Source: Helicostylum pulchrum (lineage: Eukaryota; Mucoromycota; Mucoromycetes; Mucorales; Mucoraceae). Taken from it: a stretch of DNA of 64,000 bases. Position 1 is the first letter of the stretch; every line of letters begins with the position of its first letter. Made by a program: the position numbers and the translations under genes. Of this stretch, positions 1 through 64,000 are shown piece after piece. A model generated the notes under the pieces. It worked only from the letters and a program-made list of their open reading frames with translations. It was not told the DNA's origin and did not search any database. The stretch is taken from the NCBI GenBank assembly GCA_025677825.1, contig JAIXMO010000076.1, positions 1 to 64,000 on the forward strand. Direction: 5' to 3'.

Positions 1-168
1 AAATTTGCTTATAGTATTTAACTGTAGTAATGATCATTATGCCAATTTTTCTTTAAATAAATTAATAGTCCATGCGTGCCATACACATACACAAAACACT
101 GGCTTTTAAAGCTAACATAAAAACCTTCAGTGTCCAAAAAAAAAAAAACTTCTTTTTCTTTTTTTAAA

Positions 169-2207
169 ATGTCAAAAAAAAAAGCCGATCAAGTAGATCC
201 TCAATCGTTATTTCAACAGTTTTCGCCTACATTGCATTTTGAAAGTTGTAAAGCGTCCAGCAAGGATCAATACTTTATTGTTGGTGAACAAGTTGTGCCA
301 GTTGCGAGAGATGCTTATTGGGACACTATTGTAAGAATGTATTAACCCAACAATAGAGACAAAACGAATAACCTTAAAAATTAGAGACGATGGACTTTAG
401 AACCTCAACTTGTGATTCCACCTATAGAAAAAGCAGAAATCAAATCAACTATACAAACTGACTTGGACTCTCATTCAGAAGAATCTCAGGAACCTATTGA
501 AACTATTGTCAGAGAGTTGATACCTACACGTAAAACAAAGGACGCTATTTTGAAAGAACGAGTCGAATATTTTGAAAATGGTAAACAAAAAATAATAATA
601 GATAGTGTGGACAATGGTTAAATCTCAAAATGAAAAATATAGATAGAGAGGCTCGAGTTGTTTATACGCCATTGATAGAGGAAGGAGCATCAGTACCATT
701 TTACTATCCAAAGGTAAAAAATAATAATATTGTTATAGTTATATTTAATTTTTGTTACTGATAGTTTTGACAGGTGAAAGCATATAGTTTTGTTTATGAT
801 GCTGGAAGTGATGAAGAATTCGGGTAAATAAAAAAAAAGGAGGAAGGTTTTTAAATGATACTAATTGGCATTTATAAAGAGCGGAAAAAGGGACATTAAG
901 ATTAGAGATCATTCCTTGCGAGCCATCCGAAGTAGCAGTATCAGATACTAAAATGGTAATTTAGAACTATTTATTTCTTGTTTATACTGCTCGATTGAAC
1001 ATGTCAATTTTTTTTAGCGGTATGCTTTAAAAGCCATTTTACATAAATTATTTAAATGGTGTATTCAAACAAGGTTAGGGTATACGAAAAAGGCACAACA
1101 TGATGTACTAGTTTCGAAAGAAAAATATCAGTTAATGTATCAACATATTAAATCAAAGTATGGTCCAGAATTAGTAGCGTAAGTAATTTAATATGTTAAA
1201 AAAGAGAAACATATTAATTTTTTTTTATATCAATTAGTAATTGGACTGAAAAAACTGATCCAAAAAAGTTTGTTTATGAAGATTTAGCTATTGCAAGTTA
1301 TTTACTTTGTTTATGGAAAGAAGAAGAAGTTAAAACCAAAAGGTAAAAAAAAAAAACTGAATTGGAAACCAAATTTTTTTAATCTTACTAATATTATTTA
1401 TTAGAAAGCAAACATTTGTAGATTTAGGTTGCGGAAATGGTTTATTAACGTTTTTGTTGGTCAGTGAAGGTTATGAAGGTTACGGTATAGATATTGCAGA
1501 TCGTAAAATATGGCCAGCTTTATGTAAAGATAATAAGGATATGCTTCGAGGTAAATCATAAATAAAATGTTTGCAGATGAGTTAATTAACTGAGTTTTTT
1601 TTATGTGTTAGTGGAAGCACTTTATCCAGCACAAATTAGTTACCCAAACACTGAATGGTTAATTGGAAACCATGCTGACGAATTAGTACCATGGTATATA
1701 ACATATACATAATTGTTAGTATTGCTTATATTTAATACGATTGGATTTTTTTTATTGATGCAGGATACCAATCATTGCTTCGAAATCAGGAGAGAATAGC
1801 AAGTAAGGAGATATATAGGTTTTTTTATTTTATTTTACAAAGAAAATATGTATTAATTCTTATTATGATGAAGATTTATGGTAATTCCTTGCTGTTTTTA
1901 TGGTCTTGATGGTACAAGATCTTTATCTTTACCAGAGTCAGAAACTCTTGGTAAATATAGAGCCTATACAAATTATATTAAAGAAATTGCTTCCAACGTT
2001 GGATATCACTGTGAAGAAGATTATTTAAGAATCCCAAGCACCAAAAATATTGCTATTATTGGTAGATTAAAGCAAGCTAATAATCCAAATAACAAATTGA
2101 ACAGATCAATCCAAGTTGCAAGTCAATCATTTATTCCTCGTAAAACTGACCGAGAAAAAGAAGAGGAAAGACAGGAGTTTTTAAAGAGACCAAAACTCGA
2201 AAAATAA
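169..2207 (+). CDS. TRM44: tRNA(Ser) Um44 2'-O-methyltransferase, TRM44 family
   Basis: Predicted SAM-dependent enzyme that 2'-O-methylates U44 of cytosolic tRNA-Ser. Eleven exons close in frame to 473 aa: 169-330, 385-580, 643-713, 774-823, 880-955, 1018-1178, 1238-1342, 1405-1550, 1612-1693, 1764-1802, 1874-2207. Seen in the translation: ARVVYTPLIEEG and VPFYYP in the N-terminal half, the SAM-binding motif I FVDLGCGNGLL near residue 276, GYGIDIADRK after it, and the late MVIPCCFYGLDGT block near residue 364. These are the TRM44 family signatures (established knowledge). The ATG at 169 follows a T-rich leader; a GTG further upstream was not used. The ten introns of 50-70 nt make it the most intron-dense gene here. 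It stands head-to-tail with the surface protein at 2279, only about 70 bp downstream. The family call is secure; each junction was chosen by eye. Confidence 0.9.
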
Positions 2208-2278
2208 ATAAACCACCTTTTTTTTTCCCTTTCTTTTTTTTAATTTTTTTTTTCTTGTTATTATTAATCTCATAAAAT

Positions 2279-3637
2279 ATGAGACTTTGTTATATTATAT
2301 TCACTAGTTTATTTTTATTTCAAGCCTTTCATGGTGTTCAACTACAATTATTAGGTAACGTAGGCCATGTTTTAAACGGTATATCTGACACAGATAAACC
2401 TTCTTCTGATTCACATTTACCTTCTGCTTCATCAAAAGAAGCTTCACCAGCTCCTTCTAAACCATCTTCTGCTGCGGTTACCACTCAAACAACTCCAGCT
2501 CCTGCGCCTTCTCCTCCACCCGCTAGCACTACTAGCTCGCCGCATCCTCCATCACCACCACCTCCTCCTCCACCACCACCACCAACTACTGTTACCACTA
2601 CTGAAAAGGCACCACCTGCTAATACACCCAAACCAGCAGACCCAACTACTGATGCTCCGCCTCCACCACCTCCACCATCTAGTAATACAGACTCACCCAC
2701 TACACATAATCCCCATAATCCACATAATACACCTGTAGTACCTAATACACCCGAACCCACTACATCTAATTCTTCAGGAGAATCTACGCCTAAATCGAAC
2801 AAGACACCTACAGAAAATAAGAAGAATACAGCTACTAAATCTAGTGATGATTCAGACTCCACAGATGAATCAGATAATGCTTCATCAACGAACATTGGTG
2901 GAGTAGTAAATAAATCTGCTGCAGACAATAATAAAAATACGTCAGGAAATAAGACAGGTACAATTGTCGGTGCAGTAGTTGGTAGTATTTGTAAGTTATA
3001 CCATGTAATATATATAGACTTCATTAACTCATATGTTTACTCCCTTTTTTTTATATACTTTTCTCCTTGAAAAGTCGGAGTAGCATTAATTGGCGGTGCA
3101 TTGACTTGGATAAATAGACATGGAGGTTGTGCTAAACGTAGTAACAAGCGTTCAGCAGATTTTGAAGACTTTGGATTAGCAGATACAGACTTTCCTCATC
3201 ATAGATCACCAGCTATGCAATCAGCACTTGTTACAAATGCTGCTGTTACTCCAGTATCTCCCACTATCCCTAGGCTAAACGAGCAAGGAAACTATTACGG
3301 CGGCGCAACTGAAGACGTTTATAATAATAATGGTAGTAGAGGATTTGTCCCACCTTATCAACCTCAATTAGAGACACAACCTTATTATTATCAACAGCAG
3401 CAACAGCAACAACAACAACAACAACAACAACAAGACGTTACAGGTTATTATGATGATGCTGGTTATTATTATGAAGGGCAACAACCAATGGCTGCAAATA
3501 ACACCAGTTATGATATGACTCAACAGTATCAACCATATAATAATACAACCGATCATACATATTCAGATCCATCCTATGGTACAGATCATTACTATAAACC
3601 TAATCAAGTAGATATAAAACCTCATCAATACATATAG
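2279..3637 (+). CDS. Pro/Ser/Thr-rich single-pass surface protein with polyQ tail
   Basis: Two exons (2279-2990, 3075-3637) give 424 aa. Residues 1-19 are a hydrophobic signal peptide. Residues about 35-205 are extremely Pro, Ser and Thr rich with several runs of prolines, typical of heavily O-mannosylated wall-spanning stalks. A Gly-rich transmembrane helix (GTIVGAVVGSIFGVALIGG) lies around residues 226-248 and is split by the intron. The cytoplasmic tail is Tyr, Asn and Gln rich, with an uninterrupted Gln run near residue 345. The layout resembles fungal wall-stress sensors of the WSC/MID2 type, but I see no WSC cysteine domain, so this is a topology call only. A long antisense ORF over the proline region is a codon-bias shadow. 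The precise role is unknown. Confidence 0.75.
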
Positions 3638-3790
3638 TGTACCTTTCTTTTATTTTAATATATATATTTATATAAAAAAAAAGCTCTTGATTTAGGAGTT
3701 AGGAGATCAAAAAAAAAAAAAAAAATTATAATAAAGGGTGAGAAGGGGAAGGAGGAGTAGGAGGACTAGGAGAGAGGGATTTTTTTTTCA

Positions 3791-5076
3791 TCATCTAAAT
3801 AAGCCGTTAAAGCGAACATTTGATGGTCTTGGGTTATTAGATCGGAAAAATACATTTGTTCCTTTACAGCTATTTACTACTTCCTGTACATGCATAGCAT
3901 ACCAATCGCGTTCAGCAATGTTCATATTCCAGGAGCTCTTTAAGGTTTTGTGTCCAAAACTTTTTTTAAATAACCAGATGACAGGCCATGTAATTATCCA
4001 AAGACAAGTGATAAAAAAGAAGAATCTGATATACTTGTTATCGATCCATCGTGATAAATCATGATCTGTCTTGACTATAATTTCATGGTTTTCCATTTGA
4101 AATGAAATCTCTATATTTTCATAAAATCCGCTATTACGAATAGCTGTTGTCAAAGCTGTATATAATAAGATATAAGTAGATTGTAATGCAAACATATGTA
4201 CTTAGTATATTTACCTCGCGTTAATCCACTGAAATCCCAATTGATTTCTTTTGTAAGCTTCAACTCTTTTAATATATTCTTTTCATGAACATAATCATTA
4301 CACAAGTCTCTCAAGTTTTTGATTTCACCTGTTTCTTTATCTGGTACAATGTAGACTCCTTGACATGTAGTAGATATTTGTTCACTAATGTTAAAATCAA
4401 AGTTAAAATCATCAATACGACGTGTGGTAGGTTGACGTTCTTGAACAAGTTCTCCCTCGCAATTTCGTCTACTTGTTGTCGTGTATTCTGTTTCTTCATG
4501 ATACCCTACATTTTTTTTAAATTAGTAAATATACAATATATCTTTTTTAAAAAATTTACCGTAAAAGTGTATTGTCATGCGTGGACGGTTATTATGTTGA
4601 TATAAGAATTGAACCAATGCTTCAGGATCGTTATTGATATGCTTATCTCTGGAAATAACACCCTCCTTTACCGTCTTGAATTTGGCTCGGTATAAAGAAT
4701 AATTGGGCGGGGCAGGCCGACCTGCAAATTCCGTATACTCTTGAGACCGAGATTGTATATTGCCAAGCAATGGTGCATCCGCTACACCATCAGTTGGATT
4801 ATCAACATAGGGTCCATAATCAGCTGTTGAGCCTTGTGATGATAAATTGGGATTGAAAGGTGGACTAGATGAATCCAATATATAGCCATCATAACTAAGT
4901 CTATTGGGTGGTGGTGAAGGTTCTGTCGCTGAGGAAGAAGGAACGACAGCTTCGTCATAAGGAGGAGGCGCCAATTCCATATTCTTTGGTGGTGCTGAAG
5001 GTGCGCTTGAGTTGGAAGAGGAAGGGAGTGAAGGTGAAGTGAAGGAATAATAAAAGGCGTTTTCTTTTTTTGACAT
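3791..5076 (-). CDS. Fungal membrane protein with PPxY motifs, function unknown
   Basis: Three exons (5076-4560, 4505-4215, 4155-3791) give 390 aa. The N-terminal 110 residues are Pro/Ser rich and disordered-looking, with two PPxY-type motifs (PPPYDEAV and PPNYSLY) that commonly bind WW domains of Nedd4/Rsp5 ubiquitin ligases. The middle contains RPRMTIHFYG and a WDFSGLTR block that look like a folded conserved domain. A single strongly hydrophobic helix (FFFFITCLWIITWPVIWLF) lies near residues 312-334. A basic and aromatic C-terminal tail follows (WNMNIAERDWYAMHVQEVV). I recognise the general architecture as a conserved fungal membrane protein but cannot name it. An adaptor role for a Rsp5-like ligase is inference from the PPxY motifs only. 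It is convergent with the gene ending at 3637. Confidence 0.75.
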
Positions 5077-5236
5077 GTGTAATAATAATAAGGGTTAGAG
5101 ATCAAAAAAAGAATACTCTTTTGCCAAGCATTTTATAAGGAAGAAAAAAAAAAGGCTGTAGGACAAAAAAAGTATTTATTTGGTAAGAGACATATGTTAC
5201 AGAATTAAAATTATTATAATATTATACATAAAAGTA

Positions 5237-7234
5237 TTATGGTAATGTTTTCTCTGAAAATAATGACGCAGAAGAAGAGGAAGAAGAATAGCATTCACTA
5301 TCAAAAGTCTCTATAATCGAAAAATATTAGCTTACAAACGTATATATATATGCAAAAAAAAAAATGTTCTCTTTTACCAGTCATTGCCCTGTTGTAATAA
5401 GTATCTGCTATACTTTTATCCGGTTGTTGACCAGTTAATCCCAGTTCATATATTTCTCCTACTCTTACAAGTGCATCGTGTTCATTATTATCAGCTGCCA
5501 TCTCCCAGTAAGTTAGCGCTTTAGTCATATCGTGTTCAGTTCCAACACCCTTCTCATAACATTTAGCAACAGTTACATAAGCTTCGCTTCCACCAGATTC
5601 TGCAATATCCAGCAGCATGTGGAACCCGGTCTTGGCATCTTGTGGTTTACGCCCCCAACTATTTAAATAATATAAGGCTACCATAATGCGAGCACATACA
5701 CCAGAAATAGTATTACTGACGTCACCTGCTGCGCTTTCAAACCACACAAACGCTTCTTCCCTCATATCTTCTGCCTCTTTTGGATCTGCAATCGTATCCG
5801 CCATCATATGCTTTAATTTACCAATGGCTAATTCGGCTAAACCGCCACCGTTTAATTGATAGGCTGATTCATACCATTGTAACGCTCTCTCGCTATCTTT
5901 ACCCAGTTCTTCTTTTAGATACCCTTCTTCAAAATAGTTACCTACCATTAACGCAGCTATAGCATCTCCTAATTGTGCCGATTCGCAGTAATAGGCAAAC
6001 GCACGTTTATAATCTTGTGCTACAATCATAATACCTTGAAACGAAAAACCCGTGTGCGATAAGTGACCCAGTTCTCTTAATGCGTCTGCAACTTGAAGTT
6101 TTCCTGCCAATTTGAATAACTCGTAACCAAATATATGATCTTGTTTATAATTCCAAACGATACGCGCTAATTCATAAGTTGCTAATGCATGACCTTGCTC
6201 TGACGCCTTGGAAAAGTATTTTTGAGCTGCAACCATGTTTTGTTCAAGTTTACCCAGACCGTTTAAATGAAATAGTCCTAACTGGTAATGCGACTCTCGA
6301 TGTCTTCCCTTTTCAGCTGCTTTTCTAAACCATTCTAAAGCACTGGTATGGTCTGTTTCCAAGGTACAATATATAACTCCTAGTCTCCACATGGCATCCA
6401 CATTTTGAGAAATAAGTACAGAGCGGCGGTACCATTCTTTTGCTAAAGATATATCACTGCTTGTTCCTCGACCAATCTCATAACACTGTCCGAGTATATA
6501 AAATGCTAACCCAAGACCTACTTTATTTTCAGATACTTTTTCATCATATTCTTGTTGCTTTAAATATGTTCCGGTTGGTTCTATAGCTTCTCTTTCGATC
6601 AGTTCTTGCAGCGCATTAAAATGATCTGTGTCGTTACGGTTGATCGTACCGTACCCTTGAAAATCGTACGAAATTAACATTACTTTGGCTTTGATATTAT
6701 TCGTTAAATCTACCGCCTTTTGAAACCAATACATTGCTTTTACGTGGTGATCCATTATGTTGCCTAGGATTTCACCCGACTTGATCATTGCCAATTCATA
6801 TGACGCAGCGGCTGCTTGCGTATAAAACGAAAGAGCCTTTTCAATATCTTTAAACACGACTGTACCAAGTCCGTTTTCATGTATAAGTCCTAATTGATAT
6901 AAGGATACGGTATCACCAAGTTCGGCGGCTTGTTCGAATAATTCCAAAATAGTTACACTACCGTCGTACTCATCGGATTCATTAGACATATCGTTTTCCT
7001 CTAAGAGTAAAAGTAAAGCTAATGCACGCATACAACCTGCATGGCCTGTACCTTCTTCGTATCTATGCTTTGCTTCTTCTTCTTCGTTTATAGATGTATA
7101 GTATCCGCCAAGTTCGTATGCTGCATCGTTATCTCCTTCATCGGCCGCAAAAGTCAACCAAGAAATACCTTCTGGTATTAGAACCTCTGTACCCAGACCA
7201 TATATTAGCATATAACCTAAATATAAAATTAAGT

Positions 7235-7270
<36 letters not shown>

Positions 7271-9945
7271 TGTTATATACATATATACCTAAATAGTATC
7301 TCATACGACGAGCTTGTATACTTGCATCTTCGGATAATTGACTCATATCATCTAGATCTGGTTTTAGGTCTTGCAAGTACTTGAAAGCCGAGAAATAATC
7401 TTGATCATCAATATAAAAGTTGACTAGTCTACAAAGTGAGCGCTGTCTAGCCCAATCGGTTTCTTTTTGATCTGTACAGGATATATACCAATCTAACGAC
7501 ACTTGCTTATTGGCTACGGTTCCTATTCCATGCTCTGAACAGTAACCAAGTATCTCATATACCTGTGCTAAATCTTGTGATTCCGATTGCATTTGAATTA
7601 ATAAAGCATATATTTGCGCTTGCTCTAGTTCGGTACCACATCCTTCAAACACGATAAGCTTTGATAACTCGATTTTCGCTTTCCAACAGATATTTGGTAC
7701 GCTGCTTGATTCTGATAGTCTACGATATACTTGTAAAGCTTCTTTTACCATTTCATTTCTATAATATAATTCAGCTAAATTCAATCCAGCACTAAAAAGT
7801 TAAGGGGAGAGAATATAGGGGAAAAAAACCAATAAGTATAAATTACACGATAAAAAAAAAACTCAAAATGTAACGTTACACTGAGTAACCTAGACTTTCC
7901 GCTTTCATTAAACAAGAAACAGCTTTTTCAAGATTGACAGGTTCGATGATACCATGTTCATAGAATTCTGATAGCGCATGCCAAGACATGGCATCGTTTT
8001 TTCCTGCAGCTTGTTGAAATAAATACATTGCCTTTTGTTGATCACCACCTTCAATTAAACCATTTTTATAGAATGTTGCTAACTCACGTAAAGCAGAAAC
8101 ATCATCTTGATCGATAGCCCTTGTTAACCATTCTACGCATTCAGTTGGGTTATCTAATAACCTAGCTAATCGCACCATGGCTAAGGTCATGTTATTTGAA
8201 GATGCTAATTTATACCAATAAATAGCTTTTTTAATATCGACATTTATATATAATCCATTTTCATAATAAAGTCCTACGCTATATTGCGCCGTTTTATGTC
8301 CTCGTTCAGCTGCTTTGATGTACCACCCAAATGCGGCTTCAGTATCTTTTATCAAATTACCATCGGATGTTGCGAATCCGTTGGAAAGCATATAGGCTAC
8401 TTGAAACTGACAGTCTATATCGTTTGAAATTGCACCCTTCATATACAAGCTATAGGCCTCTTCCAAATCACATTTGACCTCTTCGTACCATGCGGCTAAC
8501 CAATAATGTGATTCCGAAAAATCCGCTGAGGATAGATCCATTAGTTCTTTGACGGCCCAAACCATATCCCTTTTTACGCCACCCCAACCGTTATATCTGT
8601 ATCGTGCTACCATTAATCGTGCTGTACTACGTTGATACAGATACCCAAGACTCATTTTTAAAATTGAAATTTGGTCGACGTGGGTACTGTGAGATGCGAT
8701 TTCGAACCATTTTAATGCAAGTGCATGTTGATGTTTTGATTGATATAATTGTGCTAAAGCAATTTGAGAAGATAGTGAACCAGCTCTTGCAGCGCGTTCG
8801 TATGCATCCAATGTCTTTTCTGTATGAGCTATGAATCCTAACGATCGAATGTCTCCTTGTGATGCTGCTAGTTGAAATAAAATTCGTGATTGTTCTACGT
8901 TCTTTTCTATACCAATCCCTTCTGCATACATGATGCCTAAAGTGCGTTGAGCTGGAGCATATCCAAGGTGTGAGGATTTTGTCAAGTGGTCTAGTGCTTT
9001 GGTTGTATCTGGTGTTAGTCCCAACTCTCCCAAGTGATAATTGATACCGACCAAGTAATGTGCTAATGCTAATATGGATGGGTATGCAAAAGGGGATAAG
9101 GTAGCTCGCTTGTAATACTCGATTGCTTTTGAATTATCTTGTTCTACTAAAATGCCTTCTTCATGCAAAGAGCCAAGTCGAATTAAAGCACTTGCATTTT
9201 CCTGTTTGCGTACAAATGCATAAGTCTTTTATATATATATTTCTAGTAAAATTTAAATTACCTGACTTTTAGCTTTAGATAACCATTCTAGTGCATGATC
9301 TAATAAAGTTTGTTCTGAAATGACTTCGGTTTTTGTGGAATGAATTTGTTGTAAAAGTAAATTAGCAAGTGCTGTTTGAGCCTCCGCTAATCCTTGGTTT
9401 GCCGATCTCTGGTACCACAATTTGGCAGTTTCAATTGATTGTTTGACAAGTATGCCGCGATGATAATAGATGGCTAATATCAGCTGAGCATATTTATTTC
9501 CTTCATTTGCAGATACAGTCATATACTCTAAACCTTGCTCGGCCTTGTACTGTTTAAAATAAATAATAGACATGCGATATTTTGCTAAACTGGTATTGCA
9601 TTTATCAAAATATTCAAATGCTTTTTGGTTATGAGTAGTATCGTCATAGTAGCAAGCTAAAGGGTAATAGGATTCGGGATATTGACGTAGTTGATATAAT
9701 TCTCGAAAGCCTTGATCCTCGTTTTTTTTAGTACCTATTCCGTATAGTTTACACTGAGCCTTATGTACGCGTGTTAAAATAGTGTTGTCGTTGGTATTAG
9801 GTTTTTGATAAAATTCATTGTCAGTGACCATGGTAATAGAGGATGGTAAAACGTCAGATATAGTTTGGTTGATATAATAGTGCTTTAATAAGTGATGTGT
9901 TGTATCATAAAATTCCACTGTTAGTTTATTACTACTACTATCCAT
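5237..9945 (-). CDS. Giant SEL1-repeat (SLR) protein
   Basis: Five exons (9945-9262, 9201-7880, 7791-7289, 7216-5378, 5310-5237) close in frame to about 1473 aa. Nearly the whole length is SEL1-type alpha-helical repeats of about 36 residues, recognisable by recurring cores such as GLYYENGLY, LGLIHENGLGT, LGVIYCTLE, YELAR and AKEWYRRSV. These arrays act as protein-protein scaffolds in, for example, HRD3/SEL1L and the chitin synthase activator Skt5/Chs4. Here there is no signal peptide and no membrane helix, so an ER HRD3 role is unlikely and a cytosolic scaffold is inferred. Intron 3 (7217-7288) holds a 27-nt A run on the plus strand. The short last exon encodes a Ser-rich tail ending SLFSEKTLP. 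The first two introns fall between repeats, and I treat the three large ORFs as one gene because the repeat register continues across each junction. Confidence 0.85.
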
Positions 9946-11416
9946 TTATTATTTTAGAAGCAATAAAATAAAATAGAAAAGTTAAAGAAGAGGGAAAGAA
10001 GAAAGTTCTTTTTTGTTTTGTTTTTGCAGTTGTTATTTTAAATTGTCTAAAACAGGTACATCCTAATTTCTGAAACAAGAAAAAAAAGTTGTAGTACTTT
10101 TAATTTAAGAGACCGAGAACTGTTCACTCCGAAAAAAGAAAAAGAAAAGCAAACCTGTCGTCATTTAACTGTTTTCTTTTATCCGTTTGTGTGTGTATTA
10201 TCACGTATACTTTTAAAAAGAAAAGCTTATAATTATAGTCTTTTTTTCGTTTTGTAAAAAAAAAAAGTTCACGTATGAACATCTTTAGCAAAAAGCTAGT
10301 CATCAGCCCTCGGGTGGCGCAAAGAGACAGAAAGGATGATATAATCTTGTGTTTAAATACAAAAGGCGCGTAACAGATCCTTTCGATAGCACATAAAAGT
10401 AGAAACCGCACTATTGGATTTTTGTGGGGGGACCTCCCCCCCTTTTTCGTGCTGTATCAGAGGTGACCGCTTTCAATATGGCAGTTTGTACCTAAATGAA
10501 ACTACTCTTTTTCTCTTCTTGAAGCTGTCAAAATCCGACACTTTATTTATTTATTTATCAACACTAAACTACTTTGAAATCACAAATGGTTTTTTTTTGG
10601 AAAAAAAGAAAGTATATGAGCTTCTATATGTTTGTGTGGCTTATTTTATACCAAACGGTCGCTTTAAGATTTTTAATCATCTCTTTTTGGTACATGTATC
10701 GAAGAGAGTGGTACTAGTGTATACATTCAGAAATAGTCAATTTGGCAATTGATGCAAAAAGTATATACATATACATACCTACACACAATAAAGCTTTTAA
10801 CAATTTCTCTCAAAATACAAAAAAAAGGCCTTCTCATTCTTAAGGCATGCAAATTTATTTTTTTATCTTCACTAAATCGTTAAATTGGTAGTATTAAAAA
10901 GAGTAAACCCCATTATCTTTCTCAACAGTTGAACTACTTTTTGATTTATTTTTTAAAAAAAAACAAAAAAAAGGTCTCCTTTTTCTATCTTTTTATTTCC
11001 TTATGTGTTTTGCGTTTTTTTAGAAGAAAAAGAGTGGCGCTTCGATAAGGATTCCTGACTCTTGTCACACAAACGCGAGTCATAAGTATAAATACCTCTC
11101 TGTCTCTTTTCTTTTTAAATAAACTTAACTTACCTAGACTTAAAATATCTTAGTATTCACTTATTTGGTTTTTCTATATCCCTTTACTTTATCTTTCATC
11201 GCTTGGCTACCATCTGTATTAAATTACATTTCCTAGTCACCTTTCCAAAGATTCATTGTTGATATACACTCCAAAGAGTCCTGAACTATTATTTTTATCT
11301 AAGCTTTTACTTTATACGATTTATTGTATTACCCTCTCTCTATCACTTTATTTGATTATCCCCTTGTTTTAATAACATTGTTTAATAACCCCTTTGTGAA
11401 GACTAGACGTCCTAAT
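9946..11416. other. Intergenic region with T-rich promoters and a TATA box
   Basis: No convincing gene. It holds the upstream region of the SEL1 gene on the left. An imperfect G6/C6 inverted repeat lies near 10426-10443. A clear TATAAATA lies at 11087-11094, followed by about 320 bp of C/T-rich leader-like sequence before the relic at 11417. Short ORFs here have no recognisable domain. Confidence 0.5.
11087..11094 (+). promoter_or_regulatory. TATA box upstream of the 11.4 kb relic
   Basis: TATAAATA followed by a pyrimidine-rich stretch. It suggests that the now broken gene starting around 11417 once had, or still has, a Pol II promoter. No experimental support is visible in the sequence. Confidence 0.4.
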
Positions 11417-12330
11417 ATGAAGCTCAATCGAACAAATTGAAAGAGAAGAAACGGAGCAGGAATTATGCTCATTACATAATCCGTGTTGAGAAGAAGAAAC
11501 TCAAAAGATACCGAATTAAAGAAACTTCCGCACTTAGTGAATTAGACAGCAAGAAATGGCAGCTTAAAGTAAAGAAGGCCGAAGATCGCATAGTCCTATT
11601 GAATGACGAGTTATTGAAGGTAGGTTTAAAAGGATATATTTTATACATAGTACAACTAACGTATAATGTATATAGCCAATCAAAAAAACAGAACAATCTG
11701 AAGTACAGAATATTAATAACGTACAAGAGGACCCAAAAGACGAAGAATATTTAGATCAAGACTCTTCTAGGCGTAGACTTGGTCAGCTAAAAGCTATTGT
11801 CAAAAATCTGATTTTTACAACAGGCGATGCTATATCTAAAATAGACGTCGAGAACGAATGTCCAGATGCTACACCTGAAGAAATTTTGGTTTGCTTATCA
11901 ATTGTAAATACCTTGAAAAAGTTTCTTTCAGAAAAAAAAATTATCACGTCCTTGCATACCAGTTATATTTTTCTATCTTTGCGAATGATTTCTTGAAAGC
12001 CACTGGTTATTCTGAATTCACACGTAATCTATGCCCCCGGTCCTCTTTCTCGCATCTCAATTCATTACAGTTGGATGCTTCTTTGCTCTATCAACTCATG
12101 AACTAGAATTTGAATGACGAAGAAATCCGAGACACGTCTTCTACTGCACTGTATGTATACGGGTACAATAGCTAATATTTTGTTTAGGAAGTGACACCAA
12201 GAAAAAGCTCGTAATGCTCATAGGAGATAGGGGAACTGGAGTAGGATCACGGATTAAAGGTTTCAGAAGATACGGGGGGAAATGGAAAGAAGAGATCCAT
12301 ACAGAAGCCATATTTTTTTAATTCCTTTTA
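11417..12330 (+). pseudogene. Decayed TnpB/Fanzor-like ORF (probable)
   Basis: A broken coding region. Part one (about 11423-11937, one apparent intron 11620-11678) encodes a basic helical stretch (KKWQLKVKKAEDRIVLLND) and RRLGQLKAIVKNLIFTTGD. Part two, in another frame (11990-12105), encodes TGYSEFTRNLCPRSS and LQLDASLLYQLMN. Part three (12187-12320) encodes KKKLVMLIGDRGTGVGSRIKG and then RRYGGKWKEEIH before a stop. The order and the GDRGTG...KG...RYGGKW block resemble the RuvC-containing C-terminal half of TnpB/Fanzor-like proteins that are repeated in Mucorales genomes. The downstream Cys-rich and RDVNA segments are absent, and the frame is interrupted at least twice. No in-frame ATG starts part one. 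Family assignment is from memory of the motifs, not a search, so confidence is moderate. Confidence 0.45.
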
Positions 12331-12857
12331 TTTAGTGGCTGTACCTCTTTCGGGTGATTAATGCTGCTCGTAATGACATCAATTAAGTGTTTTTTGAACC
12401 GTCACAGTTTTTTTTTTTTTTTTTTTTAAAAAAAAATCTTCTTGGGGGCAGCCTTTTTGCCAACCCTTCTCATTTTTTTTATTTATTTAAAAACTTTAGT
12501 TCTTTTTTTTATCTCCAAGTTAAAAAGAAAAGAAAAAGAAAACCTTACACACCCAAAAAGCTATTAAAAAGAAAAAAAGAAAAAAAAGTTGTCAAATAAC
12601 TTGTACATGACATTAAATTTGAATCGAATATCCGAACAGAAAGACAGCATAGAGCAGCACCCATTACATCAATTTCTCAAAGTTAAAAAGAAGAACAAAT
12701 CTCTTTCTTAACTTCTTTTCCTTTAAATCTAACACATAACTAATAGATTTTCTTTTTTTTCTCTTTCAAAGAAAATATCCTCTTTTTTATTTTATTCTAT
12801 TTTTTTCCCTTATTCAATCTACCCTTTTTTTTACACTCTCACAAATAATTACTCATC

Positions 12858-14170
12858 ATGGCTACTGTAAATGTTAGACGTGACGTCCAAGATTCTTTTT
12901 ATCGTTACAAGATGCCTAAGCTTCAAGCAAAGGTAAAAAACATATAATATAAAAAGTGATAATAATATATACTTACACACATATACATAATAGGTTGAAG
13001 GTAAAGGTAACGGTATCAAAACTGTAATCATGAACATGGCTGAAATTGCTCGTGCTTTATCCCGTCCTCCTTCATGTAAGTTTTTTTATATTTTTTATTA
13101 ATTTTTTTTTAGTAGCTTATTTATTATAATTAGACCCTACAAAGTACTTTGGTTGTGAACTTGGTGCTCAAGTTAAATGCGATGATAAGAATGAACGTTA
13201 TATTGTCAATGGTGATCACGATCCCATTAAGCTTCAAAACACTCTCGATGGTTTCATTAACAAGTATGTTTTATGCCAATCATGTAAGAACCCCGAAACA
13301 GACATCATTATCAAGAACGATGAAATTGTTATGGACTGTAAAGCATGTGGTGCCAGAAACAATGGTGATATGCGTCACAAGCTTTCTACCTTTATCGTAA
13401 AGAACCCTCCTGCTGTTGCTTCCAAGAATGTTCGTAAGCAACGTAAGGCTGCTACTGCTCAAGCCAACAACACTGGTGAAGATGCTGATAATGCCAATGG
13501 AGACGGTGATGGTTCTGATGACGATATTATCTCTCAACGTCTTTCAAAGCAAGCTGCTGGTCTGAACATGGAGAGTAAGTTGGCTCTCGAAGATTGGTCT
13601 GAGGATACTAGTGATGCTGCTGTTGCTCAACGTATGAAGGAATTATCCGTCAAGGGTCAGGGTGCCTTTGCTGAAGGTGATGATGATGAGGAAGGTGGTG
13701 AAAACAAGTATGAAGCTTTCGGTGTTTGGCTCTTGGAGAATAAGGAAAATTCGAATGAAGCTATCATTGAAAAGGCTGAAGAGTTGGGTGTCCTTGATAA
13801 GTATAAGGCTTGTCAAGTATTAGTTCAAGGTATCTTTGATGATAACATTATTGCTCAAATTCCTAAGCGTGCCAAATTACTTCGCAAGTTTGTTACTGAT
13901 GAAAAGCATCAAAAGGCTACTCTTGGTGGTATTGAACGTCTTGTTGGTGTTGATTATAAGGATGCTCTTTTAAAGAAGATTCCTACCATCTTGATGAAGG
14001 TTTATGATTTGGATATTATTGCGGATGACGTTTTCATCAAGTGGGGTGAGAAGCCTTCCAAGCGTTACGTTGAGCGTGATATCTCCAAGGAAATTAAGAA
14101 GGCTGCTGCTCCTTTCTTGGAATGGCTTCAAAATGCTTCCGAAGAAGAGTCTGATGAAGAATCTGATTAA
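12858..14170 (+). CDS. TIF5: Translation initiation factor eIF5
   Basis: Three exons (12858-12932, 12994-13075, 13134-14170) give 397 aa. eIF5 is the GTPase-activating protein for eIF2 in the 43S/48S initiation complex. The N-terminal eIF2beta/eIF5 domain starts [20 protein letters not shown]. It contains the [11 protein letters not shown] segment and a Cys4 zinc ribbon ([10 protein letters not shown]... CKACGARN, about residues 100-130). The predicted Arg-finger R15 equivalent is in the DSFYRYKMP block. An acidic linker (residues about 165-190, 230-240) precedes a C-terminal W2/HEAT domain that ends with acidic-aromatic boxes ([18 protein letters not shown]). The length and the domain order match the family. 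The introns are 61 and 58 nt. The ATG at 12858 is preceded by a long T/C-rich leader, as expected for a highly expressed gene. Confidence 0.96.
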
Positions 14171-16294
14171 ATTACCTTTTTTTTTTTCCTTTCTAATTAA
14201 TTAATTAATAAAAATCCTACGTATACAACTTGAATATCATTAATAAGAAGGCACTTTATTCATATATAAAATTATCATTTCATGTAAAGACAGTTTTATG
14301 TGGCTTATATGAATTATACTATAATCACTATTTGGTTGTTCGAAAAAGAACTATTGTACGGCAGGTTTATTTTTTTCTTTTCACGTACATAAATTGACTT
14401 TTTTTGGCATTATAGAGTATATCCAGTATTAAAACCATAATATCAATTAAAATCTATTCTATGGCATGAAATCATATATAAATAACTCTTCTTACTAAAC
14501 CTACTAACTAGAAAATATCCTTATATCGTATACGTAACGAAACAGGAGATAAATCTATACATAACCTGCCTTGTTTTCGATTCTGATCTGAGGGAAACTT
14601 TACAGACTAAAAATATTTCCCAAGTAAGAGCTGTATATCTTTTTCACGACTTTTTTTTATTTTTAGTTTAACTGCATATTAAAATACCTTTACTTATAAA
14701 CATTACGCGTACATTTGAACGTGAAGGGGTTATTATATACATCTTGGCGGTAAAAAGGAAATACTTTGTATATATATATTTATACCAAGTATATCAATAC
14801 TATGTACATCTTGATGATAACCGAACAAAACCTAAAAAAAGATTATTTACGTGTAACTAACCAATGGCGGAATTGCATATAAACACTTTTTATGCGTTCG
14901 CCTTAATCAAGAGGATGTTTGCAGTGCCAAATAGTGATTTTTTTTTCGCAGTGTAGAATAATTGTATATCCTGTTTATCTGAAAGACACGTTCAAAAAAA
15001 AAAAAAAAAATGACGTGTGATAAATAGCTGCTGCTCGATAAAGCAGGTTACATCAAGTTCTGCATAAGTCACGTCAGATAGTACATAATCAACAGAAAAA
15101 TCTCGCGGGACCTTTCGTAAGTCTCTCTTTCTTTCTTGCTTGTTTTTCTTTTACCCATAAAAAAAACATATAATGCCATTAAGTACGATTGACGCTGAAA
15201 AAAGAATAAATCGGTTTAAAAAACATGCGTATTCATTTACCAATAAGCTGTTAAGTAACTCTAGCGGAAATAATTCTCTTCTGTCTGTTTCTTATTTTTA
15301 TACAAGTACTATTCCGATATATATATATATAAACAAAGGGTTGGTTTAAGTGGAGCGAGAGAAAACGTTTTTTTATGCAGATTACTGTTGCTCGACATCG
15401 GAAAAAGAGTTTATTTTGGTAATGTTTTTGTTTTATCAGTGTAAGTTATTGTCTCATGCTATGTTTATATGAAAAAATAAACTAACAAAAGTTACAAACA
15501 TACATGTATTTAGTTGTTCCATACATTAAAAAAAAAAATTAATGTAAAGCGAAGCTTTTTTTTTTTTACTAAGTTAACGTAAATATATATAAATATATAT
15601 ATATTACTATCCAGATAGTGGCAATTCGCCCTATTTTAGGAGAAAGTATCATATATATGTGTATTTTCTTTTTCTTTATTCGTCTTTTTACTCAAGCATG
15701 TATATATTTTTTTTTCCAAAAAAAAAAAAGGAGAAAGAAAGGGGAGGAAGAAGAAGGACGAGAGCAGCGGTAAAATAATGAGGAAGGAGTATTAAATGAG
15801 TAGAAGAGAAGTATTTTAGTAGTGATGACAAGAAACATTATTTATAGAGTACTAGCCTCTAGAATAAAATTGTTAATGTTGCATATTACATGAACTTTAT
15901 ACATTAAGCTTATTAAAATATAATAGTCTGTCTAAATATACATACACAAAACCCCAAATTTCCAAGAAAGGAAGTGTTGCAATAATAATTTCAGGAGGCT
16001 TACACATCGATTGTCCTTTTAAAAATCATATAAAATATGTGCGTTTTGTAGATAAATGGTATATAGACACCACCTTAATATAGTTTACAACTGCATATAT
16101 TACTATTGTTTTTTTTCCATGGTACGTGTATATAAAAACGTCCCTTAGTTATTATTATTTTGTCTTCTTTTCTTTCTCTCCCTCTATATTTTTCTCTTTT
16201 TATATATCTCTATATATCGTCTTCTTTTTTATACATATATACCTAGACCAAAACTAATAATAATATATTTATAGTAAATCATTAATTTTTTAAA
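14171..16294. other. 2.1-kb intergenic region
   Basis: No coding sequence recognised on either strand. AT-rich with homopolymer A/T runs, short TA-dinucleotide tracts (for example 15319-15332, 15583-15605), and CT-rich leader sequence just before 16295. A TGACGTG-like site at 15011 and CACGTCA at 15070 are candidate bZIP-type elements but are unremarkable in a region this size. Confidence 0.4.
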
Positions 16295-18922
16295 ATGGGT
16301 CTACTTAGTTTTACAAAGAAATCCCGAAAACAAGGGCAAGTAACTTCTAATCAAGCTTTTTCGACTACACCTCACCTCCCTTCGCAGGACAATTACAACA
16401 CTTCTTTATTCCCCCTTCCTGCTTCAAGAGATTTTGAAATAATGGATACTTCCGTTCCGAAGCAACCTGAAACAAGTTTGATGGATGATATTATGAATGA
16501 ACTTGACTCTGTAAAATCACTGCAAAAAAATAATAGCATTTATCAAAATCCTACTATTGTAACAAAAACAAATAATAATGGTAACAATAAACAAGGTAAA
16601 TACATTTATATATACTTCTCCTTCCTTCCTTCCGTACACACACACACAACTCCCTTTTTTTCAAATCGCTTCATATTGTGTTAAATATATATGTATATAT
16701 ATAGCAGGTCAAAATAAAGCGCCGGGACCTCTTCTTTCTTTTGATTCACCACAAGCTACAACTTCATCATCTGGTAATGGTTTAGTTGGGGTCGCCATAA
16801 ACCCTGCATCTGTAGCTTCTGAACAGCAACAGAAGACTGCATCTCGCAATATGCAACAGCAGAAACCCAAGCCCCTGATCAATTTCTCCAATAACAACAA
16901 CCCCAATATGCAACGTGACAAGATGATACCTCATTCTGGTGATACGGATTCATACTTTTCTAATACTGATAATGAGCCTATTATTACTAGATCGGCAATG
17001 CGCCAACATATTGGTGGAACAACTTCATCTGCCGAATTACTCAGCATGGTGAATGGAAGAAAGTCAATTACCCCTCCTCCTACTACTGTATCCTCAACTA
17101 CTCATATTAAAACTGCCCCCCTTGCTTCTTCTTCTCTTGCCACCACCACCACCAACGGTAATACCGCAACTAATTTGATGGATAGAATGAAAGAAAGGCA
17201 TCGACAAGAAGTACGAAGGTCTTTAAATAATTCTCCCTTTTTAGATAACCAAACTTCTCCATCTCGTAAAAACTTGAGCTCTCCTTCTATGCCTCTTATT
17301 TTTGCTGCTACTACAGATGAATCTCCCATGTCAAACAATAGCGGTATATTAGCTACTTCCTCCTCCCCTGAAAGACCTGCAGGTAAACCTTTAGTCCAGT
17401 CTCAATCATTTACCAGTCATGTTAAATCACCTGCTGCGCCTGGAATTAAACGTAATTCTGGACACCTTGTCAGATCTGCATCTGCAGCCGACGATATTTA
17501 TGGTAGCACTAGCGTTAGTTACGGAACTATGCCAGCTCAGGTAATTTTATTATTTATATTTCAAAACATTTAAGTCTAACTAAAACATTTTTTAAAAAAA
17601 AGTCTCAATCCGAGATAAACCTTCTTCAAAAGACAGCTAACCCTCGTAATTCACATCCTCCTCCCGTAAACAGATCAAGTTACCTACAAACAGGCGCGGT
17701 ACAAAGTAACAACAACAGTACTCTGTTCCAATTACAAGAAGAATTTTGTTCAAACGAAGAGACTTGTGTCCCAATTAAATCTCCATTAAACCGATCGATG
17801 TCGGCTTACTCTAGTTTCCCACCTCAGACATTACTACAACAACAATTTCAACACCAACGACAACAAATGAACATGCAACAAAAGATTCAGCAGCAGCAAC
17901 AACAGCAGCAGTTGCAGCATCAAATACAGCAACAAATCGAGCAACAACAAATACAACAACAGCTAGAACAACAACGTATTCAACATCAAATTGATCAAAA
18001 GCAATTACAGCTTCAGGAACAACAGAGAGTACAGCAGTATCAATTACAGCAGTTAAAGGTACAGCAACAACACCAACAATATATCAATCAAGTGATTTCT
18101 GAGTCTCCTTTAAAAGCGAATCGACGGGATAATCCAGCAAAGGTAATTGTCATGGGAGCTGAAAAACCAACTAAAAAAACACCTCTTTATGAAAGATCGT
18201 GTTCTCCAACCAGTTATAGTTTAAAAGACGATACAAGCGCATCCCAGATCATTAGTCCAATTACTCCTCCTCCTGAATCACCGTCTCCTCCTTTAACTCT
18301 AGCACCTGAACAAAATGAAAAAAACGACCAAGAGAATTTACTTTCTAATTCTTCCACAAGTACACTAGCAGAACAATTGTCTCCACCCTTACCTCCACAG
18401 CACGCTTTTAAAGATACCGTGATCAAATTACCTGCAAAGTTAAAGAGAGAGTTACAGAGTATGCAGATGAGTCGATCACCGTACTCTGTTCCAGATTTAA
18501 CTTCATTTTCCAACTGTACGGATACACAAGAAGAAGAGCAAGATAATTTAATTAACTGGGGTACCATTCAATTGTTCTCTACAGGTCAGACTGAACCCAA
18601 GACAGAGATTGAGCCACAGTACAGTATGTATGATACTACTAGAGTTGATTTCTGCAGTCAGAATATAATGCCTAGTATTACAATTACATGTTGTTCTCCT
18701 TCAGAGAATACATGCTCTCGTAGTAAACATAATTGCTACAAGAGACATCATCGATCGTCTTGTAGTCTTATCAAGAACTCTTGTTCTGCCTATTCTATTG
18801 AACCTGAATCTCGATGTCATCATAAAAGGCATCATCATAATAAACATCATCGTCATACTTGTCATAAAAGGGACTCTTATTCAAGATATCCTATTAATGA
18901 AGGCGAACCTATTCAAGTTTAA
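16295..18922 (+). CDS. PolyQ, low-complexity protein with His/Cys-rich tail
   Basis: Three exons (16295-16595, 16708-17540, 17603-18922) close in frame to 817 aa. No known domain is recognised. The first 450 residues are Ser/Thr/Asn/Pro rich and disordered-looking, with a repeated short 'LxNFS/LLSFDSP' flavour but no catalytic motif. Residues about 455-540 form a Gln-dominated, probably coiled-coil segment with heptad-like Gln/Leu/Ile spacing. The last about 60 residues are unusually rich in His and Cys with Arg/Lys/Ser (CHHKRHHHNKHHRHTCHKRD), compatible with metal binding. No signal peptide or membrane helix is seen. A long 5' intergenic region (2.1 kb) and C/T-rich leader suggest a regulated gene. 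The function is not known, and a scaffold or RNA-associated protein would be only a guess. Confidence 0.7.
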
Positions 18923-20444
18923 AGCCTCTCCTCCCCTTTCTTTTTTTCCCCCCTTTTTTTTTTGAAAAATAATTAATACAATAAACATATTTCAATTCTT
19001 TTTAAATAAACTGTTAAAAGATTTAATTGGATAGTATTGGTTAAAGTTTAAACCTTTTATTAAAGCGAGAACGTACATTAGCGCGTTTTATACGTAAAAA
19101 GAGAGGCAACTTAAAAAGATCCTTTTATTCGTCAATATAAAACTACAGGTAAATAAATAGATAAAATAAAAAACAATGCTGTATATAACAAGGGTGTTTT
19201 ATTGATTCTAAGCTTTTTTTTTCTTTCTTGTAAACTCGCCATCCTTTTATATAAAAAAACGATATACTTGTTTAGGCATTAATCATGTAAAATTTTCATT
19301 AAACCCCCGTGTATATGAGAGTGATCTGAGTCGAAAATGGTAAATCTTTTTTTCTTGTACCTGCCATGTTTAAAGATCAACTTTTTTGTGTGAGTATTCA
19401 ATTTTACAGATGTTTAAAATAAAATAAAGTCTCATGACTTTGTGTTTTAGCACGGGAGTAAATATACACTCACAGGTAGAACCTGTGCTGGTGAATTATA
19501 CTGATCTCAAGAATGAAATATGTCTATTAAATGTTTGGGTTATTTGGATCTGTACTAACCAAACTAACGTGTTATGTGACACTTGAGATAAAATGCAGCA
19601 AATTTTTGTTTACATAAAGTTATTTTAGGTAAACTAAATAGAAAACGAGGCTTAGGTGAAAGAGAGAGAGCGTGTGTGTGTTTTTGCAGTGTATATGTGT
19701 ATATTTAAAAAAGGAGTTAAAACGCACATGTGCAAAAGAATTAAACGGGCAGATATATTATTTTCCACTATTAAGAATCCGATAAAACTTTCTGTTTATT
19801 GGTGCATAGTATTTTAATAGGAGGACATATAATAAAACATTTAAAAAAATGTCTATCAAATAGTTTTTTTTTTCTTTTTGTATTTCGTGTGTAAAGCAGG
19901 TATTTTAGAAAAAAAAGAAAAAAAAAAGATAAAAAAAGACTTTGCACGCTATCGTTTTTTTTTTTGAGCAACTGATATAAATGCTTAATTTAAACTTGGG
20001 TAATGTTCCCCTTCATTTCTTCCGCAATAGTAATAAAGTAAATGCATCGAGTATGAAGTTATTACCACTGCGGTGATGATGATAATATAATTCGATAGAG
20101 TTGTAGTAGTCTAGACACACACAATGTGATAAAATGTGGTACCTTTTTTTATTCGTTTGATGAGTGAACTTATTAATAACAAAAAGTTATTGTTACTATT
20201 TTTATACTTGTATGTGTCACATACACAAGAGGAGAGAAAAGAGAGACAGAGCGAAAAAAAAAAAAAGTTTTTTTACTGGCATATTTCCCAATGTAACACC
20301 ATCACTTCTTTATTATTATTATTTTTATAGTTTTCTCCTTTTCCTCTTTTTCTTTCCTTTTTCCTTCTTTTTTTTCTTCTTTACAATTATTATTATTGCT
20401 ATTATACTTCTTCTTCTATACTATAATAACAATAATAACAAATA
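18923..20444. other. 1.5-kb intergenic region
   Basis: 3' region of the polyQ gene and promoter of the chitin synthase. No gene recognised. It contains several polyA/polyT runs and a long CT/TA-rich leader immediately before the ATG at 20445. Confidence 0.4.
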
Positions 20445-20808
20445 ATGGGGAAAATAAGAAAATCACAACTAAATGACACGAATAATATAAACCGAACTGA
20501 TCTATCAACTATCTCCAATGCTACACTAGAAAATATCTCGACTTGTTTATATGCTCGTTACGAATCACTCAAGGTTTACACAAGTATTGGTTCTCGTCAT
20601 ATAATTGCTGTAAATCCATTAAAGGAACTTTCTATCAATGATGATCAAACCAGTTTAGAGTATGTGGCTGCTTATAAAGATGCTTCCGGTAATAATCAAA
20701 ACTTGGAACCTCATTTATTCGATCTTATAAATCGTGTTTACTTTCATATGAGAAGAACTGGTAGCGATCAAAATATTATATTAAGGTAAATATCCCATAT
20801 ATAACTTG

Positions 20809-20843
<35 letters not shown>

Positions 20844-23800
20844 AATCAAAAAAAAAAAAATATTATATTATTATTTTAGAGGGGAATCCGGTAGTGGAAA
20901 GTCCGAAATCCGTAAATTAACTATCCGACACTTGGTACGACTTAGTAGCCATAAGAAAGAATCAAAAGTACAGCAACAAATTATAGAATCGCAAAGAGTA
21001 TTTGAAGCATTTGGTCAGTGTATTAAAGGATCTTGTTACGGCTATTATGGTGAAATTCAATTTAATGAGCGTGGTAGAATGATCGGTGCAAAAACACTTT
21101 CTTATTTTTTAGAAAAGACCCGTGTCACAGGTCACTCATCCTCCTCCGTTTCGGACGGTAATTTCAATATATTTTATTATTTATTGGCTGGTGTATCCCC
21201 AGAAGAAAAATCATTACTTCAATTATTCAATACCGAACCATCTCATTATTCTTATTTACAAAACTATAAAAAGCGTACATTGGATTTAACTCTAGATGGT
21301 GCTCAGTTTGAACAATTAAAACTTTCATTAAAATCAAGTGGATTAAGAAAAGAGCAAATAGGTAGAATCATTCAACTCGTAGCTACTATTCTTCACCTCG
21401 GTAACCTGGTCTTTGTGGACCCAGTTGGTACGGGTACACAGGAAGCTGCTTTTGTTAAAAATACCGAACAACTCGAAATCGCTGCTGATTTCTTAGGTTT
21501 AGATCCACACGCCTTAGAAAATGTCTTGACCTTTAAAACAACAATGATCCGTAAAGATATCACCACTTTAATCTTAAACGCTGAACAAGCTTCTCAACAA
21601 CGTCATGATCTCTGTCAAGCACTCTATTCTCTCATGTTCTCTTGGATTGTTGAACGCGTTAATAGCAAAACTTGTGTAGAGGAATTCAATAGTTTTATTG
21701 GTATTTTGGATTTCCCTGGTCTTCAATCTGGCGGTACAGGATTTAATCAACTTTGTGTCAACATCAGTAACGAACGTATCTTGCATTATTTGGAAGAATC
21801 TATCTTTGATACTGAGCCTGATATTTTCCGTACCGAAGGTATTGCAGTTCCTGATGTTACAATTGATAATACTTGTATAGATCTTTTGAGTCGTCCAAAA
21901 GGTATTTGTGACACCATCAATACAATGACCGACATATCAAAACGTTCCTATACTGATGCCAATATGATGGACTCACTCGTCAAATTCAACACAACACATG
22001 CTGCCTTCTCCATCAAGAATTCAGATACTTCAGCACGTCGCTTTGTTATTAACCATTATGAAGGAAACTGTCCTATCGAGTACTCTACAGATGGCTTTGT
22101 CACACAAAACAACAGTCAGATTTCTGTCGATTTCGTTTCACTCTTTAAGGGTGGTCTAGACGTACAACCTTCTTGGAACTCTTTTGTCGTAGATTTATTT
22201 GCAAACGTAAAAGTAGAAAACCATCCTAAACATAACTCTGCTATTGTTGCCGCTAGACAATCTGCAAAACCAACTAGAGCTCCATCACAGCGTCGTTCTA
22301 CTCGTAGAAAAGATGGTTTAAATAATGAAAAATCCGCTTCTGCTGCTGCTGGTGCTGCTTCTGCCTCGGGTGGTACCATTTTATCTCAAATCCAATCTTC
22401 TATGGACGAACTGATCTCGTCCTTTGAAGAAACTAAATTATGGTCTGTTCTTTGTATCCTTCCTAAAAAACCTGGATCCAAATCTTTTGATTCCAAATAT
22501 GTACAATATCAACTGGACTTATTCAAGTTACCTACTTTGTTACAGTTACCTACTATTCAATATGTTGAATCTTATTATCATCATGAGTTCTTGGAACGAT
22601 ACAGTCATTTGTTTCATGATCTTGATACCTCACGTTTACTTCGCTCTCAATGCGAGGCTTCTGCAGGTCTTATGAACTGGACTACAAATAATATGTGTAC
22701 AACTCAAAACAAGGTAACTCATATAAAGTACATTAGAAAAAAAACATGCATTTTTAATACCTCCTTTTTCTTTTAAGGTCTTTTTAAGTGCTTTTGCATG
22801 GCGTGAATTAGAAGACCAATTACGTTCTTATGAAAAAGTAGAACAACGTCAAGCAAAGGATGATACAGTATTAGATACCAACAGCGACGTAAATACATCT
22901 GCACGAGGTACAGATCACCCATTTGCCGCTACAGCTGCTGCAGCCGGTTTACCATTACCATCTCAGCAATACGCCCAACAAGACGATCAACGATCCTATT
23001 ACTCTGAAGACGAATCTGGCGTATACGTTGAAAACGACGGCTCGTACTACGGTTCCGACTCTTATGGATACTCCAACAGCAGCCAAGGTAAAAATGGGCT
23101 TGGATTACCTGCTCCTCTAGCCGCTCCTGTTGAGAACCTAGATGAAACCGAAGAAGATGAAAGTAAAATGACAGGCAGCAGAAAGCGATGGTTATTTTTC
23201 GTTTACTTTTGTACTTGGTGGATTCCTTCTAAATTCATGGTCTGGTGTGGTCGTATGAAACGTAAAGATGTTCGTATTGCGTGGCGTGAAAAGGTTACAC
23301 TTTGTATGTTGATCTTTTTAATGTGTGCTTTTGTTATTTGGTTTTTGGTCTTCTTTGGTGAATTTGTTTGTCCAAAGCAACATGTGTTTTCATCCTCCGA
23401 GTTGCAAAGTCATGGTATTGAAGAAGAGAAGGCCTACGTCGCTATCCGTGGTGAAGTCTTTGATTTAGGTTCTTTTGCTCCCCACCATTTGCCTCAAAAC
23501 TTGATTCCTACTGCCTCTGTTATGAGCTATGCCGGTAGTGATGTTACTGCTTTATTTCCCCTTCAAGTCTCTTCTCTTTGTCAAGCTCCCGATGGCTCTG
23601 AAATCTCACCATTTGTTTCATTAAACTATCAAATCAACTTGACTGATACTAATGGCCAATACCACGATTTCAGATACTCTTCTGGTAATTATAGACCTAA
23701 CTGGTACTATGATCAAATGAGAATGTTCCGTAAAAACTACAAGGTAGGAGATATGGGTTTTGAATGGAAGGCAATTTCAGATCAAGCAAAGAGTCCTACT

Positions 23801-26326
23801 TTAATCAACGGCATTCAAAGTCTTCGTACTTGGGCTGTTATCGATGACAGAATTTATGATTTGACCATGTACGCTATGGGCGGTCGTTTCGCTCGTGGTC
23901 CCGACGGCGAAGAAGTCCCTGCCAATATCGACACCAACTTTATGTCTCCTCAGGTAGTCAGCTTATTTCAACAAAACTCTGGCTCTGACATCACAAAGGC
24001 TTTCCATGACCTTCAATTAGACGCTGCTACACGTCAACGTCAATTGGTCTGTCTTCGTAACTTGTTCTTTGTTGGTTATGTTGATACCCGTAACTCTACC
24101 AAATGTCAATTCGCTACTTATTTATTGTTAGTTGTTACTTGTTTAATGGGTGCTGTCATCATCTTTAAATTTGCTGCCGCTATTCGTATCGGTGGTAGAA
24201 GAGCTCCTGAAGAACACGATAAATTTGTTATTTGTCAAATTACTTGTTATACCGAAGATGAAGACTCGTTACGTTTAACAATTGATTCCATTGCTACTTT
24301 AGAATACGATGATAAGCGCAAATTGTTGTTTGTTATTTGTGATGGTATGATTGTTGGTAGTGGTAACGATTTACCTACTCCTCGTATTGTACTTAATATC
24401 TTGGGTGTCGATCCTCAAGTAGATCCCGAAGCACTTTCATTTGTATCTGTCGGTGATGGTAACAAACAACATAATATGGGTAAAATCTATTCTGGTCTTT
24501 ATGAAGTCGCTGGTCATGTGGTTCCCTATATCGTTGTTGCTAAATGTGGTAACCCCCGTGAACGTCAAAAGCCTGGTAACCGTGGTAAACGTGATTCTCA
24601 ATTGGTCTTGATGTCCTTCTTAAACCGCGTTCATTATGATGCTCCCATGAACCCACTTCAACTTGAAATCTATCATCAAATGAAGAACGTCATTGGTGTC
24701 AGTCCTAGCTTTTATGATTTTGTATTGATGGTGGATGCCGATACAGAAGTAATGCGTGATGGTCTTAATTATTTGGTCTCAAGTGCTGTACATGATTCTA
24801 AAATCATTGGTATCTGTGGTGAAACTACCCTTTCAAACGAAAAAGATACCTGGGTTACCATGATTCAAGTCTATGAATACTTTATCTCTCATCATTTGAT
24901 TAAATCCTTTGAATCTTTGTTTGCTACCGTCAGTTGTTTACCCGGTTGTTTTACCATGTACCGTATTCGTACTGTGGACGGTAAACGTGCTTTGTTTGTC
25001 AGTAACGAGATCATTGCCGATTATTCAGTTAATGTTGTCGATACTTTACACAAGAAGAATTTACTTCATTTAGGTGAAGATCGTTATTTGACTACTTTGC
25101 TTTTAAAGCATTTTTCTGATTTCAAGACCAAGTTTACTCCTGATGCTCATTGTAAGACCAACGCTCCTGATCTTTGGTCCGTCTTGATCTCGCAACGTCG
25201 CCGTTGGATTAATTCTACCATTCATAATTTAGGTGAACTTGTATTCTTACCTCGTCTTTGCGGTTTCTGTTGTTTCTCTATGCGTTTTATTGTTATGCTT
25301 GATTTAATCAGTACTTTAGTTATGCCTGCTATCTTGGGTTACTTGGGTTACTTGATTTATACCATTGCCAATTCAGATGGTACCATTCCTATTATTACAA
25401 TTGCTACTATTGCTGGTATCTATGGTCTTCAAGCATTATTGTTTATTATGAAGGGTCGTTGGGAATTTATTATGTGGATGCTTGTCTCCATCTTGGCTAT
25501 TCCTGTCTTTTCATTCTATATCCCTATTTACTCTTACTGGCATTTCGATGATTTCTCTTGGGGTAATACTCGTGTTGTTGTTGGTGAACAAGGTAAAAAG
25601 AAGGCTGTTGCTGCTGACGAAAGTACATTTGATCCCAAATCCATTCCTACCATGAAGTGGTCTGAATACGAACAATCTTTACTTACTGAAGATCATTGGA
25701 GTGATAATTTATCCCAAGGAAGTAGTAGTGGTTATACTCATAACAGTCGTCGTAGTGGAAACCGTAGAGTGAATAATAATAACGCTACTTCCATGTATAA
25801 TCAAAGCGCCATGATGAATGGGTCTTCAGATAACATGAGTGCCTACTCACCTAGTATGATGATGCCTCTTCAACAACCTCGTGGCCCCGGTAGCGTATAT
25901 GATCATCAAAGTATGGTCATGCCTTCTTCTACATCCATGCCCATGATGCCTTACTCTAACAGTGTCAATAACTTGAACATGATGCCTATGCCATCCAGTC
26001 GTTCCATGGCCTCTTTTGCACCTGCAGCATCATCTTTCAATGCTCAACCAGGACAATATATCCCTATGCAACAATCTGGACAGTACGGTAATAACGGCAG
26101 TAGCCACTCACTTATGATGGACGGTTTCACTATGGGTGACAATACAGGACCAAAGAACGAAGAGATTATGATTCAAGTACAACGTATCTTGAGTACTGCT
26201 GATCTTACCAAAGTAACAAAGAAACAAGTTCGTGAAGAACTTCAAACCACATTTGGTGTTTCAATGGCCTCAAGAAAAGATTACATTAATGCTTGTATTG
26301 AAAATGTTCTTCAAAGCCGTGCTTAA
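20445..26326 (+). CDS. Chitin synthase with N-terminal myosin-like domain (class V/VII type)
   Basis: Three exons (20445-20785, 20880-22713, 22778-26326) give 1907 aa. The enzyme polymerises UDP-GlcNAc into chitin at the plasma membrane; the myosin-like head is thought to tether or deliver it to sites of growth. Residues about 1-615 form the head with an intact P-loop GESGSGKSE near residue 115. The switch I and switch II regions look non-canonical (see findings). Membrane helices follow at about 856-925, then a cytochrome-b5-like domain, another helix, and the catalytic domain with VDADTEV, EDRYL near 1492 and QRRRW near 1530. After the C-terminal transmembrane cluster, an Asn/Ser/Met-rich linker leads to a DEK-C domain (last about 55 residues). 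Intron 1 carries a (TC)n tract at about 20811-20841. The gene is complete, and its length and order fit the family. Confidence 0.95.
20811..20841 (+). repeat. (TC)n microsatellite in intron 1 of the chitin synthase
   Basis: About 15 TC units lie between the 5' splice site and the branch region of the intron 20786-20879. This adds length to an otherwise short intron and may be polymorphic between strains. Confidence 0.85.
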
Positions 26327-26594
26327 TAATTTATTCTGTATTTTTTCCATCTCTTTTTTTTATTACTTATTTTTAATTCATACCCTCTCTCTTACACACA
26401 AAAAAAAAATCTCTTTCTTTTTTTTTCTTCTGAATCATACACATTTTCATCAGGCTCTACAATAAACTTTTTCTTCTTTTTTTTACTAGATAATTTTTTA
26501 ATAGCCAATACACTTTTGGGGTGATATTTATTGTATGTTCAATGCTTTGTTTATAAATGTGTATTCTTTTGTTTTTGTTTTTGTTTTTACGAAA

Positions 26595-28090
26595 TCAAGT
26601 CATTGCATCAAAATTAGATAAAACATATTCTGAATGCTTTGATTGAATTTTACCAATGACAGCATCGATATCTTGACAAAGTGATTGGATAGCCGTATCC
26701 CACTTCATAATTTCCAACATGGATTGTTCCACACGAATATTATTTTGAAACGTACCATTTGCAGCAGCAGCAGCCGCACTAATTGCATTATAATCCGGTT
26801 CTTGTTCTTCATGAGCAGCTCCACCAGACTCAAATAAGATTAATTGTTCCAATTGATCAATACTACCTACCATACGATTTTCACTAATCATACGAGCAGC
26901 TACCTGTTCAGCTTGTTCAGCAGATACGTTTAATAATACAGCTAATTCATCCAATGCAATATTGTTATAGATTTTGGATGCTGATAATAAGTTGTGTTCA
27001 ATAATGGCTCGATCAAAGACTGTCGTGTTATCTGCTAATCGAGCTAAATGATGAGGTCGTAAAGAGGCGACAAATTCTGATACTTCGTTTGGTCGAATCA
27101 CTCGTTCCAAGTACGTCTTTTCTAATATCGAAAAAGAAGAAAGGTGATGGGTTCTTTCGTCCTTGTATAAAGTAGCTAAACTACGAGAACGTTGAGGTCC
27201 TGCTCCCGCTAATACTGCACATTGTACTGCTGCTGTTCTACAATGAAAGAATAAAATGAATACGGGCTCAATTTTTTTCTTAAAAAAAAATACACTTTAC
27301 AAACAAAGAATACGTTCATCTTCTTCTACTTGACTAACATAACTTAATTCGTGATACTTGGAACAAGCTTCTAAAAACTTTCGCTTCGCATCTAAAATAC
27401 GTGCCTGAGATAATTTGAATGTTAAGGATAATAAAGTATCTGTTTCTGCTGTCATTAATAACGAGGCTCGATTAAGGTAGGATTCCGCTTGAGCTGCTTC
27501 ATCTTCTTCCAGTAATAATTTTACAATACGAACGTATACTTGTAATTTATATTCATCAGAGATAGCTCTTATGTATTTTAATTTTTTTTTAGTACCTGTC
27601 AGTTTTTGTTTTTGTGGATTGTATTTACCTGTGACCAGAATCAAGTGGAATTCCTTGTAAAGTCTTTGCTGCCTCTAAATAGTCTTCCTCTTCTTCGTAC
27701 ACGCTAGCTAACTTTTCTCTTAATTGAGACAACTAATTTTGAAAATGATTAATATTCTCGACAACCCATTTTTTTTCTTTGAAAACAACTTACTGATTCC
27801 TCAAAACTAACAGCACGAGGTTGAGCTCTTTCAATAGCAAACAGCAGCAATTGTTTTTGAATACTATGATTTGTAATCTTTTCATTAAACAATGCAATAA
27901 ACTCTGATAAAAGTTGTCTGGAAATAACTAAACCAACTTGTTCGTCCAAAACAGCTTCTAAATAATCTTGAAGTTGTTGAGCTTGTTTTGAGCTTACAAG
28001 GATGTCGCTTAATATACTACGAAAAGCATCTAGTTTTTCTTTTTGTTGAGGAAGTGAAATGCAATCTACTAGTCTTGATTCAATATTCAT
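26595..28090 (-). CDS. CSN4: COP9 signalosome subunit 4
   Basis: Four exons (28090-27794, 27732-27629, 27567-27301, 27237-26595) close in frame to 436 aa. This is a subunit of the COP9 signalosome, which removes NEDD8 from cullins. The N-terminal helical repeats include LVSSKQAQQLQDYLEAVLDEQ, then VSFEES/LSQLREKLASVYEEEEDYLEAAKTL, and IPLDSGHRAISDEYKL. The C-terminal PCI domain begins near the RVIRPNEVSEFVASLRPHH block and contains DRAIIEHNLLSASKIYNNI and LDELAVLLNVSAEQAEQVA. These match CSN4 closely (established family knowledge), and the length is near that of the human protein (406 aa). The last helix region has an Ala run. It is convergent with the chitin synthase, with 268 bp between stop codons. 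Three introns of 61-63 nt. Confidence 0.94.
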
Positions 28091-28599
28091 TGTTAAAAAA
28101 ATAAAACAGTGAAAGAAAGAAAATATTTCGTGAGGGACAGTTAAAATGCAAACGTGCGCGTTTTATGTATTAGCGGTAACTTAAAGTATTTTTTCGCAAT
28201 TCATCGCATGCACCTCATCCACGCACTGAAATGTTTTTTTTTACGGTACAAGGAAAGCCGTATCGTAGATCAAAACAAACGATGGCCCAACGAGATAGTT
28301 ATACTATAAAAATGTCTTCAAATACGGGTGTAAAAAGACTGTACATGTCAAAGAGATTAAAGATTTTTTGAAAAACATTTTTTATATAAAGAAAAACAAC
28401 TACATTTATTATTTTTAAAAAAAAAAATGCTAGTGCTTTGGCCTTTACAATAAGGAAAAAAAGTTTCCAAAGTGAAAGTTTCCCAAGACTAACCACGAGG
28501 AGGTACACTAGCTGAAGTCTCATCACGTTCATACATATATGTGAAAAAAATATATATACATGTATCTAAATATAAAAATAAACACATACATAAATAAAA
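28091..28599. other. Promoter side of CSN4, no gene seen
   Basis: AT-rich sequence with T/A runs and a short TA-rich tract at 28545-28560. A possible 77-residue minus-strand ORF is low complexity and is not supported. Confidence 0.35.
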
Positions 28600-29600
28600 A
28601 AAAAAGATGATGATGCCAAAGGATAAGTATCCACAACAACACAACTACTTAATGATACTGTTTTCCTTAGAGAAGACTACCGAGACGGGAACCATCAATC
28701 CAACCTCCCTACGATATTCGCATGGTTGGTGTGCCATTACACGCAGGTTAAAAGGGGGACTGCACAAACCGCTCGTAAACGAGGACGAGAGAGAAGGAGA
28801 CAGAACCCACCAAGGTAGAATATACTCGCCAGAAATCAGAATCATCAAAAGTTGGTCATTGCTTTACAAACCCGTTGACATTACTGGCAATATCCAACAA
28901 AAAGAACGAGTCAAGTCACTAAAGTTTTTTTATCAGAAGACTGAATACCTCCAACTACGACCCTTTCGATATCCGCATGGTTGGTGTGCCATTACACGCA
29001 GGTTAAACTGCACGAACCGCTCGTAAACGAGGCAGGGGAGAAGGAGATAAACAGCTCGTCAAAAAACCACTTTAGCGACCGTTCTGTCCTTTTTGCTTTC
29101 AAAAACCAGTAAAACTACAAATAGCGGTATTTCTAAATGGGTTAGAATCAGTTTAGAAGCAAAAATAAAATAAAAAATCACTTACCATCATATTGGCAAC
29201 AACAAATACTGACAATGTCCACCAAAAGAACGAGTCAAGCTGCTAAAGTTTTTTTTTATCAGAAGACTGAATACCTCCAACTACAACACTTAGCGATATC
29301 CGCATGGTTGTGGATGCCGTTTCAACCAGGTGGAAAGTCTGCATTAACCGCTCGTAAACGAGGAGGGAAGAAGGAGACAAACAGCTCGTCAAAAACCACT
29401 TTAGCAACCGTTATGTTCTGTTGCTTTCAAAAACCAGTACAATTATAAATAGCAGTGTTTCAAAGGGAGGAGAAAGAAATTATATTCTAGAGAAATAAAA
29501 AAAAAAGAGGAATGGATCAGAATCAGTTTAGAAGCAAAATAAATAAAAATCCCATTTACCGTTCTTTCCTGTCATATTAACAACAACTGCAACAACTGCA
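28600..29600. repeat. Three diverged tandem repeat units of about 255-330 bp
   Basis: A conserved block GATATCCGCATGGTTGG followed by an Ala/Thr-like GCAGGTTAAA element recurs with its CATGG at 28721, 28976 and 29303. Each copy is followed by a palindromic CTCGTAAACGAG and a G/A-rich GGAGAAGGAGA segment. Copies two and three also share CTCGTCAAAAACCACTTTAGC, then TTTCAAAAACCAGTA, then AGAATCAGTTTAGAAGC. Copy one is shorter in its tail. Open frames of 139 and 77 codons run across the copies but show no recognised domain. These look like ageing tandem duplicates of an intergenic or satellite unit rather than genes. Confidence 0.75.
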
Positions 29601-29626
29601 GCAGCAGCACCAGCAGCAGCACCAGC
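29583..29626 (+). repeat. CAG/CAA trinucleotide-repeat tract
   Basis: A run of CAA, CAG and CAC triplets at the right edge of the tandem-repeat block. No ORF with a recognised domain includes it. Confidence 0.7.
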
Positions 29627-30565
29627 ATTTACCGCTATAAATAGACATTATGATTAGGTTTAAATATTTATAAATAAAGCAGTTTAAATTCTTGCCTTTT
29701 AATAAAAGGAACAATCACCACGATACAAAAAGATACAGTACTTGGAAGAATCATCTTAAAAAGCATTATACTTATTAGTTCAGAAAACTAAAAAGCTCTT
29801 TTTTTTAGCTCATTGTACTCAGGGTTTGGTTCATTACAGAAGAAAAAACCTCTTTAGATGCTTAATGTTTTAAAATGATTAACATTAAAGCTAATAAAAG
29901 TGAAATGACAAGAAGTGAAGGTTAAAATAGGGTTTACTTGAATGTTTTTAGAAGTGTTTATGCAAACTTACATTTGTACCTGACAACATTCATCTGTCAA
30001 ATAAAAGCGATCATATTTGTGTCAAAAGCATTTTGTAACACAATAAGCTATTACAATACCCGCCACCAAACTGAATGTCTAGTTTCAAAATATCGCTATG
30101 AGCAACATTAGGCATATTAGGCAGTATCTACCAGGAAAGCAGCAATGTGTATTGCACATGTTGTAAAGATTAGAAGACATTAGGTGAAAAAAGATTTTTG
30201 GTGCCTGCAAAAAAAAAACCCTGCCTGGATTTTTTAATTACCGAATAGTAGTTTAAAGGGTGTAATGTCTGCTCACTTTTCTTACTATTGCCTTATTGTA
30301 CTACTCTTTTTTAACTTTGTTACACTATCTATTGTTTAACGCTATAAAAAAAAAGTAGAACTACGAATCTCTATTTACAGTTTTCTTATTTTATTGGTGT
30401 TAATTTTTTTTTTAAAAAAAAAACTGGTGTGAAAAACCGGTGCTGTCAATCTTTCCTCGTATTAAACGTCATATTATTCTTTTTTTGTAGATGCGGTTTC
30501 TTTTCTTTTAATGATAAAGTTCTATTGTATATGTATATATTACAAAAAGGAGAGGATATAATGTT
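29627..30565. other. Intergenic region left of COX16
   Basis: No gene recognised. AT-rich, with polyA tracts. The short plus-strand ORF at 30429-30782 overlaps the COX16 exons in antisense and is a shadow. Confidence 0.35.
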
Positions 30566-31032
30566 TTACTGTTCTGTTCCAGGAGGTCGAGTAATTCTAA
30601 CTTGTTCCCACTCATCGTCCGTTTGTGCTTGTAAACGCTTTTTTTTTTTTAAAAAAAAAGTAAATTTATGCATGAAAATTTATATACAATTTATGTGTGT
30701 GTATCTTACAAAGTATTCTTCTTGTAAACTTAATTTACGTCTATTCTTATCCATACCCAAAGCTTCTTCTTTAGCAACCTAAATCAATAAAAAGGGTGTT
30801 TAGTATAGAAATATAATACCGGTATATAAATTGCGTATTGAAATACTTTGGTATGTCTTCTGTCACGGTGATCAAATTTTGTTTGAGTTAATTGCGAGAG
30901 TCCAAATGAACCAGCAACCATAATGGCAAGAAAAGGTAATCCAAAGACTAAAAAGGGTCTCTTTTTTGCTTGTGCTGCTAATGGCCCTAATGCACTCTTT
31001 TGTCCATAAGGTTTATTTGAAAAGGTTCCCAT
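30566..31032 (-). CDS. COX16: Cytochrome c oxidase assembly protein COX16
   Basis: Three exons (31032-30847, 30778-30710, 30637-30566) close in frame to 108 aa. COX16 is a small mitochondrial inner-membrane protein needed to assemble complex IV. Seen: a basic N-terminus, then KKRPFLVFGLPFLAIMVAGSFGLSQLTQTKFDHRD, a single transmembrane helix at residues about 29-47, the family's conserved tail DKNRRKLSLQEEYF, and a C-terminal EWEQVRITRPPG. These tail motifs are the COX16 hallmark. They are lost if the first ORF is read alone, since that runs into intron 1. Intron 2 (30638-30709) contains the A-rich run at 30651-30660. The gene is divergent from the acyl-CoA ligase, with 408 bp between start codons. 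Confidence 0.92.
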
Positions 31033-31440
31033 ATTGTAAAAAGATAGTTTTTTTTAAAAAAAAAGAAAAAGAAAATATAACCCTGGCAAGCCATATATGT
31101 GTGCACTTTTTTTTTTCAATTGCCGCATAATTCGTCTTCGTGAATCACTTCTTCTAAAAACTAAACTTGCATAAAACTAATACGTACTAAGGAATAACCC
31201 GAGCATTTTTTTAGAGCCTATTTTCCCTTTTACGAAAACACTCTTTTTACTTTACAAATTCTTTTTTTTGCTGTTCCTTGAAAGGTATTTTATCTACATG
31301 TTCATGTACACACCAGCTTAACTCACGTGAACATGACTGGCTTACGAAAAAAAAAAACGGGGGAACTCCTCCCCCCATAAAAAGGGTTTACGCTTAAACT
31401 CTGTCTGACTCTTCCTTTTTTCTTTTTACATAAAAAAAAA

Positions 31441-33494
31441 ATGAGTTTTGCTTTACCTAATTTTCCATTATTTAAAAATGCTCTAGACTACGCTACCAGT
31501 CATAATGGTATCGCTATTGATGATATAAGAATGGGCAAGAGCTTTACATATCTTGAATTAATTCAAGCTGCTGCAAATCTTAGGCTCGAACTTTTAAACG
31601 GGAAAAGGTATTAACCAAATCTCTCTTTTTGTATGTGTGTGATATTTTAATACTGTTTTTTTTTTTTTGTTAGTTGTTTAAATCAAGAAAGAATCGCCAT
31701 TTTGTGTCCCAGGTAAAATACAATGATAAAGCTCAATTACATCAAATCTAAGTAAAAAAATAAAGTGGGTTTCCATATGTAGTATGTTTATTGGCCGTTT
31801 GGGCTGCAGGCGGCATTGCCGTACCTTTATGTAAAAAAAAAAAGAGAAAACAAAAAGTAACCGTACAAATATACTAATAAATATAATAGGTACTTCTCAC
31901 CCTACACCCGAACAACTTTATACCTTGCAAGATTCAAACTCTTCCATCTTGGTAAGTCATCCCGTCTTTCAAGATCGACTAAAAGACTTGCAAAAAAACT
32001 TGGCTTGTATAATCAAGAACGATGATTGGTTCGTTAGTAAACAAACCAAGTTACCTATTTTATTCGAATCCGATATAAATGCAAGTGCTTTGATCATCTA
32101 TACCAGTGGTACTACGGGAAAGCCAAAAGGTGCCGTTTCAACTCACGCTATTATAGACGCACAGGCATCTGTACTCGTGAAATCATGGTACTGGTCGCAG
32201 CAGGATCGTATTCATCATATTCTTCCGTTACACCATATTCACGGTATCGTAAATGCGTTGTTATCTCCTCTTTATATCGGTGCTACTATTGAAATGCATC
32301 AAAAGTTTATTACGGAACAAGTATGGGAACGTTGGGCTAATACTGATTTACCAAAGTTGACTGTATTCATGTCCGTTCCTACCGTCTATTGTAAAGTATT
32401 TTTTTTAAAAAAAGAAGCCAAACTTCCGTTTCTAACTTTTTATTTATTTTATTTTAAAAAAGCTAAATTATATCAGTTCTATAAAAATGGTGATAAAGAA
32501 GCACGTAACGAACTAACAAAAGCATGTAATCAATTCAGATTTATGGTATCTGGATCTGCTTCCTTACCTACTTCTTTACGTAATCAATGGAGAAAGGCAA
32601 GTGGTGGCCAAGTCTTGTTGGAACGTTATGGCATGACAGGTAAAAAAAAGTGTAGTTACAAGAAGTGACGAGTTTTTTAATTTGGGTAATTTTTTAGAAA
32701 TCGGTATGGCTTTAAGTCAAGAATATGTTATTTGGGAAAGAGTACAAGGTACAGTTGGTATTCCATTACCTGGAGTTCAAGTACGTATTATCTCGGACGA
32801 AGGAAACGATATTACAGAAAAAAGAAACATACCGGGTATGTTGCAGGTGAAAGGAAGTACGGTCTTTAAAGAGTATTGGCAAAGACCTGATGCTACCAAG
32901 AAGGAATTTACTGAGGATGGATGGTAATTTATTACAAGAGAGAGAGAGAGAGAGAGAGAGAAACAAAAGTATACGGGTATTGATTTAGTGTATGCATATA
33001 TAGGTTTCAAACCGGTGATGTAGCTCAAAGAACTGGATACCACGGTTATTATCAAATTATGGGAAGAAATAGTATTGACATTATCAAGGTACACATATAC
33101 ACACACACTTTCGTTTGTTTGTTGTTTTTCCTAATTATATATATATTTAGACTGGCGGTGAAAAAGTTTCTGCACTCGAAATTGAAAGAGAGTTATTATC
33201 TTGCGATTTCGGTATTCAAGATGTAGCCGTAGTTGGTATTCCTGACCCTGAATGGGGCCAAAAAGTAGCTGCTGTAGTAGTGATGGATCATGGCAAGGTA
33301 ACAACGACAATAAAAAGGGAAAACCAAGCAGATACTTACGATAATAATAGGAAATTGAATTATTGACTATCCGTAACCAGTTAAAGAAACAATTAGCTGT
33401 GTATAAAGTACCTAGTTTATTAAAGGTAGTTTCTGAATTACCTAAAAACGCAATGGGAAAAGTAACCAAGAAAGATCTTGTTTGTTTATTTTAA
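31441..33494 (+). CDS. Malonyl-CoA/acyl-CoA synthetase, ACSF3-like
   Basis: Nine exons (31441-31607, 31674-31712, 31766-31830, 31890-32390, 32463-32639, 32698-32923, 33004-33088, 33151-33297, 33351-33494) close in frame to 516 aa. This is an ANL-superfamily ligase that forms an acyl-adenylate and then the CoA thioester. Seen: the P-loop YTSGTTGKPKG, the PLHHIHG block, VPTVYSKL, the MVSGSASLP block, RYGMTEIGMAL, the TGD hinge (FQTGDVAQ), GRNSIDIIKTGGEKVSALEIE and the catalytic-lysine region PKNAMGKVTKKDL. The PLCTSHP and MVSGSASLP segments favour the malonyl-CoA synthetase (ACSF3) branch over fatty acyl ligases. I see no strong mitochondrial presequence, so the compartment is uncertain. The fourth exon's donor is GTAAAG after VYS; reading through it adds a Phe/Lys-rich insertion. 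The head-to-head COX16 gene suggests shared promoter DNA. Confidence 0.9.
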
Positions 33495-33577
33495 ATATGT
33501 ATAAAAAAAGAATGAGTGTTGTGCATCTCTTTATGCTACACAAAAAACCAAATATTAAAGAGATGGCGAGAAGGGAG

Positions 33578-33592
33578 GGGGGGGGGGGGGGG
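33578..33592 (+). repeat. Poly-G run downstream of the acyl-CoA ligase
   Basis: An uninterrupted run of about 15-17 Gs immediately after GGAGGGAGG, between the convergent genes ending at 33494 and 33642. It is capable of G-quadruplex formation. Homopolymers this long are also prone to sequencing error. Confidence 0.8.
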
Positions 33593-33641
33593 ATATGTTA
33601 CATTATGTTTATATACAAAGTTTTTGTTTTTGTTTTTTTGT

Positions 33642-35223
33642 TTATATAGCTTCGGCCTTTTTTAAATCAAAGACTTTTAACGGGGTAATGATATTATCAT
33701 CACCATTTTTATACGCACGTAATCTATTAGAAGAAATACGACTTGTAAAACTACTTGATTTTGCGCAAATGCCAGGTTTACCAGCAAAGAACCATTGTGC
33801 TTTCATAGCCACCAATTTATCGACAATACCTAAGATACTACGATCGATTATTTCTTCTGTATCGATACCAATTAAGTTCCAATTTTGCTTAGGCAATTGG
33901 TCGTAATGAATCTTTCGATCTTGAATGGTTGTAAGTGTTATATTCAAGTGTTGATACAGGTATCGAATTGCTTCATGATGCTGTGGTTTTAATTGCTTTG
34001 ATAAAAATGATTTTGATTCTGGTATGGCACCCGTAGAGTTTAATAGATGAGGATAGTCTGTCAGCAGAAATACATGAGGGTGGACTTCATTTGATTGGCC
34101 TTCGAGTTTTTGAATGTCATTTACTAAATTTATGGCGCAGGGTAATAGATTAGACACAGGTTCTAGCCTTTCCATACGCCAATGGATAGCGATATAAGGT
34201 TTAAGTTCGTTTGATATTTTATCTGCAATGTCCACCCATCGTTTGTTGTAAGAGATGGGCTCGTTTACTTTTTTATTACTCATAAACTGATATCTATTTA
34301 CTGCAATATAAGTACGAGAAGATATATATAAATTAAAAAATAACTATTATTTACCTTCTATCATAAAACAAGTTTATGACATCAACGGGAGGTACCGCAA
34401 CATGCGGAACATCAGCACTAATTAAAGATTGATCGAGGTATTCATGTCGTCTAGTTTCATCACTTAATAACTTCATTATAATATCTGTTAAATTCATATC
34501 TTTAGGGGGAGTGGCACGATCCAACATTTGATAGTTTACAGTTGGTCTACCAGAGAAATCAAAGGCATATTTGAAACAGTTTTTAACGTTCTTTAATAAT
34601 CTAGATCGCTGAGATCGTTCCATGTAAATTTCTTGTCCAGTCGGAACTACACCAGCGTTTTGTCTTTCGGATATCCATGACTTAAAATCTTTCATGGTAA
34701 TGTAATTGAAACGGTTTTGATTAGCTTCTAACCAACCTGAATCATAATAAAAATCAAATGTGTTTGGTAAACATGCACCAAAATGGCTGTTGTAAACGTT
34801 AGGAAGGACAATAGTTCTATCTATCTTTCCAGCCATAAAAGCAAGTTGTCGAAAATGTAACTGCGCTTTCGATTCTAGTTAAAAGGAAAAGTAAATTAAT
34901 TTAAATTTATTTATTTTAAAACTAACTAACTACATACCTTGTTCAGTAATAGTAATAGGTAATAAAAATTTACATCTATCTTTTCCACAATACTTTTGGT
35001 CTATTTTTTTATAAATATCTTTTTGATGATGACGAGTGGATGCGTTAAATGGAGTGATAGCAGGCCATTTAAAACTGTATTTGACCATGGGAGGATATTG
35101 ATATGGTCTCGATACATCATAATATATTGGAATAGCTCCAATAGTATACAGTAAATACGGTATCGATAATGAGCAAGCAAATATCACTATCAATAAGCTA
35201 TACTTTTTTGTAAGAGAAATCAT
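33642..35223 (-). CDS. O-fucosyltransferase-like type II membrane protein
   Basis: Three exons (35223-34938, 34874-34355, 34293-33642) close in frame to 485 aa. Residues about 8-28 are a signal anchor (YSLLIVIFACSLSIPYLLY) typical of a Golgi type II glycosyltransferase. After it come CGKDRCKFLLPITITEQ, the ESKAQLHFRQLAFMAG block, RTIVLPNV, DFYYDSGWL, and a late YIAIHWRMERLEP segment. These match the GDP-fucose protein O-fucosyltransferase fold (Pfam O-FucT; motif R-x-E/H-W-R around the donor site). Later residues include DIDRSILGIVDKLVAMKAQWFFAGK, a C-terminal helix block seen in that fold. Such proteins are numerous in Mucorales. The specific acceptor is unknown. The gene is convergent with the acyl-CoA ligase. 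Confidence 0.8.
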
Positions 35224-37082
35224 TTTTAGACTCGAAAAAAGAAGATCTACAAAATCAAAAGAATGACGACGATCCCTTTTTATAAAAAAAAAAAAAATAG
35301 GCCTTTTAATATTTTAGACCGTTTCAGAAATAGTCTCTTTTTTTTTATATTTATTCATGTGTTTACTTTATCACTGGCTCACACAAACACACACATTAAC
35401 ACACACTCACTTCACTCACACAGCATACCTAAAGACCTTTTTTTTTTCTTTCAAAATTAATTTAACTTATTAACGTATTTTTAACTTTCTGCAGTACTAC
35501 ATTTATTTTTTTATCTATCTTGAACCGCAAATCGGAATATTGACTTAACGTTCTGTACCACTTTAAATCGCGAAGATCCCAGCCGAGGCTAAAAATGTAA
35601 TAGTCTTTGTAAATCTTTTTTTTTTTAGGTTAATCACATCATGACGAGCTTAATTCTTTCTTTGTTGTTTTAGTAACGGTTGAGACTACTATGGGACATG
35701 CACCGCCAAAGATCCGTACATAAATCACCCCCTCTTTACATATTCTTGGTTTTTTTTTCTTTTTTAAAAAAAAGGACACGTCTCTCTATTTTATTAGATA
35801 GTATTTTGTATTCCCTCAGCTGAGAAACTAGTATTCCCGTATCAAGTGAACTTCGAGAATAAAAAAGAAAACGATTGTAAAAAGCCAGAATTAGTGGTGT
35901 GCTTTTTTACATTTATCATAACACTTTTTGAAAAAAAAAAAAAAAAAAAAAGCTATAGTTTTTATTATCTCCATTTGGCTGTAATTAATTTACTCTATAA
36001 ACATAGTAGGGAGATCACCTTTAAAAAGTGACACATGTTACTGCCAAGAGAAAAATAAAAACAAGCTGTTTTTTTTATCTGGTTTCCTTTTTACGGTTAC
36101 TGGCGAATTTAGTTTATTACATCTTTTTTTCATTTCGCGAAAAAAGCGTTTGAAGAACAAGTTTTTTTTTTGTCTAAATATAGTAAATTATAAAAGTATA
36201 ATTATCTCTTCTTTCTTAAAAAGATGATATTTCCTTAATTTATATTTCTTCTTCTTTAAATAGGCCTTATTTGAGTGGAAAAAAGGGAAAAATATTTTTT
36301 CTTTTTTGAAGCACGGCAATCAAGAACCCCTGTTTTTTTTTACAAAACGGGTTTCTTTATGATCCAAGAAGGTTTATGTGTAGCACAACCGGAAGAATGC
36401 ATATCTTTTTTATTTTTGACAGAACACAATGTGCCTTTAAAATGTTGTCTTTGAATATTAATGAAAACAAAAAAATGCGAAAAGCACTTTCAATGACAGT
36501 TTATACGGCTTGGTCCGTTGTTACAGGTCCATTATGAGTGCCAAGACAACATATATAAACAAACCTACTACCTCCTCTTTCTTTCGAGGTTTAATTAAAC
36601 AGGCTATTCTCGGGTTACAAAATCTTCCCACCGAAATATTTGAATATATATATAAGTCAGTAAAGAATGGTCTTCCTCTGCCAGTGTTTTTATTCTGTAA
36701 AGAATTAACTTGTTGAGAACGATATCCCCGGAATATTACACTTATCGCACCCCATCTATCGATACAACAACATAATAGAAAAACTAGCTGTAAAAGAATC
36801 CATGTCTTGCTTTTCACGAAAACAGACTTTCACTCACCAAGTCCGCTCTTGGTCGGCAATGGATATCGATAGTTTCCGCGTAAACTTACCACGAATAATG
36901 ACAATGAGTTCCCTTGAGTTATAACGAGTTAAAGCTATTTGTAATGATCTTTGTTATAAGGACTATATCAGACATTACATTTTCAATATTTTAAGCTATA
37001 AAATAGTACAAAATAATATATACATATTTGTATATATTTTTTATTATGTATACAGTTCCTTTCAAGAAAAAAAAAAAGAGAT
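35224..37082. other. Intergenic region with a possible F-box-like fragment
   Basis: No complete gene is supported. A 61-codon plus-strand reading frame at 36534-36716 (from the second ATG) contains LGLQNLPTEIFEYIYKSV, an F-box-like start, then a stop; no continuation is visible in the next 250 bp. The rest is AT-rich promoter and terminator sequence for the flanking genes. Confidence 0.35.
36534..36716 (+). pseudogene. F-box-like N-terminal fragment
   Basis: The conceptual peptide contains LQNLPTEIFEYIYKSVKNG, which resembles the LPxEIxxxI core of F-box domains that recruit SCF substrates. The frame ends at LFCKELTC, roughly where the F-box third helix would stand, and no leucine-rich repeats follow. 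It may be a truncated copy of an expanded F-box family, or a chance match. Confidence is low. Confidence 0.3.
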
Positions 37083-39401
37083 TTATGGAGTCTCCTTGGG
37101 ACAAATAAAATTCTTATACTCTTTAATAGTACCTTCAAACTTGGTAAGAATACCACTTTCACAAATCCAAATTTCTTTACAAACGGTGTTAATGAATCTT
37201 TCATCGTGAGAAACAATAATAACACCACCCTTGAATTGAGCAAGAGCCTCTTGCAAGGCATCCATTGATTCAATATCCAAATGGTTAGTAGGTTCATCAA
37301 GAACCAAGATATGAGGGTTTTGCATACTAAGACAAGCAAAAGCAACACGAGATTTTTGACCACCAGATAAAGTCTTCATGATTTGAAGACCTACCATACC
37401 GGTAATACCAAATGAACCTAAATGACGACGATATTCTTCTTCTGATTTACCAGGGAATTGATCTGCCATAAATCCAACCGCATTCTTTGTTAAATCAAGT
37501 TGATCAATATGATGCTGAGTAAAGTAAGCGATACGAAGACGACCATTTCTATGCACAGTACCAGAAGAAGGTTTATTTTCTTCAGTTAATAACTTTAACA
37601 TAGTAGATTTACCTGCACCGTTAGGACCGACAACAGCAATACGTGAATCCATTCTTAAATCAATATTGACGTGTTTTAAAATGGTCTTTTCAGGTGTATA
37701 ACCAAAGGTGACTTCAGACATTTGAAGAATAGGGGGTGATAATTGGTCAGGGTTAGAGAATTGGAAGGTAATCAATTTCTCAGCCTCTGGTGGTTCTAAA
37801 ACAGGTAACTTTTCAAGAATCTTAATCTTGGACTGTGCTTGAGGAGCACGTTTAGCATTGTACCTCCAACGATCAATAAAGTCTTGAAGATGTTTACGGA
37901 ATTGTTCTTGAGATTCATACTCTCTGAGTTGTGCTTTACGACGTTCTTCTCTGGTAGCGTGGAAGTTGGTAAAGTTACCCTTATAATATTCTAATTTCTC
38001 AGAGTGCATGTATAAAATATCAGTTGCAACTTCATCCAAAAATTCTCTGTCGTGAGAAACAACAAGTAAAGTATTTGTCCATGTTTTAAGGTAACTTTCT
38101 AACCAAACAATAGCAGGAATCTTAAATACAAGGAATTCGTAAGTACACAAAACAAATATTATTTTTTTACAAGCAACAAAAACTTACATCCAACATGTTA
38201 TCAGGTTCATCAAGCATTAAAACATCAGGTTTACAGAACAATGCACGAGCAAGTGAAATTCTCATTCTCCAACCACCAGAGAACTCTCTAGTAGGTCTCT
38301 TTTGCTCTGCAGTGCTGAAACCAAGACCAGCCAAAATAGCTGATGCTTTACTCTCTGCTTTATCACTTTCAATCTCTGTCAACTTGGCAAATACTTCCTT
38401 TATCTCGATATCTAATCTATCTCTTTCAGCGTCTAACTCTCTCTTTTCTTCTTCAGTTAAATCTTCATCGTCGTCGTTTTGTTCAGCTTCAATCTCGCTA
38501 ATACGACGAGACAAGTTACGTTCCTTTTCAAGTAAATGCTCACGCCAGACATCTGCGCGAAGAACAACGTCAAGAGCAGATGTATCATCACCAACAACCT
38601 AATACATAATTATTTTTAGTAAAGATAAATATTTGAATATATACTGTACCAGTTAAAACTTACTTCTTGTTCAACATATAAAAGTGAAATATGAGCAGGT
38701 ACAGAAATTTCACGACGAGACATGGCACGAAGTAAAGTAGATTTACCGATACCGTTCTTACCGACAACACCATATCTTCTACCAAAGGCAACAGTTAAAT
38801 TGGCGTCTGTTAAAATACGACGACCAGCAAAAGAAATATCGAAATTCTCGATCTTGATATCCTTGTTCTTGCCCTTGGTAGTGGTATAATCCAAAATAGG
38901 ATTGTACATCTTGTATTCTTCTTGTAAAGCCTTTTGCTCGTTCAATAAACGCGAAGCTTCGTATTCAATCTTGACATTGTTCTTTTCGCTACGCTTGGCC
39001 ATCTTGGCGGCAATCTTTAACTCTGCTTTACGCAACTTGTCTTGATTTACTTGAGATTGAACTCTACGACCAGACGAATGCTCTAAATCGACTGCGCCTT
39101 TTCCTAAACTGGAAGTAGCGGAAATTCCGGTCTGGTTATTCATGGTGAATGAGTGCTCTAATTTAGATAGTTTGGCGGGTGCAGTGACTCTTTGGTTGGC
39201 TTGTAAGAGTTCGGATAAATGCTCACAGAGCTCATTGATTTTATCTTCATCGCCTCCTGCATCGATCAAGATGGGCTTAATGAAATCAGTTATAGCATCT
39301 TCATCATCCTCAAAGTCATTTTCACGTAAATATCCTTCAATATATTCAACAATTGCTTCGTCAGCTCCAGGAACTGCCTTACGAATAAGTTGAAGCGACA
39401 T
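37083..39401 (-). CDS. GCN20: ABCF ATPase, GCN20/ABCF3 family
   Basis: Three exons (39401-38664, 38598-38188, 38120-37083) close in frame to 728 aa. A cytosolic ABCF protein with two nucleotide-binding domains and no membrane segment; GCN20 works with GCN1 on ribosomes to activate GCN2. The N-terminal about 190 residues are the GCN20-specific helical domain. NBD1 has Walker A GKNGIGKST, an ABC signature FSGGWRMR and Walker B VLMLDEP. NBD2 has Walker A GPNGAGKST, signature LSGGQKSR, Walker B ILVLDEPTNHLD and SHDERF. The interdomain linker is Lys/Glu/Arg rich. The NBD1 D-loop region reads DNMLDIPAI rather than TNHLD, which is usual for this subfamily. Divergent from eIF3L, sharing a 262-bp promoter region that is C-rich. 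Confidence 0.95.
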
Positions 39402-39663
39402 TTTTTTTTTTTTTTTGGTGTTTTGCTTTAAACAAGAAGTTTACCCCTCTCTCTCTCTTTGCTGAGTATTTTTTTTTCTTTTTTTTTTTGGTGGCTAAGT
39501 TTTTAAATAAATACTGTGTGACTTTTGTTCCTTCAGTGCACCCCCCTCCCTCCCCCTTCCCACCAAACACATCGCGATTTTTTCGGGGTAAAAAAAAAAA
39601 AAGATTGTTTTTTTTTTTCGTAATAAAAAACTTTGTTAATCTCATTTAAAAAAGTTTATAACA

Positions 39664-41486
39664 ATGTACCAAGATACTTTTGAAGAAGACGATTTGATCG
39701 CCGAAGTTGAACTTGTTGCTCAAGCTCGTTATTCTCAAAATAACGAAGTTGATGATGGTTTTGATACTGAAGGTAAAATTTTACTTGTTTAAAAAAAAAA
39801 AATTTTTTTTTTTACAGCACAAAGTTAACCTTTTTTTTTTATATATAGTTGTTTCTAGCCAAACAACAACTGCTCAAATTCCTGATGGCGTTAGAAACTT
39901 TATTCTTCACTTTTACCGTAACGTCATTGATAACAACGTTTATGAACTCCACAATATCTTTGATAGTTCTTTCAACAAGTTGACCGAAAAGTATTATCAA
40001 AAGCAAGCATGGCCTGAAGCTGAAATCATTGCCCCTCTTGTCAATGATGGTAATATACTTTTTTTAAAATGTACGAAATCTCGCTCTTAATACTCTTTCT
40101 TTTCTTTTTAGATCAAGTATTTTTAACATTGTATCGCGAACTTTATTACCGTCACATTTATGCTCGTTTGACTCCTACTTTGGAACAACGTTTCCATTCT
40201 TATGAAAACTATTGTGATCTTTTCAACTATATCTTGAGTAAATATTCGACAATGAACAACAATGTAGAACCTTTTTTTTGTAGCAAAATCACTAATGTTT
40301 TCCTCCCCTTTTAAAAAAAATTACATTAGACTCTGATGGACCTGTTTCTTTAGAATTGCCTAACCAATGGCTTTGGGATATTATTGACGAATTCATTTAC
40401 CAATTCCAATCTTTCTGTAATTATCGTGACCGTATCAAGGGAAAGTCTGACCAAGAAGCCAACTTATTAAAGGAAAATTCACAAATTTGGAGTTGTTACA
40501 GTGTTTTAAACGTACTTTATTCTTTTATTCAAAAATCTCGTATCAATGAACAATTATTAGTTAGCAAGAACGGCGGTGATATGATGGAAGCAGCTGGTGA
40601 ATATGGATCTCGTCCTCTTTATAAAATGTTGGGTTATTTCTCTATTGTAGGTCTTGTACGTGTTCATTGTTTATTAGGTGATTACGTTTTGGCTTTAAAG
40701 ATGATGGATAACATTGTTTTAAACAAGAAGGCCATGTTTGCTCGTGTCACTGCTTGTCATGTTACCACTTATTATTATGTTGGTTTCGCTTACATGATGC
40801 TCCGCAGATATGCTGATGCCATCAAGGCTTTCTCAACTGTTTTATCTTTCATTCAAAGAACCAAGCAATATCATTCTCGTTCATACCAATTTGATCAAAT
40901 TGCTAAAAAGGGAGACCAAATGTATGCTCTTTTAGCTATCTGTATTGCTCTTTGTCCTACTAGATTAGATGAAAACATTCATTCTCAACTTCGTGAAAAG
41001 TACGGTGAACAACTTTTCAAGATGCAAAAGGGAGAAGAATCTCTTGCTGTCTATGTTGATTTATTCCAATTTGCTTGTCCTAAATTCCTTTCACCTACTG
41101 GTAAGGGATCTGATCCTCATCAAAACCAACTCAAGGTGTTTATGGCAGATATCAAGAACCAAATCAACCTCCCTACACTTCGTTCATTTATGAAGCTTTA
41201 TACCTCTATGGGTATTGAAAAGTTGGCCAAGTTTTTGGAAATCGATTCAGATGAACTCACCACTCAATTATTGATCTTTAAACAAAAGTCTCGTCAATAC
41301 AAGTGGGTCAGTGGTAACCTCTTGGAAGGTGAATACTTACCTACTTCCGATCTTGATTTCTGTTTAAAGCAAGATGTTGTTCATATTGCTGAATCCAAGG
41401 TCGGTCGTCGTTACGGCGATTGGTTCTTACGTAACATTAACCGTTGCGAAGATATCTTGGCCAACTTGGAACTTAGCAAGGCTTAA
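39664..41486 (+). CDS. Translation initiation factor eIF3 subunit L
   Basis: Four exons (39664-39772, 39849-40049, 40112-40237, 40330-41486) close in frame to 530 aa. eIF3L is a PCI-domain subunit of eIF3, present in animals, plants and many fungi but lost from budding yeast. Seen: [102 protein letters not shown], and the C-terminal PCI segment [19 protein letters not shown]. The conserved [15 protein letters not shown] block is diagnostic. The second donor is GTAATA and the third intron is long for this window (92 nt). The gene faces GCN20 head-to-head, so two translation-related genes share one promoter region. Confidence 0.95.
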
Positions 41487-42235
41487 ATAGATTTTTATTT
41501 CTCTCTTCTCTAATTCTCTCTTTTTTTTTTTCCTAAAACAAATTACCTCTTTCTTTCTTTCTCTTTCTGTCTCTTTTTTTTATAAAATACATATAAATCA
41601 ATTTTTTTTTACACAATCAAAAAAATAATAATACTAGTGTTATGCTGCTGGCATTGACTGTCAGTTTTTATATTCATGTGAAAGTAGTAGTAATACATAA
41701 AACATTTGAAATATATCTAAATGGTCATAATAACTTTAAATGAAGAACATGAAATATGTAATGCACACCGGGTTTTTTTTTCCTCCATATCCGTGCATGT
41801 GCGAACCCTGAAAGGTCCTTTGTAGTGCCGATTTATCCTCCTCCTCAAGATGTCAGATGTCCTTATCTTTTTGTAGTAGGCAGAAATAAGATTTGTCAAT
41901 TCTGGTGGCAAAACAAATATCTGTCCCGAAAACACGCATATATATATATTTTTTTAAACAAAAAAAACTATAAAAATCGCGTTAAAATGATATACTACGC
42001 CGAACTAACTACATAGAACTATAACATAGAACTATAACCATAAGTCCTTAAAGTTTATCTCTGAAACCAAGCAATAAAAAAAAAAAAACTGCAAGCAGAC
42101 GAAAAAACCAAACAAGACGTCTCGATATATGTACACTATAAAATCAGTGTATAAACTACATTGAAGTTTGGTTTATAATAGATACAGTTATTTTACTGCC
42201 GGAGTTTAGTAGCGAGAGATCGTCATTTGCATATT

Positions 42236-42290
42236 ACAAAGGGGAAAACTCCCCTTTGTCAGTTTTTTTTTTTTTTTTTTTTTTTTTTTC
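42236..42290 (+). repeat. Inverted repeat followed by long T run
   Basis: ACAAAGGGGA (42236-42245) and TCCCCTTTGT (42250-42259) form a perfect 10-bp stem with a 4-nt loop. A run of about 28 T follows at 42263-42290. It looks like a bacterial terminator but stands in a eukaryotic convergent intergenic space. Confidence 0.7.
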
Positions 42291-42345
42291 ACGCGGAGGC
42301 CTAATCAAACATTGGTGGTAAAGATTGTTTACAAAAACTATATAT

Positions 42346-42351
42346 TTTATT
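42346..42351 (-). terminator. Candidate poly(A) signal AATAAA for THI5
   Basis: AATAAA on the minus strand about 330 nt after the THI5 stop codon and about 45 nt past the TPP aptamer. If used, the aptamer is inside the THI5 3' UTR. The actual cleavage site is not visible. Confidence 0.5.
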
Positions 42352-42392
42352 TTTAAAAGGTTACAAAATATAAATAAAAGAATTTAATAAAA

Positions 42393-42531
42393 GGTCAAAA
42401 CGCTTCCCTTCGCAGGTATTATCCTGATCAGGTATTAAGAGTTTAATTCTCAGCCATACTTTGTTTCTTATATTTTCTCAAATAGAAAAAAATAAAAAAA
42501 ACGTAATACAGCACCCCTAGCTTATAAGACC
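42393..42531 (-). promoter_or_regulatory. TPP (THI-box) riboswitch in the THI5 3' region
   Basis: A complete TPP aptamer on the THI5 strand. Seen: GGGGTGC (P2 start), J3-2 GGCTGAGA (CTGAGA at 42448-42453), then ACCTGATCAGGATAATACC (42415-42433) and GCGAAGGGA (42405-42413). Helices that form: P1 GGUC/GACC (42531-42528 with 42396-42393) plus AAGCU/AGC; P2 UAGGGGU/ACUCUUA (42519-42513 with 42442-42436); P3 CUGUAU/GUAUGG with wobble pairs; P4 CCU/AGG; and P5 AGG/CCU, where the P5 pairs differ from E. coli thiM yet still pair. These features define the family, which senses thiamine pyrophosphate. The aptamer is 3' of the THI5 stop, on the same strand, with no other minus-strand gene downstream. 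Confidence 0.95.
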
Positions 42532-42674
42532 TATTATTACAGTGCAAAATAAATAATTAAATAATAATAATATACGTAGCAAAAGAAAAAGAGACACGAC
42601 ATGTAAAAAAAAAAAAGTGAAACATAATTAGTACTTTTTTTTTGTAAAATATGCATGTACGAAACAAAACTTAC
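42531..42674 (-). other. Predicted 3'-UTR intron of THI5
   Basis: A GTAAGT donor at 42674-42669 directly follows the TGA stop. TACTAAT (42633-42627) fits a fungal branch point. The next AG in that direction is TAATAG ending at 42531; no other AG lies between. The intron would be 144 nt, and its last base is the first G of aptamer P1. Use of the intron is inferred. Confidence 0.6.
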
Positions 42675-43781
42675 TCAAGCAAAGATCTTGGGTTGAGAGA
42701 TACTAGCGTGTTGACAACTCTTACATCCACCTTCAACCACACCTGTTTCAACCGTAGCAGGCTCAACACCGCCACCAAGTCCTTGTTCATTCAACTTCCA
42801 CGTCAAGAAATCGTTTGTTTGATTTTGGGCGAATTCGGCATCAACAATACCCAGCTGTTTGCAGTAGTTGGTCACCTTGTTCCAGTCACGTTCAACATTT
42901 TGCAAATCACGCGAAAAGTATCGGAAAGATCTTTGAAAGATCTTGCGTTGAATATCTGTATCCAAATGAGGTTTCATTTCTACATACTTTTGGTACGCAA
43001 TAGCAGGATTAGCGATCATGTAATCGGTTGCTTGTTTAATAGCCCGCATAAACTTTTCAACCTTTTCCGGGTTGTTATTAATAAAGTCTTCATTACCAAT
43101 ATAAAGAATCTGCAAAAGAAAAGATTAGAATTTTACAAAAAAAAAAGAGAGAAGTAATTATTATTTTACCGAGCAGAAACAACAGCAGCCTAGTTCTGCA
43201 AGTTCATCAATTCGAAGCATTTGAATATCGTTACGGGACCTTCCTTGTTGAACAGACCATTCCTCCAACTCGACCTGCTGCACATTCTCAATACCAATAC
43301 CAGCATCAATCTCACCGCGTTGAATAGCATCAGTTACGTTCATGCCTACGCGAACGGCCTGGTACTCATCTTCCCCCATGCCATACTGCCTAGCCAAGTG
43401 ATCCAGCTGAACCTTGCCAAACTCGCCTACATAGCCGATCTTCTTGCCTCTCAAGGACTTGAAATCGGCGGTGATACCGCTTTTATGAGAGGGATGGATG
43501 ACACCAGTAAAGGGCTCGTCTAAAAGGGTACCGATGGACTTGATAGGATAACCTCGGGCTTTACCGGCAATAGTATGTATCATAGCCTTTAAACCAAGAT
43601 CAATTTTACCGGAACCGATAATTTCGGTAACGTCAGAGGGGTCGTTAGGTTCAAGGATGGCCACAGAAATATCTTGATCGGTAAAGAAACCAAGTTTGGA
43701 AGCTAAGAACAAGGGTAAATGGTAAGGTGTTGCCTTCCAGTTTAACAGAACAGTGATTTTTTCGCTACTAGTCTTTGTCAT
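42675..43781 (-). CDS. THI5: 4-amino-5-hydroxymethyl-2-methylpyrimidine phosphate synthase (THI5/NMT1)
   Basis: Two exons (43781-43170, 43109-42675) close in frame to 348 aa. The enzyme makes the thiamine pyrimidine HMP-P from PLP and an active-site histidine, a suicidal single-turnover reaction. Seen: [17 protein letters not shown] at the N-terminus, then GLKAMIHT with K65 (PLP lysine) and H69 (the donor His equivalent), spaced four residues as in yeast Thi5. Also [26 protein letters not shown] and the CCCFC motif at residues 199-203, just before the intron. The tail is Gly/Glu rich and ends SISQPKIFA. The family is a periplasmic-binding-protein fold. A TPP aptamer follows the stop codon, so feedback by thiamine pyrophosphate is likely. 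Divergent from the membrane-protein gene at 44319. Confidence 0.95.
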
Positions 43782-44318
43782 TTAAAATTTTAAAAAAAAG
43801 ATGATTTTGTAATAATAATAAAAAAAAAAAGAAAAAAAAAAAGAGAAAATTGCGCTTTGCTTTTATAATCATATTAACTGATCTTAATCAATCCATCCGT
43901 GTAACAAATATTGTCGTAAACGTTTCCTCATCTACACGTTATCCCGGAAGAACCCATTCATTTTTTTCATTTTAAACGTATAAGATGCATGTAAATTTCA
44001 CACTATGACTCAACTTGCATAAAGATTCTTTTGATCTCGAAAAAAAAAAAGAAAAAAGAAAGTCTAACCAAATATACCGGATTTAGAATTTACTTTTTTT
44101 GCTGTAGTAGCGTAATGCACTTCATTGTAGTTATAATTTAAATGGATATTAGAAAAAGAAGAAGCCGTTTACCGTGCCTCTTTTGTATTATTAATATTAT
44201 TATCATTATTATTAAAAACTAAGGTTTTATTTACGGATATAACGGCACATATAAAGAGAAATCATTTCAACTATTTTTATTTTCTCTTCCTGCTTACCCC
44301 CCCAAAAAAAAAAGTATA
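43782..44318. other. Divergent promoter region of THI5 and the 44.3-kb gene
   Basis: 537 bp with A-rich runs and T-rich leaders. No second riboswitch or gene was seen. A 5'-leader TPP aptamer, the usual fungal arrangement, was sought here by its CTGAGA and GCG-AGGGA cores and was not found. Confidence 0.5.
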
Positions 44319-45602
44319 ATGATATCGAAACTATTTGTTTTTTTTGCTGTGTTAGTATCAGCTAGTATAGTCAATGCTGAATGGATGTCAGTCGTTCCAG
44401 GTGCTCCTGAAAGAGGACTTAGTAAGCTGTTTGGTATTCCTACCTGGATCGCACACATTAAAGGTATACATATATTAAAAGAGAGAAGCTAGAGAGAGAA
44501 ATCACTGGTATTTAAAAAAAAAAAAACCGGGTATTAGATTACGATGAAGATGCAATGAACGCAACGACTGTATTTTCAGTTGTTTGTATCGCATTTTCTA
44601 CACTTAACGCGTTATACTTTATCTTTTTCATCCACTTACCAAAGCTTCCCCGTAACCAAAAAACGATTGGCCCTTTCAACAGCTTGGTTGCACTTTACTT
44701 GGTAGCTACATTTTTCGCTTCGCTTTCGTTTTCAATTATGAGTGTTGGTAGAATCTGGGCATCATTTGGTGTATTTCATAACTTGTTCGAGATTGCATTA
44801 CTTTCAATCATTATGATCCGTCAAAAATCGGTCACGTAAAGCTTACTACTTAATAAGGGAGAGAGTCAAACGAAACTTTATTTACAGATAACTAACATGT
44901 ATTCTATTTTTAGGCAGCGTGGATTTGTGGCAACTTGCTTTATTTATATCTTGATGACTATGTTTATTGTCATTATTGCACCGTGGCCATTAGACGCTTT
45001 GTTCTTTAAGTTTCAAGGTTTAGCTACTGATTTTGCATTGTGTATTGATCTCGGTAGACTTTATTACCATAATAAGGCTATTCATGAAAAGGCAAGTGTA
45101 GGTAGTATGATGCTTGCTTCTACAGACGATGAAGATGTATCGGATGGATTTAATAGTGAGGCAGATGAAATTGTGCACCAGTTACACCGTCAAAGAGTGA
45201 AAGAGAATAGACAGATGCAAGATGATCCCAATAAAGCCGCTCCCAATGTAACAACTCCTATTCATAAAAATATCATGGTTTTATATATAGCAGCATTTTT
45301 ACACGCCGCTGGTAATGCTCTGGTTACATTTTCTAATGATTTTATTCTGTAAGTCAACAACACACACAAAATTTTATTTTTTATTGTACTTACTTTCCGA
45401 AAAAATTAGATGGGTTATTTTCCAGTTTATGTATGCAATTGCTTTCCCCATGTACGCATATTACATTATTGCGGAACCAGATGCAAGCCGTTTGAGTCTC
45501 TATAAAGTAAATTACCTTAAAGAAATGCTTGTTGTATGCGCAAGTGTTGTAGTGGCTGCTTCTTGTATCGCTATAGGAATCTATAATGCTCTTAATGAAT
45601 AA
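44319..45602 (+). CDS. Secretory-pathway multi-span membrane protein, about 7 TM
   Basis: Four exons (44319-44463, 44538-44835, 44914-45348, 45410-45602) close in frame to 356 aa. A signal peptide (MISKLFVFFAVLVSASIVNA) is followed by a short lumenal segment and about seven hydrophobic helices: near residues 57-77, 90-111, 118-136, 150-177, 260-280, 295-315 and 335-352. A long acidic loop between TM4 and TM5 contains TDDEDVSDGFNSEADE. No GPCR-family signature motif is recognised. A topology like a receptor or transporter is the only claim made. Divergent from THI5; thiamine transport is one speculative role, but no transporter family motif supports it. Confidence 0.65.
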
Positions 45603-46519
45603 ATAAGGAAATAAATTCGGTAATCCAAAAAAAAAAAAAAAAAAAAAACAGATTTATGTGATCACATGGTAATTATGGAAAAAAAAGGGGGAGAGGGAGG
45701 AAAGTATAACGTAAAGTGATTTCGACATGTGTTGTAATTTAAATTTTCAGCTCTATTGACAATAATAACAAAAGCGGCCTAGGTAACGCTGAGATGCAAA
45801 AAGTTAATTAAAAGACACGACGCGAAACTTCTTTTTAGTCGCTAAATATTTAAAATGAAAAAGTGAATATTCAATTAAAAGAAGGGCCCTAAAAAGAGCA
45901 CGATTTTAAAGTGTGTATGCCCTTTCAAGCAGTAAGTGGTAGCAATATCTAACATATCGGGTGAGTATATTACATTATTACTTCCCCGTGACCTCAAAAA
46001 TATATGCCATTTGGTGGTTTCCAGCAGCTCTTTTTTGATTTCCTCCCCCCTTTTCTCCGTGTAACCTAAAAATACAATAGGAAGATAAGATCACAGTTCA
46101 TGGGAATAAAAGCCAATAAATGACGTTGATAATCTTTCATATGCAAAAAAAAAAAAATCTGATTTGTTATTAAATCTTATCAGCAATTATACCATACTTT
46201 AACGTTTTACTGATACCAAACAAAAATCTAGAGTCGGTCAAGCGGTGATTGAATTAAACAATACCGTGCTATTATTGGTTACGAACGGAAAAGGGACTCT
46301 TATCAAAAAAAGATAATAAAATTCTCTATCTTCAGTACTCCGGAGATGGCCTATTTGTATACCCCCCCCCCCCCCTCTCCTCCCCCCCCCCCCAGTTTTT
46401 TTTTGGTATATATATATATAGCATGTAATATATATTTGTATTTTATTACCGGTGATCTTCTTTCCTTTATTTGTATATATATATTTCTTTTCACTTTTTT
46501 CACTTTTATAAACATCAAA
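45603..46519. other. Intergenic region with C tracts
   Basis: A 20-nt A run after 45627 and A-rich patches follow the previous gene. Two C-rich tracts interrupted by CTCTCCT at about 46362-46394 lie 130-160 bp before the ATG of the CofD-like gene. No gene recognised. Confidence 0.45.
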
Positions 46520-48240
46520 ATGGCTTCGTCTTATGTCGTTTTCTCTGGCGGATCAGCCTGTAATCATATTTTAGATGGTTTCCATAAAACTGCTGCTCAT
46601 GATGTTAGTTATATTCTTGGTATTTCTGATAATGGTGGATCCACAGTAAGAGAAGAAAAGTTTTTAATTTAAAAGAAAAAAAAAACTTACTTTATATGTA
46701 TTAGAGCGAATTATTACGTGTATTGGGTGGTCCAAGTGTTGGCGATCTTCGGTCTCGATTAATTCGTTTAATGGATACTTTGGACAAAACTTGTAATACT
46801 ATTGAAATGAAAGCAATTAAAGACTTGTTAAGTTATCGATTACCTGCTGATAAAAGTCATCAAAAAGTAAGGGACGAATGGGCTCTTATTGTCGAAGGAC
46901 GCCACAGGTACATCATCATTATCATCATCATAGTGACATATACATATACTAACCATTTTAATTTTCATTCTAGCCTTTGGAATGATATCTCTGTTGAAAA
47001 AAGAGAGGCAATTCGTGGATTCCTTACATTATTCGACTTTGAAATATTAAAAAGAGCACACAAAAGATTTAATTTCTGTAACGGAAGTATTGGCAATTTC
47101 TTCTTGACAGGCGCTAGATTATTTACTGGTTCATTAGAAGCAGCCATCTTTCTATTTGCTTCTATTACTGGTATTACATCTGTACCTACATCTGTTGTAC
47201 CTGTCATCAATTCAAACCAAACAGTAACAATTGCTGCTTCTTTAATGGATGGTGAAACCTTGGTTGGACAGTGCGAAATATCTCATCCTTCACCAGCCGT
47301 TAAACAACAAAGAAAGAACGGCAGTGGTGGTATGGCTACTACTACACCTAGAAAAAAGCGAACGAATCCTATCGATGCATTCTCTTGTTTAGAAGATCCT
47401 TTTAGTGCCTTAAGTATGACTTCTTCCACTAACCAATACCATACAACAACACAATTCATTGATCACGATAATAACAATGAAAACGCAAATTTATTCTTTT
47501 CAAAGCATGCTGAAGAAAAGTTAACTTCACCTATTGATCGAATTTATTACATAAACGAATACGGGCAAGAAATATATCCTGTACCAAACCCAAAAGTAGT
47601 CAGTCAATTATCTTTTAAACAAACCCTAGTTTACTCTATCGGTTCCTTGTATACTTCTCTTATCCCTTGCCTCATCTTACGTGGTGTTGGAAACGCTGTT
47701 GCTCAATCACAAAGTTTAAAGCACAAAATATTATTACTGAACGGTACAAATGATCGTGAAACTAGTGATTATACAGCACTCGATTTTATTAACGCTATTA
47801 CATCCGCTCTAAACCAAAGCCAGAGAATTGATGCACGTCGTGCTTTTTATCAATCATGTGATGATGATGAAGAAGAGGAAGATGATGAAGAAGATGATGA
47901 AGAATACATTCCTGGATATTCTGCAAGTAGTAGAACCAGTAGCATTACTACCATTAATACCCCACCTTCATCTTATACAATGGCAGTTGGTAGTATGCCT
48001 GCTTCTCCATCACATCGTTATCCTCCATTTCCATCAAACTCATTTTATCCGAGCCCTATTTCTGCATTTATTACTCATATGGTTTATCTTGATAACAGTG
48101 CTATTAGCGTAGATGTACAAGCTATCGAAAGACTTGGGATCAAATGCGTCTGCATGAAAGGTTCTCTTTCAAAATTAGGTGAACCTATTTACCACCAATC
48201 TCATTTTACCGAAACAATAGAACAAATTGTAAATAACTAA
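46520..48240 (+). CDS. CofD/YvcK-family (UPF0052) protein
   Basis: Three exons (46520-46645, 46705-46907, 46974-48240) close in frame to 531 aa. The start is YVVFSGGSACNHILDGF, then ILGISDNGGSTSELLRVLGGPSVGDLRSRL, and NFCNGSIGNFFLTGAR. These are the conserved Gly-rich motifs of the CofD/YvcK (UPF0052) superfamily. Bacterial YvcK affects carbon metabolism and cell wall growth and binds UDP-sugars; archaeal CofD is an F420 pathway transferase. The fungal member's reaction is unknown, and F420 synthesis is not expected in this organism. The C-terminal half has low-complexity inserts, including an Asp/Glu run near residue 405, and ends with FITHMVYLDNSAISVDVQAIERLGI, which is the conserved C-terminal element. 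Upstream the sequence is C-rich. Confidence 0.88.
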
Positions 48241-48838
48241 AACCCTCCCTCTTATCTTTTTTTTTTTTTTTCTGTGTACCATATTATTTCCCCTTTTACA
48301 TCTTATCTTAATAAAAACCATATCTAATATTTTTTTTTCTTTTTACTCTGTGTAATACTTTTCAAGGTCGAGACCCTTTTCGATTGTTTACGATTTTTCT
48401 ATTTGCGTTAATATCGTACATTGATTTACAATCAAATAAAAAAAAAGGGAGGGGGGGGGGGGGGCGTTCACTTGCAGTTTTAATAGAATAGGCGCATGAG
48501 AAATAGAGAGAGAAAATCATATGCGTTCAACACTATGGTCATACGACTTGTACTCGATTATGTGAGATAAGACGAAAACCTGGTACTTTTTTTTCTCTCT
48601 CCGTTTTGACAGCTGACGAGATCAGATCAATACCCCCTTTTTTTTTCTACGGTTATGAGATAAAATACGATTTAGTCAAAATTAAAATATAGTACACTCA
48701 CCACTCTTTTCATTTTTACAATGACTTGTTTGGTACGACTTAATAGCAGGTGTAATAGAGATACATAAGTGAAATTAAGGTTTTGGTAATGAACATGTAG
48801 ATACTAAGAAATTTCCTCATATAATATTATACAGCACA
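48241..48838. other. Intergenic region with G run
   Basis: T-rich terminator sequence for the CofD-like gene, then a poly-G run at about 48450-48464. No gene recognised. Confidence 0.4.
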
Positions 48839-49396
48839 AAAAAAAAAAGGCATTCTTGAAACAACTCAAAGGCCAGCAGCAGCAAAACAGAGATTCCAGA
48901 AGTCTGTAAGACCTAGAGAAGATCTGTCAACAAAATGGTTTGAAATCCAAACAGAATTCACACACAGACATTTATTTGATGGAGTTGTTTTCTATAGCAA
49001 TACTTTGGAGCCGATGGTTCTTGCCGAGTTTGGTGGTTCAAATTGTGACGCAGATAAAACAATAGTGATACAGTTAAAGTCTATAGAAACGCAGTGAGAG
49101 TAATCAACGAGTTTGCCACGAAGATAAAAAAAAAAGGAGAAACATCAAAAGTGTTTATAGTTTTATTTCACAAAGCTAATCTTTCTTTCGAAACATTAAC
49201 ACTCATTGATAATTGTACCTATGCTCGCACAAGACACGCCAAAATCAAAGCACCAATTACACCGGAGGAATTTAAATTAGTTTTTTCTTGGCGAGATGCC
49301 TTAGTTCAATATATCGCTTATATGTCCGATAATACTAGTGATTTTTCGTCTCGCAGTGACGCATACGATATTCTCTCTGTTCCCAGTACACCTTAG
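48839..49396 (+). pseudogene. Frameshifted relic of an unknown protein gene
   Basis: From about 48850 one frame encodes ILETTQRPAAAKQRFQK and then KWFEIQTEFTHRHLFDG, VVFYSNTLEPMVLAEFGGSN and TIVIQLKSIETQ. It stops at 49096. A second frame continues without break of sense from 49094 (RVINEFATKIKKKGET, then VFIVLFHKANLSFETLTLID) to a stop at 49394-49396. A single-base change in the segment ACGCAGTGAG around 49090 accounts for the switch. There is no proper start codon at the left. The amino acid sequence has normal composition, so this is real former coding sequence. The family is unknown to me. Confidence 0.6.
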
Positions 49397-49874
49397 TTGT
49401 TAAATAGAAGTAAAAATGATAAAAAATAAAATATATAAGTACTTGATTTATCACAATGGTTATATTAGAAAAGATAGACTTCTTCGTCAGCTGCTTTTTA
49501 GAACCGGTAAATCTGTAAGAACCGAAAAAAAGTAGCTCATAATAATTTATCGGATCTCATGGCCTTGTGCTGGCTTATGTCCGGCGGTAGCTTTAGAAAG
49601 AGCCGTGTCCTTTCGTATGGACATGAAGAAAAAAAAAAGCTAGAATAATAAATGAATATAAGATATAAGACGTATAAAAAAAGGCTGGTTATGTTACCAT
49701 GAGATACTACATGTACTATGTATAGAAAACTACATTATTGTCACTTGGGAATAAGTGAACAACGAAATAATCCAAAACTCCCTTTTCAATTTGAACACAG
49801 TTTATTTTTTATTTATTTTATAATTGAATAACGGAGAGCTGATAAAAAAAGTAATACAATTTTTCTTCTTCTTT
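49397..49874. other. Intergenic region with a small minus-strand ORF
   Basis: Between the relic and the Zn2Cys6 gene. It holds a 25-codon minus-strand ORF at 49547-49624 (begins MSIRKDTALSKATAGHK) of normal codon composition, but no other exon is recognised. The rest is AT-rich. Confidence 0.35.
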
Positions 49875-52442
49875 TTAAGATGGGTCTTCCCAGTCACGAT
49901 GTGCTCTCTTTCTTCCGTTATTAGGACCATACAGTAAGTCGTTTTCTTCTGTAGTAGGAGCACCTTGTTGCCCTTGATAATTAAAATTGGTCATTTGAGA
50001 ATTATTATAGAACAAAGCGGACATTGTAGCAGGATCCATATTCATCGTACTAAATATATTATTTGGATCGAACGCTTGACTGTTATTGTTGGTGTAAGGA
50101 GGTGTAGATGTTGGTAAACCAAATATTTCTGTATTGTTCAAAAAAGGGTATGAACCATTATTAGTACTGGAGCTGTTATCCGAATTATTATTATTAAAAT
50201 TAGGTGTATTGTTAAATCCATAATTATTCGTATTGTTGTTGTTATTGTTGTTGTTGGGTTGTTCAGTAGTAACATAAGGTGTAGAAGTAACTACAGAGGA
50301 AGATGCATAATTACTGTTGGTGGCCGTACTGGTATTGGATGTCGTAGATCGGTTGCCTTGATCAAACATATACAATCGATCATTACCAGGTGTTGTGTTA
50401 CCCGCATTGTTTAAATCAAAGCCCATATTTCTTAATAACAATTGATCCATACCTGCTCCCTGTCCTGCTGCAGGTATATCAAAACCCATTAAACTAGTTG
50501 GATCATTAAATAACATACTAGGTTCAACCATCATATTTGGATCGTTATACATGGACGGATTAGATGATGCTTGTTGTTGAGCTTTATGAATAGGTTGTTG
50601 TTGCTGTCCAGCAGCGGTTGAAGCTGAAGTTGATTGTGAAGCATTTTGTTGATACATGGCAGAAGATAATTGAGAAGGCACACGAATTGTAGAAGAAGAG
50701 TGTTGTGATTGAGGGGAGTTCATCATACCAGCTGTATGTTGTGGTTGTACTGATGGTGATAAAGAATCTGAATTATAAGATGGGTGATGATGATGTTGAT
50801 GTTGCTGTTGTTGTTGTTGTTGTTTATGTTGTTGCTGCTGTTGTTGTTGTTGCTGTTGTTGCTGTTGCTGTTGTTGTTGTTGCTGTTGTTGTTGCTGTTG
50901 TTGTTGTTGTTGTTGCTGCTGATGTTGTTGTTGTGGTAGATGTTGTTGATGTTGCTGTTGATGTTGATGTTGCTGCTGTTGCTGCTGTTGTTGATGCTGC
51001 TGCTGCTGATGCATCAAATTTTGAGATTCAAATACAGCAGGATGAAATACGGAAGAGATAGATTGTTGATTAATCGAATCTTCATTGACAGCAGGCAAAT
51101 CACCAATATCAGCAGATAAACCATTCTTTTTCAAGAATCCTTCAATACTTTCAATGATTTCACATACTTTAACCATGTACATTAAAGGAGACTCCTTTAA
51201 TACGGAAGCAGTAATTATTAAGTTACGTTGAGCTAAATAAGATACTTCCTTTTCACTTGATAAGGCATTGACTTGATGAATGGTAACACTTGCAATAATA
51301 CCATCCATGGCATAAAAGAATTGGCACCAATTTAAATTGGAAGCATAGATACTTAACATACGAGTAATCAAGTTTGCAGACTTGGTACAGATATTAAGAG
51401 ATAGTAAAGCGACAGGAGTAGCAGTTTGATCTTGCTTTGGTAAAAAGAATTTATGCAGCATAATCCAAGTTGTTTGATATTGGATATTAAGAATTAAACA
51501 AGCTTCATCTCTAAAGGAACCAGTCTTTTGAAAGACAGTTGAATGATCATCAAAGTGAAGGTCTTGAGGTAATTCAGTTAACCAATTGGTAAGAGCGTTT
51601 TCTAGTCTTGAAATAGCAGATAGTAAAGATTGACCAGATTGTTCAGAAGGTAAATGCTTTGTGATATCTTTTCTGATACGCATTAATTTAATTGAATAAA
51701 CAGCGAAATGAATGCGATAACCAGTTTCATCATCTTCATGATCTAAGCGTACAGGATAATCCAAATCGCAATCCTTATCATCTACCATAGTAGGACGGTT
51801 AGATTCCAAAGCAGCACATAAATCTAACCAGTATGCAGACCACCATAATCTTTTATTTGTCTCACGTTGATTCAAATCAGCAGACATATGTTCCTTTTTG
51901 TGAAACTTTAGATCTTGAGCCATGCGGATAGCTAAACCGATATAAAGGTAAGCTAAACTAGATCTTTCACTACTAAGTTGATACATGTACAAGTTCAATA
52001 AAGCATGAATAGTTGTTGGACTACTAATATCAAAACATTTCTTCAATAATTGTCGCGCATTTTTAAAGTAGACTTCACCCATACTTGTATTCATCGTATT
52101 ACCATGAATATTATGATAAATACAGCCATGCTTTGATACCCAAGCATTAATTGAATTCAATAATAATGGGTCTAATCCTTCATCTGATAAGTATTGATTA
52201 ATGAAGGCATCCTTGTCAACAATTTGATATGCCAAGAAACAAGTGTTGTAACAACTATGCATTAACTTATCTAACACTTCTTTTGGTAACACATCTTCAC
52301 TGGATTTCTTTTCTTGTAAAATCTTTCTAGCTTCAATTTCATCAACTTCCCATAAACGACCGCCTTTTTCATTATCATTGACATCTAAATAATTACCACC
52401 ACCACCATTTACGGTTCTTCTATTCGTTGTATTGTTGTTATT

Positions 52443-52473
<31 letters not shown>

Positions 52474-53043
52474 CGTCTATCACGAGAAGTAAACGAATTA
52501 TGTGAATTATTATTATTCGATTCTGGATTAAATAAACTAGTAGTAGAATCATTATTGATATTCAATTGACTAATACCGTTCAATAAGATTCTATATAAAT
52601 CAGCTACACTTGCAATATTGGTATCGATTCTTAAGCCAGAAGGTGATAAGGATAATTTCCAAGTAACAGATTGATCAGAGTTATTACCAGAAGTTGCTAA
52701 AGCCATATTACCATTGTCGGACATCATCATGGGTGTTGAATGACTTGAACCATCGTCTTCTGCTGTAACAGAAGTAGTAGGTGCAAAAGGATGTAAATTG
52801 TTCTTCATCATTGCAAGTTCAGATTGCATCTTTTGCATTCTTTCTTTCAACTCTTCTACATGATTACCAAGTTGATCAAAGGCGTGCCCATCTACTCTAC
52901 GTGGTGGCGTAGCATAACTACATGGTAAGCCTGCAATAGCACAGCGTCCACATGTTGGTTGAACAAAATCACACTTTACTTTCTTTTTACGACAACGAAT
53001 ACACTAACAAACAAGGTTTTTTTTTTATATATATAAGTTTTTT

Positions 53044-53081
<38 letters not shown>

Positions 53082-53199
53082 TAAATAATTTATGTATACT
53101 TACTGCTAAACTAGACCTTGGTCTTTTAGGTCTTGCTTGTTCTGGTTGCTTTTGTTGTTGTGGTGAGCCGCTACTTTCGGGTACAAAAACTGACGACAT
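49875..53199 (-). CDS. Zn2Cys6 transcription factor with long polyQ
   Basis: Two exons (53199-53104, 53003-49875) close in frame to 1074 aa. The Zn2Cys6 binuclear cluster begins exactly at exon 2 and fits C-x2-C-x6-C-x6-C-x2-C-x6-C with a basic RKKKVK stretch. A dimerisation-type coil follows (VEELKERMQKMQSELAMM). The fungal-specific transcription factor domain (middle homology) lies around residues 220-620, including NKRLWWSAYWLDLCAALESNRP. The C-terminal half is disordered with a Gln/His tract (about 50840-50990 plus coordinates) and Asn-rich stretches. A run of about 35 T lies in the intron. It regulates unknown targets by binding CGG-type sites, as this family does. The PFKFB gene lies 206 bp upstream on the same strand. 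The plus-strand ORF at 50705-51061 is a shadow of the polyQ. Confidence 0.92.
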
Positions 53200-53405
53200 G
53201 AGTTTACTTTAAAAAAAAGAAGAAAAAAAAAAAAAAAGAAGGAAAAAGGAACAGAAATAAAAAGGGATATAAAGCGTTCTTTTTTTTTTCTGTGTGTATT
53301 AAAAGCACGAATAAATAGAGTATGTATTGTTTATTCGAAAAAAAAAAAAAAAAAGAGATGGTGGGATGCACATTGATTTCCCGCTCTGTATAATTAAAAA
53401 AAAGG

Positions 53406-55244
53406 TTAGATTTTACCCGGCCAAGCAGAGTCACCTAAATCAAGGTTAGTTAAAGCAGTAGTAACTTTGGCAGTAGCAGTAGTAGTAGCAGAATTACTTG
53501 GTTTAGGGAATAATTGCGGACTGATAGGAATGATGGGACTCATTGGGTTAACAATTTCACCACTTGCACCAACAGCAGGTAATTTCAATTTTAAGTTTGT
53601 ATTGATTTTACGAATAGAAGTAGATTTCTTAATTTTAGGTCTATGTGTATCTACAGCCTCGATATCAACTAATATGTGTATTGTTTTAGTAAGTAATATA
53701 TGGATTGATTTACTAGTTACCTTTAAATCGCTTTTCTTCACATCCATATGCTTTAGGAGTTAACTCAATTACAGTATGAAGAGGTATATTGATATAAGGA
53801 AGTTCTTCATGACTATAATTCATAAAGTATGCATAGACACATCTTAAAATAGCTTGATGACCTATAATAAGAATATTCTCATGTCTTTCTAATTCCATAA
53901 TAACAGGTTCTAATCTTAAGACGACATCACCATAAGATTCACCTCCTCTATATCTATAATTAAATTTGTCTTCGTCACGGTTTGCAAAGTCTTCAGGGTA
54001 TTTTTGCTGCTGTTGTTATTAGTATAATTGTATTATGAAACATGGTAAATATTTACCTCTATTTCTTCATAGGTCATACCATCACAAACACCAGCATCTA
54101 ATTCATCTAATGCTTTCCACTGTAACTTTGGATAATCCAAGTTTTGACTTGTCTCTATCGTTCTTTTCATGGTCGATGTCCATACTGTTAAATCTTGGTC
54201 ACCTAAATTATTCTTTATCAAATCAGGTAATTTAATAGAGTATAATTTGCCTCTTTCAGATAAATTTGAATCACCACCAATCTTTCCGCTTAAATTATAT
54301 TGTGATTCACCATGCTATTTATTAGCGTTTTAAGTTAGTAATCCATACCCCCCTTATATCTCTCTTATATAGTATTCACTTACTCTGCTGAAATAAATCT
54401 TTCTTGGTGCAATATGAAGATTCATAAGATAATATACAATTCTTGATTCCAAATAACCTTGTATTTGATTAATAATATTTTGACTGCCCACATTAATCAA
54501 TTTAATATAAGTCAACTCTTGTTCCGTAATAGTTTCATATTGTTCCTTGTAATGATCAATACGAGCTCTAAAATCAATAGCTGCCTCATCTGGGTCAATA
54601 TTCACATAATCCGGTGACGACAATTTCACATCTTTAATATTGGCTAAAATCAACTCTTCGTCTTGACAAATGGATTCGATAAATAATACCTGAATGTCAT
54701 GTTTGCTTAACTGATCACATAACCATCTACGTCTTTTCGTGGTACTGTTGGTTGCGTCATAAATGGCTACAATACCTTGATCATCATTAAACCAACGAAT
54801 CATATCTTGTAAAGCCGCTGCTGCTGCTTCTCTTCTTTGCTGCTCTCCCACTGTATTATGCGGATCGAAAAAAGTGTGAGGCAAGTTGGCTCCATGAAGT
54901 TGTCGACGGTAATTACCAACATTAAACACCTTGGTTTTAATACCCAACCAGGTAAGATAACGACACACTATTATAGGAATACTTATATGAGGTGTTGTGT
55001 TACATATATATATAAAAAAACCTTAATATATTTACCCTTTTGTGAAATATACGTTTTACCTCTTGCAGGTAAACCTACCATCTAAAACGACATTGTGTTA
55101 GATTAGTTTCATTTTATTTTGGCAGGACGAAATATATATATTTACAACGCAGGCAATTCTTAAATCTAGATGAAATAGTTGCCGAGTAATAAGTAAAAGA
55201 TTATTTGTACATGTATGTTAAGTCGTATATTTACTTGAACTCAT
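53406..55244 (-). CDS. 6-phosphofructo-2-kinase/fructose-2,6-bisphosphatase
   Basis: Seven exons (55244-55235, 55165-55146, 55081-55036, 54967-54384, 54314-54057, 54006-53721, 53668-53406) close in frame to 488 aa. This bifunctional cytosolic enzyme sets fructose-2,6-bisphosphate, which controls glycolysis. The kinase P-loop is GLPARGKT, followed by VFNVGNYRR. The phosphatase domain has the catalytic [23 protein letters not shown] and IGHQAILRC, so the phosphatase residues are present. Exons 1 and 2 are 10 and 20 nt; they encode MSSNLRIACV and join the ATG at 55081 to give [14 protein letters not shown], the form usual for the family. Without them the protein would start at VGLPARG. The C-terminal tail is Thr/Ser/Ala rich. 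The start codon is only 113 bp from the preceding PDK gene's stop. Confidence 0.93.
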
Positions 55245-55357
55245 GTCGACACGTTTTAATAAGGGTCTAAAAAAGAAACAAAAAAGAAAAAGAGAAAGAG
55301 AAAGTAAAAAAAAAAGCCTAAAATAAAAAATCAGCTTTTATTGGTTATGAGTAACTC

Positions 55358-56512
55358 TTAGTTATCGAGATTTTCATTTGTAGTGCCTAGTCTAGGTATA
55401 CGAACATAAGCGTCAGTACCATAACCTTCCATTGTAATCAACTCTAAAGAACCACCAAAATAACCAGCATATACTTTACTCATCGGTAATCCAATACCCA
55501 GTCGTATTCTTAATACATCATGTTCATTTAATTTTGCTTCCAATTGTTGTATCTTTTCCATATTTCCAAACCGTTTATAATTTCCATAAGACCAAATATT
55601 GTTAAATTCTTTTTTATTCATACCACCACCTTGATCCGATATACGAAATAGTACATCTGTATCATTAGAACATGTTGTCACTTTAATCTCTTTTTGCTCT
55701 AGACCAGAACTTGTTGAATGTCTAAATGCATTAGATAGCAACTGATATATAATATATTCAACATGGTCTGAAACATATTGAAATTCGGTATCATTTCCAT
55801 TGAGTGTAATTTTAGGCGCAATACCTTGCTTTGGCACACTTGCATTAACTAAATGTATGCATTTAGTTAATACATTATGCGTTGAACAAACATTAAATAT
55901 GGATTTCCTCTTTTTCGATAAAACTAAATGGTGTTCGGTTAATACGCGTCTTGAAATACGTGAACGTAAAGTGGCATTCATAAACTGATCCAATTTATCC
56001 ATTGACATGATGTGATGATGTTGTTGTTCACATTCTGTAATACCTTTCGCTAATAAAGGTATAATTACCAAGTGTGCGTCTAATGATTCTTGTAATATTT
56101 CACAAAATATTTCGTTTTCTTGTCGGGTCTGAATAACCGGAATCTTTCGAATCCTTTCAAATGCTTGCCAGTACAGGTCGTATACTCCTTCAATATGCGG
56201 ATTGGTTCCTAATATATAAGGTAATTTTTGAAATTCTCGAATACGGTGTGCAATTCGAATAGGAAGTTCCGTTCGAACATAATTGGCAGACCTTAATAAT
56301 CTTTCCGTGTTAATATGTCGTTCATAAAATATCAATTGTCGTAGTGTTAATGACGTTGGACTTTGTAAGATATATTTGTCTAACGTTTTATTCATATAAA
56401 ATGGCTGTCCAATCAAACTGTTGCTAGTATTATGTAAAGGTGTTACTTGCGCTGCCAAAGTAGAAGAAGAACGTTTAAATAGTTTTGAACTATATGACGC
56501 CAGTAAACTCAT
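55358..56512 (-). CDS. Mitochondrial PDK/BCKDK-type protein kinase
   Basis: Single exon of 384 aa from the ATG at 56512; further upstream codons in the same frame are T-rich leader. Mitochondrial kinases of this family phosphorylate pyruvate or branched-chain ketoacid dehydrogenase E1 and use a GHKL ATPase fold. Seen: a basic, Ser-rich presequence (SSKLFKRSSSTLAAQV), the N-terminal four-helix bundle (SLTLRQLIFYERH, LPIRIAHRIREFQKLPYI), HHHIMSMDKLDQFMNATLRSRISRR, a QLLSNAFRHS N-box-like segment, and the G-boxes SDQGGGMNK and GIGLPMSKVYAGYFGGSL. Which dehydrogenase it acts on cannot be decided here. The gene is immediately upstream of PFKFB and shares its strand. Length and motif order are normal. 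Confidence 0.88.
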   Translation of the reverse strand: MSLLASYSSKLFKRSSSTLAAQVTPLHNTSNSLIGQPFYMNKTLDKYILQSPTSLTLRQLIFYERHINTERLLRSANYVRTELPIRIAHRIREFQKLPYILGTNPHIEGVYDLYWQAFERIRKIPVIQTRQENEIFCEILQESLDAHLVIIPLLAKGITECEQQHHHIMSMDKLDQFMNATLRSRISRRVLTEHHLVLSKKRKSIFNVCSTHNVLTKCIHLVNASVPKQGIAPKITLNGNDTEFQYVSDHVEYIIYQLLSNAFRHSTSSGLEQKEIKVTTCSNDTDVLFRISDQGGGMNKKEFNNIWSYGNYKRFGNMEKIQQLEAKLNEHDVLRIRLGIGLPMSKVYAGYFGGSLELITMEGYGTDAYVRIPRLGTTNENLDN

Positions 56513-56841
56513 TGTTAAAGAAAATATATAAATAAAAATAAAAAAGGGAAAGAAGGAAAGAAAGAGAAAGAGAGAGAGAGAGAGGAAGATCTTGTGTTGC
56601 ACTCGCGTGTGATTATTATACTTTTTAAGGAACCTGTGTGAAAAAAAATAAAAATGAATAAGCAAAAAATCCAGTGTAGACCGGTCACGTTTGGCATCAC
56701 ACACACACAACTCCTATTTCAATGCATTAATGCATGTGCACTATATATTACTTTTTGTTTTTTTTTAAAAGTCTTTATTATATTATGATACAAGATATAC
56801 AGAAAACAAAGTGGCGTGATTTTTTTTTGTTAGACTTAGAC

Positions 56842-57882
56842 TTAGTGAGGATGATAAGTAGCGGGTGGTGGTGTAGTGATCTTTCTATCGACTTCATAAT
56901 AACTCAATTTCTTGGTAACAGTTTCCATATCTTTTACAGTTTGGTAACTATAATCTCTCTTTTGCGGGTACATTTTTCTTTGCGGTTTTCTTTGAGCTAC
57001 TTCGATAGGATACTGTCTTCCCATGGTTTGGATTTTACCGGTGTAGATACACATGATCAAAATAAACATGAATGGTAAATAAATTGAAAAGCTTTCCAAT
57101 AGGATCCAGCCCGTCATTGAGAAATTGCCTAGGTAATAAACCCAACTGATACTAGTGACACCCATCATAAACACACTGAATAAGATAGGTGTAAACCGAA
57201 GAAACATAAGGTCATCTCGATTATTACGAATAGTTCGAATATGATTGGTAGTTGAGTTACAGCTACACCAGATAACACCAGCATTGAAACAACCAAGGAA
57301 ACATAAGATGGAGACACAAATAGCTACGCCCAACTCTTTGTTATTGTGATCCGTTGTTTGAACAACAATTGTACTTATACACCCTAAAAAGTAAAGTATC
57401 ATTAAAACTAAACTTGTCCAGTAGGTCCAGGGTCTTAACGATGTCTTCTTTTTTTGTGCAGATATAAATCCTTGTGATTTCTCGGGATCTCTTAAATAAA
57501 TACTACCCCAATGATCTCGGTTATGAATAGCTACCGCCATATGCCGAATATATATCAGTTGTGCTTCCATTATGCCCACAAGAATTAATAGGGATGATGC
57601 AGGTAATATAGTTAATGCTAAACTTTGACTCTGCCAATAATTCGTTTCATTAAATACTTGTTGCTGACTCGCTGCTAATTCTCTAGCGGTTTTAAATAGT
57701 GGATATTTACTTGCGTTTGCTGACAATAGGCAGATAGTGCCAATAGTAACCATTAACCCAAATACAAGAAACGGAATCAGCAAGATGTTTTTACGTATTC
57801 TGAATCCAAGATAAACGTTTAAAACGATAAAAAGAGCTGTATACACTGCCCACATCTTTTCTTGTAAACTAAGTTCTACCAT
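56842..57882 (-). CDS. Seven-helix membrane protein, function unknown
   Basis: Single exon of 346 aa from the second ATG at 57882; an upstream in-frame ATG at 57930 would add 16 residues and is less likely. About seven hydrophobic helices are seen, near residues 10-27, 33-52, 92-110, 153-175, 187-205, 230-250 and 255-277. A short N-terminus and a Pro/Arg/Tyr-rich cytoplasmic tail follow (PQRKMYPQKRDYSYQ). The tail's STY content is consistent with regulation. I recognise no family motif. A GPCR-like topology is suggested by helix count only. It precedes the PDK gene by about 330 bp on the same strand. Confidence 0.65.
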   Translation of the reverse strand: MVELSLQEKMWAVYTALFIVLNVYLGFRIRKNILLIPFLVFGLMVTIGTICLLSANASKYPLFKTARELAASQQQVFNETNYWQSQSLALTILPASSLLILVGIMEAQLIYIRHMAVAIHNRDHWGSIYLRDPEKSQGFISAQKKKTSLRPWTYWTSLVLMILYFLGCISTIVVQTTDHNNKELGVAICVSILCFLGCFNAGVIWCSCNSTTNHIRTIRNNRDDLMFLRFTPILFSVFMMGVTSISWVYYLGNFSMTGWILLESFSIYLPFMFILIMCIYTGKIQTMGRQYPIEVAQRKPQRKMYPQKRDYSYQTVKDMETVTKKLSYYEVDRKITTPPPATYHPH

Positions 57883-59384
57883 TTTGTTATTAAAGATAAG
57901 AATGTATCGAAAAAGAAAAATAATAAACATAAAATAATGCTATATATATAGACATTTATTTATTTAGTGGTAAATCATTTCCCTCTCTCTTTCTCTTTCT
58001 CTCTCTCTTGATTTAGATCCAAAAGAGCAAAACATAATAACCAAGCCGCATTTTTACCATATAAAGACAAATCTATAAATATAAAAGTAGTACAGTAAAA
58101 AAGTTTGAGTCTCTCTTTTTTTTTTTTTGTTATTATTATTATAATTAGAAATAAAAGTAAGCTGGGTTAAATATTTATGCAAGAACAGTACACTTTTCAT
58201 TCAATTCTTTTTACAAATAGTACACGCACTATATCGGGCTACATTAATCTGCCCGGCTTTGAAACAACGGTGTAGTATTATATAAAAACTTCACCACAAC
58301 ACGCTAAATATTGATTATTTTTCTTTCATCTCTTTTTTTTTTTTTTCCTTTGACATATATGAAACAAAAGAGCATTCCCTATTATTTGTTTTCTTTTAGT
58401 GTACACACTGACTGCCAAGATATAGGTCCTTCTTCTACTTTTTTTTTTTTTCTTTAAAGAGGTTTGAAAAACAGCTATTTATGATTATACAACAAAACTA
58501 CCTTTTTTAAAATAGACGTCTAGGATGACAAAACTCGTAAGCAACAACAAGTAGTACATCCGTAAAAACCCCCCCCCCCATTGTTACAGATAGTTACATT
58601 ATATGATACCATGTAGTGTGACAGTCCATAATATTTGATCCCAAAGTGTATTTTCTTTCAAGCAGTTATAAAAATAGATGCATTTTTTTTTCTTTTATGA
58701 CGTTCTGCTGTAACTGTAAAAACAACAGCGCAGTACTATACCTAGAGAAAAGATAGCTTCGCACGCTAATCTATAATCGCTTTAAATAAAACCAAGATGT
58801 TTTTCTTTTTGTTATTGTCTCTTTTTTTCCCCGTGTACTACATACCGAGAGTGGTTATTTTGGGATTAGATAAAAATCTTCCTTCTCATTATACTCTTTA
58901 TACTGATCTAAACTATTCAAACAGGTTTTTTTTTTATAAACTTCAGTAAAACGTTGCATTATATTATCAATTAGGTGGACTGTTTACTTGATCATCTCGT
59001 TAAAGTAATAACGAAACATTATAAGTACTCTCGCGTACTTTTTTTGACTTTTTGAAAAGGATTCTATATATTTATTTCGGTATTTAGCTGTAGCTTATAT
59101 AATTGATTTGTAAATGTTTGTTATTTAAGAAGTTTGTCATTTCTGTTAAATATTAAAAAGGCACACAGGGATTTAAATCTCCTTTCGTTTTATGAAAACA
59201 ATGTTCTACCTTGTCCTACTGCTATTTTATTTTTATTTTTTAAGAGAGTTTTTGAGTGCCTACATACCCGGAGATTTAAGTTTCAAAAAAGACAATTCAG
59301 ATTATGTGAAGTGTGATAAATTTTGGATGTAGTACGTGTATAAAATCTAAATTTTTGAAAGACAAACCGTGTCTATTACAGCGA
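57883..59384. other. 1.5-kb intergenic region
   Basis: No gene supported. A CT-repeat leader near 57981-58008 and a C run at 58568-58578 occur. A short plus-strand ORF at 59134-59316 is low complexity. AT-rich throughout. Confidence 0.35.
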
Positions 59385-59713
59385 TTAGGATTTTGAATTA
59401 GTTGCTCTCTTGAAAGCAACAGGCACGTCTTTAATCTTAAAAATAAAATTTGCCACAGCAAACATGTTTCTTGCCCCTTTGCAAAATCTTGTTGCAGGTT
59501 TCACAGATGAGAGAACTTCTCCCTTTAAGGCTCTGTTATTGCATACACTGAATATCTGCTCATAAATAGTGACAGTAATTAAGTCACCCTCAGTTTCAAT
59601 GCGCCCCAGAACACACCTGTCATAAGGCAGCGGTTTCCCAGTAACTTTACATAATCTTTACCGAATATGCCCGCTCCAAAAATCACCAATGGCGCTTTTT
59701 GTTGTTATTGGTT
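59385..59713 (-). pseudogene. C-terminal relic of a TnpB/Fanzor-like protein
   Basis: Reading minus strand, one frame gives KAPLVIFGAGIFGKDYVK near 59713-59660, then stops. A second frame continues with EGDLITVTIYEQIFSVC, KGEVLSSVKPATRFCKGARN, MFAVANFIFK and DVPVAFKRATNSKS to a stop at 59385-59387. The order matches the last part of TnpB/Fanzor-like proteins known as repeats in Mucorales: a Gly-rich FG-G-F block, a Val-Thr-Ile-x-E block, a Cys-x2-Cys-like zinc ribbon, then (W)QRDVNAA-x-NM and a C-terminal basic tail. Here the central segment is deleted and the RDVNA Asp region is replaced by CKGARNM, so the copy is dead. Family assignment is from motif memory. Confidence 0.45.
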
Positions 59714-59749
59714 GAACTGGCCTGACAAGAACTTGTTGACTCTACATCA

Positions 59750-59880
59750 CAAATTATATATTAATATGTTTAATGTATTTAGACAGATCTTTTTTTAATG
59801 TTACTTATTGATGCTAAAGCGGGCGTTTGGAAAATCCACTCTTAAATAAAGCCGCGACTGTATATAATATTTTTTGGCAA
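59750..59880. repeat. Element-end-like sequence sharing a motif with 62.35-62.46 kb
   Basis: On the minus strand, TACAGTCGCGGC, then TTTAAGAGTGGATTT, then CCCGCTTTAGCA. The same order recurs in front of the second kelch gene (62345-62455) with TACAGTCGCAGC, TTTAAGAGTAGATTT and CCCGCTTTAGCA. The TA followed by CAGTCGC resembles a Tc1/mariner terminal inverted repeat at its TA target, but only one end of each is seen. Confidence 0.45.
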
Positions 59881-59917
59881 TAAAATGATATTTTATTTAC
59901 ACATGTCTTTAACAAAA

Positions 59918-60991
59918 TTATTCGTTTTTTTGGTGTACAAATTTCACAGTACTTTCCAAAACTAATTTATGGCTATATGTTTTTAAAGTGCCTGTAGGTT
60001 TTTTTGCGCCCCAATAGAACCTACTTTTACCTCCTCCGAAAAGAAATAACAAGTCATCTTGATAAGGAACAAATAAAGGAGCCGTTAAAGCATGGGGTAG
60101 AGCTTCTAACGTTCTATTTTCTAGTGCGACAGTATCTACTACAATAATAACCGTTTCTTCGTCTTTCACATCAAAATGGTAAAACTTGTCATTATTGGTC
60201 TTAACAATAGTATTATAGGCGATTGGAAGTTCGGCACGTAATCCGCTCAAGATAGTATCACCGGTGATATAATCAGTACGAATCAATCCAGAATATTTAT
60301 GTTGAAAATCCATCGACATGCCATCATCTTCATCAGTAAATACAGTGCCTAAAAATTGAATAGCATCCTTACCACAAAGCATTTGTGTGATTATAAAACG
60401 CAAGTTGGGGAACAATGGCTTCTCCCATACACCATTTTCAATATTATAAATTTGAATCATATTACGTTGATAAGCGTCATGACTACCTACGAAATACATT
60501 CTACCGTTATTTGCGCATGTTTTTAAACCACCATGCCAGTTAAATGGCAATTCATCCAAAGCAGAGAACTCTTTTAATACGGTATCATACTTCCACATTT
60601 TACCAGTATTTTGATAATTTTGGGAAGATTGAACATCATAGAAATAAATATCTTGCTGATATGTTTGTGTTGATGCACTTCTCCAAGGAAATGGTAACTT
60701 GACTTCGGTCTCTTGCGTCCATTCGTCTTTTTGGATATCGTAAATTTGAATAGTTTCTGAAGCATTATTATGATTATCGTCCAAATTAAAGATATTTTCT
60801 ACACTAGGATCAACAATGTAAGGTATAGGATAACATCCACCAAAGGTATAGATTTTATCTTGTACAAGTGCACCTGTAATTGCCAGTTCACGATCACATT
60901 TATGCTTATGTTGCCCAATATAATTTGAAACCGGGATAAGTTCTCCCAAGCATACTGATACAAGAAGTGATAAAGTTAATAATCGAATCAT
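59918..60991 (-). CDS. Secreted kelch-like repeat protein, copy 1
   Basis: Single exon of 357 aa. Signal peptide MIRLLTLSLLVSVCLG, then kelch/galactose-oxidase-type beta repeats: KIYTFGGC, IQIYDIQKDEWTQE, MWKYDTVLKEFSALDELP, NNGRMYFVG, MIQIYNIENGVWEKP and LLFLFGGGKSRFYW. No catalytic copper residues of galactose oxidase are visible, so a binding or surface role is more likely than oxidation. Eight Cys or fewer are seen; N-glycosylation sequons occur (NHNNAS, ENRT). A near-identical tandem copy lies 2595 bp to the right at 62513. The 3' end abuts sequence that looks like a transposon end. Polarity is toward the left, with an A/G-rich leader before the start. Confidence 0.85.
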   Translation of the reverse strand: MIRLLTLSLLVSVCLGELIPVSNYIGQHKHKCDRELAITGALVQDKIYTFGGCYPIPYIVDPSVENIFNLDDNHNNASETIQIYDIQKDEWTQETEVKLPFPWRSASTQTYQQDIYFYDVQSSQNYQNTGKMWKYDTVLKEFSALDELPFNWHGGLKTCANNGRMYFVGSHDAYQRNMIQIYNIENGVWEKPLFPNLRFIITQMLCGKDAIQFLGTVFTDEDDGMSMDFQHKYSGLIRTDYITGDTILSGLRAELPIAYNTIVKTNNDKFYHFDVKDEETVIIVVDTVALENRTLEALPHALTAPLFVPYQDDLLFLFGGGKSRFYWGAKKPTGTLKTYSHKLVLESTVKFVHQKNE

Positions 60992-62512
60992 TTTTTTTAC
61001 GAGAAAGAAAAAGAGGAAGAAAAAGAAAAAGAAAAAAAGACAAAAAAAATAATTTTTCTTCTTCTTTTCTATACTTTTTTATTTTCTAGGTACAAGTGTA
61101 ACAACTACTGAGTCCAAAATAAATCTGCTGCTCAGCATCTTGTTCTGAATTGCCTTTCGGTAAAATAATATGCTTCACCAAACCTACACTTATAAAATTA
61201 TACACCATTCGAAAAAAGGTATTGCGGTGTATTATATATATTTAAAACGGGATAAACTATAGCTTAATATAATTATGAGCTAAAATTACTCATAAAATAA
61301 ATATAGTTATAGTAAAAGACAATCGATGAACGCATTAATTATAAAAGCTATTTATTTACATGCTAAAAGATTTCATCCACTATCATATAGGATACAATAA
61401 CTACCTTGTCCGTTGCAATACACAAACCTTCACCAAAATATTGCATTGCTATCACCATCCGTAATAATACCCACTAAAACACCAATTCGCTCGTAATTTT
61501 TTATTTTTTTTCGTTTCTTTCCGCCCAAATATTTCCGTTTTAGTTTCTATGTTGCTTGATTATCTGAAAGATAATGACCTATAATAAGGTAATGCTTTCG
61601 ACAAAGTATTTAACAAGTAATAATACTATCGGAAGAAAAGAAGGTGACCTTGATTCAAACAAACGCAGTTATTATATTTGCACCAGGAAACATTTTTTTT
61701 CTACAAGAAAAGGAAGGTACGAGATCCATAGCTTTTGTCGATTGGATTTTCGAGTCCAGCTAAATGTGTATACAGGATAGTAGAGTAATTTCAATGTTAT
61801 AATCAAGAGGTGCATGATATGATTTTTTAAAAAAAAAAACAAAAAGAAGAAAAGGAGAAGAGCAAAAAAATAAGGGTAATGAACAATGGTATAATTTTAT
61901 TGATAACGAAAGAGCCGCACAATAGAGCAATGCAGTTTAGGTAGATCATAGGATCACTCATACGAGCTATTCCAAGAACAAGATAATATACCAAATGAAC
62001 CATGCGATAGTGCGACTGCCATTGTAGAGTGCAAAAACAAAAAACAAAATAATTTGATTTAAACGCTAAGTTTGCACCTTATTTACCATATCTATATTAG
62101 ACATTTATTAATAATGCATATACTCTAAAATAATTATAGTTAATGTTTTTCTCTTACTGGTAAGTATTAGGAGAACGCATTATATTGTCACTTGGAATAG
62201 ACACCAAAAAAAAAAAAAACTTGTATGGCATTTTTATTACTGAATATACAATTACTTAATCACAGAACATAGTATTTTCTGTTAGTTACTTCCGAAAAAA
62301 AGGCTCTATTTAGTAGTTTTGTGAAGTTGGATTTCGCCCTTAAATAGTACATTAGTGGTGCTAAAGCGGGCGACGGAAGACGTCCTGGAGAAATCTACTC
62401 TTAAATAGAGCTCAACCTTAAATTGAGCTGCGACTGTATAGGTTTTTTTTGTGGCAACTAAGATTAGATGGTTCGAAACACAAGTAATAAAATGATATTT
62501 TATTTAAAAAAA
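60992..62512. other. Spacer between kelch copies
   Basis: The first about 414 bp (60992-61405) are matched by the right end of the window (63587-64000), so they belong to the duplicated unit. The rest (61406-62340) has no recognised gene and may be unique or continue in copy 2 beyond the window. A fragment near 61900-62030 on the minus strand encodes a hydrophobic stretch of uncertain meaning. Element-end-like motifs recur at 62345-62455. Confidence 0.5.
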
Positions 62513-63586
62513 CTATTCGTTTTTTTGGTGTACAAATTTCACAGTGCTTTCCAAAACTAATTTATGGCTATATGTTTTTAAAGTGCCTGTAGGTTTTTTT
62601 GCGCCCCAATAGAACCTACTTTTACCTCCTCCGAAAAGAAATAACAAGTCATCTTGATAAGGAACAAATAAAGGAGCCGTTAAAGCATGGGGTAAAGCTT
62701 CTAACGTTCTATTTTCTAGTGCAACAGTATCTACTACAATAATAACCGTTTCTTCGTCTTTCACATCAAAATGGTAAAACTTGTCATTATTGGTCTTAAC
62801 AATAGCATTATAGACGATTGGAAGTTTGGCACGTAATCCGCTCAAGATAGTATCACCGGTGATATAATCAGTACGAATCAATTCAGAATATTTATGTTGA
62901 AAATCCATCGACATGCCATCATCTTCATCAGTAAATATAGTACCTAAAAATTGAATAGCATCCTTACCACAAAGCATTTGTTTGATTGTAAAACGCAAGT
63001 TAGGGAACAGTGGCTTCTCCCATACACCATTTTCAATATTATAAATTTGAATCATATTACGTTGATGAGCGTCACGATTACCTACGAAATACATTCTACC
63101 GTTATTTGCGCATGTTTTTAAACTGCCATGCCAGTTAAATGGCAATTCATCCAAAGCAGAGAACTCTTTTAATACGGTATCATACTTCCACATTTTACCA
63201 GTATCTTGATAATTTTGGGAAGATCGAACATCATAGAAATAAATATCTTGCTGATATGTTTGTGTTGATGCACTTCTCCAAGGAAATGGTAACTTGACTT
63301 CGGTCTCTTGCGTCCATTCGTCTTTTTGGATATCGTAAATTTGAATAGTTTCTGAAGCATTATTATGATTATCGTCCAAATTAAAGATATTTTCTACACT
63401 AGGATCAACAATGTAAGGTATAGGATAACATCCACCAAAGGTATAGATTTTATCTTGTACAAGTGCACCTGTAATTGCCAGTTCACGATCACATTTATGC
63501 TTATGTTGCCCAATATAATTTGAAACCGGGATAAGTTCTCCCAAGCATACTGATACAAGAAGTGATAAAGTTAATAATCGAATCAT
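62513..63586 (-). CDS. Secreted kelch-like repeat protein, copy 2
   Basis: Single exon of 357 aa with the same length, signal peptide and kelch repeats as copy 1. It differs at about 13 residues, all between about residues 118 and 270: VQ to VR, QN to QD, HGG to HGS, SHDAY to NRDAH, IIT to TIK, TV to TI, SG to SE, AEL to AKL, IAYNT to IVYNA. The first about 117 residues and the last about 90 residues are identical. At nucleotide level about 20 differences are seen, nearly all transitions. Upstream DNA to the end of the window also matches copy 1. This is a recent tandem duplication, and both copies look intact. Confidence 0.85.
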   Translation of the reverse strand: MIRLLTLSLLVSVCLGELIPVSNYIGQHKHKCDRELAITGALVQDKIYTFGGCYPIPYIVDPSVENIFNLDDNHNNASETIQIYDIQKDEWTQETEVKLPFPWRSASTQTYQQDIYFYDVRSSQNYQDTGKMWKYDTVLKEFSALDELPFNWHGSLKTCANNGRMYFVGNRDAHQRNMIQIYNIENGVWEKPLFPNLRFTIKQMLCGKDAIQFLGTIFTDEDDGMSMDFQHKYSELIRTDYITGDTILSGLRAKLPIVYNAIVKTNNDKFYHFDVKDEETVIIVVDTVALENRTLEALPHALTAPLFVPYQDDLLFLFGGGKSRFYWGAKKPTGTLKTYSHKLVLESTVKFVHQKNE

Positions 63587-64000
63587 TTTTTTTACGAGAA
63601 AGAAAAAGAGGAAGAAAAAGAAAAAGAAAAAAAGACAAAAAAAATAATTTTTCTTCTTCTTTTCTATACTTTTTTATTTTCTAGGTACAAGTGTAACAAC
63701 TACTGAGTCCAAAATAAATCTGCTGCTCAGCATCTTGTTCTGAATTGCCTTTCGGTAAAATAATATGCTTCACCAAACCTACACTTATAAAATTATACAC
63801 CATTCGAAAAAAGGTATTGCGGTGTATTATATATATTTAAAACGGGATAAACTATAGCTTAATATAATTATGAGCTAAAATTACTCATAAAATAAATATA
63901 GTTATAGTAAAAGACAATCGATGAACGCATTAATTATAAAAGCTATTTATTTACATGCTAAAAGATTTCATCCACTATCATATAGGATACAATAACTACC

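What the first reader, a model, noticed from the sequence alone, without database searches (positions are those of the whole stretch)
42393..42531. TPP riboswitch in the 3' untranslated region of a fungal THI5/NMT1 gene
The aptamer has all conserved THI-box cores and helices and lies 144-282 nt after the stop codon of THI5 on the same strand, with a candidate poly(A) signal further down (42346-42351). The well-studied fungal TPP switches (Neurospora NMT1, Aspergillus thiA) are in 5' leader introns. The 3'-UTR position is the known plant THIC arrangement. If real, this is an independent or ancestral 3'-end control of thiamine synthesis in a fungus. The divergent promoter region showed no second aptamer.
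Basis: partly seen in the sequence, partly recalled or inferred. Interest (0 to 1): 0.92.

Follow-up and report, generated by a model that had tools for sequence, protein, structure and literature searches.

The report
Vitamin-B1 switches after fungal genes
In this Mucor-like fungus each of the five vitamin-B1 (TPP) sensing RNA switches that were found lies just behind the gene it should control instead of in front of it, a position that is known from plants and hardly described in fungi.

Summary
Window 42388-42528 (minus strand) is a TPP aptamer by Rfam (RF00059, 59.5 bits, cut-off 54.3), starting 146 nt after the THI5/NMT1 stop codon. The host is a mucoralean fungus (THI5 exon 1 is 95% identical to Thamnidium elegans). 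The decisive addition is the rest of the genome. The same model finds five aptamers in 32.2 Mb (a lower bound), and all five lie 100-327 nt downstream of the stop of a same-strand gene: THI5, THI4, two sugar transporters and one MFS transporter. A sugar-transporter paralog keeps a homologous 3' region with a decayed aptamer. So 3' placement looks like the rule in this genome. The fungal mechanisms I could read are in 5' leaders or introns, and a 2024 survey puts Mucoromycota sugar-transporter switches mostly in 5' UTRs. The likely mechanism is TPP-controlled 3'-end splicing or polyadenylation. THI5 has a predicted 3'-UTR intron ending beside the aptamer; the MFS and one sugar-transporter 3' region share an AATAAA-hairpin arrangement. 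No transcript or ligand data were available, and other Mucorales could not be compared.

The parts
43170..43781 (-). THI5/NMT1 exon 1 (HMP-P synthase)
   Evidence: Pfam NMT1 E 3.9e-50; 95% identity to Thamnidium elegans; splice
43110..43169 (-). THI5 coding intron, 60 nt
   Evidence: spliced frame matches relatives
42675..43109 (-). THI5 exon 2 with stop TGA at 42677-42675
   Evidence: aligned with six relatives; same or nearly the same end in four of six
42669..42674 (-). GTAAGT, consensus splice donor directly after the stop codon
   Evidence: sequence; 1% of 400 shuffles have it in the first 12 nt
42531..42674 (-). predicted 144-nt 3'-UTR intron: GTAAGT, TACTAAT branch-like site (42633-42627), no AG until TAATAG (42536-42531)
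   Evidence: AG-free run of 94 nt in 0.7% of 1000 shuffles; not confirmed by RNA
42517..42520 (-). CTAG at the P1/P2 boundary, a second possible acceptor; same place as the AGGG acceptor of plant and green-algal TPP switches
   Evidence: plant and algal comparison from PMC9544697 section 15
42388..42528 (-). TPP riboswitch aptamer (RF00059) with long P3
   Evidence: 59.5 bits, E 3.8e-9
42346..42351 (-). AATAAA, candidate poly(A) signal 36 nt past the aptamer
   Evidence: as near in 9% of shuffles
40581..41486 (+). part of the convergent neighbour (Pfam Paf67), whose ORF ends at 41486
   Evidence: PF10255 E 2.7e-126

Best explanation
The element is a genuine TPP riboswitch aptamer in the 3' region of THI5, and it acts on the gene in front of it. 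In this fungus it is one of five TPP aptamers found, all placed behind their genes (THI5, THI4, three transporters). Shown from sequence: the aptamers, their placement, the gene families, and a decayed copy behind a paralog. Inferred: when TPP is plentiful the aptamer folds around TPP and changes how the 3' end of the pre-mRNA is made, so that less stable mRNA results. For THI5 the most likely step is splicing of a predicted 3'-UTR intron that starts directly at the stop codon and whose acceptor(s) lie beside or inside the P1/P2 stem. For the MFS gene and one sugar transporter it is the choice of a proximal AATAAA that sits at the foot of a hairpin just upstream of the aptamer. My own split: 3' riboswitch of the upstream gene about 0.85; the specific splicing or 3'-processing steps about 0.45.
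For: Rfam match over cut-off. Five genomic hits, 45.4-59.5 bits, E 1.4e-6 to 4.6e-10, only the window's over the gathering score; CUGAGA and GCG present in five of five. An independent motif search finds the same five plus one hit on C24 that the covariance model does not list. Five of five begin 100-327 nt after a same-strand stop codon; if placement were random and the genome had about 12,000 genes (assumed from relatives), that would be about 9e-7. Two of the five genes are THI5 and THI4, the classical TPP targets. The closest sugar-transporter paralog has a homologous 3' region with a degraded aptamer. In THI5: GTAAGT at the stop, TACTAAT, AG-free run of 94 nt. Between SUG1 and its paralog, 12 consecutive pairs of the upstream outer helix (columns 8-19 with 103-114) stay paired, including the four that changed, each to a G-U pair; of the two further pairs at its ends one breaks and one is gapped. 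MFS folds into a hairpin at the same place, after AATAAATAG.
Against: No RNA or binding data. Only THI5 has a consensus donor (GTAAGT or the like) soon after the stop, so one splicing mechanism for all five is not supported. Pairing between the aptamer and upstream sequence, as in known splicing switches, was no better than shuffles in five of five (16-27% of 300 shuffles as good). AATAAA placements are individually weak (chance 8-35% upstream for the three that have one, 9-33% downstream for five), and THI5 and THI4 have none between stop and aptamer. The SUG1 and paralog hairpins are not unusually stable (z -1.4 and -0.1; MFS -2.6; against single-base shuffles), other helices of SUG1's fold are partly broken in the paralog, and pair counts on two sequences cannot exceed their shuffles. 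Behind THI4 two same-strand open frames without Pfam match follow. Diatom 3'-UTR TPP aptamers look sound but did not respond to thiamine (PMC9544697).
Confidence: 0.6

Rival explanations
1. Plant THIC-like switch: TPP frees a splice donor that is otherwise paired with P4/P5 (this pairing is recalled), splicing removes the proximal poly(A) site, and a long unstable mRNA results.
For: Same 3' placement; donor and acceptor candidates in THI5; AG of AGGG at the P1/P2 start in five of five, the acceptor position of plant and algal switches (PMC9544697); TPP-induced removal of a 3'-UTR intron and a poly(A) site in plants (PMC10043782).
Against: No significant pairing of upstream sequence with the aptamer; THI5 has no AATAAA between donor and aptamer; four of five loci lack a consensus donor behind the stop.
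Confidence: 0.3
2. TPP-controlled alternative polyadenylation without splicing: ligand binding folds P1 and hides or exposes cleavage and poly(A) elements.
For: AATAAA between stop and aptamer in MFS, SUG1 and SUG2, and 24-36 nt after the aptamer in THI4 and THI5; shared AATAAATAG-hairpin-aptamer order in MFS, SUG1 and the C3 paralog.
Against: AATAAA is frequent by chance in this AT-rich DNA; TAATAAATAGRTT occurs 27 times in the genome against 10 for the reversed control; alternative polyadenylation was tested and not seen in the diatom case.
Confidence: 0.3
3. Vestigial or constitutive aptamers without TPP response, as reported for diatom THIC.
For: Diatom precedent; one of the six aptamer loci seen here is clearly decayed.
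Against: Five aptamers keep both ligand-contact motifs on differing sequence backgrounds; the targets are the thiamine genes THI5 and THI4 and three transporters.
Confidence: 0.13
4. The aptamer is the 5' leader of a downstream or independent transcript, so it is an ordinary fungal 5' switch seen from the wrong side.
For: In L003 and L004 a same-strand gene (PHO4; PRP39) starts about 1.1 and 0.5 kb further down. Behind THI4 same-strand open frames of 126 and 170 codons (stop to stop) begin about 0.14 and 0.9 kb past the aptamer; neither has a Pfam match.
Against: For THI5 the next recognised gene is convergent and the minus strand between has no ORF longer than 78 codons even stop to stop; for MFS the next ORF over 100 codons within the 1.5 kb listed is on the other strand; PHO4 and PRP39 are not known TPP targets (recalled); five of five sit behind fitting genes.
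Confidence: 0.04

Closest known systems
Plant THIC 3'-UTR TPP riboswitch (Wachter 2007, Bocobza 2007; seen only through passages of PMC10043782, PMC12371167 and PMC9544697)
   Same: Aptamer behind the coding region of the HMP-P synthase gene; AGGG at P2; candidate 3'-UTR intron in THI5.
   Different: Gene is THI5, not THIC; here THI4 and transporters carry it too; no significant pairing of upstream sequence with the aptamer; no AATAAA inside the predicted THI5 intron.
Fungal TPP riboswitches type I-IV (Neurospora NMT1, Aspergillus thiA; Mukherjee 2018, PMC5882874)
   Same: Same aptamer family and same target genes (NMT1/THI5, THI4, transporters).
   Different: The four types described lie in 5' UTRs or in introns of the coding region. 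The paper's conclusion does say that 3'-UTR locations were found; the only such case in the parts read is behind eIF5B in Postia placenta.
TPPsw-SUGAR of Mucoromycota (Vargas-Junior 2024, PMC11683625)
   Same: TPP aptamers with sugar transporters in this phylum.
   Different: The paper calls their 5'-UTR position consistent (section 7) or the usual one, with some type III (section 9); here two of two intact ones and the decayed one lie behind the transporter.
3'-UTR TPP aptamers of diatoms and prasinophytes (PMC9544697, PMC4260697)
   Same: 3' position, including THI5-like genes in Micromonas and Aureococcus.
   Different: Different lineages; diatom P2 has GCGG instead of AGGG; the diatom one tested did not respond to thiamine.

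Membership tests
TPP riboswitch (Rfam RF00059) | Covariance-model match over the gathering score | tested here: met
   Window: 59.5 against 54.3 bits. The other four reach 45.4-53.4, below the score, with E 1.4e-6 to 1.4e-8.
TPP riboswitch (Rfam RF00059) | CUGAGA pyrimidine-sensing and GCG pyrophosphate-sensing motifs | tested here: met
   Invariant in five of five; GCG altered in the decayed C3 copy.
TPP riboswitch (Rfam RF00059) | Association with thiamine genes or transporters | tested here: met
   THI5, THI4, two Sugar_tr, one MFS_1. That the transporters carry thiamine or its precursors was not tested.
TPP riboswitch (Rfam RF00059) | Specific TPP binding and TPP-dependent expression | not testable with these tools
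   Needs in-line probing and RNA-seq.
Fungal type I-IV TPP switches | Location in 5' UTR or in an intron between coding exons | tested here: not met
   Five of five lie after the stop codon.
Plant THIC 3'-UTR switch | Aptamer behind the stop codon on the coding strand | tested here: met
Plant THIC 3'-UTR switch | Splice acceptor AG in the AGGG of P2 | tested here: inconclusive
   AGGGG is present in five of five, but use as an acceptor is unproven; only THI5 and THI4 have a pyrimidine before this AG (CTAG).
Plant THIC 3'-UTR switch | 3'-UTR donor paired with P4/P5 (recalled) | tested here: not met
   Best duplexes of upstream sequence with the aptamer's 3' half no better than shuffles in five of five.
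Plant THIC 3'-UTR switch | Poly(A) site removed by the TPP-induced splice | tested here: inconclusive
   No AATAAA between stop and aptamer in THI5 or THI4; one each in MFS, SUG1, SUG2. Real poly(A) sites unknown.

The most novel reading that the evidence does not exclude
A fungal lineage has moved its whole TPP regulon to the 3' ends of genes and controls mRNA fate by ligand-gated 3'-end formation. In the transporter class the aptamer gates a poly(A) signal that a hairpin holds in place, without splicing. That would be a riboswitch directly controlling polyadenylation in a natural eukaryotic gene.
Probability: 0.22. Interest if true: 0.85.

Novelty: new variant of a known kind. Interest (0 to 1): 0.62.

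Why it matters
TPP is, in a 2022 review, the only bacterial riboswitch class convincingly shown to work in eukaryotes (PMC10043782, passages), and the fungal mechanisms described there are 5' or intronic. A fungus in which all five detected TPP aptamers, on biosynthetic and transport genes alike, sit behind the stop codon shows that the plant-like position is not confined to plants and algae. It also calls into question the 5'-UTR placement published for Mucoromycota sugar transporters. The locus gives direct tests of how a metabolite can control 3'-UTR splicing or poly(A) choice, and the intact and decayed sugar-transporter paralogs offer a natural comparison in one genome.

Tried and rejected
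5' leader of another gene: rejected for THI5 because the next recognised gene is convergent and for MFS because the next ORF over 100 codons in the stretch listed is on the opposite strand. Less clear for THI4, where two same-strand open frames without Pfam match follow, and for the two sugar transporters, where PHO4 and PRP39 follow at 1.1 and 0.5 kb. Not excluded by RNA data anywhere.

Pairing of the aptamer 3' half with upstream sequence (from 60 nt before the stop): best duplexes computed for five of five loci; 16-27% of 300 shuffles were as good, so not claimed.

One shared splicing mechanism for all loci: rejected as a general claim because only THI5 has a consensus donor soon after the stop.

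De novo intron statistics: two scripts found only 6 and 5 candidate introns (2 in the reversed control of the second), too few for a splice-site matrix; not used.

The genome search states that G000 has no relatives held; a viral-contig scan for THI5 confirmed none; metagenome scans are capped at 0; the one scan of prokaryote genomes was not used. Conservation across the order is therefore untested.

Comparison of 3' regions: THI5's 3' region has no second match in the genome. The SUG1 module matches the C3 paralog over nearly its whole length and MFS only over about the aptamer (query 150-263 of 270). The shared AATAAATAG start in MFS comes from a multiple alignment and is weaker evidence; a second three-way alignment did not align the MFS downstream arm.

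Completeness: the genome RNA search scored 49 of 977 first-look candidates, so five is a lower bound. The motif search gave 6 hits, 5 of them these, with 4 for the reversed control.

Literature, what I saw: Mukherjee 2018 PMC5882874 (outline, passages, section 7); Vargas-Junior 2024 PMC11683625 (outline, passages, sections 7, 9, 12); Llavero-Pasquina 2022 PMC9544697 (passages, section 15); passages only of McRose 2014 PMC4260697, the Lichtheimia genome PMC4133162 (a TPP riboswitch in all basal fungi; no position in the passage), Donovan 2018 PMC5997356, oil palm 2020 PMC7390266, plant RNA review 2025 PMC12371167, Trends review 2022 PMC10043782 and Li and Breaker 2017 PMC5640933; two abstracts in listings for gene numbers. 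Moldovan 2018 and Wachter 2007 are not held and were not read. Supplements could not be opened, so the position of the one Mucor NMT1 switch that Mukherjee mentions is unknown to me. That a 3'-UTR switch of a fungal THI5 or THI4 is not described rests on searches (no result; no result) only.

Full report
What is there. cmscan against Rfam finds one match over a gathering score in the 64 kb window: RF00059, the TPP aptamer, at 42528-42388 on the minus strand, 59.5 bits, E 3.8e-9, covering the whole model with a long P3. Single-sequence folding gives z -1.88. The gene in front of it on the same strand is THI5/NMT1: exon 43781-43170, a 60-nt intron, exon 43109-42675, 348 aa. For exon 1 the best hit in the protein search is Thamnidium elegans at 95% identity; the next named ones are two Mucor species at 85-86% and Rhizopus at 84%. 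Six relatives aligned with exon 2 end at the same place (three), one residue later (one) or a few to several residues earlier (two), so the stop codon is credible. The aptamer starts 146 nt past it. Downstream the next recognised gene is the convergent Paf67 (eIF3 subunit L by recall) gene, whose ORF ends at 41486; no minus-strand ORF longer than 78 codons lies between.

Five of five. The whole assembly (32,194,346 bases, 168 contigs) was searched with the same model: five matches at E 1.4e-6 or better, and still only five when the limit was raised to 10. The first look scored 49 of 977 candidates, so this is a lower bound. A separate motif search for CUGAGA followed by AUAAU....GCG gave six hits, the same five and one on contig 24 that the covariance model does not list; its reversed control gave four. 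The five belong to THI5 (146 nt after the stop), THI4 (100 nt), a Sugar_tr transporter on C91 (252 nt, here SUG1), a Sugar_tr transporter on C6 (327 nt, SUG2) and an MFS_1 transporter on C99 (112 nt, MFS). THI4's last exon reads in frame to its stop. Only the THI5 aptamer passes the gathering score; the others score 45.4 to 53.4. All five keep the two ligand-contact motifs. With an assumed 12,000 genes (11,977 and 12,379 are reported for two other Mucorales in abstracts listed) about 6% of strand positions lie within 330 nt behind a stop, so chance placement of five would be about 9e-7. THI5 and THI4 each give one strong locus in the genome; weaker partial matches to both families exist (one for NMT1, three for Thi4).

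What lies behind the other four. Behind MFS the next ORF over 100 codons in the stretch listed is on the other strand. Behind SUG1 and SUG2 same-strand genes follow at about 1.1 kb (PHO4) and 0.5 kb (PRP39). Behind THI4 two same-strand open frames of 126 and 170 codons (stop to stop) begin about 0.14 and 0.9 kb past the aptamer; neither matches Pfam. A 5'-leader reading is thus not formally excluded for three of the five, but would leave the fit with THI4 and the transporters unexplained.

A decayed sister. The closest paralog of SUG1, on contig C3 (87% identity over residues 141-401, at a contig end), has a homologous 3' region: one alignment of 1281 columns at 78% nucleotide identity runs from the coding end beyond the aptamer. 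Its aptamer has lost the GGGG of P2 and the GCG motif, and cmscan no longer lists it. A paralog on C103 has two in-frame stops; the same scan found no TPP match on its locus or on those of the next two paralogs (C147, C97) or of a weak NMT1-like match on C125. The MFS aptamer aligns much better with the SUG1 aptamer (score 114, 124 of 161 columns identical) than with the other three (31-52), although the two transporters belong to different families. This suggests, but does not prove, that an aptamer was copied from one gene's 3' end to another's.

How it may work, THI5. The stop codon TGA is followed directly by GTAAGT. A TACTAAT branch-like site lies at 42633-42627, and from there no AG occurs for 94 nt until TAATAG, which ends at 42531, two bases before the model match; a further AG (CTAG) lies at the P1/P2 boundary. 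In dinucleotide shuffles GTAAGT falls in the first 12 nt in 1% and such an AG-free run in 0.7%. These numbers are post hoc, but together they make a 144-nt (or 158-nt) 3'-UTR intron plausible. The diatom paper states that in plants and green algae the acceptor used by the switch is the AG of the P2 AGGG, the same place. What was not found is significant pairing between upstream sequence and the aptamer, or an AATAAA inside the intron.

How it may work, transporters. MFS, SUG1 and SUG2 each have one AATAAA between stop and aptamer, while THI5 and THI4 have none there and their first one 36 and 24 nt behind the aptamer. By shuffles these positions are individually unremarkable (8-35% upstream, 9-33% downstream). 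In SUG1 and its paralog the sequence AATAAATAGGTT is followed by a long helix. Of the 14 pairs of SUG1's outer helix, 12 (columns 8-19 with 103-114) stay paired in the paralog and four of these changed to G-U pairs; one end pair breaks and the other is gapped. Inner helix 3 is unchanged (5 of 5), while helix 5 loses 4 of 8 pairs and helix 2 one of its four with letters. With two sequences the shuffle control of the tool has no power. Against single-base shuffles the hairpin region gives z -2.6 for MFS, -1.4 for SUG1 and -0.1 for the paralog. A gated poly(A) signal is therefore an idea with some anatomical support, not a result.

Against what is known. The papers available say that fungal TPP switches act by alternative splicing from 5' UTR introns or introns inside the ORF, and that plants have the 3'-UTR form (PMC10043782, passages; PMC5882874 section 7). 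Mukherjee et al. say in their conclusion that some lie in 3' UTRs; the one case in the passages read is eIF5B copies in Postia placenta, and one Mucor NMT1 switch is mentioned whose position is in a supplement I could not open. Vargas-Junior et al. report TPP switches with sugar transporters as the main Mucoromycota group and place them consistently, or mostly, in the 5'-UTR; here the two intact ones and the decayed one are behind the gene. That conflict deserves checking in their coordinates. 3'-UTR TPP aptamers are known in diatoms and prasinophytes, and the diatom one tested did not respond to thiamine, so placement and conservation alone do not prove function.

Verdict. It is a member of the TPP aptamer family by sequence and structure; it is not a member of the described 5'/intronic fungal types by position; it resembles the plant THIC type in position but fails or leaves open that type's other defining features. 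New variant of a known kind, with mechanism open.

Noticed in passing
window 42236-42289: A perfect inverted repeat (ACAAAGGGGAAAACTCCCCTTTGT, 42236-42259) followed by a 27-base T run (42263-42289; an A run on the THI5 strand), about 60 nt past the THI5 AATAAA. Purpose unknown.
   Followed up: no
L035 (contig C3), minus strand about 2385-2265: Decayed TPP aptamer behind a sugar-transporter paralog, with the rest of the 3' region still alike to SUG1.
   Followed up: partly
L003 minus and L035 minus, downstream of the aptamers: Two further blocks conserved between the paralogs behind the aptamer (around GACGGCGAGACTCGGG and TCCTAAGGATGATTA), of unknown role.
   Followed up: no
L002 about 1625-1640 with 1813-1825: An inverted repeat behind the MFS aptamer (GAGGAGCCAAAGAAAA with a complementary stretch), seen by eye, enclosing about 170 nt.
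   Followed up: no
L036 (contig C103): A sugar-transporter paralog with two in-frame stops and no detectable aptamer.
   Followed up: no
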